NCBI GenBank assembly: GCA_900540595.1
Contig: UQGL01000003.1
Location: 85,554-149,553 of the forward strand
DNA length: 64,000 nucleotides
Direction of reading: 5' to 3'
DNA from: an uncultured Oscillospiraceae bacterium
GTDB taxonomy: Bacteria; Bacillota; Clostridia; Oscillospirales; Ruminococcaceae
Both the position numbers and the translations under genes were made by a program. Position 1 is the stretch's first letter, and the number at the start of each line of letters is the position of its first letter. Of the stretch, positions 1 through 64,000 are shown in pieces. The notes beneath the pieces were generated by a model. It was not told the DNA's origin. It worked only from the letters and a program-made list of their open reading frames with translations, and did not search any database.

Positions 1-1348
1 CCACGATCTGCTTGTGGATATACTCGATCGCGCCGACGTCAAGGCCGCGGGTGGGCTGCACGGCAACGAGCAGCTGCGGGTCCTTATCGACCTCGCGGGC
101 GATGATGGCCTTCTGCTGGTTGCCGCCCGACATACTGCGGGCGATGGTGGCAGGGCCCTGACCACTGCGCACATCGTACTGCTTGATGAGCCGCTCGGCA
201 TAGTCGAGGACGGCCCCCTTCTTAATAAAGCCGTGGTTCTGGAACTCCGGCTGCCAGTAGCGCTGCAGGACCATATTGTCAGCCAGCGTATAGTCCAGCA
301 CCAGACCGTGCTTATGGCGATCCTCGGGAATATGGCTCATGCCGGCCTTGGAGCGCTCACGGATGGGTGCATTCGTGATGTCCCTGCCCTCCAGCCTGAT
401 CGTGCCGCCGGTCGGCTTTTCCAGTCCCGTGATGCCGTAGATCAGCTCGCTCTGGCCGTTGCCGTCAATACCGGCGATGCAGACAATCTCGCCCGCGCGG
501 ACATTGAAGCTGACGCCGCGCACGGCGTTATTCTTGTGTACCTTGCTGGGCACTACGAGGTTCTCCACCTCAAGAATCGGCTTGCCCGGCTCGCTGGGCT
601 TTTTCTCAACGGCGAACTGCACATCGCGGCCGACCATCATCTTGGACAACTCTTCCTTGGTGGTGTCCTTGATGTCTACCGTACCGATATACTTGCCCTT
701 GCGCAGGACGCTGCAGCGGTCGGACACAGCCATGATCTCGTTAAGCTTATGGGTGATGAAGAGGATGCTCTTGCCCTCTGCCTTGAAGCCGCGCATGATC
801 TCCATCAGCTCATCGATCTCCTGCGGGGTCAAAACAGCCGTAGGCTCATCGAAAATCAGAATTTCATTGTCGCGGTAAAGCATTTTCAGGATCTCGACAC
901 GCTGCTGCATGCCGACCGAAATATCGCTGACAAGCGCATCGGGATCGACCTTCAGGCCGTATTTTTCACTCAGCGCCATGACCTTTTTGCGGGCCTCGTC
1001 CTTCTGCAGGAAGCCGTGCTTTGTGTCCTCCACGCCGAGGATGATGTTATCCAGCACGGTGAAGCATTCCACCAGCTTAAAGTGCTGATGCACCATGCCG
1101 ATGCCCAGCGCGTTGGCGTCATTCGGGTTGTTGATCTTGACCTCCTGCCCGTTTTTCTTGATAACACCCTTTTCCGGCTGGTACAGGCCGAACAGCACAC
1201 TCATCAAGGTGGATTTTCCGGCGCCGTTTTCGCCCAACAGGGCATGGATCTCGCCCTTGCGCAGCTGCAGGGTGATATCATCATTTGCTTTGATGCCGGG
1301 GAACTCCTTGGTGATGTGCAGCATTTCGATGACATAATTTTCTGTCAA
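1..1348 (-). CDS. Nucleoside/sugar ABC transporter ATP-binding protein, 3' end outside window
   Basis: Tandem ATPase of an ABC importer of the RbsA/MglA/YufO type, which energises uptake for a BMP-type lipoprotein. The first nucleotide-binding domain has Walker A GENGAGKST, signature ISVGMQQR and Walker B ILIFDEPTAVL. The second has the degenerate P-loop GIDGNGQSE usual for this family and signature MSGGNQQK. About 449 codons are visible, and the family is about 500-510 residues, so only the C-terminal tip is missing. The start is taken as TTG at 1348, about 10 nt after AAAGGGG; an in-frame ATG eight codons later is possible. It lies downstream of the BMP lipoprotein gene behind a terminator, so it probably gets reduced read-through transcription. 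Permease genes should follow outside the window. Confidence 0.92.
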   Translation of the reverse strand, partial: MTENYVIEMLHITKEFPGIKANDDITLQLRKGEIHALLGENGAGKSTLMSVLFGLYQPEKGVIKKNGQEVKINNPNDANALGIGMVHQHFKLVECFTVLDNIILGVEDTKHGFLQKDEARKKVMALSEKYGLKVDPDALVSDISVGMQQRVEILKMLYRDNEILIFDEPTAVLTPQEIDELMEIMRGFKAEGKSILFITHKLNEIMAVSDRCSVLRKGKYIGTVDIKDTTKEELSKMMVGRDVQFAVEKKPSEPGKPILEVENLVVPSKVHKNNAVRGVSFNVRAGEIVCIAGIDGNGQSELIYGITGLEKPTGGTIRLEGRDITNAPIRERSKAGMSHIPEDRHKHGLVLDYTLADNMVLQRYWQPEFQNHGFIKKGAVLDYAERLIKQYDVRSGQGPATIARSMSGGNQQKAIIAREVDKDPQLLVAVQPTRGLDVGAIEYIHKQIV

Positions 1349-1515
1349 CCGTTGCACGCCCCTTTCGATGTGTACAGGCTTGTACACAATTTAGTACTCT
1401 ATATTATACAGAAAATTTCATTTTTGTACAAGAGATTTTGCACAAAAAGTTGTCACATTATGGTCATTCCATCCGCTTTGCCTGTCAAATCGCGGACAGC
1501 CCTGCCCTTATACGC

Positions 1516-1550
1516 AAAAACCGCCCCGTGCGGTAAGGCACGGGGCGGTC
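1516..1550 (-). terminator. Intrinsic terminator after BMP lipoprotein gene
   Basis: A 12-bp GC-rich stem (ACCGCCCCGTGC/GCACGGGGCGGT) with a short loop is followed on the minus strand by TTTTTG. It sits 20 nt after the stop of the lipoprotein gene and before the ATPase gene. This is the usual way to make more binding protein than ATPase. Confidence 0.85.
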
Positions 1551-1571
1551 AAAAGTCATACTTTTAAGCTA

Positions 1572-2705
1572 TCAGCTCTGATAGTCAACAGTTACATTGG
1601 TGACGGCGGGGTGTACATCGACGTCAAAGCTGTCGTCAATGACCAGAGAGCCGTCCACGATGGCAGCATACATAGCGTCGTACTGCTCCTGCGTGAACTT
1701 GGTGAACTTGCTGGTAGACATCGGCAGGCCAACGCAGTTCTCGGCAGCGCCCAGAACGGCCTGCTTGCCGGCGTAGGCATCGGTAAACTTCCAGCCGTTG
1801 TTCAGGGCATCGGTCAGGGCCTCGTTGACAGATTCGGCCAGGCCCTTCATGGCAGAGGTGACAACGGTGTCGAACCGGCCGGACTGGTCAACGTCAACGC
1901 CGATCATCTTGCCGCCGTTGGCCTGAGCAGCAGCGTCGCAGCTCTCGCAGACAGGGCCGCCGCAGGCAAAGACGACCTCGGTACCCTCGGAGTACCAGCC
2001 ATCCATCTTGTTCTTGACCTCATCGGTAGCAGCGAAGCCGCCGGAGTACCAGTACTTGATGTTGACATCCGTAGCACCGATCTCCTTGGCAGCAGCATCA
2101 GCGCCCTGCACGAAGCCGTAGCCGTAACGGATAACAGCGGGAACGGCCATGCCGCCCAGGAAGCCCAGCTCCTTGTAGCCGTCGTAAACAGCGGCGTAGC
2201 CAGCCAGATAACCGGCCTGCTCTTCCTTATAGGTGATCAGCGCGGTGTTGGAGGTAGGCGCCTTGTCGCCCAGATCAGCGGTGGAAACATCCAGCGCGAG
2301 GAACTGAACATCGGGGTACTTGGCCTGAGCCTCAGCGATAGAGGAACCGAACAGGTAGCCGGCAACGACGACGGCCTTAGCGCCATCGTTGACAGCGTTG
2401 TCCATCTGCTCCAGACGAGCAGCGTCGGAGTCCTCGGTGGGGCGGTAGTAGTTGGCGTTCAGGCTGTTGGCACTGCAGAAGTCCTGCACGCCCTGCCAGG
2501 TGTACTGGTTAAAGGACTGGTCATCAATGTTGCCTACATCGGTAACGAAAGCAACATCGGTCTTGCTGCCGGAAGTGGAAGCAGCGGCCTCAGAGGTAGC
2601 CTCCGTCGTGGTGCTGGCCGTGGAGCTTGCGGGGGTAGAACCGCCGCAGGCAGCCAGAGAGAGCGCCATGCTGGCAGCCATTACAAAAGCGAGAAACTTT
2701 TTCAT
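1572..2705 (-). CDS. BMP family nucleoside-binding lipoprotein (PnrA-like)
   Basis: Substrate-binding lipoprotein of a nucleoside ABC importer, 377 residues, anchored outside the cell. It starts MKKFLAFVMAA and has lipobox LAAC with lipidated Cys20, then a Ser/Thr/Ala-rich linker to about residue 50. The BMP/PnrA fold follows, with typical motifs VAFVTDVGNIDDQSFNQ, EEQAGYLAGYAA and a GVDVDQS hinge segment. The start is fixed by TAAGGAG 9 nt upstream. It has its own promoter and leader hairpin, a terminator behind it, and a second BMP paralogue upstream. With cdd and deoD in the same block, purine or pyrimidine nucleosides are the likely ligands; the exact ligand is inference. Confidence 0.93.
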   Translation of the reverse strand: MKKFLAFVMAASMALSLAACGGSTPASSTASTTTEATSEAAASTSGSKTDVAFVTDVGNIDDQSFNQYTWQGVQDFCSANSLNANYYRPTEDSDAARLEQMDNAVNDGAKAVVVAGYLFGSSIAEAQAKYPDVQFLALDVSTADLGDKAPTSNTALITYKEEQAGYLAGYAAVYDGYKELGFLGGMAVPAVIRYGYGFVQGADAAAKEIGATDVNIKYWYSGGFAATDEVKNKMDGWYSEGTEVVFACGGPVCESCDAAAQANGGKMIGVDVDQSGRFDTVVTSAMKGLAESVNEALTDALNNGWKFTDAYAGKQAVLGAAENCVGLPMSTSKFTKFTQEQYDAMYAAIVDGSLVIDDSFDVDVHPAVTNVTVDYQS

Positions 2706-2739
2706 GGTTTTAATCTCCTTAGGTTGATTTTCAGTTGTC

Positions 2740-2760
2740 CGGCAGGGCGGTTCCCTGCCG
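2740..2760 (-). promoter_or_regulatory. 5'-UTR hairpin of BMP gene 1
   Basis: Perfect 8-bp stem CGGCAGGG/CCCTGCCG with a 5-nt loop. It lies 34 nt upstream of the start codon and has no T-run, so it is not a terminator. A similar hairpin lies at the same distance before the second BMP gene (4057-4078). It probably stabilises the mRNA or controls translation. Confidence 0.6.
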
Positions 2761-2770
2761 TAATAAGTTC

Positions 2771-2799
2771 AGTATACCGCATTTGAGGCGGTTATTCAA
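2771..2799 (-). promoter_or_regulatory. Sigma-A type promoter for BMP gene 1
   Basis: -35 TTGAAT (2794-2799) and -10 TATACT (2771-2776) are separated by 17 nt on the minus strand. They lie in the 152-nt gap between the two BMP genes. Confidence 0.75.
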
Positions 2800-2857
2800 T
2801 GACAAAATGCTAAACAAAACATTACAAAAGCATAACAAAGCCGCTGTGCGGGCTGTG

Positions 2858-4021
2858 TCAGCGCAGGCGGGTCAGTGTGACATTGGGGGTGTCGGGCAGC
2901 GTATCAAGGTCAGAGTAGGTGTCCACCCGCAGCGCGCTGGTGCGCAGCTTTTCATACAGCTTGCGGTAACTTTCCTGACTGAAGTTGTCCAGCCGCCACT
3001 GGCTGCCGGCCTGCAGCGCCACCTCGCCGTTGGTAAAGCCTGTCTTCTCGGTCTGGCCGGCGCTCTGGGCATCCCAGGTGCCCTGCGCAAAGAAGGTGTA
3101 CAGCTCGCGCTGCACCGCCGCATTGTAGCATTTAACGGCGCTGGCAAGGATACGGTCGCCCTGATCGGTGCGGTCGCAGTCTGTCGTGATTGCCTTGGCA
3201 CCGGTCTGGTTGACAGCGTTGGCAACGCCTGTATAGAGGTCACCGCCGCTGACCATGATCAGCGTTGTTCCGTTATTATACCAGTCGATCATCCGCTGGG
3301 TGATGGCATCATTGACCGTATCCGTGTCGGTGAACCATGTCTGCAGGCTCACGCGCTCACCCTGCTGCTCGGCAGCGGCCTCTGCGCCCTGCAAAAAGCC
3401 GGTGGCGTAGCGCACAATGCCGGGGACCTCCCGCGTACCGACAAAGCCCAGCGCGGTATACCCTTCGGTCACAGCGGCATAGCCCGCAAGATAGCCCGCC
3501 TGCTCCTCCTGAAAGAGAACACAGTGGACCAGATTGGCCGTTTTGTAGGCGCTGTAGTCGTCATTATGGGGCTCATCGTCAAACAGCAGGTAATGCACAT
3601 CCGGGTAGTTTTCCTGAATGCGGTAGAGCGCCTGACCCATGACCTCGCCGCGGCAGACCACAAGCTTTGCACCGCTCTCGGCCGCAGCGCGCAGGGCCGC
3701 CTCGGCATCATCGGCGGTGCTGCCCGCCGCCGTCTGGCTTACGGCCGTGTAATGGTAGGTATTGGCAAAGGTCTGTACGCCCTGCCACAGCATGGCATCC
3801 TCGCCGCTGTCCGTGCCGCCGGGGCCGGTCACCAGCGCGATGGTCTGCCCGCCCGGCAGCACCTGTGTCGGGTCCTCCGGCTCATAGACAAAGGTGGCGT
3901 CATCGGTCGGGGCGGTCACGACATGCACCACCTGTGCTTCGGCGATGGCTTCTCTGCCCTTGCAGGCAGTCAGGCCTGCCAGCAGGGTCAGCGTCAGGAA
4001 CAATGCTAAGAACTTCTTCAT
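2858..4021 (-). CDS. Second BMP family lipoprotein
   Basis: Divergent paralogue of the neighbouring BMP lipoprotein, 387 residues. It has signal peptide MKKFLALFLTLTLLAGLTAC and a lipidated Cys20. The BMP core is recognisable (IALVTGPGGTDSG, EEQAGYLAGYAAVTEGY, GFVGTREVPGIVRYATGF). The start at 4021 is chosen because AAGGAG and the signal peptide fit; 29 extra in-frame codons upstream do not look like a secretion signal. It follows cdd by 64 nt and precedes BMP gene 1. The N-terminal half is less like standard PnrA proteins than gene 1, so ligand or role may differ (another nucleoside, or a sensor). Confidence 0.88.
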   Translation of the reverse strand: MKKFLALFLTLTLLAGLTACKGREAIAEAQVVHVVTAPTDDATFVYEPEDPTQVLPGGQTIALVTGPGGTDSGEDAMLWQGVQTFANTYHYTAVSQTAAGSTADDAEAALRAAAESGAKLVVCRGEVMGQALYRIQENYPDVHYLLFDDEPHNDDYSAYKTANLVHCVLFQEEQAGYLAGYAAVTEGYTALGFVGTREVPGIVRYATGFLQGAEAAAEQQGERVSLQTWFTDTDTVNDAITQRMIDWYNNGTTLIMVSGGDLYTGVANAVNQTGAKAITTDCDRTDQGDRILASAVKCYNAAVQRELYTFFAQGTWDAQSAGQTEKTGFTNGEVALQAGSQWRLDNFSQESYRKLYEKLRTSALRVDTYSDLDTLPDTPNVTLTRLR

Positions 4022-4056
4022 GGGTACGGGAAAATCTCCTTGGTATTCGTTTCTTT

Positions 4057-4078
4057 GCAGGGGCATGGTTTCCCTGCC
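4057..4078 (-). promoter_or_regulatory. 5'-UTR hairpin of BMP gene 2
   Basis: Short stem GCAGGG/CCCTGC lying 35 nt upstream of the BMP2 start. Sequence and spacing match the hairpin before BMP1, which suggests the leader was duplicated with the gene. Confidence 0.5.
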
Positions 4079-4085
4079 TTTGGGG

Positions 4086-4505
4086 TCATTCCAGATTGGC
4101 CGGGCCAAAGCCGTAGGGCAGCAGCTCTCCGAGGGTCGTCACGATGTAATCCTCCTCGCTTTTGGCCATGATTACAGTCAGCCCGGGGCCGCCGAACTCA
4201 TAGAGTGCCTGACGGCAGACGCCGCAGGGGCCGGTGACAAGGGTGTTCTTCTCCCCCGCCTTGCTGCCCACAATGGCGATAGCGTCAAACTCGCGCACAC
4301 CCTCGCTGACGGCCTTGAACAGCGCCGTGCGCTCGGCGCAGTTCGTAGCGGTATAGCCTGCGTTCTCGATGTTGCAGCCCTTGAACACGCGGCCGTCCTT
4401 GGCCCGCAGTGCCGCCCCCACATGGAAGCGGGAATACGGCGCATAGGCAAACCCCTGCCCTTCAAACGCAGCGCGGATCAGGGTCCGGATCTCAGCTTTT
4501 TCCAT
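4086..4505 (-). CDS. cdd: Cytidine deaminase
   Basis: Converts cytidine and deoxycytidine to uridine and deoxyuridine in the cytoplasm. At 139 residues it is the normal length of the small tetrameric enzyme. The zinc and catalytic motifs are present: CNIENA, NCAERTA with the catalytic Glu, and PCGVCRQ with two zinc cysteines. It starts 2 nt after the deoD stop and is clearly translated from the same message. Together with deoD and the BMP/ABC genes it forms a nucleoside uptake and breakdown operon. Confidence 0.96.
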   Translation of the reverse strand: MEKAEIRTLIRAAFEGQGFAYAPYSRFHVGAALRAKDGRVFKGCNIENAGYTATNCAERTALFKAVSEGVREFDAIAIVGSKAGEKNTLVTGPCGVCRQALYEFGGPGLTVIMAKSEEDYIVTTLGELLPYGFGPANLE

Positions 4506-4507
4506 GC

Positions 4508-5239
4508 TTACTTCTCCAAAAAGGCATCCACGCCGAGCGCGACCTGCATCATGGCAGTAAAGCTGGTCTGGCGCTGCTCGGCGGTCGTGATTTCCGGCGA
4601 GACAAAGCTGTCCGAGATGGTCAGCAGACAGGCTGCCCGCTTGCCCAGCACCTTTGCATTGTGGAAAAGGGCGAAGCTCTCCATCTCAACAGCCAGACAG
4701 CCCTTTTCATCGCGCAGGCGCTCCCAGTAGGTCGGCTTGGCGTCGCTGGGCTGGCGGTAGAACACATCGGAGGAATGGATATTGCCCTCGATCAGGGGGA
4801 CACCTGCCGCGGCAGCGCTGCGGCGCAGGGCGTTGTTCAGCGCGGCGCTGGGGGTCTGGATGTCGTCTGTATCGCCGCTCTGGGTCACAGCATAGTTGCT
4901 CTCGGAATACGCGCCGGTGGCCAGCACGACATCAAACAGCTTGGCCTTGTCGGTATACGAGCCGGCAGAGCCGATGCGGATGATGTTCTCCACACCGTAC
5001 TGACTGTACAGCTCATAGGAATAGATACCGATGGACGGCATGCCCATGCCGCTGCCCATAACGCTGATGGGGCGGCCCTGATAGCTGCCGGTGTAGCCGA
5101 GCATACCGCGTACATCGGTGACGAGGCGGACATCCTCCAGAAAGGTCTCCGCGATGAACTTTGCGCGCAGCGGATCGCCGGGCATCAGAACGGTCTTGGC
5201 GAAATCGCCCTTTTCCGCGCGGTTATGAGGGGTAGACAT
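4508..5239 (-). CDS. deoD: Purine-nucleoside phosphorylase, DeoD type
   Basis: Phosphorolysis of purine (deoxy)nucleosides to base and (deoxy)ribose 1-phosphate. It has 243 residues, typical of the hexameric DeoD family. Visible motifs are VLMPGDPLRAKFIAE (phosphate site), GMGMPSIGIYSYEL, RIGSAGS, VEMESFALF (ribose site) and SDSF with the catalytic Asp. The start at ATG 5239 follows AAAGGAG. It is the first gene of the leftward operon and divergent from the radical SAM gene. Confidence 0.95.
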   Translation of the reverse strand: MSTPHNRAEKGDFAKTVLMPGDPLRAKFIAETFLEDVRLVTDVRGMLGYTGSYQGRPISVMGSGMGMPSIGIYSYELYSQYGVENIIRIGSAGSYTDKAKLFDVVLATGAYSESNYAVTQSGDTDDIQTPSAALNNALRRSAAAAGVPLIEGNIHSSDVFYRQPSDAKPTYWERLRDEKGCLAVEMESFALFHNAKVLGKRAACLLTISDSFVSPEITTAEQRQTSFTAMMQVALGVDAFLEK

Positions 5240-5277
5240 AAAAGCACACTCCTTTATTTTGTGATATTGGTAGATAT

Positions 5278-5308
5278 AGTATACCACACTTTCCCGGTTT
5301 GTGGTAAA
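5278..5308 (-). promoter_or_regulatory. Probable promoter of the deoD-cdd-BMP operon
   Basis: A good -10 TATACT (5278-5283) lies about 40 nt upstream of the deoD start. The best -35 match, TTTACC (5303-5308), gives a long 19-nt spacer, so an activator or another -35 is possible. Confidence 0.45.
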
Positions 5309-5344
5309 CTTATAGAAAAGTTTTTTGTGAAAGAGGTTTTTGCC

Positions 5345-6259
5345 ATGCAGCTGCCGCACCACTGTACCCTTTGCCCCCGGGCCTGCGGGGCCGACCGCGC
5401 CGCAGGGCAGCGGGGCTTCTGCGGGGCCGACGATACCCTGCGGGTGGCACGCGCCGCCCTGCACCACTGGGAGGAGCCCTGCCTGAGCGGCGACCCCGAT
5501 GCCGCCACCGGGAGCGGCACGGTGTTTTTCAGCGGCTGCACCCTGCGGTGCTGCTACTGCCAGAACTACCCCATCAGTCAGGGTGAGGTGGGCAAGGCGA
5601 TCACCGCCGAGCGGCTGGCCGATATTTTTATGCAGCTGCAAAACGGCGGAGCCAAAAATCTGAATCTGGTCACGGCGTCCCACTATCTGCCCTGGGTGAC
5701 AGAGGCACTGGATGCTGCCAGAGCGGCGGGCTTTGCCCTGCCTGTTGTCTACAACACCGGCGGCTATGAAACCGTTGAGGCTGTCCGCGCACTGGCCGGG
5801 TATGTGGACATCTGGCTTACCGACTATAAGTATTGCGACAGCACGCTGGCGGCGCAGCTTTCCTGCGCGCAGGATTACCCCGCCGTGGCAGATGCCGCCC
5901 TGCGCGAGATGCTTGTGCAGACCGGCGCGCCGATCTATGATGCAGACGGCTACCTGCAGCGGGGCGTCATCGTGCGGCATCTGGCCCTGCCCGGCCATGT
6001 AGCGGACAGCCGCGCGGTACTGCAGCGGCTGGCAGCACTGCGGGCAGAGACCGGTGTGGAATTTATCCCGAGCCTGATGAGCCAGTTCACACCTTTTTAT
6101 AAGGCGGCCGAGCACGGCTTAGGGCGGCGCATCACGACCTATGAGTACCGGCAAGTCATTGATGAGGCCGTCCGGCTGGGGCTGACCGATGGCTACATGC
6201 AGGAAAAGAGCAGCGCCCGGGAGGAGTACACCCCGCCGTTTGATCTGGAAGGGGTATAG
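5345..6259 (+). CDS. Radical SAM protein, PflA-like
   Basis: Radical S-adenosylmethionine enzyme of the pyruvate formate-lyase-activase-like family, 304 residues. The 4Fe-4S/SAM motif CTLRCCYC gives CX3CX2C at Cys65, Cys69 and Cys72. An N-terminal cysteine cluster (CTLCPRAC...GFC, residues 7-26) is typical of the group with an extra Fe-S or zinc site. Later motifs are YNTGGYE and DIWLTDYKY. The start is ATG 5345 after AGAGG; the open frame upstream lies antisense to deoD. No glycyl-radical enzyme is next to it, so it may not be a true PFL activase; the substrate is unknown. It is 8 nt from the next gene and likely cotranscribed. Confidence 0.85.
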   Translation: MQLPHHCTLCPRACGADRAAGQRGFCGADDTLRVARAALHHWEEPCLSGDPDAATGSGTVFFSGCTLRCCYCQNYPISQGEVGKAITAERLADIFMQLQNGGAKNLNLVTASHYLPWVTEALDAARAAGFALPVVYNTGGYETVEAVRALAGYVDIWLTDYKYCDSTLAAQLSCAQDYPAVADAALREMLVQTGAPIYDADGYLQRGVIVRHLALPGHVADSRAVLQRLAALRAETGVEFIPSLMSQFTPFYKAAEHGLGRRITTYEYRQVIDEAVRLGLTDGYMQEKSSAREEYTPPFDLEGV

Positions 6260-6267
6260 GGCTCATC

Positions 6268-8145
6268 ATGATCGTATCCGTTTGCTATCTGCTCCTGTTT
6301 CTCTTTGTCGGTCTGCTGCTGGCGCGCCGGGCCGTGCCGGACGCAGACAGCGCCGTCCTCCTTCCGCTGGGGTGCGGGCTTGGGGTATCCCTGCTGGCGG
6401 TGCTGCCCGCCCTGTTTGCCCTGCCGTTCGGCTTTACCCTGCCGGCCGCCGGGCTGGCGGGTGCCGCTGCAGCGGTGCTGGGCGGGGTGCTGCTGCGGTG
6501 CGGCACACGGCTGCATGGGACCGCGAAGGACCCCGACTGCGGGGCAAGCTGGGCCTGTCTGCTGCCGGTGGCCGCCGTGACGCTGTTTCTGCTGCATACC
6601 CATGTGCTGCACATGGTAAATGGCACCCTCCACACCGGGCAGAGCTGCTACGGCGATATGCCGATGCATCTGGGGTTTATCCGCTATATTGCGCAGAGCG
6701 GTGAATTTCCGCCGCGCTATCCCCTGTTGGGCGGCGCACACCGGTTTGGCTACCCGTTCCTCTGCGAAACGGTCTCCAGCGTCTTTCTTCTGCTGGGGGC
6801 GGATCTGCGCACCGCCTACCTGCTGCCGATGCTGCCCGCCTTTCTCTCGGTGTACGGCATGCTCTGGCAGCTGGCCCGCCGCGTGACGGGCAGCGCTGCC
6901 AAAGCAAGCCTTGCGTTCTATCTGTTTTTTATGGGCAGTGGGTTCGGGTTTGTGTATTTTCTCGGCTCCGCCGCGGATTTTGCGGGCATCTTCACCGGTT
7001 TTTACACAACGCCGACCAATTTTGTTGAGAAGAACATCGTCTGGGTCAACCCCATCGCAGATCTGCTGATCCCGCAGCGCGCCACCCTCTTTGGCTGGTG
7101 CGTGCTGCTGCCCGCCCTGTATCTGCTGTGGCGGTTCTGCTATGAGGGCGAACGCCGCCTCTGGCTTTGGCTGGCTTTGCTGGTGCTGCCTCTGCCGCTT
7201 TTGCACACGCACAGCGCACTGGCGCTGGTACTGCTCTGTCTGGTGAGCGGGCTTTACACATTGACACAGGGCGCACGCAAAGAGACGCTGCTGCCTTGGC
7301 TGGGGCTGGCCGCCGTCTGCGGCGCGGCATGGCTTTTCCAGATGCTGCCGACCGTGCTGGCGCAAAGTCTGGACGGTCAGCAGATGCTGCGGCTGCACTT
7401 CAACTGGATCAACGGCCAGAATGACGGCACCCTGAAGGACAGCTATCTCTGGTTCTACATCAAAAACATCGGCCTTGTGTATCTTCTGTTGATTCCGGCG
7501 TTTGTACATGCCAAACCAAAGCAGCGGTGGCTGTACGGCGGCGGGCTGGCGATTTTAGCGCTGGCGGAGCTCGTTGTATTCCAGCCCAACAATTATGACA
7601 ACAACAAGCTGCTGTATGTCTGGCATATGCTGGGATGTGTTCTGGCAGCCCAGCTGCTGGCCGACCTGTTTGCAAAGGTGCGCGCCCTGCCCTGGCGGGC
7701 GCTGGGGCTGGCGCTCTGCTGCTTTGCGGCGATGTTCGGCAGCGTGCTGACCCTTGGGCGGGAGGCATTGAGCGACTATCAGCAGTGGAGCGCCGATGAC
7801 ATTGCACTGGCAGCGTATATTGACGAGAACACCGAGAGCGATGCGCTGTTTTTGACCAGCGACAGCCACCTGACGCCGGTGTTTGCACTGGCGGGGCGGC
7901 AGATCCTGTGCGGGTCGGGCAGCTATGTCTACTACCACGGCATGGACTACACCGATGAATACAACGCCATGCGCACCCTGTATGAAACGCCCGACACTGT
8001 CACCCTGCAGATCTGGGGCGTACAGTACGCCGTGTTCGATTCCTCCGTCTACAGCCGCTTTGCCGATGCCAACGAGGAATGGTATGCGCAGCGGTACCCC
8101 CTGTGGTACGAAAACAGCGGCTGCCGGGTGTATAAGATTCACTAA
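6268..8145 (+). CDS. Large multi-pass membrane protein, GT-C glycosyltransferase-like
   Basis: A 625-residue integral membrane protein with many hydrophobic helices from residue 1 to about 490, followed by a soluble C-terminal part of about 110 residues. An extracytoplasmic loop around residues 115-150 has an acidic motif (CYGDMPMHLGFIRY) in the position where GT-C glycosyltransferases carry their catalytic acid. The C-terminal part looks like the soluble end of such enzymes (TSDSHLTPVFALAGR, VYYHGMDYTDEY). A role in glycosylating a lipid-linked or wall polymer is inference. It follows the radical SAM gene by 8 nt. Confidence 0.65.
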   Translation: MIVSVCYLLLFLFVGLLLARRAVPDADSAVLLPLGCGLGVSLLAVLPALFALPFGFTLPAAGLAGAAAAVLGGVLLRCGTRLHGTAKDPDCGASWACLLPVAAVTLFLLHTHVLHMVNGTLHTGQSCYGDMPMHLGFIRYIAQSGEFPPRYPLLGGAHRFGYPFLCETVSSVFLLLGADLRTAYLLPMLPAFLSVYGMLWQLARRVTGSAAKASLAFYLFFMGSGFGFVYFLGSAADFAGIFTGFYTTPTNFVEKNIVWVNPIADLLIPQRATLFGWCVLLPALYLLWRFCYEGERRLWLWLALLVLPLPLLHTHSALALVLLCLVSGLYTLTQGARKETLLPWLGLAAVCGAAWLFQMLPTVLAQSLDGQQMLRLHFNWINGQNDGTLKDSYLWFYIKNIGLVYLLLIPAFVHAKPKQRWLYGGGLAILALAELVVFQPNNYDNNKLLYVWHMLGCVLAAQLLADLFAKVRALPWRALGLALCCFAAMFGSVLTLGREALSDYQQWSADDIALAAYIDENTESDALFLTSDSHLTPVFALAGRQILCGSGSYVYYHGMDYTDEYNAMRTLYETPDTVTLQIWGVQYAVFDSSVYSRFADANEEWYAQRYPLWYENSGCRVYKIH

Positions 8146-8238
8146 GCCCCTTCTATTTTATAGCCCATTTTTTCCGGCATATCGGCGCACTTTTTCACAT
8201 AGGATTTGACAGAAAATTCTATGCGAGGAGGTCAGGCT

Positions 8239-8514
8239 ATGAAGGGCGACCCTGAGGAGCGCGCTGCTGCGGTGGGGCGGTATATTGTGCAGAGCGGCGC
8301 GACCGTGCGGGCGGCGGCAGCCGTGTTCGGCGTAAGCAAATCCACGATCTGGAAGGACCAGCACCGCCTGCGCCGCCAGAATCCCGGCCTTTGGGCCGAG
8401 GTACAGGCTGTTGTGCAGAAAAACAAGGCCGAGCGTCATCTGCGCGGCGGCGAGGCCACCCGCCGCAAATATTTGCGGCGATCATCTTGCACAGGCCCGC
8501 ACAGCACAGTATAA
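8239..8514 (+). CDS. spoIIID: Sporulation transcription factor SpoIIID
   Basis: Small DNA-binding regulator of mother-cell genes, 91 residues. It aligns over its length with Bacillus SpoIIID: VGRYIVQSGATVRAAAAVFG, then helix-turn-helix VSKSTIWKD and the C-terminal hallmark HLRGGEATRRKY. The start is ATG 8239 after a strong AGGAGG; an upstream in-frame start would lack a ribosome site. It is evidence that the lineage is or was spore-forming. Its usual neighbours (mreB or spoIIQ) are not here. Confidence 0.93.
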   Translation: MKGDPEERAAAVGRYIVQSGATVRAAAAVFGVSKSTIWKDQHRLRRQNPGLWAEVQAVVQKNKAERHLRGGEATRRKYLRRSSCTGPHSTV

Positions 8515-8548
8515 TAAAGAAAAGAACAATCAAAAGGACGGTGCATCT

Positions 8549-9028
8549 ATGAAGCGGCAGGACTACATCAGCTGGGACGAGTATTTTATGGGCATTGCCC
8601 TGCTTTCCGCCATGCGGTCAAAGGACAACAACAGTCAGGTCGGGGCCTGCATCGTCAGCCCGGAGAACAAGATCCTGTCGCTGGGCTACAACGGCATGCC
8701 CATCGGCTGCAATGACGATGATATGCCCTGGGAGCGCGAGGGCGATGACCTTGAGACAAAATACATGTATGTCTGCCACTCGGAGCTGAACGCCATTCTG
8801 AACAGCCCCAATCACGACCTGCGCGGCTCGCGGATGTATGTGACGCTCTTTCCCTGCAATGAGTGCGCCAAGGCGATCATCCAGAGCGGCATCAAGGAAC
8901 TGATCTACCTTTCGGACAAATATCACGACACCCACGCCTGTGTGGCCAGCCGCCGCATGTTCAAGATGACCGGCGTTGTGTGCCGGGCCTACCGGCCCAC
9001 CGGGCGCGAGATCAAACTGGATGTATAA
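8549..9028 (+). CDS. Deoxycytidylate (dCMP) deaminase
   Basis: Makes dUMP from dCMP for thymidylate synthesis. It has 159 residues and the zinc deaminase motifs CHSELNAIL (His and catalytic Glu) and PCNECAK (two Cys). The N-terminal MKRQDYISWDEYFMGIALLS is typical of the ComEB/dCMP deaminase family. The start is ATG 8549 after AAGGA; 46 further in-frame codons upstream overlap spoIIID and are rejected. It precedes uridine kinase by 13 nt, a pyrimidine salvage pair. Confidence 0.93.
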   Translation: MKRQDYISWDEYFMGIALLSAMRSKDNNSQVGACIVSPENKILSLGYNGMPIGCNDDDMPWEREGDDLETKYMYVCHSELNAILNSPNHDLRGSRMYVTLFPCNECAKAIIQSGIKELIYLSDKYHDTHACVASRRMFKMTGVVCRAYRPTGREIKLDV

Positions 9029-9041
9029 GGAGCATCAGCTT

Positions 9042-9665
9042 ATGAATACCATCATCATCGGCATTGCCGGCGGCACCGGCAGCGGCAAGACCACCCTGAC
9101 CGAAAAGCTGCGGGAGCATTTCGGCAGCAATGAGGTCAGCGTCATCAACCACGACAGCTACTATAAGCGCCATGACGAGCTTCCCTATGAGGAGCGCTGC
9201 AAGCTGAACTATGACCATCCCGACAGCTTTGACACGGCGCTGATGATCGCCCATCTGCAGGAGCTGCGCGCCGGGCATCCGGTGCAGGTGCCGGTGTATG
9301 ATTACACCATCCACAACCGCAGCAACCAGACCGTGCTGGTGCAGCCCGCACCTGTCATCATCGTTGAGGGCATTTTGATCTTCGACTCCCCCGAGCTGTG
9401 CGAGCTGATGGACATGAAGGTCTTTGTGGACACCGATGCCGATGTGCGCATCCTGCGCCGCATCGTCCGCGATGTCAAGGAGCGCGGCCGCACGCTGGAC
9501 AGCGTGGTAAGCCAATACCTGACCACCGTCAAGCCGATGCATGAGCAGTTTGTCGAGCCGAGCAAGCGCAAGGCTGACCTGATCGTGCCTGAGGGCGGGC
9601 GCAACCTCGTTGCGCTGGAGCTGCTCATCAAGTGGGTAGACAATCACCTGCACAACGCAGAATAG
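9042..9665 (+). CDS. udk: Uridine kinase
   Basis: Phosphorylates uridine and cytidine to UMP and CMP. It has 207 residues, the family length. The P-loop is GIAGGTGSGKTT, followed by the substrate motif INHDSYYKR, NYDHPDSFDT and the lid segment RRIVRDVKERGR. The start is ATG 9042 after AAGGAG. It completes the salvage pathway for uridine produced by Cdd. Confidence 0.96.
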   Translation: MNTIIIGIAGGTGSGKTTLTEKLREHFGSNEVSVINHDSYYKRHDELPYEERCKLNYDHPDSFDTALMIAHLQELRAGHPVQVPVYDYTIHNRSNQTVLVQPAPVIIVEGILIFDSPELCELMDMKVFVDTDADVRILRRIVRDVKERGRTLDSVVSQYLTTVKPMHEQFVEPSKRKADLIVPEGGRNLVALELLIKWVDNHLHNAE

Positions 9666-9671
9666 AAAACA

Positions 9672-9707
9672 AATCCGGCAGGCGCTTTTTGAGGCGTCTG
9701 CCGGATT
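9672..9707. terminator. Bidirectional hairpin between convergent udk and antiporter
   Basis: A long stem AATCCGGCAG/CTGCCGGATT, extended by GCGC/GCGT, with the loop between. It lies just after the udk stop and before the end of the convergent antiporter gene. There is no strong T-run on either side, so efficiency is uncertain. Confidence 0.65.
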
Positions 9708-9741
9708 ATTCGTTGCAGCAGGTTTATTGTCTGGGTATCTT

Positions 9742-10938
9742 TTACGCCTGTGCCTCGCTCGGATGCGCCACAGGCGGCATCTTGGTAAACAACGCCTTCA
9801 GCACAAGCGGCGTGGCAACGCTGGACACCACGATCAGCAGGATGACCGCCGTGAAATAGACGGGATCGACGACGCCGACCTCCAGCCCCTTCTGGGCCAC
9901 GATCAGGGCGACCTCGCCGCGGGTCATCATGCCGACACCGACCTTGAGGGAATCGCCCCAGTTGAAGCGGCAGACTCTGGCCGCCAGACCGCAGCCGATG
10001 ATCTTGGTCAGCAGGGCCACCAGAACAAAGCAGATGCAGAACAGGAAAATTTCCGGCGTCAGGCCGCTGATGTCGGTTTTCAGACCGATGCTGGCGAAAA
10101 ACACGGGGGCAAAGATGACATAGTTGCTGATGTCAACGCGGCGCTCGACATACGGTGCGTCCTGCATCGTGCAAAGAACGATGCCCGCAATGTACGCGCC
10201 GGTAATATCGGCAATGCCGAAGTACTGCTCCGCAATGTAGGCCATGGCAAAGCAGAACGCAATGCTGACGATGGTGATGCGCTGGGTATGGGGGTTGCGG
10301 GCGTCGAGCCACTTCATCGCAAAATGGATGACAACGCCGATGCCGACAGCAACCAGGAAGAAGAGTGCCGTCTGGATCAGCACGCCGCCGATGCCGGTAC
10401 CCTCGCCCGAGCTGGCACCCAGCACGCAGGTCAGCACAATGATGCCGATGACATCATCAATGACCGCCGCGCTGACAATGGTCGTGCCGAGGAAACTTTT
10501 CAGGTGGCCCAGCTCCTGCAGCGTGGCCACCGTGATAGATACGCTGGTGGCCGTCATGATCGTGCCGATGAACAGCGCGCGGTAAAACTCCGGGCTGCCC
10601 ACGGCCGAAAAGCCATAGAATGCGCTGTAGAGCAGCGTGCCGCCCACCAGCGGCACAAAAACGCCGATGCAGGCGATGAGGGTCGCAATGGGGCCTGCGC
10701 GCAGCAGCTCCTTCAAATTTGTGCCAAGGCCGGTCGTAAACATCAGCAGCACAACGCCGATCTCCGCAAAGGTCGAGATTGCATCACTGGTCTGCACCAG
10801 ATTCAAAAGGCAGGGTCCGATAAGCAGGCCGGCAAGGATCTCACCCACGACCTGTGGGGCCTTGCATTTACGGGCGACCAGCGCAAAAAACTTTGCGCTC
10901 AGGATAATGATCGCCAAATCGCGAAAAATGGAATACAT
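9742..10938 (-). CDS. Cation:proton antiporter, CPA2 (Kef/NapA-like)
   Basis: A 398-residue membrane antiporter with about 12-13 helices. CPA2 hallmarks are EILAGLLIGP in helix 2, the IDDVIGIIVL motif with the two adjacent Asp of the ion site, and TRGEVALIVA near the C terminus. There is no C-terminal TrkA/RCK regulatory domain. The start at ATG 10938 is supported by AAGGAGAG. It probably exchanges Na+ or K+ for H+ in pH or ion homeostasis. It is a single gene between convergent udk and the divergent tRNA-Ser. Confidence 0.92.
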   Translation of the reverse strand: MYSIFRDLAIIILSAKFFALVARKCKAPQVVGEILAGLLIGPCLLNLVQTSDAISTFAEIGVVLLMFTTGLGTNLKELLRAGPIATLIACIGVFVPLVGGTLLYSAFYGFSAVGSPEFYRALFIGTIMTATSVSITVATLQELGHLKSFLGTTIVSAAVIDDVIGIIVLTCVLGASSGEGTGIGGVLIQTALFFLVAVGIGVVIHFAMKWLDARNPHTQRITIVSIAFCFAMAYIAEQYFGIADITGAYIAGIVLCTMQDAPYVERRVDISNYVIFAPVFFASIGLKTDISGLTPEIFLFCICFVLVALLTKIIGCGLAARVCRFNWGDSLKVGVGMMTRGEVALIVAQKGLEVGVVDPVYFTAVILLIVVSSVATPLVLKALFTKMPPVAHPSEAQA

Positions 10939-11165
10939 GAACTATCCTCTCTCCTTACAGCATGGTAATTCTCTCCGGCATGACCGCATAATGCCCGCTG
11001 CCGATACGCCGAGCGCGATGACGCCCTTATAGTTTTAGCACTATACGCCGCCGTTTGCAAGAGGATAAAACGCGCAAAATATGCAGTTTGAGCGCACAAT
11101 TTGCATACAATTTGCCCATGCCGCCCACAGCCGCGAAAAACTTTTAAAAAACCGCAAAATAATGC

Positions 11166-11194
11166 TTGACATTTCCCGCGCACATTGTTATAAT
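11166..11194 (+). promoter_or_regulatory. Consensus promoter of tRNA-Ser
   Basis: TTGACA (11166-11171), 17-nt spacer, TATAAT (11189-11194): a perfect sigma-A consensus 35 nt upstream of the tRNA. Confidence 0.92.
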
Positions 11195-11229
11195 AGCTCA
11201 TGCAGTCAGGCGCTGCACAAAAAGAATAT

Positions 11230-11321
11230 GGAAAGATGGCTGAGCTGGTCTAAGGCGCACGACTGGAAATCGTGTAGGGCCCCTAAAGCCCTCAAGGGTT
11301 CGAATCCCTTTCTTTCCGCCA
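11230..11321 (+). tRNA. tRNA-Ser (GGA)
   Basis: Class II tRNA with acceptor stem GGAAAGA/TCTTTCC, anticodon loop CTGGAAA (anticodon GGA, codons UCC/UCU), a long variable arm, T loop GGTTCGAATCC and an encoded CCA end. Confidence 0.97.
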
Positions 11322-11325
11322 TGTT

Positions 11326-11360
11326 AAAGGCTACATCCTATTTTGGATGTAGCCTTTTTC
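11326..11360 (+). terminator. Terminator after tRNA-Ser
   Basis: 11-bp stem AGGCTACATCC/GGATGTAGCCT followed by TTTTTC, 5 nt after the tRNA. Confidence 0.92.
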
Positions 11361-11387
11361 TTGTCTTTGCGGACGCTGCAGTCACAC

Positions 11388-11450
11388 AAAACCGGATACC
11401 GTGTGCGGGGTTATTCAGCCCTGCGCACGGTATCTGGTTTTGCTTTTTCT
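11388..11450 (+). terminator. Second hairpin between tRNA-Ser and the BlaI operon
   Basis: Long inverted repeat AAAACCGGATACCGTG/CACGGTATCTGGTTTT around a short loop with TTCAG, followed by GCTTTTTC. It acts as a second terminator that insulates the regulated BlaI promoter from the tRNA promoter. Confidence 0.7.
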
Positions 11451-11480
11451 CCGCAGTTTCTCACCATAAGGGAATTTTTG

Positions 11481-11540
11481 TTGACATTCTCGGTCTATTG
11501 TAGTAGACTGTAAACAAAGATAGGTCTATTACAGTAAACC
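11481..11540 (+). promoter_or_regulatory. BlaI-type promoter with two operators
   Basis: TTGACA (11481-11486), 17-nt spacer, TAGACT (11504-11509). One dyad, GTCTA-N6-TAGAC (11493-11508), covers the spacer and -10. A second, related dyad GGTCTATTACAGTAAACC (11523-11540) covers the start of the transcript. Both share GGTCTATT..AGTA.AC and resemble MecI/BlaI operators, as expected for autorepression by the next gene. Confidence 0.8.
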
Positions 11541-11554
11541 AAAGGAGTTACCCC

Positions 11555-11932
11555 ATGCTGAACCATGAACCGCTCCGCCTTGCCGATGGCGAATACCGCT
11601 TTGCCTGCCTTGTGTGGGACAATGAGCCGCTGCCCAGCGGGCAGCTTGTTACGCTGGCCGCCGCCGCGCTGGGCTGGAAAAAAAGCACCACCTACACCGT
11701 TTTGAAGAAGCTCTGCGAGCGCGGTGTGCTGCAAAATTCAGACGGTCAGGTGACAAGCCTGATCCGGCGGGAGGATGTCCAACAGGCCGAGAGTGCCGCC
11801 GTGGTGGACAAGACCTTCGGCGGCAGCCTGCCGCGCTTTGTAGCCGCCTTCCTCAACTCAAAGCCGATCAGCGAGGCCGAGGCTGCCGAGATTCGCGCTC
11901 TGCTGGACGCCGCCCAACAAAAGGAGGGGTAG
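11555..11932 (+). CDS. BlaI/MecI-type repressor
   Basis: Winged-helix repressor of 125 residues. The N-terminal part has the recognition segment GWKKSTTYTVLKKLCERGVL characteristic of BlaI/MecI. The C-terminal helix region (FLNSKPISEAEAAEIRALL) is the dimer domain that is cleaved when the partner BlaR1-type protease is activated. A strong AAAGGAG precedes ATG 11555. It lies 2 nt before the M56 gene, the classic repressor-sensor pair, and its two operators lie in front of it. Confidence 0.92.
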   Translation: MLNHEPLRLADGEYRFACLVWDNEPLPSGQLVTLAAAALGWKKSTTYTVLKKLCERGVLQNSDGQVTSLIRREDVQQAESAAVVDKTFGGSLPRFVAAFLNSKPISEAEAAEIRALLDAAQQKEG

Positions 11933-11934
11933 TT

Positions 11935-13851
11935 ATGCGCAGTATCGTACTTTCCTTTTTGCTGCTCAGCGCACGCGGCGCGGTGGCCGCAGCGGCAGTC
12001 TGGTGCGTTTGCCGGGTGCTGCGCCGCGCCCACGCCCCCAGCCGTCTGCTGTGCTGGCTGTGGCTGGCCGTAGGGGTACGGTTCGTGCTGCCGTGGGGCA
12101 TTCCGCTGCAGCTGCCCCGCCCGCAAAGCGCCCCGCTGGCTGCAGCCGCCGACACCGTGCAGGAGCTGGGTGCGCTGCCGCTTCCGGATTTGGCACCGGC
12201 AGCACCCACCGCTGCGGCCGCGCTGCCGTGGTACACCCGGCTGACCCCCTGGCATATACTTGCGGCAGTCTGGCTGGCCGGTGCGCTGGTGCTGGCGCTG
12301 CGCGGCATCGCGGGCTATTGGCGGCTACGCCGCAGCGTTGCGCTGGCCTGCAAGGCACCGGACGGCTGCTACGGCGGAGCCTGTGTGGCTGCACCGTTCA
12401 CGCTGGGCATCCTGCGCCCGCGCATCTATCTGCCGGACAGTCTGCAGGGCGCGGCCCGACAGGCCGTGCTGCTGCATGAGCAGACCCACATCCGCCGCGG
12501 CGACCCGCTGACCAAGCCGCTGTTTTATGCTGCAGTCTGTCTGCACTGGTTCAACCCGCTGGCATGGCTGGCGTTCCGCGGTTTTGAGCGCGACATGGAG
12601 GCCGCCTGTGATGAGGCCGCCGTGCAGGGCCGCCCCCTGCCCGAGCGCAACGCCTACTGCGAAACGCTGCTGCAGTTTGCTGTACAGGGGCAGCGGGTGC
12701 CGGGCAGCCTGACCTTCGGGCAGGGCAGCGTAAAGGGGCGCATCGTGCATCTGCTGCACTACCGCCGTCTGGGCGCGGGGGCACTGGCGGTCTGCATAGC
12801 CGTGGTCGGCCTCTGCTTTGCTGCCTGCATGGTCCGTCCGGAGCTGTCCGCACAGCCCGAGACCACAACAGCCGCACCGGAAAGCCCGGCCACTGCCGAG
12901 ACCGCCCAGCCAGCCGAAGCGCCCGCACCGGTGGTACAGACCTCTGCCCTGCCGACATTGAGCGATGCCGCGAACAGCCCGCGATTCCTCTGCCCGGTCG
13001 ATTACAAGTACATCTCCCGTTTCCGTTCAGACGAGGACGGCCACCGCGGCGATGACCTCTGTGCGGATGAGGGCACCGAGATTTACGCCGCCGCGGACGG
13101 TGTTGTGCTGGCCGCGCAGGAGCATTACAGCTGGGGCAATTTTGTGGAGATCGACCACGGTACCGACGCCGACGGTCTGCGCTGGGTCACGCTGTACGCC
13201 CACATGAAGTCCTGCGCCGTGCAGGTCGGGCAGACCGTCACTGCCGGGCAGGTCATCGGGTATCTGGGGCACACCGGCAACACAACCGGCAACGCCTGCC
13301 ATTTTGAGATGCAGGTCAATGGCGTCCTTACGGAGCCGCGCTATTTTACCGCCTACACAGGCAGTGATGCCGCCGAGCTGACGCAGGAAAAGGCAGACGA
13401 AATTCTGGCCGAGGCCGTGCGCCGCGCTGCTTCCGACCAGACGACTGCCGTTGATGGAGCTGCCGCCCTTTCCGGCGTGGATCTCTTTACCCTGCCGGTC
13501 GCGCCCCCGCCGCAGGTCAGCGGCTATGCCCCCGAAAACGGCCACTCCGGCATTGACTTTGCCGCCGAGGAGGGTGCGGAGGTTTACGCCGTTGCCGGTG
13601 GTATCGTGACCGCCGCCGACTACGATGTTGAAAAGGGCAACTATGTCGTCCTTGACCACGGCGGCGGGCTGGAAACGGAGTATCAGCACATGAAGTCGCT
13701 GCTCGTCTCTGCCGGGCAGTCCGTGGTCCAAGGCCAGGTCTTGGGATATGTGGGCAGCACCGGCAATTCCACCGGGCCGCACCTGCACTTTGAGGCACGG
13801 CAGGACGGCGCGCCTGCAGACCTGACCGGGACTGCCCTATTAGCGGAGTAA
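11935..13851 (+). CDS. M56 (BlaR1-type) metallopeptidase fused to two M23 (LytM) domains
   Basis: 638-residue membrane protein. Residues 1-300 form a BlaR1/MecR1-like M56 module with membrane segments near 1-25, 36-56, 104-125 and 281-300 and the zinc motif HEQTH (181-185), then LHWFNPLAWLA and ERDMEAACDE. A Pro/Ala/Thr linker (305-340) leads to two LytM domains. The first (350-465) has HRGDD (His370, Asp374) and His423 but ACHFE where HxHFE is expected, so one zinc or catalytic His is missing (Ala454). The second (525-630) has HSGID, QHM and HLHFE complete. BlaR1 normally ends in a penicillin-binding sensor; here LytM domains replace it. A sensor of peptidoglycan state that inactivates the neighbouring BlaI is inference. 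Confidence 0.88.
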   Translation: MRSIVLSFLLLSARGAVAAAAVWCVCRVLRRAHAPSRLLCWLWLAVGVRFVLPWGIPLQLPRPQSAPLAAAADTVQELGALPLPDLAPAAPTAAAALPWYTRLTPWHILAAVWLAGALVLALRGIAGYWRLRRSVALACKAPDGCYGGACVAAPFTLGILRPRIYLPDSLQGAARQAVLLHEQTHIRRGDPLTKPLFYAAVCLHWFNPLAWLAFRGFERDMEAACDEAAVQGRPLPERNAYCETLLQFAVQGQRVPGSLTFGQGSVKGRIVHLLHYRRLGAGALAVCIAVVGLCFAACMVRPELSAQPETTTAAPESPATAETAQPAEAPAPVVQTSALPTLSDAANSPRFLCPVDYKYISRFRSDEDGHRGDDLCADEGTEIYAAADGVVLAAQEHYSWGNFVEIDHGTDADGLRWVTLYAHMKSCAVQVGQTVTAGQVIGYLGHTGNTTGNACHFEMQVNGVLTEPRYFTAYTGSDAAELTQEKADEILAEAVRRAASDQTTAVDGAAALSGVDLFTLPVAPPPQVSGYAPENGHSGIDFAAEEGAEVYAVAGGIVTAADYDVEKGNYVVLDHGGGLETEYQHMKSLLVSAGQSVVQGQVLGYVGSTGNSTGPHLHFEARQDGAPADLTGTALLAE

Positions 13852-13855
13852 CAAG

Positions 13856-15085
13856 ATGAAATACAGGCACTTCCCCGCCGCTGTATTGGCGGCGGGGCTG
13901 CTTTTTTATACCCTTTTTTCGGGCTTTGCCGCACAGGCAGCAGACAAAAAGGGCGAATTGACGCAAAAACAGACCGAGACCCGGCAGGAGTATGAGGCCG
14001 CGCAGTCCGCACTGGCCGCGCTGCAGGCGCAGCAGGCCCAGACCGAGAGCGAGATCCAGTCGCTGAACGGACAGGCCGCCGAGCTGGCGGGGCAGATTGA
14101 GGCGGTAACCGCTGCCGTGCAGCAGGCACAGACAGAGCTTGACGCGCGTTTGTCTGATGCGGAAGCCGCACGGGCTGCCCGGGACGCCAAGCAGGCAGAG
14201 TACGAGGCACGCCTTTCCGTCTGCAAGGAGCAGCTGCGCGCAATGCAGCGGCTGGACGGCGGCGGGGCGCTCTGGCTGCTGACACAGGCCAAAAGCCTGT
14301 ACCAGCTGCTGACCTTTGACACCGTGCTGCGCCAGATGAGCGCCAAAAACAGTGCCGTTCTGGCCGAGCTTGACGCTGAGGCCGCTGCGCTGGAGCAGGC
14401 CCGCGCCGAGGCCGAGGACGCTGCCCGCCGCGCTGAGACCGCAAGAGCCGAGCTGGAGGGCCAGCAGACTGCCCTGCACACCGCGCAGAGCCAGCTGGAA
14501 GCCGCCCTGCTGGACGCCAACAGCACCCTGACCGCCCAGCAGGCCGCCGCACAGGCCCAGACCACCGTGACCGATGCCGCGAAAAAGGCCTACGAGGAGG
14601 CTACTGCCGCGCTTGATGCCTATGTGCGGGCGCAAAGCCGCCGCTACACGACGGCAGAGCTGCGGCTGACCAGTCTTGATTTCCGCTGCCCGCTGGACAG
14701 CTACGGGCGCATCACAACACAGTTCGGCGAGGCGGACCCATGGGGCATCCCCCACAGAGGCACCGACTTTGCCGCGCCGGGCGGCACACCGATCTACGCC
14801 ATTGCGGACGGCATCGTCAGCGCCGCGCGGGCGATGAACAGCTACGGCAACTGCGTACAGGTCAGCCACGGCACAGCGGATGACGGCTGCCGCTACGACA
14901 GCCTGTATGCTCACATGAGCAGCATCGCCGTGGCGGAGGGCACCGCCGTGCGGCGCGGCGATCTGCTGGGCTATGTCGGCAACACCGGCAATGTCTACGG
15001 CACCGGCGGCGGGTATCACCTGCATCTTGAGCTGCGGGTGAACGGCAGCCGCACAGACCCGCTGGGCTATGTGCCGAGCCGATAG
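13856..15085 (+). CDS. Secreted coiled-coil M23 peptidase, EnvC/PcsB-like
   Basis: 409-residue murein hydrolase or hydrolase activator. It has an N-terminal signal peptide (to about residue 29, cleavage near AQAA), a long Ala/Gln/Glu-rich coiled coil (about 33-265) and a C-terminal LytM domain with a full zinc site: PHRGTDF, YAHM and HLHLE. This is the layout of EnvC and PcsB-type cell-separation proteins. It starts 4 nt after the M56-M23 gene, with GGAG upstream, so it is in the same BlaI-controlled operon. Confidence 0.9.
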   Translation: MKYRHFPAAVLAAGLLFYTLFSGFAAQAADKKGELTQKQTETRQEYEAAQSALAALQAQQAQTESEIQSLNGQAAELAGQIEAVTAAVQQAQTELDARLSDAEAARAARDAKQAEYEARLSVCKEQLRAMQRLDGGGALWLLTQAKSLYQLLTFDTVLRQMSAKNSAVLAELDAEAAALEQARAEAEDAARRAETARAELEGQQTALHTAQSQLEAALLDANSTLTAQQAAAQAQTTVTDAAKKAYEEATAALDAYVRAQSRRYTTAELRLTSLDFRCPLDSYGRITTQFGEADPWGIPHRGTDFAAPGGTPIYAIADGIVSAARAMNSYGNCVQVSHGTADDGCRYDSLYAHMSSIAVAEGTAVRRGDLLGYVGNTGNVYGTGGGYHLHLELRVNGSRTDPLGYVPSR

Positions 15086-15158
15086 GGATGGATTTTATCG
15101 GCGGCCTGCGGAAACACCCATCTCCCCTGCGGACGATTTGAAAACGAGGTTTCCTATT

Positions 15159-16520
15159 TTGACCTTCGGTGATTTTTTGTATTTTGTCGGCTTTCAGGTC
15201 GAATATACCGCCGTGCGCCTCGCGCGCAGGATGTGGGCGGCAGCACAGTGGGCTGCGTGGGCCGCGCTTACGCTGCTGGCCGTGCTGCTGCGGCCTGTGG
15301 TGCGGGCGGCGGCAAATTTCAAGGCGGCGCTCTGCGCCCCGCGGCAGCTGGCAGATTATCTGCTGCCTGTGCTGGCCTGCGCAGCGCTGGCCGTCTACCT
15401 GCACACAGCGCTTTCCCAGCCCTTTGTGCTGCGGGTCGAGGTAAACGGCCAAAGTGTCGGCTATGTGGCCGGTGAAGCAGCCTTTGAGGCAGCGCGCGCT
15501 GATGTGCAGGCCCGCATCAATGGGGTGGCCGACTGGCAGATACAGCCGGAGTACACCCTTGTCCGGGGCGGCGCAGATACCCCTACTCTGACCGAGCGGG
15601 AAATCGCCGATGCCATCCTGCGCGCCTCCGGCGGGGAGATCACCGAGGGGACCGCCGTCTACATAGACGGCGCGCTGCAGTTCATCACCACCGAGGGCGA
15701 CCATCTGCGGCAGTTCCTCTATGCGCTGCGCCGCCCCTGGCAGCGCGAGGGTGTGCAGACAGCCTTTGTGCATGGGCTGCGCATGGTGGACGGCATCTAC
15801 CCTGCTGCAGCGGTCACACCTTACCCTGATCTGATAGAGGCACTGCAGCGCGGGGACGGCCTGTTGCAGGTCAAGGTCGTGCGGTATGAGACTGTGACAA
15901 AGGCGCTGCCCTTTGAGACACAGACCGTTGAGGATCCCGCGCTGGACTTTGGCAAGACCGAGACCGTACAGGACGGGCAGGACGGCGCCGAGCAGGTCAC
16001 AAGCGAGATCACCGAGATAGACGGAACGGTCGCGGCTGTGCAGGCCGTGGATGTGCAGCTTTTACAGCCCGCCGTGCCGGAGATCATCCACCGGGGCACA
16101 CGGCTGAAAAGCGGCATGATCGGCAAGCTCGGCACCGGCAGCTTTCTCTGGCCTGTGCCGGGGTATTCGGGCATCAGCCGATGGGCTAATCTACCCTATG
16201 GCCACCGCGGGGTGGACATCACCGCAGCCTACGGCACACCCATCTACGCCGCCGATGCCGGCACCGTCATTGCCGCAAAGTGGCATAACCACCCCACCAT
16301 GAGCTGGGGCTACTATGTGGAGATCGACCACGGCAACGGCTACAAAACGCTCTACGCGCACATGTGCCGCTTTGTTGTACAGGCCGGGCAGACCGTGGAA
16401 AAGGGTCAGTTGATCGGCTATGTAGGCGCTACGGGTGCCGCCACCGGCAACCACTGCCATTTTGAAATGTATTACAACAACGCCCTGATCAGCGCACGGA
16501 ATGTGTTCCCGGATATATAA
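15159..16520 (+). CDS. Membrane-anchored G5-domain M23 peptidase
   Basis: About 453 residues if TTG 15159 (after GAGGT) is the start. An earlier in-frame ATG at 15069 would overlap the previous gene and has no ribosome site. Two hydrophobic segments lie near residues 34-50 and 68-82, then a region with weak repeats, a G5 domain (about 238-313, starting ALPFETQTVEDP and ending IIHRGTRL), and a LytM domain with the zinc motifs HRGVD, YAHM and HCHFE. G5-M23 proteins bind and cut peptidoglycan, and several act in sporulation or wall remodelling. It is the last gene of the operon. Confidence 0.85.
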   Translation: MTFGDFLYFVGFQVEYTAVRLARRMWAAAQWAAWAALTLLAVLLRPVVRAAANFKAALCAPRQLADYLLPVLACAALAVYLHTALSQPFVLRVEVNGQSVGYVAGEAAFEAARADVQARINGVADWQIQPEYTLVRGGADTPTLTEREIADAILRASGGEITEGTAVYIDGALQFITTEGDHLRQFLYALRRPWQREGVQTAFVHGLRMVDGIYPAAAVTPYPDLIEALQRGDGLLQVKVVRYETVTKALPFETQTVEDPALDFGKTETVQDGQDGAEQVTSEITEIDGTVAAVQAVDVQLLQPAVPEIIHRGTRLKSGMIGKLGTGSFLWPVPGYSGISRWANLPYGHRGVDITAAYGTPIYAADAGTVIAAKWHNHPTMSWGYYVEIDHGNGYKTLYAHMCRFVVQAGQTVEKGQLIGYVGATGAATGNHCHFEMYYNNALISARNVFPDI

Positions 16521-16542
16521 TTAAATTTATTTTGCAAACCGC

Positions 16543-16571
16543 TTTACTTTTTTGTTTTCCCGTGGTAGAAT
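16543..16571 (+). promoter_or_regulatory. Promoter of the lrp-like gene
   Basis: TTTACT (16543-16548), 17-nt spacer, TAGAAT (16566-16571), 88 nt upstream of the coding start. Confidence 0.7.
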
Positions 16572-16593
16572 ACTTCACATAGTAAAGCTGACT

Positions 16594-16637
16594 AAGCTCT
16601 CGTTCAGGTGCAATGACGCACACGGACGGGAGCTTTT
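16594..16637 (+). terminator. Terminator-like hairpin in the lrp leader (possible attenuator)
   Basis: Stem AAGCTCTCGT/ACGGGAGCTT followed by TTTTTG, located between the promoter and the ATG at 16659. A terminator in this place would stop transcription before the gene unless it is read through, so it may be a regulated attenuator. Confidence 0.6.
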
Positions 16638-16658
16638 TGCCTAAAATGAGGTACCGCT

Positions 16659-17105
16659 ATGGATCACATCGACCGCAAAATCATCGACATTCTGCAAAAT
16701 AATGCCCGTTCCCCGCTCAAGGAGATCGCCGACCATGTGTTTTTGTCCAGCCCTGCTGTGTCAGCCCGTATCGCCCGGCTCGAAAGCTCGGGGACTATCT
16801 CCGGCTATCAGGCGCAGGTCGATGCCCCCAAGCTGGGGTACATGGTCAAGGCCTTCATCAATCTGGATATGGACCCCCAGCGCAAGCCGGAGTTTTACCC
16901 GTATATCCAAAACTGCCCCCATGTGGTGGAGTGCAACTGCGTCACCGGCGATTACAGTATGCTGATCGAGGTGCTGTTCGGCACAACACAGGAGCTGGAC
17001 CAGTTCATCAACCATCTGCAGCAGTTCGGCCGCACCCGCACCCAGATCGTCTTTTCTACCCCGGTAGAGCATCGCGGTGTGCCGGTGGCAGTGCCGGAGG
17101 AATGA
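16659..17105 (+). CDS. Lrp/AsnC family transcriptional regulator
   Basis: 148 residues. The N-terminal helix-turn-helix (MDHIDRKIIDILQNNAR, SSPAVSARIARLESSG) is followed by a C-terminal RAM/AsnC ligand domain (PHVVECNCVTGDYSMLIEV). It probably senses an amino acid. The start is supported by GAGG 8 nt upstream. Its stop codon directly abuts the stop codon of the convergent AEC transporter, which makes that transporter a candidate target; the link is inference. Confidence 0.93.
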   Translation: MDHIDRKIIDILQNNARSPLKEIADHVFLSSPAVSARIARLESSGTISGYQAQVDAPKLGYMVKAFINLDMDPQRKPEFYPYIQNCPHVVECNCVTGDYSMLIEVLFGTTQELDQFINHLQQFGRTRTQIVFSTPVEHRGVPVAVPEE

Positions 17106-18047
17106 TTACAGGTATCCCCCGCAGCGCAGCAGGAAGATCCAGCCCGTCAGCGTCAGGGCGGAAAGCAGCGTTGTCAGGGCGATGCAGCTCGATGTCAGCA
17201 CGCCCTCGTGGCCCATATTCTTGCTCATGACATAGGCGCTGGGGGTCGTAGGGCTGCCCAGCATGATGAGCAGCGCAACGAGTTCTTCATCCCGGAAGCC
17301 GAGCGCTACTGCACAAGGCAGAAACACCGCCGCCAGACCGACCGTCTTGATGAAGGCCGCCGCGACCGTAGGGCCAAGCTTTTGGATGGCCTTTGTGCCC
17401 TCAAACGATGCGCCGATCGACAAAAGCGACAGCGGCGTGGTGAGGGACGCAAGGCTGCTCATGGTCTTGGTGACCATCTGGGGCAGCGTGAAGGGCAGCA
17501 GCGCATAGACTGTGCCAAAAATGATACCCAGCAAAATCGGATTGGTGGCAACCCCGCGCAGCAGCTGCCCGGCATTCGGTGTGCTGCGCTGCAAGGGAGA
17601 TTCCATCATTAAGATGAGCACGGCAAAAATGTTGAACAGCGGCACGCTGCCCAGGATCATCAGCGGGGCCATGCCCGCATTGCCGTAGATATTCTGGATG
17701 AACGCCACACCCAGCACGGCGGCGCTGCTGCGGTAGCCCGCCTGCACAAACTCCCCTACCAGAGCTTTGTCCTTCAGGAAGCGCTTAGCCCCCGCCCAGA
17801 CGGCCAGAATGCCGACAAGCGTAGCCGCAAAGCAAAACAGCACAAATCTGGGCTGGAAATCATGCAGAATATCCACACTGCCCATGTCGAGAAACAGCAT
17901 GACAGGCAGCGTGACCTTAAAGCAAAGCTTATCCGCTGCCTTGCAGAATGCAGGCGGCAAAAAGCCTGCCTGCCCCAGCAGATACCCCACCACCATGACA
18001 AAGAACACCGGCATGGTGGCATTCAGACTAAACAGCAGGTTTTGCAT
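17106..18047 (-). CDS. AEC family transporter
   Basis: Auxin-efflux-carrier family permease, 313 residues, about ten membrane segments in two halves. Conserved features include LPVMLFLDMGS in the first half, NPILLGIIFG and GSPTTPSAYVMSKNMG in the second. The start is ATG 18047 after GAGGGG; further in-frame codons upstream run into the tRNA-Leu terminator and are rejected. AEC proteins export or import organic acids or amino-acid derivatives; the substrate is unknown here. Only 23 nt separate its start from the terminator of tRNA-Leu, so there is little room for a private promoter. Confidence 0.9.
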   Translation of the reverse strand: MQNLLFSLNATMPVFFVMVVGYLLGQAGFLPPAFCKAADKLCFKVTLPVMLFLDMGSVDILHDFQPRFVLFCFAATLVGILAVWAGAKRFLKDKALVGEFVQAGYRSSAAVLGVAFIQNIYGNAGMAPLMILGSVPLFNIFAVLILMMESPLQRSTPNAGQLLRGVATNPILLGIIFGTVYALLPFTLPQMVTKTMSSLASLTTPLSLLSIGASFEGTKAIQKLGPTVAAAFIKTVGLAAVFLPCAVALGFRDEELVALLIMLGSPTTPSAYVMSKNMGHEGVLTSSCIALTTLLSALTLTGWIFLLRCGGYL

Positions 18048-18070
18048 TGCGGCACCCCTCATTTCTTTAT

Positions 18071-18116
18071 AAAAACAAAAAAGAAAAGTCCTACAGCGAA
18101 AAACTGTAGGACTTTT
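18071..18116 (-). terminator. Terminator after tRNA-Leu
   Basis: 13-bp stem AAAAGTCCTACAG/CTGTAGGACTTTT followed on the minus strand by CTTTTTTG. It lies 2 nt behind the tRNA. Confidence 0.93.
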
Positions 18117-18118
18117 CT

Positions 18119-18202
18119 TGGTGCGGAAGATGGGACTTGAACCCACACGTCATAGACACACGCACCTCAAACGTGCCTGTCTGCCGATTCCAGCACTTCC
18201 GC
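18119..18202 (-). tRNA. tRNA-Leu (GAG)
   Basis: Class II tRNA with acceptor GCGGAAG/CTTCCGC, anticodon stem CACGT/GCGTG with loop TTGAGGT (anticodon GAG), a long variable arm, T loop GGTTCAAGTCC and an encoded CCA end. Confidence 0.96.
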
Positions 18203-18227
18203 TCAAATCGCATTGACTGCGAGAGAT

Positions 18228-18257
18228 ATAATACCACAATCCGCACCCAAAAGTCAA
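18228..18257 (-). promoter_or_regulatory. Promoter of tRNA-Leu
   Basis: TTGACT (18252-18257), 18-nt spacer, TATTAT (18228-18233) on the minus strand. Confidence 0.8.
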
Positions 18258-18289
18258 GCCTTCTGCGAAAGTTTTATTCACGAATTGCC

Positions 18290-18335
18290 AAAAACGCCCT
18301 GCGCCCCCGGAGGTTTCCTTCCGGGGGCGCAGGGC
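18290..18335 (-). terminator. Terminator after the GPH transporter gene
   Basis: 15-bp GC stem GCCCTGCGCCCCCGG/CCGGGGGCGCAGGGC followed on the minus strand by GTTTTTG. Confidence 0.93.
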
Positions 18336-18364
18336 TGTTTATGAAGAGAAAAGAAAATGGCAAA

Positions 18365-19927
18365 TCAGGCGCGGTAGCTTTCGGGCAGCTGGTCAAGGGT
18401 CTGCCACTTCTCCATGGCAGCCTCCAGCGTCATACCGTTTGCAACGGCATCGCGGCGGCAGGCGTTGACAGCCTGAATCTCCTTCATCTTCTCACCGGTC
18501 AGGGCGTAGCCCTTCATGGCGATGAGGGTGGCCGCCCAGGCGACCATCGGGATAACGCAGAACAGCACGATAACAACGACATTCATGCCCGGCGTGTAGG
18601 GGTCATACTGGGTAGGCAGGTTGTTCAGGCCGATGAAGGTCACAGCGATGCCGACGACCGTGGCAGCCAGACTGGACACCAGCTTATCGACAAGGCTGAA
18701 CAGCGTACCCATGATGCCGGGGATATACTTGCCGGAGCGGTAAGTCTCGTAATCGGAGCAGTCGGCGACCATCGGGATAGGCATATCGGCAGTGGCGTAG
18801 TATGCACCGTAGCCGATGCCGAAGAAGAGGACAAACAAAACCGTGTACAGATTGATGGACAAGCCATTCTCCCCCAGCAGGCTGAGGTGGAATGCATCGC
18901 CGTGGCCCCACAGCAGCAGCAGGACCAGCACGCCGACATAGCAGGCCAGCGCCACGCCGACATACTTTGTCAGGCTTGCCTTCTGGCCCTTCTTCTGGCT
19001 GGTGCGCACAGAGAGCAGGAAGAACGGCACACTGAACAGATAGCCCAGCACCATCATGGGCAGATACAGCCCATCGTAAGCGCCCATCATGCAGCCGTAC
19101 AGCATGCAGAGGACCGTTGTGTTGTTGGCGATGGAGAGCGCCAGCTTGGTGCCGGCACCCGCGATCATCAGCCGCTGCATGGGCTTGTTTTCCTTGATGA
19201 TCTGGATATATTCGCTGACCTTGACCTTCTGGGGCTTTTCGCCGCCGATGCCGAAATACTTGGGCTGGTCCTTCTCCCAGATGCCGATGATGGCAAGGAT
19301 GGTCAGCACAACGGACATAGCGATGCCGACCGGGGCCAGCGTGCGGAAGAACCCTGCGGAGGAGTAGCCGCCCTCATAGCTTTTGGCCAAAATCGGCGCC
19401 AGAAACTGCATGATGCCCATGCCCAGCAGGGAGCCGACCGTGTTAAAGATTGTGAAGAGCGGGCGCTGCTTCGGGTCGTTGGTCAGCACAGTCTGGCCGG
19501 AGCGGGTGCAGCTGGTCTGGAACGTATAGCCGATGACCCAGACGAAGTACAGCCCCACAAACGCGGCATAGCGCGCCCACATCATGGTATCAGGGATCAT
19601 GGGGGTGATGCCGTACAAAATCAGGATGCTGACGGCCATGATGATGTTGCCGATGGCCATGAACGGACGGAACTTACCGAATTTGCCGTTTGTGCGGTCC
19701 ATCAGCGCGCCGATGATCGGGTCGGTGATGGCGTCGCACAGACGCATGGCCGTGACCATGACCGAGGCAAACAGGGTGCCCAGCGCCAGCACATTGCTGC
19801 CGAAGGTGGCAATGTAGGAAAGCACCAGGACATAATAGACATTGGTGGCACCGTTGTTCAGCGGAAACAGTACCAGCTGGTAGAGTTTGGCGCGGTTGAC
19901 ATTCGACGCCTTTGCATTTTCGCTCAT
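18365..19927 (-). CDS. GPH family glycoside/glucuronide:cation symporter
   Basis: 520-residue MFS-type symporter of the GPH family (MelB, UidB, XynB group). Visible markers are the N-terminal FPLNNGATNVYYVLVLSYI, the cation-site region LCDAITDPIIGALMDRT and GYGAYYATADMPIPMVADCSDYE. A hydrophilic C-terminal tail resembles the IIA-less tail of this family. It starts after AAAGGAG and ends in a terminator. It is the second gene of a two-gene unit with the GH2 enzyme 52 nt upstream, so it most likely imports the glycoside or glucuronide which that enzyme cleaves. Confidence 0.9.
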   Translation of the reverse strand: MSENAKASNVNRAKLYQLVLFPLNNGATNVYYVLVLSYIATFGSNVLALGTLFASVMVTAMRLCDAITDPIIGALMDRTNGKFGKFRPFMAIGNIIMAVSILILYGITPMIPDTMMWARYAAFVGLYFVWVIGYTFQTSCTRSGQTVLTNDPKQRPLFTIFNTVGSLLGMGIMQFLAPILAKSYEGGYSSAGFFRTLAPVGIAMSVVLTILAIIGIWEKDQPKYFGIGGEKPQKVKVSEYIQIIKENKPMQRLMIAGAGTKLALSIANNTTVLCMLYGCMMGAYDGLYLPMMVLGYLFSVPFFLLSVRTSQKKGQKASLTKYVGVALACYVGVLVLLLLWGHGDAFHLSLLGENGLSINLYTVLFVLFFGIGYGAYYATADMPIPMVADCSDYETYRSGKYIPGIMGTLFSLVDKLVSSLAATVVGIAVTFIGLNNLPTQYDPYTPGMNVVVIVLFCVIPMVAWAATLIAMKGYALTGEKMKEIQAVNACRRDAVANGMTLEAAMEKWQTLDQLPESYRA

Positions 19928-19979
19928 GGGCTGCTCCTTTATCGGTATTTGTTATGGCATTGCCGCCCCCGGCGGCCTT

Positions 19980-21899
19980 TTATACCCAGTTTGCGCTGGA
20001 GGATTTTGCCTTGCCCAGCTTGTAGGCGGGGTTCGGGGTCTCGACCTTGCGGAACATCGCATCGTCGATGCAATCCCCTGCCACGGCCTGAACCTTCGTC
20101 TCGCCGTCCAGCTTGACGCGGAACTTGAAGATATGCTCGCCTGCCTGCTCCTCCAGCTTTTCGCCGTTGACATAAAGGCTTACCTGCTTCTGGTTTGAGT
20201 AGACCTTGACCTCGATCTCGCTCTGGGTGCGGTCCGCAAAGCGTTTGGAGCAGATATGCACGAACGGCTCATCGCTCCACCACGCCTTGTAGATATAGAA
20301 GCTGTCCTTCTTCGTCTTGCGGTCAAAGGTGACAAGACCCTTGTGGTTCATGCCCGGCTCGCCGCCCTGATCGCGGGCGTCTGCAGCAAAGTCGTACATG
20401 TTCCATACATGGGTTGACCACAGCCAGCTGTGGCGTTCAAAGCAGCGCAGCATGTACTCATGGTAGATTGCCTGATATTCCTCGGTATGGTCACCGCGGC
20501 GGGGATGCTCACTGTGCAGGTTGGGCATGCCCTCGGCGCCGTATTCGCTGAAGCCCAACGCGCGGTTCGGGTAGCAGAGATGGAAAAAGTCCATCCAGAG
20601 GTCATTCAGGAAGAGGCCCGGCACATACCAGCCGAGGTACAGGTTCCAGCTGACCAGATCGGTGATGTGGGCCACCGGGTTGAAGGGGCCGCACATTGCA
20701 TAGCAGGCCAGCGTGGTCAAGCGGGTCTTATCCATCTCATGGCAGAGGTCGTTCAGCACGCGGTGGTTGTCCAGCATGTCGCGCTTGTCTTTTGTGGAGA
20801 TCGTGATCTCGTTGGAGACGCCCCAGCAAACGATGCAGGCGTGGTTGTAGTTCTGAACGATCAGCTCCTTCATCTGGGAGATCGTGTTCTCACGCCCGTT
20901 GGGCATATGCTCAGAGATATAGGGGATCTCTGCCCAGACGACCATGCCCGCCTCATCGCAGAGGTCGTAGAAATACTGGTCGTGCTGGTAGTGTGCCAGA
21001 CGGATGGTGTTCGCGCCCAGCTCCTTGATGAGCTGCATATCCTCGTCATGCATTTCCCGGGTGATGGCATTGCCGAGGCCCTTGCGGTCCTGATGGCGGG
21101 AAACACCGTGCAGCGGGTAGGCGCGGCCGTTGAGGAAGAAGCCCTTCTGCGGGTCAACATGGAAGCTGCGCACGCCAAAGCGCTGCCGCACCTCGTCCTG
21201 TACGGCCCCGTTCAGCACCAGACGCACCGCGCAGGTGTAGAGATAGGGGTCGCGCACGCCGTCCCACAGATGGGGATGCGCAAGCGTGACTGCGGCGTCA
21301 CTGCCCTTGCCTGTCAGCACCTCAGCCCCGGCGGCATCGAGGATCGAGAACTCGATCTCGCCCTCCCCCTCGATGCGGGTCTTGACGGTGATGTCTGCAT
21401 TTGCACCGTTGACGGTCGGGGTGATCTGCACGCCGCAGCTGCCCAGATAGTCCAGCGCAATGTGATTTTTGCTGACGACCAGCAGGCTGACATCGCGGTA
21501 GATGCCGCCGTAGAAGGTGAAGTCCGCCTTCTGGGGATAGACGCGGTCATTCTTGCTGTTGTCCACCGACACGGTCAGCTCGTTCTCCTCCGCCAGCAGG
21601 CCGGTCACCTCTGCGCGGAAGGTCGAGTAGCCGCCGTCATGGCGCATGACCTCCTGACCGTTCAGCGTGACCCTTGCGCTGGCGTTGACGCCCTCAAACT
21701 GCAGCCAGACCTGCTGCGTTTCAGCGTCATAAGCGGGGGCCGCAAACTGCGTTGTATAGGTGCAGGTGCCGCGCCAATAATCATTGCCACCGTCCTGACC
21801 GTCGATGTTGTTCCAGGTATGGGGCAGATTCACCGCAGCGGTTTTGCCGTCCGGCCCGGTGAACTGCCAGTTTTTCATCAGCTTGGTCGTGCTTCGCAT
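19980..21899 (-). CDS. Glycoside hydrolase family 2 (beta-glucuronidase or beta-galactosidase)
   Basis: 639-residue cytoplasmic GH2 enzyme: sugar-binding domain (1-145), immunoglobulin-like domain (150-245) and TIM barrel (250-560). The catalytic acid/base is in WGVSNEI (Glu364) and the nucleophile in FSEYGAEG (Glu452). Length and domain set fit the short UidA-like group and not the 1000-residue LacZ. A MNHKGL motif (Asn518, Lys520) stands where E. coli GUS has its NxK carboxylate-binding pair, which favours a glucuronide substrate, but related beta-galactosidases have similar sequence. It starts after GGAGGG. No signal peptide is present, in line with import by the linked GPH symporter. Confidence 0.88.
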   Translation of the reverse strand: MRSTTKLMKNWQFTGPDGKTAAVNLPHTWNNIDGQDGGNDYWRGTCTYTTQFAAPAYDAETQQVWLQFEGVNASARVTLNGQEVMRHDGGYSTFRAEVTGLLAEENELTVSVDNSKNDRVYPQKADFTFYGGIYRDVSLLVVSKNHIALDYLGSCGVQITPTVNGANADITVKTRIEGEGEIEFSILDAAGAEVLTGKGSDAAVTLAHPHLWDGVRDPYLYTCAVRLVLNGAVQDEVRQRFGVRSFHVDPQKGFFLNGRAYPLHGVSRHQDRKGLGNAITREMHDEDMQLIKELGANTIRLAHYQHDQYFYDLCDEAGMVVWAEIPYISEHMPNGRENTISQMKELIVQNYNHACIVCWGVSNEITISTKDKRDMLDNHRVLNDLCHEMDKTRLTTLACYAMCGPFNPVAHITDLVSWNLYLGWYVPGLFLNDLWMDFFHLCYPNRALGFSEYGAEGMPNLHSEHPRRGDHTEEYQAIYHEYMLRCFERHSWLWSTHVWNMYDFAADARDQGGEPGMNHKGLVTFDRKTKKDSFYIYKAWWSDEPFVHICSKRFADRTQSEIEVKVYSNQKQVSLYVNGEKLEEQAGEHIFKFRVKLDGETKVQAVAGDCIDDAMFRKVETPNPAYKLGKAKSSSANWV

Positions 21900-21922
21900 T
21901 GCGCCCTCCTGTGTTGTATTTT

Positions 21923-21950
21923 ATACTATAAGCATTGTACAGGAGTGCAA
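21923..21950 (-). promoter_or_regulatory. Candidate promoter of the GH2-GPH operon
   Basis: TTGCAC (21945-21950) and TAGTAT (21923-21928) with a 16-nt spacer; overlapping TATAGT and TATAAA offer other -10 choices. The position 24 nt before the start codon fits a short leader. Confidence 0.4.
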
Positions 21951-22012
21951 ATTTATTCGCAATAGGTTTGCGAAAAGCGGTACTGCCTGTGCGAAATTCG
22001 GTTTTTTCGCCA

Positions 22013-22061
22013 CAAAAAAAGTCCCCACTGCTTTGTACAATCTGCACAAATCCGTGGGGCT
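22013..22061 (-). terminator. Terminator after the first AgrC-type kinase gene
   Basis: Outer stem GCCCCAC/GTGGGGAC with an inner TTGTGCA/TGTACAA pairing, followed on the minus strand by TTTTTTTG. It is 9 nt behind the kinase stop. Confidence 0.8.
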
Positions 22062-22069
22062 TGTTTTGT

Positions 22070-23353
22070 CTATTCAGCTTTCGGGGGCGGCAGCACGATC
22101 TTGACTGCAAACAGCGCCCCGCGGGGTTCCGTTGCCATGCTGCCGTTGTATTTGTGCACGATGCGGCGCGCCACCTTTAGCTCATAGCTGTGGCGGCGGC
22201 CGTGATCCGGCTGCTCCGCCGGGTGCGGCCCGATGACATTGACGACCGCAAAGCCCTGCCGTCTGCAGACCAGCAGGTCGATCATACGGCGGTCGGTATC
22301 CCGCTGCTGGGCAGCGGTGTCAATGGCCTGATCCAGCAGGTTGGAGAAAAGTGCATACAGGTCTCCCGGCTCAATGGCCGCCAGACAGGTGCCATCGGCC
22401 ACACAGTTCAGCCGGATGCGCTGGGCCTCGCACAGCAGGCTCTTTTCGGTCAGCACAACATCCAGCACCTCGTTGCCGGTGGCGGCGTTGGCGTCATACA
22501 TCCGGGCGGCCTGCTCGGCCTCGTCCAGACTTTGCGAGACGGCTGCATCGGGCTGCAGGCGGCGCAGGTCTGCGATCTGCACCTTCAGCTCATGGCATTT
22601 ACGGTTGATGATTTGCACATTCTGCCGCGCGATCTGGTACTGCTTGCGCTGGCGGTCGTACAGCAGGTTGAGGGCATCCATCTCCTTCTGCAGGGCGGCC
22701 TTTTTGAAAAGCTCCGTCTGCAGATAGAGCAGCGTCACGCAGTAAAATTGGGTCAGCAAGGACGGTGCCACCACCGCCGAGGGGCGCAGCCCGATACGCA
22801 GACTTGTCTGCAGGGCAAAGAACTGAAAGACGAACATGACCCCCAGCAGCCCGGCACTGCCAAGCTGGCGCGGGCCGATGTGGTAGGTCCCGTCCTCCGG
22901 CATTGTCCGGGCCACGGTAAAGCGGACCACGATGCAGCATACCACCGTAAAGCCAAGCTGGCCGAGCAGCATTGGCGTGCTGTACAGGGAAAGATGCTGC
23001 ATGCCGAGTGCCTCGGCGGTCCAGATCAGGACCCGCCACAGCTCATACACCGACTCTGAGGTCAGCACGATCCAGACGCTGCAATAGGCGCTGGCGGCCC
23101 AGTCCAGCCGGGTACACAGATGTGTGGATACCGCAGCGCAGGTAAAATAAACGGCATAGATCACAAGAAGCAGCAAGGCGTCCAGACGGCCGCTGTTGCC
23201 AAAGACCATCAGCCGCGAAAGGGGGATCACCATAATAAGATCCAGCAGGGCGCGCAGCCGGAAGTGATCCCGCTTTTTCAGCGGCAGCCAGTAGGCCAGC
23301 TGGGCGCCGCAGATGCCTGCGGCGCAGACGGCCAGACTCAGGATGGAATCCAC
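22070..23353 (-). CDS. AgrC-like GHKL sensor histidine kinase
   Basis: 427 residues. About six membrane helices occupy residues 1-205, then a coiled-coil and His region (AALQKEMDALNLLYDRQRKQ; CHELKVQI around 250) and a GHKL ATPase domain (about 305-425). The N-box reads FSNLLDQAIDTAA and the glycine-rich box is weak (HGRRHSYELKVARRIV), so ATP binding may be altered. It begins directly after the stop of the LytTR regulator gene. The layout is that of peptide-sensing kinases (AgrC, ComD), but no agrB/agrD genes are nearby, so the signal is unknown. Confidence 0.85.
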   Translation of the reverse strand: MDSILSLAVCAAGICGAQLAYWLPLKKRDHFRLRALLDLIMVIPLSRLMVFGNSGRLDALLLLVIYAVYFTCAAVSTHLCTRLDWAASAYCSVWIVLTSESVYELWRVLIWTAEALGMQHLSLYSTPMLLGQLGFTVVCCIVVRFTVARTMPEDGTYHIGPRQLGSAGLLGVMFVFQFFALQTSLRIGLRPSAVVAPSLLTQFYCVTLLYLQTELFKKAALQKEMDALNLLYDRQRKQYQIARQNVQIINRKCHELKVQIADLRRLQPDAAVSQSLDEAEQAARMYDANAATGNEVLDVVLTEKSLLCEAQRIRLNCVADGTCLAAIEPGDLYALFSNLLDQAIDTAAQQRDTDRRMIDLLVCRRQGFAVVNVIGPHPAEQPDHGRRHSYELKVARRIVHKYNGSMATEPRGALFAVKIVLPPPKAE

Positions 23354-24061
23354 CTACAGCGCACCCCCGACATATGCCGCCACGGCGGCCAAAAACGCTG
23401 CGCGCTGGCGGCGGCTGATCTCCAGCCGTTCCTCCCCCACCTGCACAAAGTCGTCCTGCACACCGCGCACATGGCGCAGATTGACCAGATAGCACTGGTT
23501 GCACCGGGCAAAATGGTAGGCGGTCAGGTCCTTCTCCGCCTTGAGCAGACTGCCGCGCACCGACCATGTCCCGGTCGTGGTGTGGTAATGCAGCAGCCGG
23601 TCGCGCGTTTCCAAATACAGGATGTCATCGGTGGCCAGCAGCTGCACGCCGCCGCCCACCTGCAGGGTAATCTGCCCGCCGCGCCGGCGGCAGATACGCT
23701 GCAGCGCGCGGTCCAGCTTTGTGCTGAACTGGTAGTAGCTGACGGGCTTGAGCACAAAATCCAGCGCATCGACCTCATAGCCGCGTATGGCATACTGCGC
23801 CATATTCGTCACAAAAATCAGCACCACATCGGGGTCCAGCAGCCGGATACGCTCCGCCGTGGGCATGCCGCCCAGCGTGGGCATCTCAATATCGAGAAAA
23901 ATAATATCAAACCCGGGGCGGTAAGGCTCCACGATCTGGGAGCCGTCCGCAAAGGGGGTCACTTCCAGCAGCTGGCCGCTCTCCTGCGCGTACTGCGCAA
24001 TAAAGCCGCACAGCTCCTGCCGCACAGCAGCGTTGTCCTCGACAACGGCGATCTTTGCCAC
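23354..24061 (-). CDS. LytTR-type response regulator (AgrA-like)
   Basis: 235 residues. The receiver domain has IAVVEDN, phospho-Asp in IIFLDIEMP and LIFVTNMAQYAIRGYEVDALDFVLKP. The C-terminal LytTR DNA-binding domain is at about 130-230 (YLETRDRLLHYHT, FARCNQCYLVNLRHV). The start is GTG 24061 after GGGGGAG. It is transcribed just before its kinase. LytTR regulators bind direct repeats about 21 bp apart; I did not find an obvious set in this window. Confidence 0.92.
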   Translation of the reverse strand: MAKIAVVEDNAAVRQELCGFIAQYAQESGQLLEVTPFADGSQIVEPYRPGFDIIFLDIEMPTLGGMPTAERIRLLDPDVVLIFVTNMAQYAIRGYEVDALDFVLKPVSYYQFSTKLDRALQRICRRRGGQITLQVGGGVQLLATDDILYLETRDRLLHYHTTTGTWSVRGSLLKAEKDLTAYHFARCNQCYLVNLRHVRGVQDDFVQVGEERLEISRRQRAAFLAAVAAYVGGAL

Positions 24062-24093
24062 GGGCCGTCTCCCCCTTTCTTACATATATCTTT

Positions 24094-24122
24094 ATTATGA
24101 CAAATATCCATAAAAAAAGCAA
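24094..24122 (-). promoter_or_regulatory. Candidate promoter of the first LytTR/AgrC pair
   Basis: TTGCTT (24117-24122), 17-nt spacer, CATAAT (24094-24099), 33 nt before the GTG start. Confidence 0.5.
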
Positions 24123-24135
24123 CACCCTTTATAAC

Positions 24136-24178
24136 AAAAGGTGCCGCCCTGACCGGAAATTATTGGCGGCCGGCACTT
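24136..24178 (-). terminator. Terminator after the 110-residue protein
   Basis: Interrupted stem GTGCCG.CC/GG.CGGCAC around an AT-rich loop, followed on the minus strand by CTTTTG. It starts at the stop codon of the upstream gene. Confidence 0.6.
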
Positions 24179-24510
24179 TACCGGTCCGGCTCGCAGTCCA
24201 GAATGGAGGGGATATTTTCCCAGCGGACCGCCTCGCTCCGGTAGCGCTCCTGCAGCCATGCCACCGCTGCATCCAGCCCCGCCTGACTGCCGTCAAACTC
24301 AGCGGACTCGATTTTTTCCTCCGCCGTATGCTCGATGCTCCACGGGCCGGGCCAAATCTGGGCGGTCAGGTACTCCAGCTTTTTCTTACCGCTTTCATCG
24401 TTGGGGTCTGCTTTTTTGCCGGGCGTGATGACATACCGCATACCGCCCTCGGCCCCGGAATAGGGGTTGCCGTTATGGAACCAGTGATAGATCGGGAAAG
24501 CGTCAAGCAT
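24178..24510 (-). CDS. Conserved hypothetical protein, 110 residues
   Basis: Soluble, acidic protein with no signal peptide or membrane segment. Recognisable features are MLDAFPIYHWFHNGNPYSG, RYVITPGKKADPNDESGKKK and a Trp-rich IWPGPW. The start at ATG 24510 is chosen because GAGGTG precedes it; further upstream codons would read through a terminator and into tRNA-Gly. I do not recognise the family. It lies 20 nt after the terminator of tRNA-Gly and has no visible promoter of its own. Confidence 0.65.
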   Translation of the reverse strand: MLDAFPIYHWFHNGNPYSGAEGGMRYVITPGKKADPNDESGKKKLEYLTAQIWPGPWSIEHTAEEKIESAEFDGSQAGLDAAVAWLQERYRSEAVRWENIPSILDCEPDR

Positions 24511-24527
24511 GGCGGGCACCTCACAAC

Positions 24528-24562
24528 AAAAAATGTCCTGATGCAAGAGCATCAGGACATTT
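24528..24562 (-). terminator. Terminator after tRNA-Gly
   Basis: Stem AAAATGTCCTGATGC/GCATCAGGACATTTT with a 4-nt loop, followed on the minus strand by a T-run. It directly abuts the tRNA end. Confidence 0.92.
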
Positions 24563-24638
24563 TGGAGCGGGATACGAGTCTCGAACTCGCCACCTACTGC
24601 TTGGGAAGCAGTCACTCTACCGGATGAGCTAATCCCGC
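24563..24638 (-). tRNA. tRNA-Gly (CCC)
   Basis: Acceptor GCGGGAT/ATCCCGC, D stem GCTC/GAGT-like, anticodon loop TTCCCAA (anticodon CCC, codon GGG), T loop AGTTCGAGACT and an encoded CCA end. Confidence 0.96.
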
Positions 24639-24651
24639 ATCAGTGACTGCT

Positions 24652-24680
24652 ATTATAGCGCAAATCAGGTGGGTTGTCAA
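24652..24680 (-). promoter_or_regulatory. Consensus promoter of tRNA-Gly
   Basis: TTGACA (24675-24680), 17-nt spacer, TATAAT (24652-24657) on the minus strand. Confidence 0.93.
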
Positions 24681-24683
24681 GGG

Positions 24684-24755
24684 GGGGCGGGCGGCATATA
24701 TGCCGCCCCTACTGCGGTGGATTTTGTAGGGGGCGGCGTCCCCGACGCCCCGCGG
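24684..24755. repeat. GTAGGGGC-type palindromic repeat and left 32-bp copy beside polC
   Basis: A perfect 20-bp palindrome, GGGCGGCATATATGCCGCCC (24689-24708), ending CCTAC, is followed by a unit starting TTGTAGGGGGCGGCGTC (24724-24755). The second unit is identical over 32 bp to 29107-29138, in the same orientation, on the other side of polC. It belongs to a family of short GC-rich repeats seen elsewhere in the window. Confidence 0.8.
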
Positions 24756-24768
24756 ATGGGTAATCCTT

Positions 24769-27700
24769 TTACATCATACTGAACAGATCGACCTGACTGG
24801 TTTCGGGCAGATTACCGAGAGCGCCGACTGCGCGCAGCTTGTCAAAAACCGACTGTGCAACGCCGCTGGCCTGCTGCAGCTCCTCGACCGAGATATACTC
24901 CTGCCCGTGCATCGTGGCCTGCTCAAGCGCCACGGCGGCGGCATCGCCCAGACCGCGGATGGCCGTAAACGGCAGACGGACCTTGCCGTCCTCGACCACA
25001 TACTTGCTGGCATAGCTCTTGCCCAGCTCGATCGGCAAAAACTCGCAGCCGCGCTGCAGCATCTCGTTTTCCAGCTGCAGGCTGACTAAGGCGTCATCGT
25101 CCTTGGCGGTGCGCTCGTCCTTGGGGATCTTTTCGTTGTCCTTCAGGTGCTGCTTGGCCACGCGGACACCGCCGACGGCGGCCTCATAGTCGATGTCCGC
25201 GCCGCGCACCGTAAAGTAGACGGCATAAAACACCGCCGGGTGGTAGACCTTGAACCACATCAGGCGGATGGCCGCCATCAGGTAGGCAACGGCGTGGGCC
25301 TTGGGGAACATATACTTGATCTTGCGGCAGGATTCGATATACCAGTCGGGCACATCATGCTCACGCATGGCCTCCTCCCACCCGGGCTTGAAGCCGCCCT
25401 TGGCGACCTTGCCTTTACGCACGGCCTCCATAATGTCAAACGACATCTTCGGCTCCAGTCCCTTGCGCAGCAGGTAGAGCATGATACTGTCACGGCAGCC
25501 GATGACCTCTGCGATCGTGCAGGTGCCCGAGCGGATCAGCTCATCGGCATTGCCGGTCCAGACGTCGGTGCCGTGGGACAGGCCCGAGATCTGGATCAGC
25601 TCAGAAAAATTCTTCGGCTGGGCGTCCAAAAGCATCTGGCGGACAAAGTTTGTGCCCATTTCCGGGATGCCGAAGGTGCCGGTTTTGGAGCCGATCTGCT
25701 CCTCGGTCACGCCGAGCGCGGCCGGGCTGGTCAGCAGACTGTAGACCTTTTCATCATTCATCGGGACCGAGTCAATGGGGATGCCGGAGTATTCCTCAAA
25801 GAATTTGTAGAAGGTCGGCACATCATGGCCCAGCTCGTCCAGCTTGAGCAGCGTGTCGTGCAGGTATTTAAATTCAAAGTGGGTGGTCAGCAGACCGCCC
25901 TTGACATCGTCCGCCGGGTGCTGGATGGCACAGAAGTCGTAAATATCGAAGGTATCCGGCACAACGACCATGCCGCCGGGATGCTGGCCGGTCGTGCGCT
26001 TTACGCCGGTGCAGCCGATGACAAGGCGGTTTTCCTCGGCACGGTTGACGGTACGGCCGCGTTCCTCAAGGTACTTTTTGACATAGCCGTAGGCCGTTTT
26101 ATCCTGCAGACCGGAAACAGTGCCCGCCTTGAACACATTCTCCTTGCCGAAAAGCTCCTCAGTGTAGCGATGCACGCAGGACTGATACATGCCTGAGAAG
26201 TTCAGGTCAATATCAGGCTCCTTGTCGCCGTAGAAGCCGAGGAAGGTCTCGAACGGGATGTCGTGTCCTTCCACGATCATCGGCTTGCCGCAGACCGGGC
26301 AGTTTTTGTCGGGCAGGTCAAAGCCGTCAAAGTGGATGCCGTCATTGATCCACTCGCTGTGCTTGCAGTTGGGGCACAGGTAGTGCGGCGGCATTGAGTT
26401 GACCTCCGAAATGCCGGAAAAGTGCGCAACAGCAGACGAGCCTACAGAGCCACGGCTGCCGACCTGATAGCCGCCCGCGTTGGAGTAGGCCACCAGACGC
26501 ACGGCGATGACATACAAAACGGCGTAGCCGTGGCCGCAGATGGAATCCAGCTCCTTTTTCAGCCGCTTTTGCAGCACATCGGGCAGCGGCGCGCCATAGT
26601 CCCGCGCGGCATGCTTCCACGTGTCGTCGCGCAGCTCCTGCTCGGCGCCGGGGATGCTGGGCGGGTAGGTGCCCTTGGGGATGGCGCGCAGGTTGTTGTC
26701 GATGGTGGCTGCAATCTTGTTGGGGTTGGTCACAACGATCTCGTAGGCCTTTTCCTGCGGCAGGTAGCTGAAATCCTCCAGCATGTCGGGCGTAGTGCGG
26801 AAGTAGAGCGGTGCCTGATTGTCGGCGTCCTTAAAGCCGTTGCCGGCCTGCAGGACTGCGCGGTAGATCCAGTCCTCCGGCTCCTGAAAGTGGGAGTCAC
26901 CCGTAGCCACGACCGGCTTGTGCAGGTCCTCGCCCAGCTGTATAACGGTACGGTTGAAGTTCTTGATCGCCTCGATCGAATCCACCTGCCCGTTGCGAAC
27001 CATAAATTCATTGTTGCCGAGGGGCTGGACCTCAAGATAATCGTAATAATCGGCGATGCGCAGCAGCTGCTCATAAGGCTGGCCCGCCACGATCGCCCTG
27101 TAAAGCTCGCCCGCTTCACAGGCCGGGGAGAGCAGCAGTCCCTCCCGGTACTGGTTGAGCAGGCTGCGCGGCACGCGCGGCTTTTTGAAGAAATACTGGG
27201 TGTGCGCCGCGCTGACGATGCGGTAGAGGTTTTTTAAGCCGACCTGATTCTGCACCAGAATAATCAGGTGGTAGTATTTCTTTTTCAGCACCTCTTTGTT
27301 GCCGCCAAGGCCGGTGTTGATGGCATCGACTGCGTGGATGTCCTTTTCCTCGAGGTCGGTCAGCATGACTTCAAAGATGCGGGCCAGCGCCATGGCATCA
27401 TCAACGGCGCGGTGGTGGTTGAAGGGCGGTATCTCAAGATGCTTGTTGATCGTATCCAGCTTGTAGTTGCGCAGGCCGGGGAAAAGTGCCTGCCCCATCG
27501 GCAGCGTGTCGATATAGGTGTTCTCGTCCCAGCTGACGCCCGCCTTCTCCCCTGCCTTGCGGATGAACAGCATATCAAAGCTGTGGGCATTGTGGGCTAC
27601 AAGGATATTATCCCCGCAAAATTCTTTAAAAGCGCGGATGGCCTCCTCCGGCGTGGGGGCGTCGGCGACCATGGCATCGTTGATGCCGGTCAGGTCAACG

Positions 27701-29076
27701 ACTTTCTGCGGGATCGGCTTGCCGGGGTTGACGAAGGTGCAGAACTTCTTTTCCTCGTTGATCTTACCGTTTTCCACATAGACGGCGCCGATCTCGGTCA
27801 GCCGCTCGGTGTTGGCGTCAAGACCGGTCGTCTCGGTGTCGAAAACGACAAACGAGCCGGACAGCGGCATCTGCGCTGCGCCGTAGACGGCGGGGATCAT
27901 ATCATCGACAAAATAGGCCTCGCAGCCGTAGATCAGCTTAAAGTTCGGGTCTGTTTCGTGGATGGCATCGGTAGCCAGCATCGCCTCGGGGTAGCCTTGG
28001 CAGACGCCGTGATCGGTGATGGCCACAGCGCGGTGGCCCATGCGGTGCGCCAGACGCACAATCTTGCCGGGGTCGTTGAAGCCGTCCATTGAGCTGGACT
28101 TGGTATGCAGGTGCAACTCGACCCGCTTTTGCCCCTCGGGCGCAGTGTCCTGCCGCTGCTCGCGCTCGACCTGCAGAACATCGTAGGGCAGGATGACAAA
28201 GTCATGCTCGTACTTGTCATACATATAGTTGCCACGCACGATCAGGGTGGTGCCGGGCTTGAGACCCTCCCACTTGGACATATCGGCGTCCTCGTCCCCC
28301 AATACCTTGAGGTTGACTGAACCGGAATAGTCGGTGATGGAGGTAAAATAGATCTTGCGGCGGCTGCCCTTGACCTCGGTGGCAAACACATCGCCCCAGA
28401 CCGTCACCTTGCCGCCGTCCCCCAGATCGTTCAGATGGCGGATGTCGGCAGGCTTGAAGGTCTTGCCGTAGAACAGCTTGACCGGCTTATTGGTAAGGGC
28501 CAGCCCCTCGATCGTAAAGTCGGGCGGCGTTTCCTTGGCTTCAAACTTGACGGCAGGCGCTTTCTCCTGCAGGTACTGTTCAAGCTCCTCCTCGGTGCGG
28601 GTGTTGCCGGTATCGGCCAGCCGCACGATGGGCAGTGCACCGGTGCGCTCCTGAATAAGCTCTGCCAGCACGCGGGGCAGCTCCACGCTCTCCAAGATCT
28701 GGCGGCCCGCATTGACATGGATGGTGATGCCGTCCTCGCCAAAGGTGACAGGCTTGGCCTTATCGAGAAAGCCGTTGACCGGCATGCCCCGCTGCTTCAG
28801 CTCCTCCAGCATAAGGCGCACCGCCTCCGGGGTGATGCTCTGGTACGCAAAATAGCTGCGAACCTGCAGCTCATACCCGGCAAACACCTCGGAAAGGGAT
28901 GCACAAAGACGCCCGCACAGCGCCTGATCCAGAGGTTCAGCACTGCGCAGGCAGATCACGACCTGTCTTTTTGTGCGGTAAAGCTCCACGCGGTCGACCA
29001 GCACACTGCCGAACGCCGCACAGAACTGCTGGTCCGCCGTAAACTGCGGCCAGACTTGGGTGACGAAAGGTTTCAA
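24769..29076 (-). CDS. polC: DNA polymerase III subunit alpha, PolC type
   Basis: Main replicative polymerase of low- and mid-GC Gram-positives, 1435 residues, full length. In order: N-terminal domains (1-190), OB domain (about 200-310, with KVTVWGDVFATEVKG), PHP domain (VELHLHTKSSSMDG, AVAITDHG) with the 3'-5' proofreading exonuclease inserted (FVVFDTETTGLD; HNAHSFDMLFI; HHRAVDDAMA), then the polymerase core (PHYLCPNCKHSEW; CPVCGKPM zinc cysteines; EPDIDLNFSGMYQ with catalytic Asp; GTVSGLQDKTAYGY). The start is TTG 29076 preceded by GAGGT; no better ATG lies close by. It is flanked on both sides by the same 32-bp repeat. Confidence 0.97.
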   Translation of the reverse strand: MKPFVTQVWPQFTADQQFCAAFGSVLVDRVELYRTKRQVVICLRSAEPLDQALCGRLCASLSEVFAGYELQVRSYFAYQSITPEAVRLMLEELKQRGMPVNGFLDKAKPVTFGEDGITIHVNAGRQILESVELPRVLAELIQERTGALPIVRLADTGNTRTEEELEQYLQEKAPAVKFEAKETPPDFTIEGLALTNKPVKLFYGKTFKPADIRHLNDLGDGGKVTVWGDVFATEVKGSRRKIYFTSITDYSGSVNLKVLGDEDADMSKWEGLKPGTTLIVRGNYMYDKYEHDFVILPYDVLQVEREQRQDTAPEGQKRVELHLHTKSSSMDGFNDPGKIVRLAHRMGHRAVAITDHGVCQGYPEAMLATDAIHETDPNFKLIYGCEAYFVDDMIPAVYGAAQMPLSGSFVVFDTETTGLDANTERLTEIGAVYVENGKINEEKKFCTFVNPGKPIPQKVVDLTGINDAMVADAPTPEEAIRAFKEFCGDNILVAHNAHSFDMLFIRKAGEKAGVSWDENTYIDTLPMGQALFPGLRNYKLDTINKHLEIPPFNHHRAVDDAMALARIFEVMLTDLEEKDIHAVDAINTGLGGNKEVLKKKYYHLIILVQNQVGLKNLYRIVSAAHTQYFFKKPRVPRSLLNQYREGLLLSPACEAGELYRAIVAGQPYEQLLRIADYYDYLEVQPLGNNEFMVRNGQVDSIEAIKNFNRTVIQLGEDLHKPVVATGDSHFQEPEDWIYRAVLQAGNGFKDADNQAPLYFRTTPDMLEDFSYLPQEKAYEIVVTNPNKIAATIDNNLRAIPKGTYPPSIPGAEQELRDDTWKHAARDYGAPLPDVLQKRLKKELDSICGHGYAVLYVIAVRLVAYSNAGGYQVGSRGSVGSSAVAHFSGISEVNSMPPHYLCPNCKHSEWINDGIHFDGFDLPDKNCPVCGKPMIVEGHDIPFETFLGFYGDKEPDIDLNFSGMYQSCVHRYTEELFGKENVFKAGTVSGLQDKTAYGYVKKYLEERGRTVNRAEENRLVIGCTGVKRTTGQHPGGMVVVPDTFDIYDFCAIQHPADDVKGGLLTTHFEFKYLHDTLLKLDELGHDVPTFYKFFEEYSGIPIDSVPMNDEKVYSLLTSPAALGVTEEQIGSKTGTFGIPEMGTNFVRQMLLDAQPKNFSELIQISGLSHGTDVWTGNADELIRSGTCTIAEVIGCRDSIMLYLLRKGLEPKMSFDIMEAVRKGKVAKGGFKPGWEEAMREHDVPDWYIESCRKIKYMFPKAHAVAYLMAAIRLMWFKVYHPAVFYAVYFTVRGADIDYEAAVGGVRVAKQHLKDNEKIPKDERTAKDDDALVSLQLENEMLQRGCEFLPIELGKSYASKYVVEDGKVRLPFTAIRGLGDAAAVALEQATMHGQEYISVEELQQASGVAQSVFDKLRAVGALGNLPETSQVDLFSMM

Positions 29077-29377
29077 TGGAATTTTACCTCACAAGTGGAT
29101 AGCATGTTGTAGGGGGCGGCGTCCCCGACGCCCCGCGGGCGGATACAAGCATCCGCCCCTACGAGGGTTGGCTTCCCCCTCGGGGCTGCGCCCGCAGGCG
29201 CGTGTCGAAGCGCAACCGCCGGAGGCGGCTCTTAGCGCGGAGACTGAAGCTGTCCGCGAGGCGGATTGATGAGGGCGAAGTTTCCGGGTATTACCCGCAA
29301 ACGGATTGCCGAGGACAGCTTGCCCCTCATCCGGCCCTGCGGGGCCACCTTCCCCCGCGGGGGGAAGGCTTTATTGG
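29077..29377. repeat. Intergenic region with GC-rich repeats between polC and ispG
   Basis: No convincing gene. It holds a 54-bp unit with inverted ends GTAGGGGG...CCCCTAC (29109-29162), which includes the right copy of the 32-bp repeat (29107-29138), then CGCCGGAGGCGG-type hairpins and, near 29325-29372, the stems GGCCCTGCGGGGCC and CTTCCCCCGCGGGGGGAAG. The last hairpin is followed by TTTATTG on the plus strand. These look like dispersed intergenic repeats. Confidence 0.7.
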
Positions 29378-30430
29378 TTACATTTTATGAATTTCTTCCA
29401 GCAGCTGCCCTACAATGTCGCCCTTCAGCATACGGATCTTTTCGCCGCGGATGAAGAGCAGTGCCTCGTCCTTGCCGCCGGCAATGCCGATGTCGGCATC
29501 GGACGCCTCGCCCGGGCCGTTGACAACACAGCCCATGATGGCGATCTTGAGCGGCTTTTTGAAGCCTTCGTCCCGCAGACGGCGCTCGACCTCGTTGGCG
29601 ATCTCGATCATCGGGTACTGGGTGCGCCCGCAGGTCGGGCAGCTGATGATCTCAGGGCCTGCCACGGCGTAGCCTGCCGCGCGCAGGATGTCATAGCCTG
29701 CATAGACCTCGTTCTCGGGCTCATCGGTCAGGCTGACACGCAGCGTATCGCCAAGACCCTCCATCAGCAGACCGCCGATGCCCATGCCGGACTTGATCAG
29801 GCCCATCCGGTTGCCGCCTGCCTCGGTTACACCGACATGCAGGGGGTAATCGGTTTGGCTGGCCAGCAGGCGGTAGGCCGCCATCATGCGGGGCACATTG
29901 CTGGATTTGATCGAGATGACGATGTTGTCAAAGTCGAACTTCTGCAGCAGGCGCACATGGTACATGGCGCTCTCTACCATCGCCTCGGGCACGGGGGCGC
30001 CGTACTTGGCCAGAATATGCTTTTCAAGGCTGCCGCCGTTGACGCCGATGCGGATGGGTACATTTTTGGCGTTGCAGGCATCGGCCACCGCCTTGACGCG
30101 GTCATCATCACCGATGTTGCCGGGATTGATGCGGATCTTATCGGCACCGGCATCGAGCGCGGCAAGCGCAGCGCGGTAATCAAAGTGGATGTCCGCCACG
30201 ACGGGGATGTCCACCTTCTCTTTAATAGCAGCCACAACGGCGGCGTCCGCCGGGGTGGGCACCGTCACGCGGACGATCTGGCAGCCGGCGGCCGCAACGC
30301 GCTGCGCCTGTGCCACATTGCCCGCAATATCCTTGACGGGCACATTCAGCATCGTCTGTACGGCGATGGGGTTTGTGCCGCCGATCTTGAGATTGCCGAT
30401 CTTGACTTCTTTTTTCAGTTGACGCTGCAT
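29378..30430 (-). CDS. ispG: 4-hydroxy-3-methylbut-2-enyl diphosphate synthase
   Basis: MEP pathway enzyme that reductively opens MEcPP to HMBPP with a 4Fe-4S cluster. 350 residues, the bacterial length. Motifs: IGGTNPIAVQTMLNVP, DIHFDYRAAL, KIRINPGNIG, and the cluster cysteines in SCPTCGRTQYP and MGCVVNGPGE. The start is ATG 30430 after AAGGAG. It is separated by 11 nt from the rseP-like gene. Dxr of the same pathway lies two genes upstream. Confidence 0.97.
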   Translation of the reverse strand: MQRQLKKEVKIGNLKIGGTNPIAVQTMLNVPVKDIAGNVAQAQRVAAAGCQIVRVTVPTPADAAVVAAIKEKVDIPVVADIHFDYRAALAALDAGADKIRINPGNIGDDDRVKAVADACNAKNVPIRIGVNGGSLEKHILAKYGAPVPEAMVESAMYHVRLLQKFDFDNIVISIKSSNVPRMMAAYRLLASQTDYPLHVGVTEAGGNRMGLIKSGMGIGGLLMEGLGDTLRVSLTDEPENEVYAGYDILRAAGYAVAGPEIISCPTCGRTQYPMIEIANEVERRLRDEGFKKPLKIAIMGCVVNGPGEASDADIGIAGGKDEALLFIRGEKIRMLKGDIVGQLLEEIHKM

Positions 30431-30441
30431 CGTAGTTCTCC

Positions 30442-31524
30442 TTATAAGAATCGTGTAATGTCCTGCATCGTTACCAAAATCATGAGCCACAGCAGGGCAA
30501 CCATGCCCGCCGTGTTGATAAAGCTCTGCGCGCGCAGGGGTACAGGATGGCCGGTCAGCCCCTCCCACGCAAGAAAGAGCAGCTTGCAGCCGTCCAGCGC
30601 GGGAATAGGCAGCAGGTTGAAGATGCCCACATTGATCGTCAGCAGAGCCATCAGGGAAAGCACATCCCGCCAGCCGTACCGCACGGCCTGACTGACTGCC
30701 GACACAGTGCCGATCGGACCGGAGAGATCCTCCATGCCCGCCCGGCCGGTAAACAGCTGCCAGAAGCCGCCCAGAATCGCACCGCTGTAATAGCGGAACA
30801 GTTCCCCCGCCATGGCCAGAGTGCTGTGCACCGATAAGGGCTGCGCTGCCACCCGAAAGTCTGTGGCGTATTGCACACGGCCGTTTTCATCCAGCGTTGG
30901 GCTGACCGTCACGGCAGGCAGGCTCACGACCTCGCCGCCGCGCAGCACCTTCATGCTATGTGTCTTTTCGGTGCCGTCGAACAGCTCGGACAGCGCGTAG
31001 ACCGTGCGGCAGGGCTTACCGTCCACCTGCAGAAGGACATCCCCCTTCTGCAGGGCAGCGGCGCTCTTAGCGTTCTCGCCGAAATCCGCTACCGTTGTGC
31101 TGCCGAGCCGCCCCTGCGAGAGGACCAGCACCAGCAGCACCGCCATGCCGAGCAGAAAGTTCATCAGCGCACCGCAAAGCGTCACAAAAAAGCGCTGCCA
31201 TGCCGTGGCCTGCTCAAACTGCTGCCCGCTGACCGTCAGCGGGAACAGCGCAGCTTTGCGCGGCGGGGCATACTCCTCTGCCGGCGGGTCTGCGTCCTCC
31301 TCCGGGGGTTGACTGAACAGGTTGTAGCCGCCCAGCGGGAAAAGGCGCAGTGAATAGGTCGTACCGTTTTTTTGAACCGACCACAGGCGCGGGCCAAAGC
31401 CGATGGAAAATTCCTCAACATGGATACCGCAATGCCGGGCCGCCATAAAGTGGCCCAGCTCATGCACCAGAACAACGCCGCCGAACACGAGCAGCGATGC
31501 CAGCCCGGTCAGCAATGCAGTCAT
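30442..31524 (-). CDS. rseP: Site-2 zinc metalloprotease, RseP/RasP family (M50)
   Basis: Intramembrane protease of 360 residues. Zinc motif HELGH at residues 21-25 in the first membrane helix, GFGPRLWSVQKNGTTYSLRLFPLGGY, a PDZ domain around residues 150-230 (LQKGDVLLQVDGKPC), and the third zinc ligand region NLLPIPALDGCKLL. The last Gly of the usual LDGG is Cys here. It cleaves signal-peptide remnants and anti-sigma factors in this family. The start at ATG 31524 follows GAGGTG. Position between dxr and ispG is typical. Confidence 0.95.
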   Translation of the reverse strand: MTALLTGLASLLVFGGVVLVHELGHFMAARHCGIHVEEFSIGFGPRLWSVQKNGTTYSLRLFPLGGYNLFSQPPEEDADPPAEEYAPPRKAALFPLTVSGQQFEQATAWQRFFVTLCGALMNFLLGMAVLLVLVLSQGRLGSTTVADFGENAKSAAALQKGDVLLQVDGKPCRTVYALSELFDGTEKTHSMKVLRGGEVVSLPAVTVSPTLDENGRVQYATDFRVAAQPLSVHSTLAMAGELFRYYSGAILGGFWQLFTGRAGMEDLSGPIGTVSAVSQAVRYGWRDVLSLMALLTINVGIFNLLPIPALDGCKLLFLAWEGLTGHPVPLRAQSFINTAGMVALLWLMILVTMQDITRFL

Positions 31525-31559
31525 AGGCACCTCGCAAGTAAAGTATTGGACATAGAGTC

Positions 31560-31645
31560 GTAGGGGCCGGGCATGCCCGGCCCGCGCGTGTATGGCAGGC
31601 AGGAGTCTGCCGGAAAGCTGAGGGCCGCACATGTGCGGCCCCTAC
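31560..31645. repeat. 86-bp unit with two palindromes and inverted GTAGGGGCC ends
   Basis: It begins GTAGGGGCC and ends GGCCCCTAC. Inside are two perfect 20-bp palindromes, one around GGGCATGCCC (31564-31583) and one around GCACATGTGC (31622-31641). It lies between dxr and rseP and looks like a small non-coding mobile repeat. Confidence 0.75.
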
Positions 31646-31658
31646 CGGGCAGTTCCAA

Positions 31659-32810
31659 TCAGATATGTGCCTCCACATAGGCTCGCGCCATGCGGTCGCA
31701 CTCATGGACATCGGCAAGCGTGTAATCCCCGCCGAAGGAATCGCTGTCCACGATGCCCTCCACAAGGCGGCCGATGTCGAGGAAGCCGATCTCGTCCCGC
31801 AGGAAGTGCGCCACGGCGGCCTCATTCGCGCCGTTGGCGGCGCAGGGGGCCAGACCGCCCTTGCGGATCGCCTTCTTGCAGGCCTTGAGGCAGCGGAAGG
31901 TCTCGTCATCCGCCGTTGCAATGCTCAGCTTGGTCAGTGCCGTGAAATCCAGCTCCGGCACAGGGCTGGGCAGACGCTCCGGCCAGGTCAGCGCGTACTG
32001 AATGGGGATGCGCATATCCGGCACGCCAAGCTGCGCGATGATGGAATGATCGGCAAACTGCACCGCGGAATGGATAATGCTCTCCCGCTGGACAACGATC
32101 TGGATCTTGTCCTCCGGCAGACCGAAGAGCCACGCAGCCTCGATCAGCTCAAGGCCCTTGTTCATCAGGGTGGCAGAATCGATGGTAATTTTTGCACCCA
32201 TGTTCCAGTTTGGGTGCTTGAGGGCGTCCGCCTTCGTCTTGGTGCGCAGCTCCTCGGTGCCCATGCCGAAGAACGGCCCGCCGGAGGCGGTCAGCAGGAT
32301 CTTTTCCAGCGTTTTGGCGCTGTGCTGATCCTGCAGGCACTGGAAGATGGCGCTATGCTCACTGTCCACAGGCAGCAGGTGAACACCGTTTTTCTTGACG
32401 GCATCGGTCACCAGATGGCCGCCGGTGACAAGGCTCTCCTTGTTGGCCAGCGCCAGATCATGGCCGCTCTCGATAGCCGTCAGTGAGGCATCCAGACCGG
32501 CAATGCCGACAACGGCGTTCAGCACCGTGCCTGCGCCGTCCATGGCGGCCAGCTCACGCAGGCCGTCCGCCCCCTTCAGCAGCTTGGGCGCGCCCGTCTG
32601 CCCCGCCAGCGCGGCGGACAGCCTGTCGAACGCAGCCGGGTCGGTGACAGCCACATACTTCGGGTGAAATTCAGCGATCTGGGCCAGCAGCTTGTCTACG
32701 CTGGAGTTGGCTGACAAACCGAACACCTCATAGCCGTGCATGCGGCAGACATCAAGGCTTTGGGTGCCGATTGAACCGGTAGAGCCCAGCAGTGTGATAA
32801 CTTTACTCAT
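31659..32810 (-). CDS. dxr: 1-deoxy-D-xylulose 5-phosphate reductoisomerase
   Basis: First committed MEP-pathway enzyme, NADPH dependent, 383 residues. Motifs: GSTGSIGTQSLDV (NADPH fold), LANKESLVTGG, PVDSEHSAIFQCL (metal-binding Asp and Glu), LLTASGGPF, KHPNWNMGAKITIDSATLMN and ANGANE with the second metal Glu. The start is ATG 32810 after GAGGAA. The gap to cdsA is 10 nt. Confidence 0.97.
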   Translation of the reverse strand: MSKVITLLGSTGSIGTQSLDVCRMHGYEVFGLSANSSVDKLLAQIAEFHPKYVAVTDPAAFDRLSAALAGQTGAPKLLKGADGLRELAAMDGAGTVLNAVVGIAGLDASLTAIESGHDLALANKESLVTGGHLVTDAVKKNGVHLLPVDSEHSAIFQCLQDQHSAKTLEKILLTASGGPFFGMGTEELRTKTKADALKHPNWNMGAKITIDSATLMNKGLELIEAAWLFGLPEDKIQIVVQRESIIHSAVQFADHSIIAQLGVPDMRIPIQYALTWPERLPSPVPELDFTALTKLSIATADDETFRCLKACKKAIRKGGLAPCAANGANEAAVAHFLRDEIGFLDIGRLVEGIVDSDSFGGDYTLADVHECDRMARAYVEAHI

Positions 32811-32820
32811 TGTACATTCC

Positions 32821-33681
32821 TCACAGCAGATAGAAGAAATAGCGTACCGCGATGGAAACGAACGGCGCAATGAACATAACGCTGTCAAAGCGGTCGAGAA
32901 TACCACCGTGCCCCGGGAAAATCGTGCCATAGTCCTTGATGCCCGCCTGACGCTTGACAGCGGAGGCAAACAGGTCACCCAAGATGCCCAGCACCGATGC
33001 CACGGCACCCATGCCGAGCAGCACCATATAGTGCCGCGCCAGCACATGGATGCTCAGCACATTATAGGTCTTTGACAGCAGCGAGTAGACCAGCGTCAGC
33101 ACGCAGCCGGCGGCCATGCTGCCCAGCACGCCGCCCACAGCGCCCTCCACCGTTTTGTGAGGGCTGACAATGGGGGCCAGCTTGCGCCTGCCGAAGGCAC
33201 GGCCTGCAAAGTAAGCAGCGGTGTCCCCGCCCCATGCAAAGCAGAGGATCAGCAGGATGAAATAGATGGCATCATAGCGATACTGCGCAAAGGGCAGCAT
33301 CCGCTTGAGATGGATGAGCGAGTAAAAGCAGAAGGTGATCACGCCCGAAAAGTAGACAAACCCCGTCAGCTTGCCGAAATCCAGCGTCTGGACATGCGCG
33401 ATCTGGCAGACATTGTAGAACAGCACGGTCAGGAACGCCACCGGCAGCAGCAGCCCGCGCACCATCTGTGAGCTGCTGAGCATGACCAGCAGGGTCAGCG
33501 GCACAGCACCGGCATACAGATACCATTGCTTTTTGCCAAAGCCCATGGCGGAAAAGACCTCATGGATGGCCAGCAGGCAGATGGCACTGAGCACCAGGTC
33601 AAACAGGAAGGTGTCGAAAAACGCCAGTACAACGGCCAGAACGCCCAGGCCGACAACGGCAGTGATGATGCGGGTCTTCAT
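32821..33681 (-). CDS. cdsA: Phosphatidate cytidylyltransferase
   Basis: Makes CDP-diacylglycerol for phospholipid synthesis. 286 residues, about eight membrane helices. The family signature is complete near the C terminus: SAVKRQAGIKDYGTIFPGHG followed by GILDRFDS. The start at ATG 33681 has AAAGGGA upstream. In most Firmicutes uppS lies between frr and cdsA; here only a 99-nt gap with a hairpin is found. Confidence 0.95.
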   Translation of the reverse strand: MKTRIITAVVGLGVLAVVLAFFDTFLFDLVLSAICLLAIHEVFSAMGFGKKQWYLYAGAVPLTLLVMLSSSQMVRGLLLPVAFLTVLFYNVCQIAHVQTLDFGKLTGFVYFSGVITFCFYSLIHLKRMLPFAQYRYDAIYFILLILCFAWGGDTAAYFAGRAFGRRKLAPIVSPHKTVEGAVGGVLGSMAAGCVLTLVYSLLSKTYNVLSIHVLARHYMVLLGMGAVASVLGILGDLFASAVKRQAGIKDYGTIFPGHGGILDRFDSVMFIAPFVSIAVRYFFYLL

Positions 33682-33724
33682 AAACAGTGATTCCCTTTCG
33701 CGGAATAGATTTTCTTGCAATAAC

Positions 33725-33764
33725 AGCCTATGCGGGCGTGTCAGATGACATGCCCGCACAGGCT
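33725..33764. terminator. Hairpin between frr and cdsA
   Basis: 13-nt arms AGCCTATGCGGGC/GCCCGCACAGGCT with one mismatch. On the minus strand only TGTTATTG follows, so it may be a weak terminator or an mRNA processing site between frr and cdsA. Confidence 0.5.
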
Positions 33765-33780
33765 ATCGTTCATGGAGAGA

Positions 33781-34335
33781 TCAGACCTCCATGATCTCCT
33801 TGTTCTTGTCGGCGCAGGTGTCGTCGATCATCTTGACATACTTGTCCGTCAGCTTCTGGGTTTCCTCCTCCAGCTTCTTCTGATCGTCCTCGGTGATCTC
33901 GCCGGCCTTCTTCATGGCCTTAAACTTATCCATTGCATCGCGGCGGATGTTGCGCACAGCGGTCTTGGCATCCTCGCCCTGCTTCTTGACATCCTTGGTC
34001 AGCTGCTTGCGGCGCTCCTCGGTCGGAGCCGGGAACACCAGACGGATGACCTGACCGTCATCAATGGGGTTGATGCCGATGTCGCTGGTCTGGATCGCCT
34101 TGGAGATGGGCTTGAGCATCGAGCGGTCCCACGGGGAGATGGTCAGGATGCGGGCCTCGGCCACAGCCACAGCAGCGATCTGCTGGATGGGCGTGGGGCT
34201 GCCGTAGTAGTCCACCGCCACCTTGTCGAGGATGGCGGGGTTGGCGCGGCCGGCGCGGATGGAAGCCAGCTCATGGACCAGATGGTTGACGCTGGCGTTC
34301 ATTTTTTCTTCAAAGGGTTTGGTCGTGCTGCTCAT
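33781..34335 (-). CDS. frr: Ribosome recycling factor
   Basis: Releases ribosomes after termination together with EF-G. 184 residues, normal size. Motifs: HELASIRAGRANPAILDKV, YYGSPTPIQQIA, ILTISPWDRSMLKPI and GINPIDDGQVIRLVFP. It follows pyrH by 78 nt, the standard pyrH-frr order. Confidence 0.97.
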   Translation of the reverse strand: MSSTTKPFEEKMNASVNHLVHELASIRAGRANPAILDKVAVDYYGSPTPIQQIAAVAVAEARILTISPWDRSMLKPISKAIQTSDIGINPIDDGQVIRLVFPAPTEERRKQLTKDVKKQGEDAKTAVRNIRRDAMDKFKAMKKAGEITEDDQKKLEEETQKLTDKYVKMIDDTCADKNKEIMEV

Positions 34336-34413
34336 AGTAAGATTCTCCTTATTCGTAAAATAGTATAGGGGAAAATTATGAATTTTTCAAAGCTTCAGCT
34401 TTTCTTTTTTAAT

Positions 34414-35121
34414 TTACTCTTTCACAAGGGTGCCGACCATCTCGCCCTGCACAGCCTTGGCGATATTTTCGGGCTTACCCAGATCAAACACAAGGATGGG
34501 CAGGCCGTTATCACGGCAGAGGGTCGCGGCCGTGGAGTCCATGACGGCCAGACGCTCGTCCAGCACGCGGGTAAAGGTCAGCGTATCATAGCGCACGGCA
34601 TCGGCATACTTGTGGGGGTCCTTATCGTAGACACCGTCCACCATCGTAGCCTTGAACATGGCATCGGCGCTGATCTCCAGTGCGCGCAGCGCGCTGGCCG
34701 TATCGGTGGAGAAGATGGGGTTGCCGGTGCCGCCGCCGAACACAACGATCTTGCCGCTCTCCAGCGCAGCGATGGCCTTGTCGCTGGTGAAGCACTCGGC
34801 CACCTGCGGCATAAAGGAGCTGGTCATGACAACGGCCTCCACGCCCTGCTGGCGCAGTGCATCCTTGACGGCCAGCGCGTTCATGACGGTAGCCAGCATG
34901 CCGATCTTGTCGGCGTCCATGCGGTCCATTTTGCCGCTGGAACGGCCGCGCCAGAAGTTGCCGCCGCCCACAACAATGCCGATCTGCGCACCCAGATCGT
35001 GCGCCGCCTTGATGCCGGCACAGATAGAGGCGATGGTTTCCTCATCAAAGCCCGTGCCCTTGGGGCCGGAAAGTGCCTCGCCGCTGACCTTCAGAAGAAT
35101 ACGTTTATACTGAATTGCCAT
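34414..35121 (-). CDS. pyrH: UMP kinase
   Basis: Phosphorylates UMP to UDP; hexameric amino-acid-kinase fold. 235 residues. Motifs: RILLKVSGEAL, GIVVGGGNFWRG, GMLATVMNALA and GGGTGNPIFSTDTA. It starts after AGGTGGTG and has its own promoter. It is the first gene of the pyrH-frr-cdsA-dxr-rseP-ispG block; tsf and rpsB, often upstream, are absent here. Confidence 0.97.
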   Translation of the reverse strand: MAIQYKRILLKVSGEALSGPKGTGFDEETIASICAGIKAAHDLGAQIGIVVGGGNFWRGRSSGKMDRMDADKIGMLATVMNALAVKDALRQQGVEAVVMTSSFMPQVAECFTSDKAIAALESGKIVVFGGGTGNPIFSTDTASALRALEISADAMFKATMVDGVYDKDPHKYADAVRYDTLTFTRVLDERLAVMDSTAATLCRDNGLPILVFDLGKPENIAKAVQGEMVGTLVKE

Positions 35122-35195
35122 AAAAACACCACCTGTAGTTATTTTGGCGGTCTACCCTGCCGTACAGGCATAGTAAACCATTCTTTTTGTATTAC

Positions 35196-35224
35196 ATTTT
35201 ACAATAATTTACGCACAAAGTAAA
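35196..35224 (-). promoter_or_regulatory. Promoter of pyrH
   Basis: TTTACT (35219-35224), 17-nt spacer, TAAAAT (35196-35201) on the minus strand, about 75 nt before the start. Confidence 0.75.
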
Positions 35225-35279
35225 GCGGTGCAGCAAAAAAAGCACCGCTTCCCTGCCGGGACAACGGTGCCATGTCATT

Positions 35280-36083
35280 TTACAGCAATTCCTGCGCCCG
35301 CAGCACAGCCAGCTCACGGCGCAGCGCCAGCCGCCGGGTCTGCCGCTCGGCCATGCGCTCCACGGGGGATTCCAGCATCAGGTCATCGAGCAGCGGCGCG
35401 GGCGGCAGGGTGAAGCGCAGCTCCGTGCCCGGCCCCGGCCCCACGGCCAGCGACCAGCCCATGGCCTTTGTGTAGGCCGCGATAAGCGGCAGCCCCAGCC
35501 CGCCCGCATAGAGCAGCCGGGCGCTCCAGCAGCCATCGGTCAGCAGCGCCTTTGCATCGGGCGGCAGACCGGGACCGTTGTCCCGGTAGCAGAACAGCCC
35601 GGGCTCACAGCGCAGCGTAATGCAGGCCCCCGCGTCTGCGGAGAGCGTGTTGGAGATCAAATTCGTCATCAGGCCGTTCAGAAGGGCCGCATCCCCCACC
35701 GTGGGCAGCACGCTCTGCCCGGCGGTCTGCAGCTCGATCGTGAACGGCAGGTCATACCGGGCGGCCTCCTCCCGCAGGATGTCGCAGATCTCATCCAGCT
35801 GGCTCAGCAGGTCGATGGGGCGCGGCACGCAGGTGCTGTGCAGCACGGCGGCTGTCGCCGCATCGGAGGCCTGATCCCCCAGACGGCGCGCGCTGAGCAG
35901 CTGCGTCTGCATATCCCGCACAAGCTGCGCCATTCCGGCGCGGTCTGCCGGGCTCAGGGGGTGTTCAAGCTGGTCAAGCAGGACCTCAAAAGCGTTTTCC
36001 ATGCCGTCAAACACACGGCGGAACCGGCCGCGCAGTCCGCCGCGCAGGGCCAGCAGGTCTGCCTTGCTCTGCTTTTCCTCCAT
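35280..36083 (-). CDS. Soluble histidine-kinase-type ATPase protein
   Basis: 267 residues, no membrane segment. Residues 1-100 are helical, and residues 110-230 form a GHKL ATPase domain: N-box LMTNLISNTLSA, G1 box RDNGPGLP and G2 box GGLGLPLI. The first part has an HSTCVPRPIDLLSQL segment but no clear H-E/D-x-x phospho-His box, so autokinase activity is uncertain. It is the last gene of a three-gene operon, 15 nt after the Spo0A-like gene. A role as kinase, phosphatase or anti-factor for that protein is inference. Confidence 0.75.
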   Translation of the reverse strand: MEEKQSKADLLALRGGLRGRFRRVFDGMENAFEVLLDQLEHPLSPADRAGMAQLVRDMQTQLLSARRLGDQASDAATAAVLHSTCVPRPIDLLSQLDEICDILREEAARYDLPFTIELQTAGQSVLPTVGDAALLNGLMTNLISNTLSADAGACITLRCEPGLFCYRDNGPGLPPDAKALLTDGCWSARLLYAGGLGLPLIAAYTKAMGWSLAVGPGPGTELRFTLPPAPLLDDLMLESPVERMAERQTRRLALRRELAVLRAQELL

Positions 36084-36098
36084 GGAAAACGCCTCCCT

Positions 36099-36893
36099 TT
36101 ATCGTTCTGTCATACCGCGCAGCTGCTGAAGCATTCCTTTAAAAAGCTGTCCGTTGGAAAGCACACCGTCCTCCGGGCGGCCGCACCGCAGGCAGAGCGC
36201 CCGGTACGCATCGGTGCCGCGCCTTGCCATGCCGGCGGATAGCCGGTTCAGTGCTGAGGTCACCGTTCCGACCTCGATGTCCTCCTCCGTTGCGACATAC
36301 TGCTGCAAAACGCCGATCGGCTGCGGCTTGTCCGCATACAGGGCGTAGAGCAGCATCCGCTCGGCGTAGCGGTAGCCGTTCAGGGTCGTGGGTGCGCCGA
36401 GGCTTTCCAGCACATCCTCACAGCAGCGGCGCAGCCGGTAGAGCCGGTTTTCTTCCTCATCGGTGCCCATGCGGTAGATCTCATCAAAGAGGTTTTTCAT
36501 GCCGTAGGGGCGCAGCATGATCTCATACCGGGAGAACAGCCCCAGCGCACGGCGGGCGGCCGTCTCCTCCGGCACAGGCACAAGTACCAGCACAGCCGGC
36601 TGCGGCTTCAGATCCATTTTGCCGATCTCCTGCAGCACCTGCGTCACGGCAGGCTTTGTGAGCAGCGCATCCAGCACCAGCACCTGCGGGCGAAGGCCGC
36701 CGTGCAGCAGCTCCAGTACCTCCTGCCCGGTGGATGCGATTGCCGCCGCGCGGACCTCCTCGCTGTGGGTCCGGGCAAACAGCTGCATCGTATCCCGGTC
36801 AAGGCGGGAGCCGAACGCAAAAAGTGCCACAACGGCCGGTGTTTCCGGGAGTTTGGCCTGCCCGGCAGCCTTGTCCATCAATGCCACTGCCAT
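36099..36893 (-). CDS. Spo0A-like response regulator with degenerate receiver
   Basis: 264 residues, the length of Spo0A. The C-terminal part (about 155-260) matches the Spo0A DNA-binding domain: LESLGAPTTLNGYRYAERML, a middle helical part with VTSALNRLSAGMARRG and SNGQLFKGMLQQLRG. The N-terminal receiver keeps an Asp in VLVLDALL at the phosphorylation position but lacks the usual acidic pair at the start (FAFGSRLDRD), so it may not bind Mg or be phosphorylated normally. ATG 36893 lies 1 nt after the upstream stop, so translation is coupled. It is probably a paralogue rather than the main Spo0A. Confidence 0.82.
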   Translation of the reverse strand: MAVALMDKAAGQAKLPETPAVVALFAFGSRLDRDTMQLFARTHSEEVRAAAIASTGQEVLELLHGGLRPQVLVLDALLTKPAVTQVLQEIGKMDLKPQPAVLVLVPVPEETAARRALGLFSRYEIMLRPYGMKNLFDEIYRMGTDEEENRLYRLRRCCEDVLESLGAPTTLNGYRYAERMLLYALYADKPQPIGVLQQYVATEEDIEVGTVTSALNRLSAGMARRGTDAYRALCLRCGRPEDGVLSNGQLFKGMLQQLRGMTER

Positions 36894-36894
36894 C

Positions 36895-37167
36895 TCAGCC
36901 CACCGCCCATCCGCAGATATCCCGGAGGATCGCTGGCATCTGGTTAGGCTCCACCGCGTTTTCATACAGAAAGCGTGTCAGCATCCCGGCGCGCTCCTCC
37001 CCTGTGTCGCACAGCATCCGCTCCACCGGCGGTTCTTCATCACGCTGCACGCAGATGACAAAGGCGTCCGCTTCGCGCAGCAGTGAATAGGTCACGGTCC
37101 CAGCCGCCTGCAGGTCTGCCAGCGCAGAAAATTCCCGCCGATAGCTTGCGATCCGTTGCGTATCCAT
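36895..37167 (-). CDS. Hypothetical protein, 90 residues, first gene of the Spo0A-like operon
   Basis: Small soluble protein starting MDTQRIASYRREFSALADLQ. A strong GGAGGGAG precedes ATG 37167. It has a mixed alpha/beta pattern (TVTYSLLREADAFVICVQRD) and a C-terminal helix. I do not recognise the family. Tight coupling to the Spo0A-like gene suggests it acts with that protein. Confidence 0.7.
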   Translation of the reverse strand: MDTQRIASYRREFSALADLQAAGTVTYSLLREADAFVICVQRDEEPPVERMLCDTGEERAGMLTRFLYENAVEPNQMPAILRDICGWAVG

Positions 37168-37213
37168 ACAAAAATCTCCCTCCACATAATGTCGCTCCCG
37201 TTTGCTTAAAAAT

Positions 37214-37318
37214 ACTATAGTGCAACACCTGTGCAGGTTCAATCCAAACCGCATATACGATTTTATACGGTCAGGGCAAGATTTGTATTATTATAGCACT
37301 ATTTATAGTGTAGCGCAA
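37214..37318 (-). promoter_or_regulatory. Two promoters of the Spo0A-like operon with inverted repeat
   Basis: Proximal: TTGAAC (37237-37242), 17 nt, TATAGT (37214-37219). Distal: TTGCGC (37313-37318), 17 nt, TATAAT (37290-37295). The spacer of the distal promoter contains the inverted repeat CACTAT-AA-ATAGTG, a likely regulator site. Confidence 0.65.
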
Positions 37319-37406
37319 TAAGCGTGCGGAAAACAGCCGTCCGCAATAAAAATCGTATGTTACACGACCTGTCCCTCTTTGGCCCCACAAAATTCTTGTT
37401 TTGCTC

Positions 37407-37435
37407 TTGACTTTTTGCGCAAAATGGATTACACT
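37407..37435 (+). promoter_or_regulatory. Promoter of tRNA-Ala
   Basis: TTGACT (37407-37412), 17-nt spacer, TACACT (37430-37435). Confidence 0.8.
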
Positions 37436-37454
37436 GGTTTAGTCGCAAAGACAT

Positions 37455-37530
37455 GGGCCTGTAGCTCAGTTGGGAGAGCGTTCGGTTCGCATCCGAGAGG
37501 TCAAGGGTTCGAATCCCTCCAGGTCCACCA
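37455..37530 (+). tRNA. tRNA-Ala (CGC)
   Basis: Acceptor GGGCCTG/CAGGTCC, D stem GCTC/GAGC, anticodon loop TTCGCAT (anticodon CGC, codon GCG), T loop GGTTCGAATCC and an encoded CCA end. Confidence 0.96.
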
Positions 37531-37531
37531 G

Positions 37532-37562
37532 AAATCCCGCCGTATTCCGGCGGGATTTTTTG
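37532..37562 (+). terminator. Terminator after tRNA-Ala
   Basis: Stem AAATCCCGCCG/CGGCGGGATTT with a short loop, followed by TTTTTG. Confidence 0.92.
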
Positions 37563-37580
37563 TTTATACGGCGCTTTGTA

Positions 37581-37616
37581 TTGACACCAGCAGTTTGGAT
37601 AGTTATAATTAGAACT
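37581..37616 (+). promoter_or_regulatory. Promoter and operator of the marR-TSUP operon
   Basis: TTGACA (37581-37586), 17 nt, TATAAT (37604-37609). The -10 lies inside a dyad, AGTTATAATTAGAACT (37601-37616), the expected kind of site for autorepression by the MarR protein. Confidence 0.82.
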
Positions 37617-37649
37617 GTTCTTTTTATCACTTGCAAAGGAGGGCTTCCT

Positions 37650-38081
37650 GTGCTGCCTGTATTATCCTATATACAGCACTACAAAAAATACTATACCGCG
37701 CAGTTTGAGGCCGCCTCTGCGGCATACGGGCTCAACCAGTTGGAGATCGACATCCTGCTGTTTCTGCACAACAACCCTGAATGTCACACCGCCGGGGACA
37801 TCTGCCGCTACCGCGGTCTGGCAAAATCCAATGTATCGGCGGCGGTGGAGCGGCTGCGCGCGCGCGGCGTGCTGACGGTCTCCCCTGCGCCGGACAACCG
37901 CCGCCAGCGGTTGCTGGGCTTTACTGCGGACGGTCAGCGCATCACCGCCGCGCTGGCGGAGATCCAGCACCGCACGGTCGAGCCGCTGTTTGCGGGCTTT
38001 ACGGCACAGGAGCAGCAGACGCTGCAGGACTATCTGCGCCGCATGGATGCAAACCTCCTGCGGGAGCTGAACAAGGAGTAA
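37650..38081 (+). CDS. MarR family transcriptional regulator
   Basis: 143 residues from GTG 37650, which is preceded by AAAGGAGG; the open frame upstream runs into tRNA-Ala and is rejected. Winged helix-turn-helix with LNQLEIDILLFLHNNPE, recognition helix LAKSNVSAAVERLRARG and wing PDNRRQRLLGFT. It precedes the TSUP permease gene by 4 nt, so it probably controls that transporter. Confidence 0.9.
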   Translation: MLPVLSYIQHYKKYYTAQFEAASAAYGLNQLEIDILLFLHNNPECHTAGDICRYRGLAKSNVSAAVERLRARGVLTVSPAPDNRRQRLLGFTADGQRITAALAEIQHRTVEPLFAGFTAQEQQTLQDYLRRMDANLLRELNKE

Positions 38082-38085
38082 GAAT

Positions 38086-38859
38086 ATGACCTATCTGGTA
38101 GCATTTATCGTCTGCTTTATCGCGGGCATCGGGGCCGGGCTGGGCACCGGCTTTGCCGGCATGAGCGCTGCGGCGGTCATCAGCCCCATGCTCATCACCT
38201 TTTTGGGCATGGACCCCTACATGGCTGTTGGCATTGCATTGGCCAGCGATGTGCTGGCCAGCGCAATCTCTGCCTATACCTACGGCAAAAACGGAAATCT
38301 GGACATCAAAAACGGCGCCGTCATGATGGCCTCGGTGCTATGCTTCACGCTGGTGGGCAGCTATGTGGCCAGCCTCGTGCCCGGCACCACGATGGGCGGC
38401 TTTTCCACTTTTATGACCCTTCTGCTGGGCGTCAAGTTCATTGTGCGGCCGGTCATGACCACCAAAAGCGCAATGAACGCCGTGAGCGCAGAGAAGCGGT
38501 TTGTGCAGTCCCTGCTCTGCGGTGCGGGTGTCGGGTTCATCTGCGGGTTTATCGGCGCAGGCGGCGGCATGATGATGCTGCTGCTCCTGACCTCGGTGCT
38601 GGGGTATGAGCTGAAAACCGCCGTGGGCACCAGCGTCTTTATCATGGCTTTTACGGCGTTCACCGGCTCGGCCAGCCATTTCGCCATCGGCGGTATGCCG
38701 GATGTATTCTGCCTGATCTGCTGTGTGCTGAGCACGCTGCTCTGGGCGCGCATCGCCGCCAAGTTTGCCAACAAGGCTGCGCCCGCCACCCTGAACCGTG
38801 CCACCGGCGTTGTACTGGTCGTACTGGGGGCGGCGATCCTGGCAGTGAATTATTTGTAA
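38086..38859 (+). CDS. TSUP (TauE/SafE) family permease
   Basis: 257-residue membrane protein with about eight helices. The family repeat is visible twice: GIGAGLGTGFAGMSAAAVISP in the first half and FICGFIGAGGGMMMLLLL in the second. Such proteins move sulfite, sulfonates or other organic anions; the substrate here is unknown. It is in an operon with a MarR regulator, which often answers to an aromatic or anionic ligand. Confidence 0.9.
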   Translation: MTYLVAFIVCFIAGIGAGLGTGFAGMSAAAVISPMLITFLGMDPYMAVGIALASDVLASAISAYTYGKNGNLDIKNGAVMMASVLCFTLVGSYVASLVPGTTMGGFSTFMTLLLGVKFIVRPVMTTKSAMNAVSAEKRFVQSLLCGAGVGFICGFIGAGGGMMMLLLLTSVLGYELKTAVGTSVFIMAFTAFTGSASHFAIGGMPDVFCLICCVLSTLLWARIAAKFANKAAPATLNRATGVVLVVLGAAILAVNYL

Positions 38860-38916
38860 GAATGCCGCGCTCTATGCAGCGATGCAGGAGCGAGCATTTT
38901 TCAGTAAGCATAAATA

Positions 38917-38949
38917 AGCCCCCGGACAGCTTCGCACTGTCCGGGGGCT
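38917..38949. terminator. Bidirectional terminator between TSUP gene and GH3 operon
   Basis: 13-bp stem AGCCCCCGGACAG/CTGTCCGGGGGCT with a short loop; ATCCTT follows on plus and TTATTT on minus. Confidence 0.85.
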
Positions 38950-38953
38950 ATCC

Positions 38954-39061
38954 TTATGCCTTCTTAGCCTCCCCTTCCGGGAAGACGACGAACAAGCCAC
39001 CCTCGCGCACCCATTGGGCGGCGGCAGGGTGCCTGGCTGCAAAGGCATTCCACGCTTTCAT
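38954..39061 (-). CDS. Small ORF, 35 residues, downstream of GH3 gene
   Basis: ATG at 39061 with GGGAG 5 nt upstream, starting 11 nt after the GH3 stop. The product begins MKAWNAFAARHPAAAQWVRE and ends in EGEAKKA. It is amphipathic with a hydrophobic centre (GGLFVVF). It ends right before the operon terminator. A good ribosome site and position support translation; function unknown. Confidence 0.5.
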   Translation of the reverse strand: MKAWNAFAARHPAAAQWVREGGLFVVFPEGEAKKA

Positions 39062-39072
39062 ACAGTCTCCCT

Positions 39073-41490
39073 TCAGCCGTTGCGCAGGCGGCGTTCCAGC
39101 TGCGCGTTCAGCAGCTGGTTCTTGACCGCCTCATAAATGACCCGCACAAGGCCGATGACCCAGAAACCCTTTGCCTCCAGCACGATGCCGTCCACCATGC
39201 CCATGCTGATGGCACCGCTTGTCATTTTGGCCAGCGCGCGCAGCGGCATGTTGTACTGGAACAGCACATTCAGATCGGGCTTGCCTTTTTTGAAGCTGGC
39301 GTTCAGCAGTGCTGTCAGCACGGCCCAGATCAGCCAGCCCAGCGGGCTGCGGCTGTGGTTCAGCTCGCCCAGCGTCATGTTGCGGTCGATTTTGACCTTA
39401 TCCTGCGGGATGGGATGTCCGAGCAGGGCCTCCCACTCGGCATCGGGCACATTCTGCACACTGCCGCTCTTGTAGTGCGGCAGCGCCTTGCCGGCATAGG
39501 GGTCGGGGGCATTGGTGCCGCGGATGTCAACATTGGCCGTCAGGCGGATGTCCGCGCTGGAGGCACCGACACGAACCTCATACCGGCCGCCCTCGACCTC
39601 CCAGCAGTCAGTTCTGGTGTTCCAGTAGCGGAACGCCTTGTCATCGAGCGGGAGCGTAACCGTGCATCTCTCCCCTGCCGCAAGCGACACCCTTGCAAAG
39701 GCCTTTAGCTCCTGCGCGGGGCGGAAGATCTCCGCACCGGGCTTTGCGATATAGACCTGCACGATCTCCGCGCCGTCACGCGCACCGGTGTTGGTCACGG
39801 TCAGGCTCACACTGTCGGCGGTGACCTTCAGGTCGGAATAGGCATAGCTTGTATAGCTCAGGCCGTAGCCGAACGGGAACGCCACCGGCACCCCGGCGGT
39901 CTGGTAATAGCGGTAGCCGACATACAGCCCCTCACGGTACTGCACGGTGCGGCCTACCCCGGCAAAGTTATCCTTGGCGGGGGTCTCCTCATAGGCATTG
40001 GCCCATGTCTCGGCCAGCTTGCCGCCGGGGTTGACCTTGCCGGTCAGCACATCCACCATGGCACCGGCACCGGCCTGCCCGCCCAGCGCCCCGTAGACGA
40101 GCGCCCTGCAGTGGGCCAGCCACGGCGTTTCCAGCGATGCACCGGCGTTCAGGACTACCACCGTGTTGGGGTTGGCCTGCTCGACCGCCTGCAAAAGCTC
40201 GATCTGGTTATCGGCAAGCTTCATGTCCACGCGGTCAAGACCCTCGCTCTCCTTGATCTCATCCAAACCCAGACAGAGCAGCACCGTGTCGGCCTTTTGG
40301 GCCAGTGCCACGGCCTGCGCCTTTTTGTCGGCATCGGGGCGGCCCTGACGGTCAAAGCCTGCGGCGAAGCCCGCGCACTGCAGCCCGCTCTGCGCAAGGC
40401 AATCAAGTAGCGTATCGACCTTGATAGAGTTTACGGCGCTTGAGCCGGCACCCTGATAGCGCGGCGTCTCGGCAAAGTCGCCGATAACGGCAACCCTTGC
40501 ACCGGCGGCCAGCGGCAGGATGCCGCCGTCATTTTTCAGCAGCACGGCGCTCTCGGCGGCGGCGCGGCGGGCCAGCGCATGGTGCGCATCGGCGTCAAAG
40601 CTGCGGCTGTGCTTTTGCACGGCAGCGCTTGTATCCAGCACCAGCGTCAGCAGCTCGTCCAGCCGGGCATCCACATCCGCCTCGGTGATCTTACCGCTTT
40701 GTACGGCAGCCAGCAGTTCCCGCACGGCGTCACCGCCGGAGGCGGGCATTTCCAGCGTGGAGCCGTTCTTTACGCCGAGCGCATGGTCGTTGGAGCCGCC
40801 CCAGTCGGTCACAACGGCACCGGAAAAGCCCCAGTCCCTGCGCAAAACATCCTGCAGAAGATGGGCGTTCTCGTTGGCATAGGTGCCGTTGACGAGGTTG
40901 TAGCTCGACATGATGGTCTTGGGCGCAGCCTCCTTGACCACGATCTCAAAGCCGGTCAGGTACAGCTCGCGCAGCGTGCGCTCGTCCAGAACGGAGTCGG
41001 ACGCCATGCGCCGCAGCTCCTGACTGTTGACGGCAAAATGCTTGGGGCAGGCTGCAATGCCCTCGCTTTGGATGCCCCGCACATAGGCGGCGGCCATCTT
41101 GCCCGAGAGATACGGGTCCTCGGAAAAATACTCAAAGTTGCGTCCGCACAGGGGGCTGCGCTTGGTGTTAAGCCCGGGGCCGAGCAGCACGGCAACCTCC
41201 TGCGCGGCAGCCTCCTCACCCATGGCGCGGCCGATCTCCTCGCCCAGTGCGGGATCCCAGCTGCAGGCCACGGTGGCCGCAGTCGGGAAGCAGGTCGCCG
41301 GCACGCTGGGGTTCAGGCCCAGATGGTCCGCCGCCCCGGCCTGCTTGCGCACGCCGTTCGGCCCGTCCGACAGGGTGATGGACGGCACACCCGCCTTGGG
41401 GCAGCCGCGCGTGGTGAAGGTACCCGCGCCTGAAAGCAGCGCGCATTTTTGTTCCAGATTCAGTTTTGCGATGATTTCAGCGTTTTTCAA
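39073..41490 (-). CDS. Glycoside hydrolase family 3 (beta-glucosidase-like)
   Basis: About 805 residues from TTG 41490, the codon placed 9 nt after AAGGAG; an ATG 22 codons earlier has no ribosome site. Usual GH3 order: TIM barrel (KRSPLCGRNFEYFSEDPYLS, KHFAVNSQE, nucleophile Asp in VVTDWGGSND), then the alpha/beta sandwich (LLKNDGGILPLA) and the fibronectin type III-like domain (PFGYGLSYTSYAY). A C-terminal extension of about 130 residues with a hydrophobic part (SPLGWLIWAVLTALL) follows. No signal peptide, so it acts on imported glycosides. It lies 89 nt downstream of a second GH3 gene. Confidence 0.92.
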   Translation of the reverse strand: MKNAEIIAKLNLEQKCALLSGAGTFTTRGCPKAGVPSITLSDGPNGVRKQAGAADHLGLNPSVPATCFPTAATVACSWDPALGEEIGRAMGEEAAAQEVAVLLGPGLNTKRSPLCGRNFEYFSEDPYLSGKMAAAYVRGIQSEGIAACPKHFAVNSQELRRMASDSVLDERTLRELYLTGFEIVVKEAAPKTIMSSYNLVNGTYANENAHLLQDVLRRDWGFSGAVVTDWGGSNDHALGVKNGSTLEMPASGGDAVRELLAAVQSGKITEADVDARLDELLTLVLDTSAAVQKHSRSFDADAHHALARRAAAESAVLLKNDGGILPLAAGARVAVIGDFAETPRYQGAGSSAVNSIKVDTLLDCLAQSGLQCAGFAAGFDRQGRPDADKKAQAVALAQKADTVLLCLGLDEIKESEGLDRVDMKLADNQIELLQAVEQANPNTVVVLNAGASLETPWLAHCRALVYGALGGQAGAGAMVDVLTGKVNPGGKLAETWANAYEETPAKDNFAGVGRTVQYREGLYVGYRYYQTAGVPVAFPFGYGLSYTSYAYSDLKVTADSVSLTVTNTGARDGAEIVQVYIAKPGAEIFRPAQELKAFARVSLAAGERCTVTLPLDDKAFRYWNTRTDCWEVEGGRYEVRVGASSADIRLTANVDIRGTNAPDPYAGKALPHYKSGSVQNVPDAEWEALLGHPIPQDKVKIDRNMTLGELNHSRSPLGWLIWAVLTALLNASFKKGKPDLNVLFQYNMPLRALAKMTSGAISMGMVDGIVLEAKGFWVIGLVRVIYEAVKNQLLNAQLERRLRNG

Positions 41491-41579
41491 GGGGACGCAC
41501 TCCTTTTTTAATAAGGCAATACCGCGCAATTTCAAGTCACGGTCATGCGCTTGCATTGTGCAGTATTGCGGGGTTATTC

Positions 41580-44500
41580 TTATGCGTTCTTGTTTTCGGC
41601 CTTGGCAGCTTTCGCGGCCTTGTACAGTTTGACATCACGGACAATGCCGCGGATCGCCAGTGCAAACAGTGCCACGGCAACAAGGTCGATCAGAGCAACA
41701 AGGTGGCGCCAGCCGAGCACAGCGGGCTTAAAGTCGTGGCGCAGCGCGGCGGTATCGCCGATGCTCTCGGCATAGTCGCGGTTGGTCACGCGGACATGCA
41801 GGTACATGTAAAGGGTCTCCTTGGCGGCACGGCGCAGCGCCTGCATATAGCTGTTGGAGCCGGTCTCGCAGGTAAGCTGGCCGCCCATCATGCCGGACAT
41901 CCAAAGGCTGCCGCCTGCACGCAGGGCCTGATCGCCGTTCATGAAGCTGTGGTGGTCGGCGTAGTCGGTGATAACAGCGCCGTCAAAGCCCCATTCATCG
42001 CGCAGGATACCGGTCAGCAGCGCCTCGCTGCCGCCTGCCCAGACCGCGCCGATGCGGTTGTAGCTGCTCATCAAACCGACAGCATTGTACTCCTCGACCA
42101 GCATCTGGAAGGGGCGCAGATAGGTTTCGCGCAGGGTCTGCTCGGTCATCCATGTGTAGACGGAATCGCGGTAGATGCCGCTCTCGCCATCGTTGCAGAT
42201 GAAATGCTTGACATAGGTGTAGACACCGGCATCGTTGGCGCCCTGCACGGTGTTGCCGCAGATGACGCCGGACAGCAGGCTGTCCTCGGAATAATACTCA
42301 TAGTTACGACCGTTGAAGGGGCTGCGGTGCATGTTGGTGGCAGGGGCATACCAGCCGGTGTAGCCGTTCTGCAGTGCCTGCGTGCCGATGGTACGGCCCT
42401 CCTGCAAAGCAAGGTCGGCGTTCCAGGTCTGGGCCAGCGTGCTGGAGCTGGGAAAGCCGGTCCCGGCACCCATGCCGGTAAATCCGCCGATCTGTGCGGG
42501 GCCGTCGGCATCCTTGCTGCGCACCTTGCCGATGCTCTTGAGCTCAACCAGACCGCCGTAAGCGTTGACAAACAGGTTTTCCATCTCGTCCACAGTCAGC
42601 TGATCCAGCAGGGCATCCCACTGCGGGTCGTTGAAGTCAGCGCCCAGCTGGTAGCCCAGCTCGGTAGTCTTGCCGTTATCCTCGATCTTCAGACCGTTCT
42701 TGACACCGGTGGTGATGGCCTCATCGGCCTCGTTGATGTAGCCGTTCGCCATGTCGGCGGTGTAGAGGTTCAGCGCCTTGACATTGTCGGTCATAGCGCG
42801 GCTGGGGGTGCAGGCCTTCGGGAAGGTACCCGCAAAGTCGGCGCGGGTCAGGTAGGTGATGTTCTGGGCGGAATCGCTGCCGTCAAGGCTTACGCCGTCA
42901 ATGGCATCGCTGCCGGTGAACTTGTTGCCGACCTCGCTGCCGGAGACACTGTCGGTCGGATACTGCACATTGGCGGGCAGCGTGCAGGTCAGCGCTGCCT
43001 TCTCGGCATCGTCCACGGTGTGGGCATCGTGGCGCACGGTAAAGATATAGTCACCGGCGTCCATCTCATAGCCGGCAAAGCCGTTGTGGTTGGCATCGTA
43101 GGCATCGTAACTTGCCATCTTTTCCACGGGGACGGTCAGGGTGACCTCCTCGCTCTCGCCGGGCTGCAGCTCCTTGGTCTTGGCAAAGGCGGCCAGCTCC
43201 ACGCTGGATTTCTCGATCTCGCCGGTGATGTAGGGGGCGGTATAGTACAGCTGGACAACATCCTTGCCCGCACGGTCGCCGGTGTTGGTAACGGTCACTT
43301 TTACCGTTACATCGCCGTCCTTGGTCAGGGTACTGCCGTCAGCGGCGGCATCGGTGATGTCCCAGTCAAAACTGGTGTAGGACAGGCCGTAGCCGAACGG
43401 ATACTGCACAACGCCGTCATAGCCGGTGCCGTACTCGTTGGAAACATTGCTCCAGCAGCCCTCGGCGTCAGCGGTCTCGTACCATTTGTAGCCGATGTAA
43501 ATGCCCTCGGCGTAATCCACATAGGAGACCTGCTCATAGGCATAGGGGGCATCGAGGTTGCCGCAGGTGGTGCCGTCCGCCGGGTACAGACCCTCGGCAT
43601 CGGTGTAAGCGCCCACGCCCTCAAGACCGGCGTTCGCGTAGCTGGCTGCGGTGGTCAGATCATAGGCCCAGGTGTCGGCAGTGCGGCCGCTCGGCTCCTT
43701 CTCACCCCACAAAACGGCAGGAATGACCGAGGCAGCCTCCGAGCCGGACAGCCCGGCAATCAGGCAGGCATCCACGCCGGGGATGGTTTCCAACTGCCCC
43801 AGCTCCATCACATTGGTGGAGTTGACCAGCACGACCACGTTTTTGTAGTTGGCACCAACGTAGGTCAGCAAATTTTCTTCCTCGGTGGTCAGCTCCAGCA
43901 TCGTGCGGGTGTCGTCCACCACGATGTCGCCGCCCTTCTCGGTGCGCTTGTACTGCTGTTTGGTGGCGTCGTTGCTCTCGCCTGCCACACGGCCGATGAC
44001 GACCACGGCGGTATCGGAGTAATTCTTGGCGTTATCCAGCATGGTCTGGGTGTAGTAGGCGGTGTTGTTGATGTCAGGCTCGTACAGGCGGCCGGACTGC
44101 TCGGGACGGCTGTTCAGTGTTTTGAGATATTCGCGGCCGGGCTGGAAGTCCTTGTACATATCGGTCAGCTCGGTGTTGTACTCAATGCCGTAGGCGGTCA
44201 GGGCGGCCAGCAGATCCGTGTTGACGGCGTTCACGCCGCCGGAACCGGAGCCGCCGCCCAGCCATGCGGTGGACGCCCAGCCGAACACATTGACTTTTTT
44301 GGTGTCGGCGCTCAGGGGCAGGATGTTATCGTTGTTCTGCACCAGCACGGTGCCCTCTGCCTCGACCTCTGCGGCGAGGGCCTCGGCCTTCAGCTTGGTG
44401 TCTGCGATTTCGGTTTTGGAATAATGGCCGCTGGGCGCGCCGATAAAGCTGTCGATGATGGTAGCCATCGTGGACAGGACATAGGTGCCGGCCAGCACTG

Positions 44501-44582
44501 CGACCAACAATATCGCAGACAGTGTCAGCCCGATCCCATGCAGCACGGGATGCGGCTTGCGGACTTTCGGTTGCTTCGCCAT
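41580..44582 (-). CDS. Domain-permuted GH3 with a membrane segment at each end
   Basis: 1000 residues. A membrane helix lies at about 15-38 and another at about 955-978, followed by a Lys/Ala-rich tail. Domain order is reversed compared with most GH3: first the alpha/beta sandwich (VLVQNNDNILPLSA) and fibronectin-like domain (YPFGYGLSYTSFDW, to about residue 530), then the TIM barrel (about 610-920: KDADGPAQIGGF, YAPATNMHRSPFNGRNYEYY, KHFICNDGE, nucleophile in VITDYADHH). Reversed GH3 enzymes are known from ruminal and gut Clostridia. Both ends anchored would place the catalytic part outside the membrane. AGAAGGAA precedes ATG 44582. Confidence 0.9.
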   Translation of the reverse strand: MAKQPKVRKPHPVLHGIGLTLSAILLVAVLAGTYVLSTMATIIDSFIGAPSGHYSKTEIADTKLKAEALAAEVEAEGTVLVQNNDNILPLSADTKKVNVFGWASTAWLGGGSGSGGVNAVNTDLLAALTAYGIEYNTELTDMYKDFQPGREYLKTLNSRPEQSGRLYEPDINNTAYYTQTMLDNAKNYSDTAVVVIGRVAGESNDATKQQYKRTEKGGDIVVDDTRTMLELTTEEENLLTYVGANYKNVVVLVNSTNVMELGQLETIPGVDACLIAGLSGSEAASVIPAVLWGEKEPSGRTADTWAYDLTTAASYANAGLEGVGAYTDAEGLYPADGTTCGNLDAPYAYEQVSYVDYAEGIYIGYKWYETADAEGCWSNVSNEYGTGYDGVVQYPFGYGLSYTSFDWDITDAAADGSTLTKDGDVTVKVTVTNTGDRAGKDVVQLYYTAPYITGEIEKSSVELAAFAKTKELQPGESEEVTLTVPVEKMASYDAYDANHNGFAGYEMDAGDYIFTVRHDAHTVDDAEKAALTCTLPANVQYPTDSVSGSEVGNKFTGSDAIDGVSLDGSDSAQNITYLTRADFAGTFPKACTPSRAMTDNVKALNLYTADMANGYINEADEAITTGVKNGLKIEDNGKTTELGYQLGADFNDPQWDALLDQLTVDEMENLFVNAYGGLVELKSIGKVRSKDADGPAQIGGFTGMGAGTGFPSSSTLAQTWNADLALQEGRTIGTQALQNGYTGWYAPATNMHRSPFNGRNYEYYSEDSLLSGVICGNTVQGANDAGVYTYVKHFICNDGESGIYRDSVYTWMTEQTLRETYLRPFQMLVEEYNAVGLMSSYNRIGAVWAGGSEALLTGILRDEWGFDGAVITDYADHHSFMNGDQALRAGGSLWMSGMMGGQLTCETGSNSYMQALRRAAKETLYMYLHVRVTNRDYAESIGDTAALRHDFKPAVLGWRHLVALIDLVAVALFALAIRGIVRDVKLYKAAKAAKAENKNA

Positions 44583-44705
44583 TTGCGTTTTTCCTTCTTG
44601 TGCACATTATACAGGCGTCTGCCTTTGTGTTGCCTCTATTGTAGCAGAACCGGGGCAAAACAGCGCACCTTTTGCATAACCTGCCGGTTTTGGTACATAC
44701 TTTGC

Positions 44706-44747
44706 AAAAAAGGCAAAACGCGCAGGAAATTTCCTGCGCGTTTTGCC
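44706..44747 (-). terminator. Terminator after the second AgrC-type kinase gene
   Basis: Perfect 18-bp inverted repeat (GGCAAAACGCGCAGGAAA and its complement) followed on the minus strand by TTTTTTG. Confidence 0.93.
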
Positions 44748-44797
44748 CAAGTTCGTGCTTGTTCAGTTGTGCAACCTGCCAGCAGCATGGTGACTGA

Positions 44798-46072
44798 TCA
44801 TTTCTGCGGCAGCAGCACCCGCAGGGTGAACCACTCGTTTTCCCAGTGCAGGGTCAGGGTGCCGCCGCGGGCCTCAGCGGCAGCGCGGACACTTTTCAGG
44901 TCGTAGCCGCCGTGGCTGCTGCGGCGTGGCAGACCGTCCGGGCCCAACTCCACGGGCTGGGTGCAGTAGTTTTCAAACCGCAGCATCACAAAGCCGTTTT
45001 GGGCGTAGATGGCCGTGCGGATCAGCCGTTTTTCTGGGTCCTGCTCGGTCAGCACACTCTCGGTGGCGTTGTCCAGCGCTGTGCCGACAATGGTGCATAT
45101 CTCCCCCGTTGTCAAAAAATTCAGCAGCGTGCCGTCTGCGACACAGGTCATGTTGATGCCGTGCTGCTGGCAGTACAGGCTTTTGGCCGTCAGCAGCGTG
45201 TCCAGCACCGGGTTGCCGGTCTTGTTCTCGGCCTCATAGCGGCGGATGTCGCTCTCCATCTCCGCCAGAGCGGCATTCTGCTTGGCCTGATCCCGCTCGG
45301 CCCGGATGGCCGCGATCTGCATTTTCAATTCGTGGTAGCGCCGGTTGATCAGGCGTATATTCTCCTTGCTCTGGCGGTACTGCTCATATTGGCGGTGCAA
45401 CACGGCGTCCATGGCGGAAAGCTCGCTGTGCAGCGCCGTTTCCCGCAGCTGCTCATGCTGGACGCTCAAAATCAGCACCCCGGCAAAATCCACCAGCGTG
45501 CGGATGTAGTAGACGCTCATCGTCGCCTGTTCGTCGGCGATAAAGCTCAGGTTGCTCACAGCAAAAACGGTCATCGCCATAACGGCCGCCATCAGCGTGG
45601 CCGCCGCCGTAACCTTCAGCCGCGCGGCGATCACGCGGCGGCGCTCCAGCCAGTACAGACCCCCGTACAGTGCGCCGTAGACGGCCGCCAGCAGCAGCAG
45701 CGCCGGTATCTCGCCGCCCCCGTACTGCGGCCAGAGCCAGCAGTGCAGCTGCCATTCCAGACTGGCTGCCAGCTCCGCCAGAACAAACGCCCGCGCGCAG
45801 CTGTAGCCGGCCTCCCGCAGGTTCATCTCCCGCGTGGCCCAGAGGTAGAGATACATCGCCGCGATAGCCGTCACCATGCAGGGCACCCACCACGCAAGCG
45901 GCACATGGCCGGTCAGGTGCAAAAACACTGCCAGCAGAATCGCCCAGATGGCGGTTATCGCCCAGTACACCGGCTTTGCGGTGCGGGGCGGCCGTGCCTG
46001 CGCATACAGCAGGACGGCCAGGATCTCCGCCAGCGCCGTGTACAACCGCGGTACATCCGGTAAAACGGACAT
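44798..46072 (-). CDS. AgrC-like GHKL sensor histidine kinase (second pair)
   Basis: 424 residues. Six or so membrane helices (1-205), then a coiled coil with YHELKMQIAAI (likely phospho-His region, about residue 250) and a GHKL domain with VGTALDNATESVL and SHGGYDLKSVRAAAEARGG. The start codon overlaps the stop of the regulator gene by one base (TAATG). It is a paralogue of the kinase at 22070-23353 with better-preserved ATPase boxes. No pheromone gene is nearby. It is next to the GH3 genes but separated from them by a strong terminator. Confidence 0.87.
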   Translation of the reverse strand: MSVLPDVPRLYTALAEILAVLLYAQARPPRTAKPVYWAITAIWAILLAVFLHLTGHVPLAWWVPCMVTAIAAMYLYLWATREMNLREAGYSCARAFVLAELAASLEWQLHCWLWPQYGGGEIPALLLLAAVYGALYGGLYWLERRRVIAARLKVTAAATLMAAVMAMTVFAVSNLSFIADEQATMSVYYIRTLVDFAGVLILSVQHEQLRETALHSELSAMDAVLHRQYEQYRQSKENIRLINRRYHELKMQIAAIRAERDQAKQNAALAEMESDIRRYEAENKTGNPVLDTLLTAKSLYCQQHGINMTCVADGTLLNFLTTGEICTIVGTALDNATESVLTEQDPEKRLIRTAIYAQNGFVMLRFENYCTQPVELGPDGLPRRSSHGGYDLKSVRAAAEARGGTLTLHWENEWFTLRVLLPQK

Positions 46073-46779
46073 TACCCCTCACCCCCGATGAAATCCGCCA
46101 GCGCCGCAAGGAAGCTCTTTCTCTTGGGGCGGCTGATCTGCAGCTCATACGGGCCGACCTGCACAACGCTCTGCTGCACACCAGACACCTGTGCCAGATT
46201 GACAAGATACCCGCTGTTGCAGCGCGCAAAGGGCTGCGCAGCCAGCTTTTCCTCCAGCGTTTTGAGCGCACCGGGGGCCGAGAAATCACCATCCTCGGTG
46301 TAAAAGTGGATCCGGTGGCCCTCACTCTCAATGTAGTAGATGCCTGCCGCATCCAGCCGGCGCATGCCGCCGTCCACCGGAACGGCCAGATAGTGGCGCA
46401 CACGGCGGGCCAACTGGTTCACGACCTTTTGCAGCTGCTGCGAAAAGGCAAAATACGGCACGGGCTTCAGCACATAATCCAGCGCCCCCACCGCGTACCC
46501 CTTGATGGCATACTGCGCCATGTTGGTAATAAAAATCAGCAGTACATCGCTGTCCAGCGCGCGGATGCGGCGGGCGGTCTCCATGCCGTCCAGATGCGGC
46601 ATCTCAACATCAAGAAAAATAATGTCGTAGACCGGACGGTATTCCTCAAGGATCTCAACGCCGCTTGCAAAGGCCGAAACCTCAAACGGTGTACCGTACT
46701 GCCGTGTATAACGCTGCACATAGCCTGTCAGCTGCTCCCGGACGGCGGCCTCGTCTTCCACGATCGCAATGCGGGTCAT
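46072..46779 (-). CDS. LytTR-type response regulator (second pair)
   Basis: 235 residues. Receiver: IAIVEDEAAVREQL, phospho-Asp in IIFLDVEMPHLDGME, then LIFITNMAQYAIKGYAVGALD. The C-terminal LytTR domain has YYIESEGHRIHFYTEDG and FARCNSGYLVNLAQV. The start is ATG 46779 after AAGGAGG; 14 additional codons upstream are not needed. Very similar in layout to the regulator at 23354-24061. Confidence 0.92.
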   Translation of the reverse strand: MTRIAIVEDEAAVREQLTGYVQRYTRQYGTPFEVSAFASGVEILEEYRPVYDIIFLDVEMPHLDGMETARRIRALDSDVLLIFITNMAQYAIKGYAVGALDYVLKPVPYFAFSQQLQKVVNQLARRVRHYLAVPVDGGMRRLDAAGIYYIESEGHRIHFYTEDGDFSAPGALKTLEEKLAAQPFARCNSGYLVNLAQVSGVQQSVVQVGPYELQISRPKRKSFLAALADFIGGEG

Positions 46780-46810
46780 CCGCAGCACCTCCTTTTGGCT
46801 GGTATCGCAC

Positions 46811-46909
46811 CCGGGCATCACTGCATAACGCCCGTGCCGGTGCGGTGCGCGGTGATGCCCGGATATTTTTTCCTGCTGTTAGTATAGCATACCGCACCCC
46901 CCTGCGCAA
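46811..46909 (-). promoter_or_regulatory. Promoter and structured leader of the second LytTR/AgrC pair
   Basis: TTGCGC (46904-46909), 17 nt, TATACT (46881-46886). The transcript then forms a hairpin with 11-bp arms CCGGGCATCAC/GTGATGCCCGG (46811-46862) around a 30-nt GC-rich centre, ending 31 nt before the start codon. There is no T-run, so it may stabilise or regulate the message. Confidence 0.6.
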
Positions 46910-47043
46910 GAAGTGCCACTGCGGGCAGAAGTCACAAAGGGCGGCAGCAATTTTTGTCGTTATTACGCATTGACGGGACCGTCCCTGCAATTTTATACTG
47001 TTTTTATACGATATTATACTGTCTTGCGCAGGAGGGTCCGGCC

Positions 47044-47616
47044 ATGAAAGCATCCCGCAGTTCCAAAAAGACATCCGGTTTTACTTTGGTGGAGCTAATT
47101 GTTGTATTGGTAATTTTAGCGACACTGGCGGCACTGCTGGTGCCCTCGCTGACCGGCTACATAGACAAGGCACGGCAGAATGCGGTCATTGCCAAGGCCC
47201 GCACCGTGCTGGTTGCCTCGCAGGCGGTCGTCACCGAGGCCTATGCGGATGGTAAGCTGGTTCTTGATACAAGCGGAGAGTTATATATGCCTCCCGATCC
47301 TAAGTCGGCCATTGCCCACACCATGGCCAAGGAGATTATGGCGCTGGCAGAGATAACGGAGGACGAGTGCGAATGGCGCATTTACATTGTATCACCTATT
47401 GAAGAAGAGTATGCCGCGTTGGCCACCATTCTGCAGCTTGACTACTGCGACAAAAGCTACCGCGTGACCTATCGGGCTGTCCAAACTGAGTATGAGCCCG
47501 CAGGCTGGGGACAACCGGTGCCCGGTGACAGTCTAGAAGAGCCAGATGGTTTGAATGGTGAGCCGTTCTTGACCTCGGATGCATACGATCCCGATCATTC
47601 TCATACAGACAATTAA
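47044..47616 (+). CDS. Type IV pilin-like (prepilin) protein
   Basis: 190 residues. A short basic leader, then the prepilin cleavage and methylation motif G-FTLVELIVVLVIL at about residue 16 and the long hydrophobic helix, followed by a pseudopilin-like GYIDKARQNAVIAKARTVL. The C-terminal part is acidic. The start is ATG 47044 after AGGAGGG. No prepilin peptidase, secretion ATPase or other pilus gene is in the window, so this is an orphan that must use machinery elsewhere, such as competence-type pseudopili. Confidence 0.87.
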   Translation: MKASRSSKKTSGFTLVELIVVLVILATLAALLVPSLTGYIDKARQNAVIAKARTVLVASQAVVTEAYADGKLVLDTSGELYMPPDPKSAIAHTMAKEIMALAEITEDECEWRIYIVSPIEEEYAALATILQLDYCDKSYRVTYRAVQTEYEPAGWGQPVPGDSLEEPDGLNGEPFLTSDAYDPDHSHTDN

Positions 47617-48135
47617 ATTGCCTACCGATTTTCTCTATTCTCCAGCCGCTCTTTACAGGAAAAAGTGGTATTTCCCCATACTGCTTTTCACAGCACGCCA
47701 AGTCGGAGTGTATATCACTTTGTCTGTTGCTCTTCGGGAACTTCTGTGGCCAAAATCAGCAGAGTCTTTCTGTGTACCGTTCTCTGCCACCATCCTTACC
47801 ATTTCCTCTGTAGGGGCGGCATACATGCCGCCCTCCCACCTTTCCCTTGATCGCCAATGCAATCTTCCATCACCCTGTAGGGGCCGGGCATGCCCCGCAG
47901 GGGCAATCAGCGTGTCAAAAAATCACATTCTTGCCCTATTGAATGTGTAGGGGCGACCATTGGTCACCCGCCAACTTGACGCAGCAACGCATTTTCCGGG
48001 GAAGTTGTTTCACAGACAAACGGGCACGGGCGAGCAACGCCCGCCCCAACAAGAGTTTTTTTGACAGCCTGAAATACACGAGCTCTTCTCGCCCCCGATG
48101 GCGCACCAAGCTCCTGCTTTCCGGAAAACAGCAAT
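47617..48135. other. Intergenic region with three GTAGGGGC-type repeats, no gene seen
   Basis: About 520 nt without a convincing gene on either strand: open frames are short, lack ribosome sites and resemble nothing. It contains three repeats in the same orientation, each starting GTAGGGGC: 47810-47833 (palindrome around GGCATACATGCC), 47877-47905 and 47947-47968 (GGCGACCATTGGTCACC). It borders the tRNA-Lys integration site. Confidence 0.6.
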
Positions 48136-48171
48136 AAAAAATACCCCGCAACTTCTTGCGAGGTATCTTTT
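48136..48171 (-). terminator. Hairpin left of the attachment repeat (likely old tRNA-Lys terminator)
   Basis: Stem ATACCCCGCAA/TTGCGAGGTAT with TTTTTT on the minus strand and CTTTTT on the plus strand. It lies at the 3' end of the tRNA-Lys fragment, so it is probably the original terminator of that tRNA, now cut off from the 5' half by the integrated element. Confidence 0.75.
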
Positions 48172-48216
48172 TGGTGCACCATCGGGGACTCGAACCCAGG
48201 ACCCACTGATTAAGAG
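48172..48216. repeat. Left attachment repeat (3' part of tRNA-Lys), attL
   Basis: 45 bp identical to 56425-56469. On the minus strand it is the tRNA-Lys 3' half from the anticodon loop (CTCTTAA) through the T arm to CCA. Beyond it the sequence no longer resembles a tRNA, as expected for the end that keeps only the displaced 3' fragment. Confidence 0.9.
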
Positions 48217-48311
48217 ATATGGTATCCTTGTTTCCTATCTTTTCCCAACTTTGCAAATCGTTGATTTTACGCGTTTTTTATGGGATAATTTAGGGCTTCG
48301 TTCCCTCTCGT

Positions 48312-48361
48312 GCCCTAATTTTCCCTATCTTTGCTCGTCAAACTTGAGCAGAACTTGAGCA
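48312..48361. repeat. Left-end integrase arm-type sites (candidate)
   Basis: GCCCTAATT (48312-48320) and two ACTTGAGCA copies 11 bp apart (48342-48350, 48353-48361). The same set, in the same orientation and spacing, occurs near the right end (56298-56354). The last copies overlap the 3' end of the integrase gene. Confidence 0.7.
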
Positions 48362-49744
48362 AGATTCTTTGAGCATGTTTTCAAGGCTTGCTTGCACCCG
48401 CCCGATGGCTTCCATCTGGGTGCTGTCAAATACCTTGGCATAGATGTTCAGCGTTGTCGAAACATTCGCGTGGCGCAAAATCGTCTGCACCGTTTTGGGG
48501 TCTGCGTGTGTCCGAATCAGCAGCGTTGCGCACAGGTGCCGCAGCGAGTGTACCGTGACATGCGGCAGGCCGTTGCGCTCCGTCAGCTTATCCAGCCATT
48601 CATTGATGGTGCTCGGATTTAACGGCATCCCATCATCATTGATAAACAAGCACTCCCAATCGCCGCGCCATGCGTCACCGTACATTGCCTTGTGCTCGTT
48701 CCACCACTGGCGGTATTCTGCAAGCACTTCTGCCAGCATGGGCGACAGCGGCAAGTCTGCTTTGCTTTCCTTGGTTTTGAGCTTGCCGAGGATAAGCCCC
48801 TCGCCGCTCTTTTCTTTAAGCTGCTGCGATACATGTACAATGCCTTTATCTAAATCCACGTTGCCCCATGTCAAGCCGCACAGCTCACCTTTACGCAGTC
48901 CCAGATAAATCAGAATCAGCAGCGCCGTCTTAACGCGAATGTCCTTCTCACACATAACCGCACAAACAAAACGCGCGCTTTCTTCTTCGGAAAACACATA
49001 AATTTTCGAGTCGATTTTAGGCGCACGAACGGCGTCAATCGAATTATCGGTCAGCAGCTTATGCTTTTCGGCGTAGTGGCAGACCGCACGCAAAAAGCGG
49101 TGCACGCCGTTGATTGTCGTACTGGAATAAGGAGACTCCCGCACTTCCAGTTTGAACGCTTTATCTACGGGGCATTGCAGCGCCTTTGCCATTTTATCCG
49201 CACTTTCCAGCGCGACCCGGCAGCCCTTGCAGGCAATCTGCACCGTGTCGATACACAAGCCCGCCTTTTCCGCAAGCGCCTTGTAGGTCATGCCCTTTTC
49301 TTTGCGGATTTTATCAAGTTCCATTGCCGTCACGCAGTATGTCCGTTTGGCGTCCGGCTCCCGCATATCGGCATAAATGCGCTCGATTTGATAGGCCTTC
49401 AACGCCGAAATCGGCATATTGCCTATATCGTCCTCCACAACGCTCAGCATATACTCGTACCACTCTTTGGTTTTATATTCCATTTCCGTGTTGCGAATAT
49501 ACTCGCGCGCCACATCAGACAGTTTCGTTCTGGCATCAAGGGCAGCGCGCCCCTGCTTCACTTCGTTCTCAAAAATAACCGCCTGCCGTTTTGCTTCTTT
49601 TTCGGCTGCTTTTGCGGTCATTCCTGCGGGCGGTTGCCACGTTTTGGAGCGTGTACGCTGTTTGCCATCGGCGTTCTGGCTCAAGAACACACGGAATTGG
49701 TATACCGTTGTTCCGTTGCTTTGGGTACGTTTTGTAATGTTCAT
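48338..49744 (-). CDS. Tyrosine integrase with an inserted XRE helix-turn-helix
   Basis: 468 residues. Residues 1-65 form an arm-binding AP2-like domain (TVYQFRVFLSQNADGKQRT), 70-135 the first half of the core-binding domain, and 141-200 an XRE-type helix-turn-helix (MELDKIRKEKGMTYKALAEK). The second half of the core-binding domain follows (INGVHRFLRAVCHYAEKHKL), then the catalytic domain with Arg284 in YLGLRKGELCGL, VHSLRHLCATLL and ILRHANVSTTLNIYAKV with the nucleophile Tyr. The start is ATG 49744 after AAGGAG. It lies beside attL. The inserted domain is not part of standard Tn916 or lambda integrases. Confidence 0.92.
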   Translation of the reverse strand: MNITKRTQSNGTTVYQFRVFLSQNADGKQRTRSKTWQPPAGMTAKAAEKEAKRQAVIFENEVKQGRAALDARTKLSDVAREYIRNTEMEYKTKEWYEYMLSVVEDDIGNMPISALKAYQIERIYADMREPDAKRTYCVTAMELDKIRKEKGMTYKALAEKAGLCIDTVQIACKGCRVALESADKMAKALQCPVDKAFKLEVRESPYSSTTINGVHRFLRAVCHYAEKHKLLTDNSIDAVRAPKIDSKIYVFSEEESARFVCAVMCEKDIRVKTALLILIYLGLRKGELCGLTWGNVDLDKGIVHVSQQLKEKSGEGLILGKLKTKESKADLPLSPMLAEVLAEYRQWWNEHKAMYGDAWRGDWECLFINDDGMPLNPSTINEWLDKLTERNGLPHVTVHSLRHLCATLLIRTHADPKTVQTILRHANVSTTLNIYAKVFDSTQMEAIGRVQASLENMLKESCSSSAQV

Positions 49745-49803
49745 TTTTCTGTTCTCCTTATAAATGAGCGCCCGCTCCGGCAAGCAGAACGGGCGCACGG
49801 TAG

Positions 49804-50007
49804 TTACACGCTGACAGTCAGATAATCCATCAGATTTTGCCACGACACCAGAATCTTACGCCCGGTGTGGACAGCGGGGAGCTTGCCCTCGTCCACCCAG
49901 CGGCGCAGGGTCTTTTCCCCCACCGGGATACCTTCCTCACGGCAACGCGCGGCAGTGTTGCCGATGGTTGCGATGTCTGCGTACTTCTTGATATTGTTGT
50001 TTTTCAT
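49804..50007 (-). CDS. Excisionase-like DNA-binding protein
   Basis: 67 residues with a MerR/Xis-type winged helix: VGEKTLRRWVDEGKLPAVHTG followed by KILVSWQNLMDYL. It starts after GGAGG. The position between the recombinase genes is normal for a recombination directionality factor that switches the integrase to excision. Confidence 0.85.
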   Translation of the reverse strand: MKNNNIKKYADIATIGNTAARCREEGIPVGEKTLRRWVDEGKLPAVHTGRKILVSWQNLMDYLTVSV

Positions 50008-50027
50008 GGCAGATACCTCCGTATCTC

Positions 50028-50942
50028 TCAGTACAGATAGTGAGATACCACCACATCACAGCGGCTGTGCCCCATCTGTTGGGATACCGCCAGTAGGATT
50101 CCTTTATCGAAGGCTTGCCCTTTGCGCTCTGCTCTGCAATAGTACATAATCCCCGTTGCTGCGCCCCGCTCCGCAAAATAGCGGTACAGGTCTTGTGCGT
50201 ACTGTGCCCGCAGATAATGCAGCGGCATATCCTTGGGCAGTGCCGTCAGCGGCAGTAGGTATTTGCTATTGCTGGGCTTCGCGCTGTACTTTGCGAAGAT
50301 TTCCCGCACACGGTCTGCATAGTCGGGCAGTACAAGCGCGTCACGCTCTTTTCCGCCCTTCTCGCGCAGGTGCACACGCAGGTTTCCTTCCGCATCTGTC
50401 CGCAGGGCGTCCGCCGTCAAGCCTCGTAGACCGCCCCGCCGGGCACCACAGGCACGCGCCAACAGGCGGGCGTCCTCGTGGTGTTCGGCGTGGTAGCGGT
50501 CATTGCTTGCGCTTAGTGTCCTTCCCCGCGTTATGTCGGCGCGGTGGCGTATTGGCAGATTTTCGACCCCGAACAGGTCTTGATAGGGCTGCGCATACAC
50601 GGCGCACAGTGCATAGACCCTTGTGCGTATCGTCCACGCTGACAGGTTCCGTGCTCTCATGTCCGCGTAATAGGCTGGCAAGTGTTCCTTGCATTCAGCA
50701 AGATTGCGGCAGCCATATTGCTCGGCAATCCTGCACAGCGCTGTCTTGGCTTGTCTTGCATAGGTCGTTAGCGATGTGGTAGCGTATAGCCCCGTGATGG
50801 TCTTGTACGCGGTATGGTTATCCTGCGCTACTTTGCGCGCTGCCTGTTTGTCTTTGTGCTTGCTCCGGCCGCGTTTGTCACGCAGTGCCAGTGCCTCGTG
50901 CACCTCATGGGTCAGGCGCTTTTCAACACGATGGGAAATCAT
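50028..50942 (-). CDS. Second tyrosine-recombinase-like protein
   Basis: 304 residues. N-terminal basic helical region, a core-binding-like part (about 45-150) and a C-terminal catalytic-like part with ACGARRGGLRGL (Arg I), LHYLRAQ (His-x-x-Arg) and QQMGHSRCDVVVSHYLY (His and C-terminal Tyr). All five catalytic positions appear present, so it may be active. It ends 20 nt before the excisionase gene. Two different tyrosine recombinases in one small element is unusual. It could resolve replicated copies of the element; that is inference. Confidence 0.78.
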   Translation of the reverse strand: MISHRVEKRLTHEVHEALALRDKRGRSKHKDKQAARKVAQDNHTAYKTITGLYATTSLTTYARQAKTALCRIAEQYGCRNLAECKEHLPAYYADMRARNLSAWTIRTRVYALCAVYAQPYQDLFGVENLPIRHRADITRGRTLSASNDRYHAEHHEDARLLARACGARRGGLRGLTADALRTDAEGNLRVHLREKGGKERDALVLPDYADRVREIFAKYSAKPSNSKYLLPLTALPKDMPLHYLRAQYAQDLYRYFAERGAATGIMYYCRAERKGQAFDKGILLAVSQQMGHSRCDVVVSHYLY

Positions 50943-51159
50943 ACCGGATACTCCTTGTTTCTGCGGGGGCTAAGGCTACCCACCACTCTTGACCGTATCA
51001 CCCCACGGCACGGGCCTGTAAGGTAAGGACAAGCCAAGGACGATTAAGCGCTCGTCCAAGGAAAGCGCGCCCGAATTTACCGGGCAAACCATGCTGTATC
51101 TGCTGCCTTATAAAGCAGACACTGCTATTTGCAAAGAGCCTGCGCAATGCGCCTGCTCG

Positions 51160-51606
51160 TTATAGGGTGTGCACCAGCATTTTGTACTCCTGGGCTGTCG
51201 GGCTGTAATATTTCTTTTTGGTCGCCGCGCACCGCGCCAGCGTACTGGCGGCGGCGCTGTGGGCAGACCCGATTGCAAGCTCCAATATTACGGGGTACGG
51301 TACCGCCGCAAGGCGGTGCCGTATATCTGTGATGATGCGTCTGTTGCCTTTGGGCGGGCATTCCTGCCGCAGGGCTGCAAACGCTGTCGGGTTGTCTGTA
51401 CATATCACGGCAAGTTCAAAACCGCGCAGGTAGTAAAGCCCCTGCGCGGCCATTTTGACCGCTTGCAGTGATATTTCCTCTGTGCTTTTTACTGTCTTTG
51501 CATCAGCCTGTATCAATCGCCCCTGTCCGTCAATCGCAACATAGGCTATTGCGGCTGTATCTGTTATTGTCTCTTGATACTCACCAAGGTAGATTTGGCA
51601 GGTCAT
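51160..51606 (-). CDS. Hypothetical protein, possible RNase H-like fold
   Basis: 148 residues from ATG 51606, which overlaps the stop of the upstream gene (ATGA). The pattern AYVAIDGQGRLIQ, AVKMAAQGLYYL, LAVICTDNPTAFAAL and GSAHSAAASTLARCA recalls the strand-helix order and the TDN motif of RNase H-like proteins, but this is only visual similarity. It has no membrane segment. It is translationally coupled to the 189-residue protein. Confidence 0.6.
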   Translation of the reverse strand: MTCQIYLGEYQETITDTAAIAYVAIDGQGRLIQADAKTVKSTEEISLQAVKMAAQGLYYLRGFELAVICTDNPTAFAALRQECPPKGNRRIITDIRHRLAAVPYPVILELAIGSAHSAAASTLARCAATKKKYYSPTAQEYKMLVHTL

Positions 51607-52172
51607 GCTTTTGCCACCGCCTGCCGCTTGTAATTTCTGCGTTGTGGTGCGGGCTTTGGTTGCGCCGCCTTCTCGTTTTCTTCTTGTTCCGCCGCCAAAA
51701 CCACTGCTTTCACGGCGGCGGCCAGCGCTGCAATTTCTTGTTGAGTCAGTTCTATCTGCTCGATGTGCGAATAATCGCCGCAGGAGCAAATATGTCCTTC
51801 CTCATCCCGTTCACCTAACGTGCAGGTTATGGAGCACATAACTTTACCCTCGATGTTCGGCGTCACCAGCAAGGTGCGCACATAGCCGAGGCCATCGTCA
51901 CGATACCCTTTCTCGGCACATTTTTCGGGACTGATAATGTCAACTGCCGTTGCGTTTTTCTTGGGCGCATTGTCTGCCATAGACAAGACAATGTTCGTTC
52001 GGATTGCACAGCACAGCTTTTTGACGTTCTCCCCCTCTGTATGCTCTATTCGCACCGTAACCGCACCTTTGCGGTAGGCAGGCAGTACATAAAGTCTGCT
52101 CTGTCCTTTGCTGACGGTGTAAATAGGTCTTACGCGGGTAGTCGTCTGTGATTTCTGATAAGTAGCGTTCAT
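51603..52172 (-). CDS. Hypothetical element protein, 189 residues
   Basis: Soluble protein with a Thr/Arg-rich N terminus (RVRPIYTVSKGQSRLYVLP), a central part with several cysteines (KLCCAIRTN, MCSITCTLG, CSCGDY) and a basic Lys/Arg/Pro C terminus (QRRNYKRQ). AAGGAG precedes ATG 52172. I do not recognise the family; single-strand DNA binding or a replication role would fit the neighbourhood but is not shown. Its transcript has a long structured leader ending in a terminator. Confidence 0.65.
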   Translation of the reverse strand: MNATYQKSQTTTRVRPIYTVSKGQSRLYVLPAYRKGAVTVRIEHTEGENVKKLCCAIRTNIVLSMADNAPKKNATAVDIISPEKCAEKGYRDDGLGYVRTLLVTPNIEGKVMCSITCTLGERDEEGHICSCGDYSHIEQIELTQQEIAALAAAVKAVVLAAEQEENEKAAQPKPAPQRRNYKRQAVAKA

Positions 52173-52212
52173 TTTGGTTTCTCCTTGCTTTTATTATTTT
52201 TTTATCTGTAAA

Positions 52213-52402
52213 TAAAAAAGCGCAGACCAAATAGACGCACTTTGCAATGCGTTTACTCGGCCTGCGCTTGATTATCGCAGGGTACACTTTCCCCGCCGAA
52301 GCGGGCAAAGCACAGTTGTACTTTTAGTCAGTAGGTTGCGCCGGGCGCAAATGTGAATGGTGGTAGGTAAGGCTTTGGAAAGCCCTGTTGTTATCTATTA
52401 CG
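52213..52402 (-). ncRNA. Structured leader RNA with terminator upstream of the 189-residue protein
   Basis: A transcript starting near 52402 would contain hairpins GGGCTT/AAAGCC, TGCGCC/GGCGCA and CCCGC/GCGGG. It then has a long near-continuous stem: outer arms AAGCGCAG/CTGCGCTT (52218-52269) and inner ACGCA/TGCGT, followed by TTTTTT. The gene starts only 41 nt after the T-run. The layout is that of a leader that terminates unless something (protein or ligand) prevents it. I do not recognise a known riboswitch class. Confidence 0.55.
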
Positions 52403-52408
52403 GGTTCT

Positions 52409-52436
52409 ATTGTATGCAGTTCGCACGCAGCGTCAA
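52409..52436 (-). promoter_or_regulatory. Promoter of the structured leader
   Basis: TTGACG (52431-52436), 16-nt spacer, TACAAT (52409-52414) on the minus strand. The remaining stretch 52437-52561 is AT-rich and holds a GTGACGC..GTGTCAC-type dyad near 52468-52486 but no gene. Confidence 0.65.
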
Positions 52437-52561
52437 CACATAAATATAATTTTTTTTATTTTTTTTGTGACGCTGGTGTCACCACAAATATCGTTGTGCA
52501 GTATCATGAATGGTCACTCCCCTTCCCTACTCCTCATTGTATTCGATTCGCACATTTTAGC

Positions 52562-52597
52562 AAAAGAAAAAGGAGACTCTGAGTAGAGTCTCCTTTT
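52562..52597 (-). terminator. Terminator after the BIG2 lipoprotein gene
   Basis: 13-bp stem AAAAGGAGACTCT/AGAGTCTCCTTTT with a 4-nt loop and TTCTTTTG on the minus strand. Confidence 0.88.
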
Positions 52598-52670
52598 GTT
52601 GTCCGATGGAAAGTTCCGTATCGACCTCATTAAAGGTAATACTTAGCCTCCACCGTCTGGTGTAATGGCT

Positions 52671-53900
52671 TTAATCGCAGTTAAAATCGCAACCACCATC
52701 ATGACTTCCGTTCGAATTGTCTTGCGTCCAGTCAGTTCCGGACCATGTACCGAAATCGCGATACTGGTTATCCAGGTCTTCCGTGCTTCCGGGAACTACC
52801 CCACCAGAGTTTCCGCTATCGCCACCGCTCGGCTGAGAAGGCTCAGCAGGAGCAGGTGCGGGGTCGGGAGCCGGTGCCGGTGCAGGTGCCGGTGCCGGTG
52901 CAGGAGCACTGGGCGTTACTGGCTGTGCGGGTGCCGTGTAGCTCGGAACAGTGGATGCGCCAGCAGAGGTGCTGCCGGAGTAGTTGTTCTTCGTGGTGGT
53001 GGCAGCCGCTTTCTTCTGCTGGACCGTGAGCTCATAGTTTGCGCTCACGCTGCTGTCATCCTCGCTGGTAGCGGTGATGGTAGCATTCCCAGTGGCTACT
53101 GCAGTAATCTTCCCGGTCTCATCAACCGTAGCTACGCTTTCGTCACTGGAGGACCAAGTGACTGCGGGGTTGGTAGCCACTTCCGGCGCTACGGTAGCCG
53201 TGATGGTCACCGTGTTGCCGACATTGAGGATGCCTTCCGTCTTGTCGAGGGTAATACCCTCCACTGCGTAGAACGCATTGACGTGGGTTGTTTTCACTGC
53301 GATTTCCGCGCCATCTTGCAGCAATGTAGAGGTTATATCGCACTCGCTGGGTGCGTGCGCCGTGACTTTGCCTGTCTCGTCAACCGTGGCAATCGCTTCA
53401 TCATCGGAGACATAGCGAACCGATACATTGGTTGCATCGTCCGGGGTGTATACCGCATTCAGCACGCCGGAGTCCGTGTCGTTCAGCTTGATTTCCAGAA
53501 CATCGGGCACGGTCAGTTCATTGGCGGTGACCTTGACCATCACGGTGCAGGCGGCACTCAATTCCGTGTCCTTGACGGTGGCGGTGATAGTCGCCTCACC
53601 CGCCGCCACTGCCGTGACGCTGCCCGTTTCGTCGACTGTCGCAACGCTTTCATCGGACGAGCTCCATTCAACCTCCGTCTTGCTGTCCGCTGCGGTTTCC
53701 GCCGTTGCGGAACTTTCGGCAGCTTCCGGCGTTTCGGCGGGGGTGTTGCCCGTGCCAAAATTCACGGGCAGCGTGATGCTTTCGCCTTTTTCTATTGTCG
53801 CCGCCTGCGGGATAGCAATGCTTGTGACCTTGCTGCCGCAGCCCACAAGCGACAACGCCAGCACCGCCGCCATGACCGCTAATATGATTTTATTCTTCAT
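52671..53900 (-). CDS. BIG2-domain surface lipoprotein
   Basis: 409 residues. Signal peptide with lipobox LVGC (Cys21), then three bacterial Ig-like (BIG2) repeats, each marked by a segment like WSSSDESVATVDETG (about 78, 163 and 250). A linker follows with (AP)n repeats (about 335-355), then a Gly/Ser/Asp-rich end with GGCDFNCD. It is anchored in the membrane and projects through the wall. GGAGG precedes ATG 53900. It follows the thioredoxin-like gene by 8 nt. It is likely cargo of the element, for adhesion or surface exclusion, but the role is not shown. Confidence 0.88.
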   Translation of the reverse strand: MKNKIILAVMAAVLALSLVGCGSKVTSIAIPQAATIEKGESITLPVNFGTGNTPAETPEAAESSATAETAADSKTEVEWSSSDESVATVDETGSVTAVAAGEATITATVKDTELSAACTVMVKVTANELTVPDVLEIKLNDTDSGVLNAVYTPDDATNVSVRYVSDDEAIATVDETGKVTAHAPSECDITSTLLQDGAEIAVKTTHVNAFYAVEGITLDKTEGILNVGNTVTITATVAPEVATNPAVTWSSSDESVATVDETGKITAVATGNATITATSEDDSSVSANYELTVQQKKAAATTTKNNYSGSTSAGASTVPSYTAPAQPVTPSAPAPAPAPAPAPAPDPAPAPAEPSQPSGGDSGNSGGVVPGSTEDLDNQYRDFGTWSGTDWTQDNSNGSHDGGCDFNCD

Positions 53901-53908
53901 TTTATTAT

Positions 53909-54583
53909 CTATTCCTCCTTTGCCTCCGCCAGATACCGGCAGAGGGATTCATATACTTTTGTCTGCGTCTCCGCGTCCCACCGCTCATAGGCGTCCTTAG
54001 GGTAGGTGACACCCGCCACGGTTTCGTACTTCCATTCTTCCGCAGGTGTTCCGCCCTGAACGCGGAGAAGCGTCGGCACGCTGATGCGCTGCTCCCCTAC
54101 CGGGATTTCGTTGCCCTCCGGGTCTTTGACAACATACGCGTGTGTGCAGTCGCCCAGCCACGCAAGCAGTTCCACATATCCTTCCCCGGCTGGCGTCACC
54201 AGTACGGGCGCGGCGGTTTCGCTGTCGTAGGTGTAGACGTCCCTGTACTTGTTGAGTTCGCAATAATAGAGCCTTGTGTCCGTATCCTTTGCCGCCGCTG
54301 CCAGCTCCGGCATTAGATTGCGGCAATACGGGCACCTCGGATACGCAAGCACGAGTATCCCGTCTTGCAGGTCGCAGGCTTCCCGCGCCGTGACCGCCCG
54401 CACATTATTATAGACCGGGAGCGTGATTTCCTGCAATACATGCCCGCCGTCAACGGGCTTGCCGTTGCCACTCTCGTACTCGCGCTTGAGCGTTACTCCC
54501 GGCGAAGTTGCCCACAGAAGCACACCGCCCGTGATTAGTACCGCCGCCAGCCCCAACGCCGCCGTGCGGGTCTGTTCCTTCAT
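53909..54583 (-). CDS. Membrane-anchored thioredoxin-like protein
   Basis: 224 residues from ATG 54583 (after AAAGGAGG). One N-terminal membrane helix (about 8-28), then a thioredoxin fold with the redox motif CPYC in LAYPRCPYCRNLMPEL, LYYCELNKYRDVYTYD and a cis-Pro region SVPTLLRVQGG. It acts outside the membrane as a thiol oxidoreductase. It is cotranscribed with the BIG2 lipoprotein, whose C-terminal end has a CDFNC cysteine pair, so that lipoprotein may be its substrate (inference). Confidence 0.87.
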   Translation of the reverse strand: MKEQTRTAALGLAAVLITGGVLLWATSPGVTLKREYESGNGKPVDGGHVLQEITLPVYNNVRAVTAREACDLQDGILVLAYPRCPYCRNLMPELAAAAKDTDTRLYYCELNKYRDVYTYDSETAAPVLVTPAGEGYVELLAWLGDCTHAYVVKDPEGNEIPVGEQRISVPTLLRVQGGTPAEEWKYETVAGVTYPKDAYERWDAETQTKVYESLCRYLAEAKEE

Positions 54584-54610
54584 AGCTGGCCTCCTTTCCC
54601 CGTTTTGCTT

Positions 54611-54700
54611 ATTATAGCATTTTTCGCCGGAAAAGAAAAGACCATATATAGTCGTCCTTGCTGTTTCCCGCCTCGTATACTGGTTATAGACCATATATGG
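54611..54700. promoter_or_regulatory. Divergent control region between the cargo operon and the XRE gene
   Basis: Leftward extended -10 TGCTATAAT (54611-54619 on minus). Two direct copies of AGACCATATAT lie at 54639-54649 and 54688-54698; the second continues into the palindrome CCATATATGG. One copy sits just upstream of the leftward promoter, the other just before the XRE ribosome site, which fits control of both directions by the XRE protein. Confidence 0.7.
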
Positions 54701-54716
54701 ACGGGAGGCGGTTATC

Positions 54717-54959
54717 TTGAACACGCAAGAGTTGGTGGCACTGCGCATACAGCAGCTATGCGCCGAACATGGCTACAATCTGCACCAGCTTGCGCGCGCC
54801 TGCGGCGTGCCGCCGTCCACCATCAAAAATATCATTCACGGTGTGAGCCGCAATCCCGGCATTGTAACTATCAAGCTGCTGTGTGACGGCTTGGGCATTT
54901 CGCTCTATGATTTCTTTGATACGGACGCTTTTCGTCAAATGCAGCAAGAACTAAAGTAG
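54717..54959 (+). CDS. XRE family transcriptional regulator
   Basis: 80 residues from TTG 54717 (GGGAGG 8 nt upstream). A single XRE helix-turn-helix: ALRIQQLCAEHGYNLHQLAR, CGVPPSTIKNIIHG and TIKLLCDGLGISLYDFF. It is the only plus-strand gene in the element and is divergent from the thioredoxin/BIG2 operon. Confidence 0.88.
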   Translation: MNTQELVALRIQQLCAEHGYNLHQLARACGVPPSTIKNIIHGVSRNPGIVTIKLLCDGLGISLYDFFDTDAFRQMQQELK

Positions 54960-54998
54960 GCGCTGAACCCTTTTGCGGTCACAGCGCCGTTTTTATTT
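54959..54998 (+). terminator. Terminator of the XRE gene
   Basis: Stem GGCGCTG/CAGCGCC followed by GTTTTTATTTTA, between the convergent XRE and rep genes. Confidence 0.8.
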
Positions 54999-55837
54999 TA
55001 GTAGTCTATATCGGCGAAAATATCAAACAGAAGCATGTCCGTTTCCATAGAGTCCGGCAGTATGTACGTCTTGCCGTATATCGCTTTGCTGTCCTTCCGC
55101 TTATGCTGGTAGGCATTTTCCGCCAAATCTTCAATTTTCTCTTGCATAGCGCTCGTGCACTGTACAGCTTTAAACTTGCGCGGACGAGCTACATTGCGGC
55201 TGGCGTAATAGAGGTGCTGCCCCTTTTTGCGGTATTCTTGCGCCTTGTCAAGGCTCTTGAGCAAGTAGCGCAGCAGCCGCTTCAAGTTCGTAATGACTTC
55301 CAACAGGTTGAAACCGTACAGTTTGCGGTATTCCGGGAATTCTGCTGCTTTCTTGCCATCCGCCAAGTTAAACTGCGCATAGAGCGGGCAGTCCGCCTCA
55401 TTTCGCTTCCACTCATGGATAGCTTCCGGCGGCGCGCCCGCTATCAGCCCATGTACATGCAATGGTACTTGTTCATCAAATATCTTTTGCGGCGGCTCCG
55501 GGATTAACAGCCACTTCATATCTTTAGCTTTGTACTTTGTCTTTGTTTTCTGCAAGAATTTAACGCACAGCCTTGCGTAGTCGCCATCGCATTCAGTAAG
55601 TTCCGGGCAATTTGGGTCAAACGTAAAGGTGGCGAACCAGTCCCAATGATTGCATAACGCAATGTCCGTAATGGCTTGCTTGGCTCTCGCAATGCTTTGT
55701 GCAAAGCGCTCTTTCTCTACTGCTTCGTCTCCGGCGGCAGGCGTTGTTCTCTTTGCTCTCGGCTTTCTTGGTTTGTTATATTCCGGGGTCACGCTCACAC
55801 GCACAGAACCCGGTATGACCTTCGCGCTGACTTTCAT
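54998..55837 (-). CDS. HUH-type rolling-circle Rep protein
   Basis: 279 residues. Replication initiator motifs in order: FATFTFD (68-74), HVHG (the HUH metal site, 127-130) and a Tyr-Lys motif RYLLKSLDK (Tyr191, Lys194). Zinc-finger cysteines are not obvious. GGAGG precedes ATG 55837. Such proteins nick one strand and start rolling-circle replication in small plasmids, filamentous phages and some integrative elements. It suggests that the excised circle replicates. The cleavage origin was not located. Confidence 0.82.
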   Translation of the reverse strand: MKVSAKVIPGSVRVSVTPEYNKPRKPRAKRTTPAAGDEAVEKERFAQSIARAKQAITDIALCNHWDWFATFTFDPNCPELTECDGDYARLCVKFLQKTKTKYKAKDMKWLLIPEPPQKIFDEQVPLHVHGLIAGAPPEAIHEWKRNEADCPLYAQFNLADGKKAAEFPEYRKLYGFNLLEVITNLKRLLRYLLKSLDKAQEYRKKGQHLYYASRNVARPRKFKAVQCTSAMQEKIEDLAENAYQHKRKDSKAIYGKTYILPDSMETDMLLFDIFADIDY

Positions 55838-55945
55838 AGTTTTTCCTCCGTTGGGTCGCCGCCCGCCGCGCAAAAAGTGTTGCCCCTAATCAAGTCCCCC
55901 ATGCCCCGGCTTGCGGGGCTGTTTGCGTACTTTCGGGGGACAATA

Positions 55946-56083
55946 TTAGTCTGGCGGCCACAAGTCCGGCTCGAATGTGTAGCAGGGTGGTCGCACCGTT
56001 CCGTCCGGCAGCAGGACGAGCTCGTACACATATGTCACCATGCACAGCATGTCTTGTTCGCCCTCAACATACCATAACTTCAT
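55946..56083 (-). CDS. Small element protein, 45 residues
   Basis: ATG 56083 with AAGGAGG 8 nt upstream; stop TAA at 55946. It begins MKLWYVEGEQDMLCMVTYVY and ends in a Trp/Pro-rich FEPDLWPPD. Soluble, acidic. It is the first gene after a promoter and precedes rep by 108 nt. I do not recognise it; a replication accessory or copy-control role would fit the position. Confidence 0.6.
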   Translation of the reverse strand: MKLWYVEGEQDMLCMVTYVYELVLLPDGTVRPPCYTFEPDLWPPD

Positions 56084-56107
56084 CTATCTCGCCTCCTTGT
56101 ATCCCCC

Positions 56108-56135
56108 ATTATCCGCAGTTCGCAAGTATCCGCAA
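56108..56135 (-). promoter_or_regulatory. Promoter of the small ORF-rep unit
   Basis: TTGCGG (56130-56135), 16-nt spacer, GATAAT (56108-56113), 25 nt before the start codon. Confidence 0.6.
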
Positions 56136-56156
56136 GGCGCATTTTCAAAAAAATTG

Positions 56157-56220
56157 CAAAAAAAGAACACGGGTTATCCTCGTAGTGGTGGCATCACCAA
56201 TACGGGGTAACCTGTGTTCT
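56157..56220 (-). terminator. Two-part hairpin upstream of the rep unit
   Basis: Outer arms AGAACACGGGTTA/TAACCTGTGTTCT and inner arms TGGTG/CACCA, followed on the minus strand by CTTTTTTTG. It shields the rep promoter from transcription coming from the right end. A hairpin next to an HUH Rep gene could also be a replication origin. Confidence 0.65.
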
Positions 56221-56297
56221 CTGGTTTGCTGCTTAAATTGTTGTGTTTTGGTTGCTCTTTTTCGCTTTCTCTCTTTTTTCCTAATTTGCCGTAACTT

Positions 56298-56354
56298 GCC
56301 CTATTCTGCCCTAATTCGGCACTTCCGTTGTTCTACTTGAGCAAAACTTGAGCA
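56298..56354. repeat. Right-end integrase arm-type sites (candidate)
   Basis: GCCCTATT (56298-56305), GCCCTAATT (56308-56316) and two ACTTGAGCA copies 11 bp apart (56335-56343, 56346-56354). They mirror the set at the left end. Confidence 0.7.
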
Positions 56355-56377
56355 CGCGCCAAAATCAGCATAAAAAG

Positions 56378-56421
56378 AAAACCGCCTAGGCTGCCATAAA
56401 AGGCTTACCTAAGCGGTTTTT
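56378..56421 (-). terminator. Terminator supplied by the element behind tRNA-Lys
   Basis: Imperfect stem AAAACCGC...TAGG/CCTAAGCGGTTTT with the T-run CTTTTTA on the minus strand, directly after the tRNA 3' end. It replaces the original terminator now at 48136-48171. Confidence 0.7.
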
Positions 56422-56424
56422 CTG

Positions 56425-56469
56425 TGGTGCACCATCGGGGACTCGAACCCAGGACCCACTGATTAAGAG
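56425..56469. repeat. Right attachment repeat (attR) inside tRNA-Lys
   Basis: 45 bp identical to 48172-48216, covering the tRNA-Lys 3' half from the anticodon loop to CCA. Confidence 0.9.
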
Positions 56470-56505
56470 TCAGTTGCTCTCCTTAGTTGCGCGTACTCAT
56501 GGTGC
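56425..56505 (-). tRNA. tRNA-Lys (CTT) with unusual D arm, possibly degenerate
   Basis: Acceptor GCACCAT/ATGGTGC, anticodon stem ACTGA/TCAGT with loop CTCTTAA (CTT, Lys), T loop GGGTTCGAGTCCC, encoded CCA. The D arm departs from the usual TAGCTCAGTTGGTAGAGC: the 5' strand reads GTAC and the loop is several bases longer, which leaves a mismatch. It may still fold, or it may be a tRNA remnant kept as an integration site. Confidence 0.7.
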
Positions 56506-56564
56506 ATTAAGCAGCATACACAATTGTTCGTCTATTGGTTTTTTGAATTCTACGATTCATCCAA

Positions 56565-57251
56565 TCACTTGAAAATGGTCAGTATTTCGTCTTTTATTTC
56601 TTCTTCCGATAGCATTTCTTTCTTGTATCTTCGTATTTGCTCTCTACTCAGCACCTTTTCCAACTCAGCGTAATCCATTTCATAGGACATTGCTTTTCTA
56701 AAAACATCTTTTAGGCGCTGCGAGTAGACCATATTGTATTTTTTCCGCAGCACCATCGCTCTCAAGAGATTTAGTTCCATTTGAGGATTATCATCTAATA
56801 CTACATCTAGCATTTTTGTTTTCATCGCATTTTCATATTCTCTATCGAGCCACACATTACGCTTACAGTCATAAACAATACCGTCCATATTTAGAAATAC
56901 GGTTTTCGGTAAAGCTTCAACTTTATCTATTGCTACAACTTTTCCTTTTCTATATGCCCATGTGTTTTCAATTCGCCAAACGTCAACTTCTGTATCATCG
57001 ATTAATATTTTTAATCCACCGAATCGGTTAATTTCAACATGATAGTTTTGCAAAAAGTTTTGCCATTTTTGTTCGCTTTGGACATCAATAGTTATATCAA
57101 TATCCCTCAAATTTATTATGCATTCATGATCTTTATACTCCCTCAAAACGCCTCCAATCAAATATATATATCCGACTTGCTCTAACAAATCATAAAGTTC
57201 TCTTAACTGTGGCCTGCTTATAAAATAATCATGCAAAGCATCCATAATCAT
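56565..57251 (-). CDS. Nucleotidyltransferase, poly(A)-polymerase-like head domain
   Basis: 228 residues. The N-terminal nucleotidyltransferase core has YLIGGVLREY and the metal-binding RDIDITID (two Asp two residues apart), then a third acidic strand DTEVDVW. This fold adds nucleotides to RNA, protein or small molecules. The C-terminal half is helical and charged. It begins 18 nt after the dGTPase-like gene and shares its operon. AT-rich codon use like the rest of the island. A toxin or defence role is inference. Confidence 0.75.
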   Translation of the reverse strand: MIMDALHDYFISRPQLRELYDLLEQVGYIYLIGGVLREYKDHECIINLRDIDITIDVQSEQKWQNFLQNYHVEINRFGGLKILIDDTEVDVWRIENTWAYRKGKVVAIDKVEALPKTVFLNMDGIVYDCKRNVWLDREYENAMKTKMLDVVLDDNPQMELNLLRAMVLRKKYNMVYSQRLKDVFRKAMSYEMDYAELEKVLSREQIRRYKKEMLSEEEIKDEILTIFK

Positions 57252-57269
57252 AGATCCAACACTTTCATT

Positions 57270-58721
57270 TCAAGGATGTTTCATCGCCGTAAGTTCCTGA
57301 TAAACCTTAACCGCATACGAGTCTGTCATTCCCGAAACATAGTCTACTACCAAATGTAATCTGTCATATACTGATAGTTTGTTTATCAAATCTTCAGAGT
57401 ACAAATTTCCCACATAGTTACTATCATTGATTTTACTTTCCGCAATATAAATAAAGTTACGTGAAATTTTTCTGAAAATTTTTCCCGCATAAGTTCTCGT
57501 GTCAGACAATTCATGACCGTCATGCTCCGTCAATGTTCTTACAAAAACATCTAGCAATGTTGAAACAACTTTATCCCCCGTCAGTTCCAAGTTAAGTACT
57601 TCATCTGAGGAAAAGCACTGCCTTGCAGTAATGTTCTTCAGGTCCTTGACAAACGCTCTTTCAACAGATAGCAGTTCTTCCACATCAGCTTTCGGGTCGT
57701 TAGACATAATTCTCTCGTATTGATTCATAAATTGATCTACAACTTTTTTAAAGAGAAAAGACTGAACCATATTTCTAAAATTTCTAACATACGCAATAAC
57801 CTGTTCCTTATCATGCATTCGGCTATCAACGTTTTCATTTTTTCTTTTTACATTAATCAGTAATTTTTCAATCTCTTCACCATAGCTTCCTTTTTCGGCC
57901 TTTTGATAAAGAGTCTCAAATTCCTTTTCCCATTCAATATATCCCTTTTTTGTTCCATCCTCAATATCATCACAAATGTAAATGATATCATCAGCTGCTT
58001 CAAGCAGATACGTCGCAGGGTGTCTTACACCTGCTTCTAATCCAATTTTTCTTCTAACCGCTTCTGCCAGTTCCTGCTCAGATTCAAAATATCCAAATTT
58101 TATCTTTCCTTTAGGTCTGCTTTCGCTCGACCAAGGATACTTCATAATGGTTGCCAATGTGCCGTATGTGAAATTAGCTCCCTTATTATCATTTTGTACT
58201 TGCAGCTTTGTAACGATTCTAAGGTTTTGTACATTACCATCGAAATATATGAAATCATTTTTTTGTTGCTCTGATAACGAATTTTTCTCTTCCGAAAGCA
58301 TCGCTTCTCCACTAAACCATTTTCCAAACCAGTCGCGGATTACCGTTTCGCCATAATGACCAAAAGGCGGATTTCCCAGGTCATGAATCAGTCCTGCCAC
58401 TTGAAGAAGTGCAGACAATTTTTCCGTTTGCTCTCAATCTTGAAAAATTTCTTTTTCCTCTAGCCTACGCCCAACCGCTTTTCCAAGCGATCTTGCCAAT
58501 GCGGAAACCTCCATTGAATGCGTAAGACGCGTTCTCGCAACATCATTTTGTTGTAATGGGAAAACTTGTGCTTTATCTTGAAGTCTACGAACCGATGAGC
58601 TTCCTACTATTCTATCATAATCAGCTTCAAATTCATTTCTTACTGGATTAATTGAGGAACCACTTTTAGATTCTCGTTCTCTCTTCGTGCATAATAATTT
58701 GTTCCATTCCAAAGTAGCCAT
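57270..58721 (-). pseudogene. dGTPase-like HD triphosphohydrolase with an in-frame UGA
   Basis: A single reading frame of 484 codons from ATG 58721 (GGAGG 8 nt upstream) to 57270, interrupted by TGA at 58434-58436 (codon 96). Before the stop: RRLQDKAQVFPLQQNDVART and RLTHSMEV with the first HD-domain His. After it: GLIHDLGNPPFGHYGE, the HD and second His motif. So the stop divides the active site. Flanking sequence is intact on both sides, with no frameshift. The enzyme hydrolyses dNTPs to deoxynucleoside and triphosphate; dGTPases of this type act against phages by depleting dNTPs. Recent loss of function or UGA read-through are the options. A restart at TTG 58418 would lack the first His. 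Confidence 0.82.
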
Positions 58722-58786
58722 ATAGCAACCCTCCACAACCTATTTTGATAGTACTTTTCGCAAGAGAGTCAGTTCTACTTAAAGCA

Positions 58787-58820
58787 AGAAATCTCCTTTT
58801 AAAGTCAAAAAGGAGATTCT
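58787..58820 (-). terminator. Hairpin between the Rpn-type gene and the dGTPase operon
   Basis: Stem AAGAATCTCCTTTT/AAAAGGAGATTTCTT, 27 nt after the Rpn stop on the minus strand; the T-run is weak. Confidence 0.6.
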
Positions 58821-58846
58821 TACAATCATGCCGCTAATATTCCTTA

Positions 58847-59836
58847 TCAGCTTTGAAGCATTGCTCTATATTTTGCTCGATTTTCTGTCGGAATATGCAA
58901 CGCATCCATTGCCACATCAGCAGACACCTTAAAGCTGTTCATCACGTTACGAATCGCATTGAGAGTTGCCTTATCTTCACCAATGCCTATTCCTTTCGCA
59001 ACGCCCTGCTCCATTGCTCTTTCCTTAACGCCTTGGCTCAAATTGCACATTCTGCGCACCTCACTTTCAAGCGTTTGTGTCATCGGAACATCAAATTCCG
59101 TTTCTAATATTTCTTTCTTCGTTTCAGGGCTCTTTTCTTCTGAAAGCAGTACTTCCAAGAATTTCAGCAGCCCGCCATAGTTTTTGTCATCCTCATCGCC
59201 CAAGCAAATCATCACGGCGCTCATAAGGTCGTAGTTCCTGATCTGCTCAACCGCCTCACCAATAATATGCTTTTCCTGTATGGAATACTGCGTAATGGTG
59301 TTTCTGCGGTTCTTCGGCGGGTTCATACATACCCAAATCGAGTACACTTTTTTGATTTTGCCGTACTCACCTTTGGTAAACTCCGTGCCATACTGCGCCG
59401 AAATCATGCGGCTGCAATAGTAAATTGCTCGTTTCAGCAACGGATACCCCGCATTATAGCGGTTCTGTGCCTCCACATTCAGAATCAGACCAATCAGGCC
59501 ATCCTCGCTCGGTGCGGTGGCATAAAAACGGACATCATAGCGAATTGTACCTTCGGTCAGCGTCACATCTTCCGTGTTCGTGCCATGGATCGTGGCCGAT
59601 ACACTTCGGTTGGTTTCGTCGGCATCCACGCCGACAGCACCAATCTGCGGTTCACCCTCGATATACTTTTCCGCAATCTCCCGCACCGTACAGCCGCGAT
59701 ATTCCGGAACGCATTCCTTCATAATAACGGCCAGAATGCTTTTGTTGGCAAGCAGACGCTTAACGCCTTCATCGTAGCGGGCATCCGCGTCCACTTGGGA
59801 TATGCTTTGCGCCAGATAATTTTCTTCCTGCTGCAT
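58847..59836 (-). CDS. Rpn-family / PD-(D/E)XK nuclease transposase-like protein
   Basis: 329 residues from ATG 59836 (AAAGGGGG upstream). The nuclease core has EGTIRYDVRFYATAPSEDG and LILNVEAQNRY, the D...ExQ variant of the PD-(D/E)XK site. C-terminal half helical, with the repeats MEQGVAKGIGIGED typical of this group. Rpn proteins promote RecA-independent recombination, and some act in phage defence. It has its own promoter and base composition between that of host and island. Confidence 0.85.
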   Translation of the reverse strand: MQQEENYLAQSISQVDADARYDEGVKRLLANKSILAVIMKECVPEYRGCTVREIAEKYIEGEPQIGAVGVDADETNRSVSATIHGTNTEDVTLTEGTIRYDVRFYATAPSEDGLIGLILNVEAQNRYNAGYPLLKRAIYYCSRMISAQYGTEFTKGEYGKIKKVYSIWVCMNPPKNRRNTITQYSIQEKHIIGEAVEQIRNYDLMSAVMICLGDEDDKNYGGLLKFLEVLLSEEKSPETKKEILETEFDVPMTQTLESEVRRMCNLSQGVKERAMEQGVAKGIGIGEDKATLNAIRNVMNSFKVSADVAMDALHIPTENRAKYRAMLQS

Positions 59837-59864
59837 GGGATAAGCGCCCCCTTTCCTTGCCTTT

Positions 59865-59893
59865 ATTATACGCTGTTTCTTTACTTTTTGCAA
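59865..59893 (-). promoter_or_regulatory. Promoter of the Rpn-type gene
   Basis: TTGCAA (59888-59893), 17-nt spacer, TATAAT (59865-59870) on the minus strand. Confidence 0.82.
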
Positions 59894-59927
59894 TAGCGCT
59901 GTCACTCCACCATTCTTACACAAATCA

Positions 59928-59956
59928 TTGACCTTTTCTTTTAATGCATCTATAAT
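59928..59956 (+). promoter_or_regulatory. Promoter of the helicase-nuclease gene
   Basis: TTGACC (59928-59933), 17-nt spacer, TATAAT (59951-59956), 67 nt before the start codon. It is divergent from the Rpn promoter. Confidence 0.82.
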
Positions 59957-60023
59957 TAATTTGTCAACGTCTTTCGCATATCTCAATTTTCACCAAACAG
60001 TATTTCTTTTAAGGAGGTCTCGT

Positions 60024-62557
60024 ATGGCAAACTTTTCCAAATACAAAAAGCTACCATTTCACAAAAGCAAACCGTTCCTTCAAAAATCTATGAATCTTTG
60101 GATCGAAAAAGTGAAGCTGGGCCTCTTCGTCCCACTCAAGACCGCATTTTAACCGAATGGTATAGCAATCGACGCCAAGACAGAGACATCATAATCAAAC
60201 TTCCCACTGGCTCAGGCAAAACTCTTATTGGTCTTCTTATTGGTCTTTCTTATCTTAATAGTAACAGTGGTCCTGTCGTTTATGTATGTCCCAATATTTA
60301 TCTAATGCAACAAGCATGCGCTGACGCCGAAAAGTTCGGCATTCCCTTTTGCCATCTCGGAACCAATGAACGCGAAATTCCCCAAGAATTTTTAAACAGT
60401 CAAAAAATTCTCATCACCTATGTGCAAAAAATATTCAACGGTCTCTCTCTTTTTGGAATTGGTGGGCGTTCATTCCATGTTGGTTGCATAATTCTTGATG
60501 ACTCTCATGCTTGTATGGATTCAATTTTATCCTCTTGCACAATCCGTATAGAGAAAAAGGACTCCCTATACAACGCTCTCCTCTCCCTGTTTGTAGATGA
60601 TTTGAAACAACAAGGGGAAGGAACTTACCAAGATATTTTAAATGGGCACGATTCCGATTCGCACGCCATTCCCTACTGGGCCTGGCATGATAAAGGTGAG
60701 GCCGTGATACAGCTTCTTTCAACGCGCACTCAGGATTCTTCCATCAAATTTGCTTGGCCGCTTATTAGGGATCAAATTCCACTTTGTCGAGCCTATGTTT
60801 CCAGTAATGCGATAGAGATTTCTCCAGAGTGCATTCCAATAAAGTCATTTGGAATTTTCCACACTGCATCTCATCGTGTGTTAATGTCAGCAACCACGCA
60901 AGAGGACACGCTATTTGTCAAAGGATTAGATCTATCTATTTCTGCTATAGAGAATCCCCTTATCGATTCAAATTACCGTTGGTCTGGCGAAAAGATGATT
61001 TTAATTCCCTCTATGATTTGCAAGAATACAAAGCAGAAAGAAATCGAAAATTTGCTTTTAACCTCATCACACGAAAAATATGGCTTAGCTGTCCTTGTAC
61101 CAAGTTTTGAGAAAGCTAGCAAATATACATCTTACGGTGCCATACTTGCAAATAAGGGTACACCTAACATGTACTCGACTGTTATAGACTTTGTTAGGGC
61201 TTCTCCTGATATTGTTTCTAGTCATCGTCGTAATATTGTTTTTGCAAATCGGTATGATGGTATAGATCTTCCTGATGAATCATGCCGCATTCTAATTATC
61301 GATTCTCTTCCCTACGCAGATAACCTTGCCGACAATTACGAAGAATTATGCCGAAGCAATAGCGATATTGCAAAAATCAAAATTGCTCAGAAAATCGAAC
61401 AAGGTCTTGGGTGAAGTGTTCGCGGTGAAAAGGATTATAGTGTAATCATTCTTTTAGGCGATGATCTTATAAAATTTATTCGTTCCAGCACAAATAAGAA
61501 CTTTTTCTCCCCTCAAACCCAAAAACAACTAGATATCGGTTTTGAGATTGCCAATATGGACAGCGACAATTCTTCTGATGAGCTTTCAAGCCTAATGGAA
61601 ACTATCAATCAATGCATTGATCGTGATTCTGACTGGAAAGATTACTATAATGAAAAAATGGATGAAATTTGTGAATCCAGTGAAAATCGTAGTAGCATTT
61701 ATACTGTTCTTCTTGAAGAACGTCTTGCGTACGACTGCGCAGTGTCCGGCAACTACGAGGACGCATGTCTACACATTCAAAAAATTGTTGATATACCAAC
61801 CATTGGGGAGGACAAATACTGGTATATGCAATTACTTGCCAAGTACCAGCACTTCTTCCACAAATCAACTTCTGCCGAACTACAGCACACTGCCTTTTCT
61901 AAAAACAACGAACTATTAAAACCCACTGAAGTATTACCTTACAAAAAATTGTCCACTACTTTTAGTGAAAAACGCGCCAATTCCATAATTAACTATGTTT
62001 CCAAATTTCCAAACTTCATAGATTTCCAATTATCTTTGCGCGACATTTTGTCGCAGCTATCTTTCAGTCAGCCCGCCAACAAATTTGAACATGCTGTTGA
62101 AGAAATTGGCAAGCTATTAGGGTTTCAATCTCAACGCCCGGACAAATCTTTTCGACAGGGGCCTGATAATTTGTGGTGTGATGACCATCAGAATTATATG
62201 CTTATCGAATGTAAAAGTAACGTTTCTTCTGATCGAACGGGCATTCACAAAAGCGAGGCTGGACAAATGGATCAACACTGTGGGTGGTTTGAAACCGAAT
62301 ACCCCGGTCATCAATATACCAGCTATTTAATCATTCCAACGACCCACCTTGATGACGACGCTTATTTAACTCATAATACAAAGATAATTTCTACATCTCA
62401 ACTTAGCCTGCTAAAAAGCAATATTGAAGCATTCTCCCTAGAGTTCAAAGATTACGATATAGCTGGATTAACTCCAGAAACTGTATCTTCATGGTTAATT
62501 AACCACAAGCTGCATTCTAACTTCTTAGAACAATATTACTCTGTATCTCCTAATTAA
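60024..62557 (+). pseudogene. XPD-like superfamily 2 helicase fused to a PD-(D/E)XK nuclease, two lesions
   Basis: ATG 60024 has a perfect AAGGAGGT, but its frame reaches a stop at 60152. The helicase frame runs on from the same start if one A is restored in the five-A run at 60045-60049. It then reads to TGA 61412-61414 and continues in the same frame to 62557 (about 844 residues in all). Motifs: I LPTGSGKT, II LDDSHA, III MSATTQED, V-like FANRYDGIDLPDESCR, VI QGLG-stop-SVRG, where the stop takes the place of the expected Arg (CGA to TGA is one change). The last 200 residues have FEHAVEEIGKLLG, GPDNLWCDD and LIECKSN, a PD-(D/E)XK site. A defence helicase-nuclease is likely; as written it should be inactive unless recoded. 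Confidence 0.82.
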
Positions 62558-62685
62558 ACCCAGCCATTATTTCCAATCAAAACTGGCATTATCCGTACCA
62601 TTCATAGTGAGCAGTCTCTTCTAAACCTTCTCCAATCAGGCTGTTGCCCATTCGAAAATCAAACAACTGTTAACTTTCACATTAA

Positions 62686-62728
62686 AGAAAATAGCAGTGG
62701 ATGCCACTCAGCCTCCACTGCTATTTTC
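62686..62728. terminator. Bidirectional terminator between helicase-nuclease and recombinase
   Basis: 15-bp stem AGAAAATAGCAGTGG/CCACTGCTATTTTCT; it contains the stop codon of the recombinase and lies 129 nt after the helicase-nuclease stop. Confidence 0.75.
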
Positions 62729-64000
62729 TTTGTGTTTCAAGTCCTTTCTCACAAATTGCTTCTACTGTATCATCTAAAAGCTGCTGATATTCCATGTTCA
62801 GTTTTATAGTGACTTGGTATTTTCTTCCGACCTCTACCCTATCAATCAGATGACTCAGTATCATCCGTTTCATTTCCAGTGGGGCAGTGTCAAATTCTTC
62901 TGCCCAACCTCTGAAATCGTCGTAGTAAGTACGCAGTTTCCGAATCTCAGCTGCTTCGTTTAACCTCGCATTCTGAAGTTCAGCATATTCAGCCTTGGCA
63001 TCATCCAATTCCTGCTGGTATCGTCGGATTTGCTTGGCAATCATATTCTCGGTAAAATTGCTTGTACCATCAAGGCATTTCAGTATCTCTCCCTCAAAGC
63101 GTTCCAAGGCGTGCTGGACGGCTTTTATCTTTTTCTCTACTAATGCACGTTTGGTCTTTTGCCGATTCGACTCCTGCCGAATCCGATTTTCCGCCATCCT
63201 GAAATAGGGAGTATCTCTGATTTTCTCGAATACTTCCTCGACAATTTTCAGAACGATGGCATCCACCCTTTCGGCAAGGTACAGTGCTTGTCCATCACAG
63301 TCTCTGCCGCCTTTGTTGCGCTGACCTCGCTGAAAGCAGTTATACTTGGGCTGGACTTTTTCGCGGATGCTGCCATCCGCCAGTTTGTAGCGATCTGTAT
63401 GCATAAAACCAGACATCTTCGCTCCGCAGTGGGCGCAGTAGACGATGCCCGCCAGTAGCGTTGGGTTCTGGCTGGTATGGGCGATTCGCCTGTCTTGCGC
63501 TGTCTTTGCGCTGCGTCGGCTGATAATGTCATTGGCTTTTTCGAATGTTTCTTGGTCAATGATCTGCAATTCCGGTATGTATTCCGAGCGGGCATTTTTC
63601 GTAATGATGTAACCTGTATATCCCTCGTGGCGGATAATGCGGAGTATGTTACTCGATTGGAATTTTGCTCCGGCACGGGTACGCAATCCTCGGTTATTTA
63701 ACATTTCAGCCAGAGCATATCCGCTGGTGCCTTCTTGGATAACCTTATAAAAGAGTTCCCGAACCCATGTAGCTTCTTCCTCGTTGATGACCAGATCCAT
63801 GACTGGCTTATCCCGCTTGTTCCGTCGGCCTTGGTCTACCAGTTGATAACCATAGCACACAAAACCACCTGTATAGTGACCGCTGGATACGATTTGGCGG
63901 ATCCTATCGCGGGTTCGGATGGATGTTTTCTCCGACTCCCCTGCCGCCTGCCAAAAGCGGATGTAGTTCATCAACTTATCGCCATGTGTCTCGATTTTCT
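62721..64000 (-). CDS. Large serine recombinase, 5' end outside window
   Basis: About 426 codons are visible; the N-terminal catalytic domain with the Ser nucleophile is mostly beyond 64000. Visible are LMNYIRFWQAAGESEKTS (end of catalytic domain), the recombinase DNA-binding domain (SSGHYTGGFVCYGYQLVDQG, YALAEMLNNRG), the zinc ribbon domain (GIVYCAHCGAKMSGF ... CFQRG ... RDCDG) and a coiled coil (about 315-380). These are resolvase-family transposases/integrases of TnpX or phage type. It suggests that the AT-rich island is, or lies beside, another mobile element. Confidence 0.92.
   Translation of the reverse strand, partial: KIETHGDKLMNYIRFWQAAGESEKTSIRTRDRIRQIVSSGHYTGGFVCYGYQLVDQGRRNKRDKPVMDLVINEEEATWVRELFYKVIQEGTSGYALAEMLNNRGLRTRAGAKFQSSNILRIIRHEGYTGYIITKNARSEYIPELQIIDQETFEKANDIISRRSAKTAQDRRIAHTSQNPTLLAGIVYCAHCGAKMSGFMHTDRYKLADGSIREKVQPKYNCFQRGQRNKGGRDCDGQALYLAERVDAIVLKIVEEVFEKIRDTPYFRMAENRIRQESNRQKTKRALVEKKIKAVQHALERFEGEILKCLDGTSNFTENMIAKQIRRYQQELDDAKAEYAELQNARLNEAAEIRKLRTYYDDFRGWAEEFDTAPLEMKRMILSHLIDRVEVGRKYQVTIKLNMEYQQLLDDTVEAICEKGLETQRK

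Follow-up and report, generated by a model that had tools for sequence, protein, structure and literature searches.

A BlaI-type switch with LytM domains as its putative sensor in a Gemmiger-type gut bacterium

A switch by which other bacteria detect penicillin seems to have been rebuilt in a gut bacterium: wall-cutting enzyme domains, including a disabled one, now form its sensor, and its targets appear to be wall-cutting enzymes. Comparison of promoters across the genus gives strong support to a regulon under BlaI-type operators that comprises the receptor gene and LytM enzyme genes. As a whole, the locus is probably best explained as a switch of BlaR1/BlaI type that has been adapted to wall hydrolysis. 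Receptors of the BlaR1 type are otherwise familiar as sensors of drugs. The combination of M56 and M23 domains is known already, and our literature search, which covered titles and abstract openings and had bioRxiv and most subscription journals outside its coverage, found no description of this regulon or of a stalled sensor.

The operon lies in a window of 64,000 nucleotides, the whole stretch of DNA analysed here. This segment is a Gemmiger-type chromosome stretch. Among named organisms, genomes of Gemmiger formicilis come closest, and their counterparts of the receptor are 78-82% identical to it over the best segment. A plasmid search gave no near match, and a tRNA was the only match in an Rfam search.

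Operon layout and receptor architecture

The earlier note had described, at 11481-16520, a BlaI gene with two operator dyads, a gene for an M56-LytM-LytM protein, an EnvC-like gene and a G5-LytM gene. Profile matches confirmed the four genes, including the G5-LytM protein as product of the fourth, and a promoter with the two dyads lies ahead of them (Table 1). All four genes read in the + direction. Only 2 bp separate blaI from the receptor gene, and 4 bp separate the receptor gene from the EnvC-like gene. For the G5-LytM gene we prefer the start at TTG 15159 to that at 15069, because the alignment with its L002 orthologue begins there and GAGG lies just upstream. By eye, the EnvC-like protein has a signal-like start and a coiled coil, and the G5-LytM protein has one membrane anchor. 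An Lrp-type gene lies 3' of the operon, here and in several relatives. A terminator-like hairpin at 13873-13897, within the 5' start of the EnvC-like gene, might reduce read-through from blaI, which counts against the explanation that we favour.

Table 1. Features of the operon, with positions in the window
Feature	Position	Strand	Evidence and remarks
Promoter, TTGACA / 17-nt spacer / TAGACT	11481..11509	+	-10 overlaps operator 1; relatives with same layout
Putative operator dyad 1, GTCTATTGTAGTAGAC	11493..11508	.	Conserved in relatives; resembles the C. thermocellum BlaI motif reported in PMC8457756
Putative operator dyad 2, GTCTATTACAGTAAAC, offset 31	11524..11539	.	Matrix and pattern match
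blaI, repressor	11555..11932	+	PF03965 64.6 bits (cut-off 22.6); matches MecI/BlaI structures 1okr, 1sd4
M56-LytM-LytM receptor, 638 aa	11935..13851	+	PF05569 143.5 bits, residues 8-270; two M23 stretches
HEQTH zincin motif, residues 181-185	12475..12489	+	H181, E182, H185, E222 invariant in 49 rows
LytM domain 1, residues 369-468	13039..13338	+	Zinc ligands present, first His of HxH gone
Ala454 codon, position of LytM His291	13294..13296	+	ACHFE; role of His291 as reported in PMC4594094
LytM domain 2, residues 536-629	13540..13821	+	Five of five active-site residues; HLHFE
EnvC-like LytM protein	13856..15085	+	PF01551 96.4 bits; active site complete (HDHHH)
G5-LytM protein	15159..16520	+	PF07501 61.1 bits, PF01551 106.6 bits; active site complete; longest ORF from 15069

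The protease encoded downstream of blaI has the zincin features of BlaR1-type receptors, with its M56 profile match, an HExxH motif and a downstream Glu (E222). Helices are predicted at residues 2-31, 36-51, 105-134 and 281-298, which would give the layout of BlaR1 and MecR1, with four helices, the protease between helices 3 and 4 and the sensor after helix 4. Among the 50 matches listed in a first Foldseek comparison, all were of M23 type. A second comparison gave a fold match of the receptor to BlaR1; for domain 1, EnvC and DipM were among the best matches. The NCBIfam model blaR1_generic scored 56.3 bits against the receptor, below its cut-off of 400. M23 matches agreed with the proposal that the sensor part is not a penicillin-binding domain but two LytM domains; no penicillin-binding domain was found in the ectodomain. 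A beta-lactamase or penicillin-binding partner was rejected, as the profile search found none in the ectodomain or in the other operon genes.

Putative operators and the regulon across the genus

The two dyads that had been proposed upstream of blaI are present and conserved in relatives, and BlaI may bind them. The -35 TTGACA and the -10 TAGACT flank dyad 1, and dyad 2 lies 31 bp further. The pattern GTCTATTNNAGTANAC, which was derived from those same two dyads, had two exact matches in the window, namely both dyads; with up to three mismatches it had 11 matches against 4.9 expected, so the dyad evidence from the window alone is weak. Similar dyads lie upstream of blaI in many relatives, as far as other Clostridia. 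BlaI_0696 of C. thermocellum is reported to bind inverted GTCTAT repeats five nucleotides apart, with two pairs per target (PMC8457756); here the hexamers are four apart, so that the motifs are similar but not identical.

We then compared 35 genomes of the genus. The pattern TTGACA-N6-GTCTA-N6-TAGAC, with at most one mismatch, gave 30 matches in 19 of the 35, versus 1 for the reversed control. Fourteen of the matches are at blaI promoters of receptor operons, nine before unlinked EnvC-like genes, two before unlinked G5-LytM genes and one before blaI of a reduced operon (G079), and one counts a blaI site a second time. The remaining three fall at two places, in loci that also contain phage-like genes, a point against our preferred explanation. 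The bare dyad GTCTA-N6-TAGAC was about as frequent as its reversed control in the eight genomes reached via the collected loci (13 versus 12 per strand in all), so only the places of these dyads are informative; the blaI promoter was among them in all eight genomes. By matrix and pattern comparison, paired dyads are conserved at BlaI-type promoters. The scan pattern fits 22 of 25 blaI promoters, G075 and G082 having a poor -35, and those of G087, G085 and G078 fall outside it, yet have the dyad. The second dyad is missing at nine blaI promoters (G096, G004, G088, G005, G072, G093, G075, G082 and G084) and weak at two (G070 and G006).

EnvC-like orthologues were defined as the first 24 rows of the search (E up to 3.1e-95), the remaining 31 rows being a paralogous gene. 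Twelve of the 24 adjoin the receptor gene and 12 lie elsewhere. An operator-promoter was found within 250 bp of nine of the 12 unlinked orthologues. Two others, in G081 and G062, have no operator, and the receptor was not found in either genome at E 1e-60; the unlinked gene of G074 runs off the contig end and was excluded from judgement. At the paralogue rows there was no operator-promoter (0 of 31). In G004, G005, G069, G071, G076, G088 and G096 the unlinked operator precedes an EnvC-like gene and, 3' of it, a G5-LytM gene. In G078 and G084 the G5-LytM gene stands alone, away from blaI and with its own operator. No receptor was found in G069 at E 1e-60, yet the operator is present there.

A scoring matrix trained solely on the first dyads of blaI promoters gave 21.6-26.8 bits to dyad 1 of all 11 unlinked promoters (nine EnvC-like, two G5) and 14.4-24.9 bits to dyad 2, where 99.9% of best-of-22 background scores were below 7.4; the scan of G088 was anchored on the opposite strand. 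The closed circuit of the earlier note thus has good support as a regulon, in that the operator goes with the EnvC-like and G5-LytM genes even away from blaI.

Disabled and intact LytM domains

M23 domains from the window, the loci and protein matches were aligned, one was kept per 88% cluster, and five residues were read, with the first His, Asp and last His as zinc ligands and the two other His as catalytic residues. Domain 1 of the receptor had been claimed to lack one active-site His, and residue 454 is indeed Ala: in its reading, HDHAH, the zinc His, Asp and His are present and one water-activating His is missing. Domain 2 is intact. For LytM itself, PMC4594094 reports that Ala in place of either His kills activity and that Tyr204 mutants are inactive with peptidoglycan binding almost unchanged. 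From these mutants, loss of catalysis with binding retained is plausible.

The same pairing recurs in relatives. In 19 of 20 non-redundant two-LytM receptors, one domain has lost a catalytic His and the other is intact. The disabled domain is domain 1 in 17 of them and domain 2, with the other His missing, in two; the twentieth receptor has both disabled. L013 was left out of this set because it is misaligned and its first match is not a true M23 domain. The 17 disabled first domains carry Ala in 13 cases and Met, Gly and Ser in one each, and the last is the degenerate domain of L024, in which zinc ligands are also lost. The enzymes are intact in all complete rows of the EnvC-like protein (18 of 18, with one row left out whose first motif was unaligned) and of the G5 protein (8 of 8). 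Of 25 one-LytM receptors, 17 are intact; in the other eight the sole loss is the first His of HxH, with Gln in three, Cys in three, Leu in one and Ala in one. Contig ends truncate L171 and L009 of this class, which may contain more truncated members. A disabled sensor is thus common but not required. The idea of one binding domain and one enzyme domain fits 19 of the 20 two-LytM receptors, but not the 17 one-LytM receptors whose catalytic residues are all present.

Domain 1 lacks the HxH His in every one of 143 close homologues, with Ala in 133, Gln in 4, Ser in 4 and, in 2, Ala together with a zinc-ligand change. Their second domains are all intact. The dN/dS of domain 1, 0.16-0.24, indicates that the domain is under purifying selection. 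A decaying remnant was rejected on this value and on the retained zinc ligands. We also rejected the loss of the HxH His as something usual in M23 domains. In a control set of 24 aligned non-M56 M23 domains from two genomes with a chromosome-sized main contig, seven were degenerate or only partly aligned; of the 17 with all three zinc ligands, four of which are the regulon's own genes, none lacked the HxH His and two lacked the other His.

These counts bear on another explanation, in which the fusion serves chiefly as a wall hydrolase anchored in the membrane, with LytM domains that act as enzymes and an M56 part that sheds them or only sets expression. The intact domain 2 of every close homologue and the 17 intact one-LytM receptors would fit such a protein. 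Domain 1, however, is selectively disabled under purifying selection, and the operator ties the receptor gene to other LytM genes, whose products already provide the enzyme; we regard this explanation as unlikely.

On the M56 tree the active-site state changed at least 11 times by fewest changes, with nine changes forced by supported branches. The tree's 39 lost and 15 intact rows are not a frequency, because dereplication retained every row with a differing motif. The M23 tree, which is short, poorly resolved and includes the motif columns, gave nine changes for three states. Not all changes on the M56 tree need be point losses, since cassettes seem to be exchanged. Three receptor pairs have M56 parts 95-99% identical and LytM domains only 61-66% identical (one HLH, one QVH). 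Identity rises again beyond the LytM domain, to 94 and 88% in L004/L007 and to 92 and 98% in P0201/P0202, and is 98% over the last 60 residues in P0225/P0226. Chimeric metagenome assembly is possible for some pairs; L007 is from a named strain. Among the window and three G. formicilis genomes, dS is about 0.09 in domain 2, 0.4-0.9 in domain 1 and 0.55-0.79 in the M56 part, and the block 13501-13920 has 90-100% DNA identity. In our reading, the pattern in domain 2 points to exchange, with extra constraint on the DNA as the alternative. A phage source of domain 2 was rejected, as the best phage match, MT837794.1, itself contains this operon.

Cassette exchange could also reflect an arms race, if the receptor senses outside attack by foreign LytM enzymes, lysostaphin-like bacteriocins, host lysozyme or phage lysins instead of hydrolysis by the cell itself. 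The three pairs with their diverged LytM domains and recovering identity argue for it, but their sequences come mostly from metagenome assemblies, making more wall-cutting enzyme would be a strange way to defend the cell and the four operon genes include nothing like an immunity gene, which leaves outside attack with a small share of the probability. It is possible, though we hold this tentatively, that a stalled-enzyme receptor with exchangeable LytM cassettes represents the design rule of BlaR1 reached again in a different enzyme family, and that exchange retunes the wall structure that is read.

Proposed switch and related systems

In the switch that we favour, BlaI would sit on the two dyads over the promoter and hold the operon down. 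The receptor is predicted to cross the membrane four times, with the M56 zincin inside and the two LytM domains outside. Domain 1 should hold uncut peptidoglycan peptides without turnover, because its zinc ligands and fold are retained and one water-activating His is lost, while domain 2 would still cut. When uncut LytM substrate accumulates, or the wall structure changes, the occupied ectodomain would activate M56. Activated M56 would cut BlaI, whose release would free a small regulon that comprises the receptor and LytM enzymes, and production of the EnvC-like and G5-LytM proteins would go on until substrate falls. Sequence comparison shows the component parts, the operators, the conservation of the regulon, the lost residues and the purifying selection on domain 1; we infer the binding of BlaI here, the ligand, the cleavage and the sign of the feedback. 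The sensor would be a stalled member of the very enzyme class under its control, and wall hydrolysis would be subject to feedback.

BlaI of S. aureus is reported to be cut before Phe102 (PMC9834060), and of 108 distinct BlaI-like rows in the collected loci, 106 have a Phe aligned with P1' of that cut, counted with a pattern that does not require Phe. The P1 residue is Ala in 81 of the 108, Ser in 24, Thr in 2 and His in 1. It is Ala here but Asn in S. aureus, which counts against our explanation. So does the possibility that BlaI here may be under other control, for example by a peptidoglycan dipeptide such as that reported to control BlaI in B. licheniformis (PMC3305447).

By function the proposed switch is like BlaR1/BlaI. 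In BlaR1/BlaI and MecR1/MecI of Staphylococcus aureus, however, the sensor is penicillin-binding and the output is beta-lactamase or PBP2a, whereas here the sensor is LytM (M23), without the penicillin-binding feature of BlaR1, and the output is LytM enzymes. The BlaR1 sensor is related to class D beta-lactamases, and this relation of sensor to output parallels the stalled LytM domain here. An ordinary beta-lactam response, with wall damage by the drug sensed indirectly and hydrolases that help repair, is improbable even though BlaI and M56 are the classic pair and B. licheniformis reportedly requires a cellular stress for induction in addition to acylation of the receptor (PMC3305447), because the receptor has no penicillin-binding domain and the four operon genes include no beta-lactamase or PBP.

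The LytM factors EnvC, NlpD and DipM resemble the system in the incomplete catalytic set of domain 1 and in the layout of the EnvC-like gene. EnvC and NlpD are amidase activators with a degenerate LytM site and work with FtsEX. Unlike these factors, domain 1 retains its zinc ligands and the EnvC-like gene encodes a complete site, so the name of the third gene fits its layout but not its active site. In WalRK and the D,L-endopeptidases of Bacillus subtilis (PMC7299342), as there described, hydrolase activity likewise feeds back on hydrolase genes, a likeness that depends on the feedback proposed here; WalRK is a two-component system that senses cleavage products, with other enzymes and another receptor. 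The M23-M56 combination in InterPro is treated in a review as a peptidoglycan hydrolase architecture (PMC9662197), whose passages on it mention neither a regulon nor operators nor lost residues. That review assigns <1% of hits to M23 proteins that carry a second catalytic domain such as M56, and says that a part played by M56 in cleaving peptidoglycan is not yet shown.

The switch that we favour would offer a testable route to the balance of wall cutting in anaerobic gut Clostridia outside two-component systems, and its intact, stalled and paired sensors form a natural series for asking how a hydrolase turns receptor. The family suggests a general role for the M56-BlaI module, as a wall sensor that accepts various enzyme domains. 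Among ten other Clostridial M56 receptors, picked from 79 loci, six ectodomains contained nothing named, three contained DUF domains and one, picked for it, contained M23.

High-identity DNA over the second LytM domain

We compared the window with the loci of Gemmiger genomes (L001, L002 and L003) and found a 420-bp block, 13501-13920, with 90-100% identity, which covers LytM domain 2 of the receptor and the first part of the EnvC-like gene. Identity was 70-88% in the 180 bp 5' of this block and 61-80% in the 300 bp 3' of it, and the dS of LytM domain 2 among these genomes was ~0.09. Smaller high-identity stretches were detected at 13081-13260 (78-100%, Gemmiger genomes) and at 16081-16200 (90-100%, two genomes).

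Furthermore, a terminator-like hairpin with a T run lies at 13873-13897, within the earliest codons of the EnvC-like gene. Its stem is conserved in the window and three relatives, and the hairpin is a possible attenuator.

The operon is flanked by tRNA-Ser(gga) at 11230-11321 on its 5' side and by tRNA-Leu(gag) at 18119-18202, on the opposite strand, on its 3' side.

Receptor variants

In three receptor pairs (proteins P0201/P0202 and P0225/P0226, and those of loci L004/L007) the LytM domains differ between almost identical M56 parts and sequence downstream of the LytM domain in which identity is high once more. From the sequences, these differences look like LytM cassette exchange. The tandem receptors could be a donor pair for such domain exchange.

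The 275-aa protein has an intact LytM domain, lacks HExxH, and matches our M56 model only at positions 1-71, its first part; by this domain content it is a reduced receptor.

Features at other loci
Feature	Locus	Coordinates	Context
blaI with putative operator + 275-aa protein	L182	2232-3475	genome G079
Tandem receptor genes	L006	6001-9112	single blaI ahead
Tandem receptor genes	L010	6001-9508	single blaI ahead
TTGACA + related palindrome GTCTAGYGTGCTAGAC	L181	91-130	close to phage-like genes
TTGACA + related palindrome GTCTAGYGTGCTAGAC	L183	3314-3341	close to phage-like genes

Phage-like loci

The TTGACA-palindrome sites are perhaps prophage operators. At L183 the gene after the palindrome matches the phage replication-initiation family phrog_20437 (E 5.7e-34); at L181 the phage-like character of the neighbouring genes is weakly supported. 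In addition, MT837794.1 (L239), titled Bacteriophage sp., carries a partial receptor gene with EnvC-like, G5-LytM and Lrp genes, and looks like a chromosome fragment with a wrong label.
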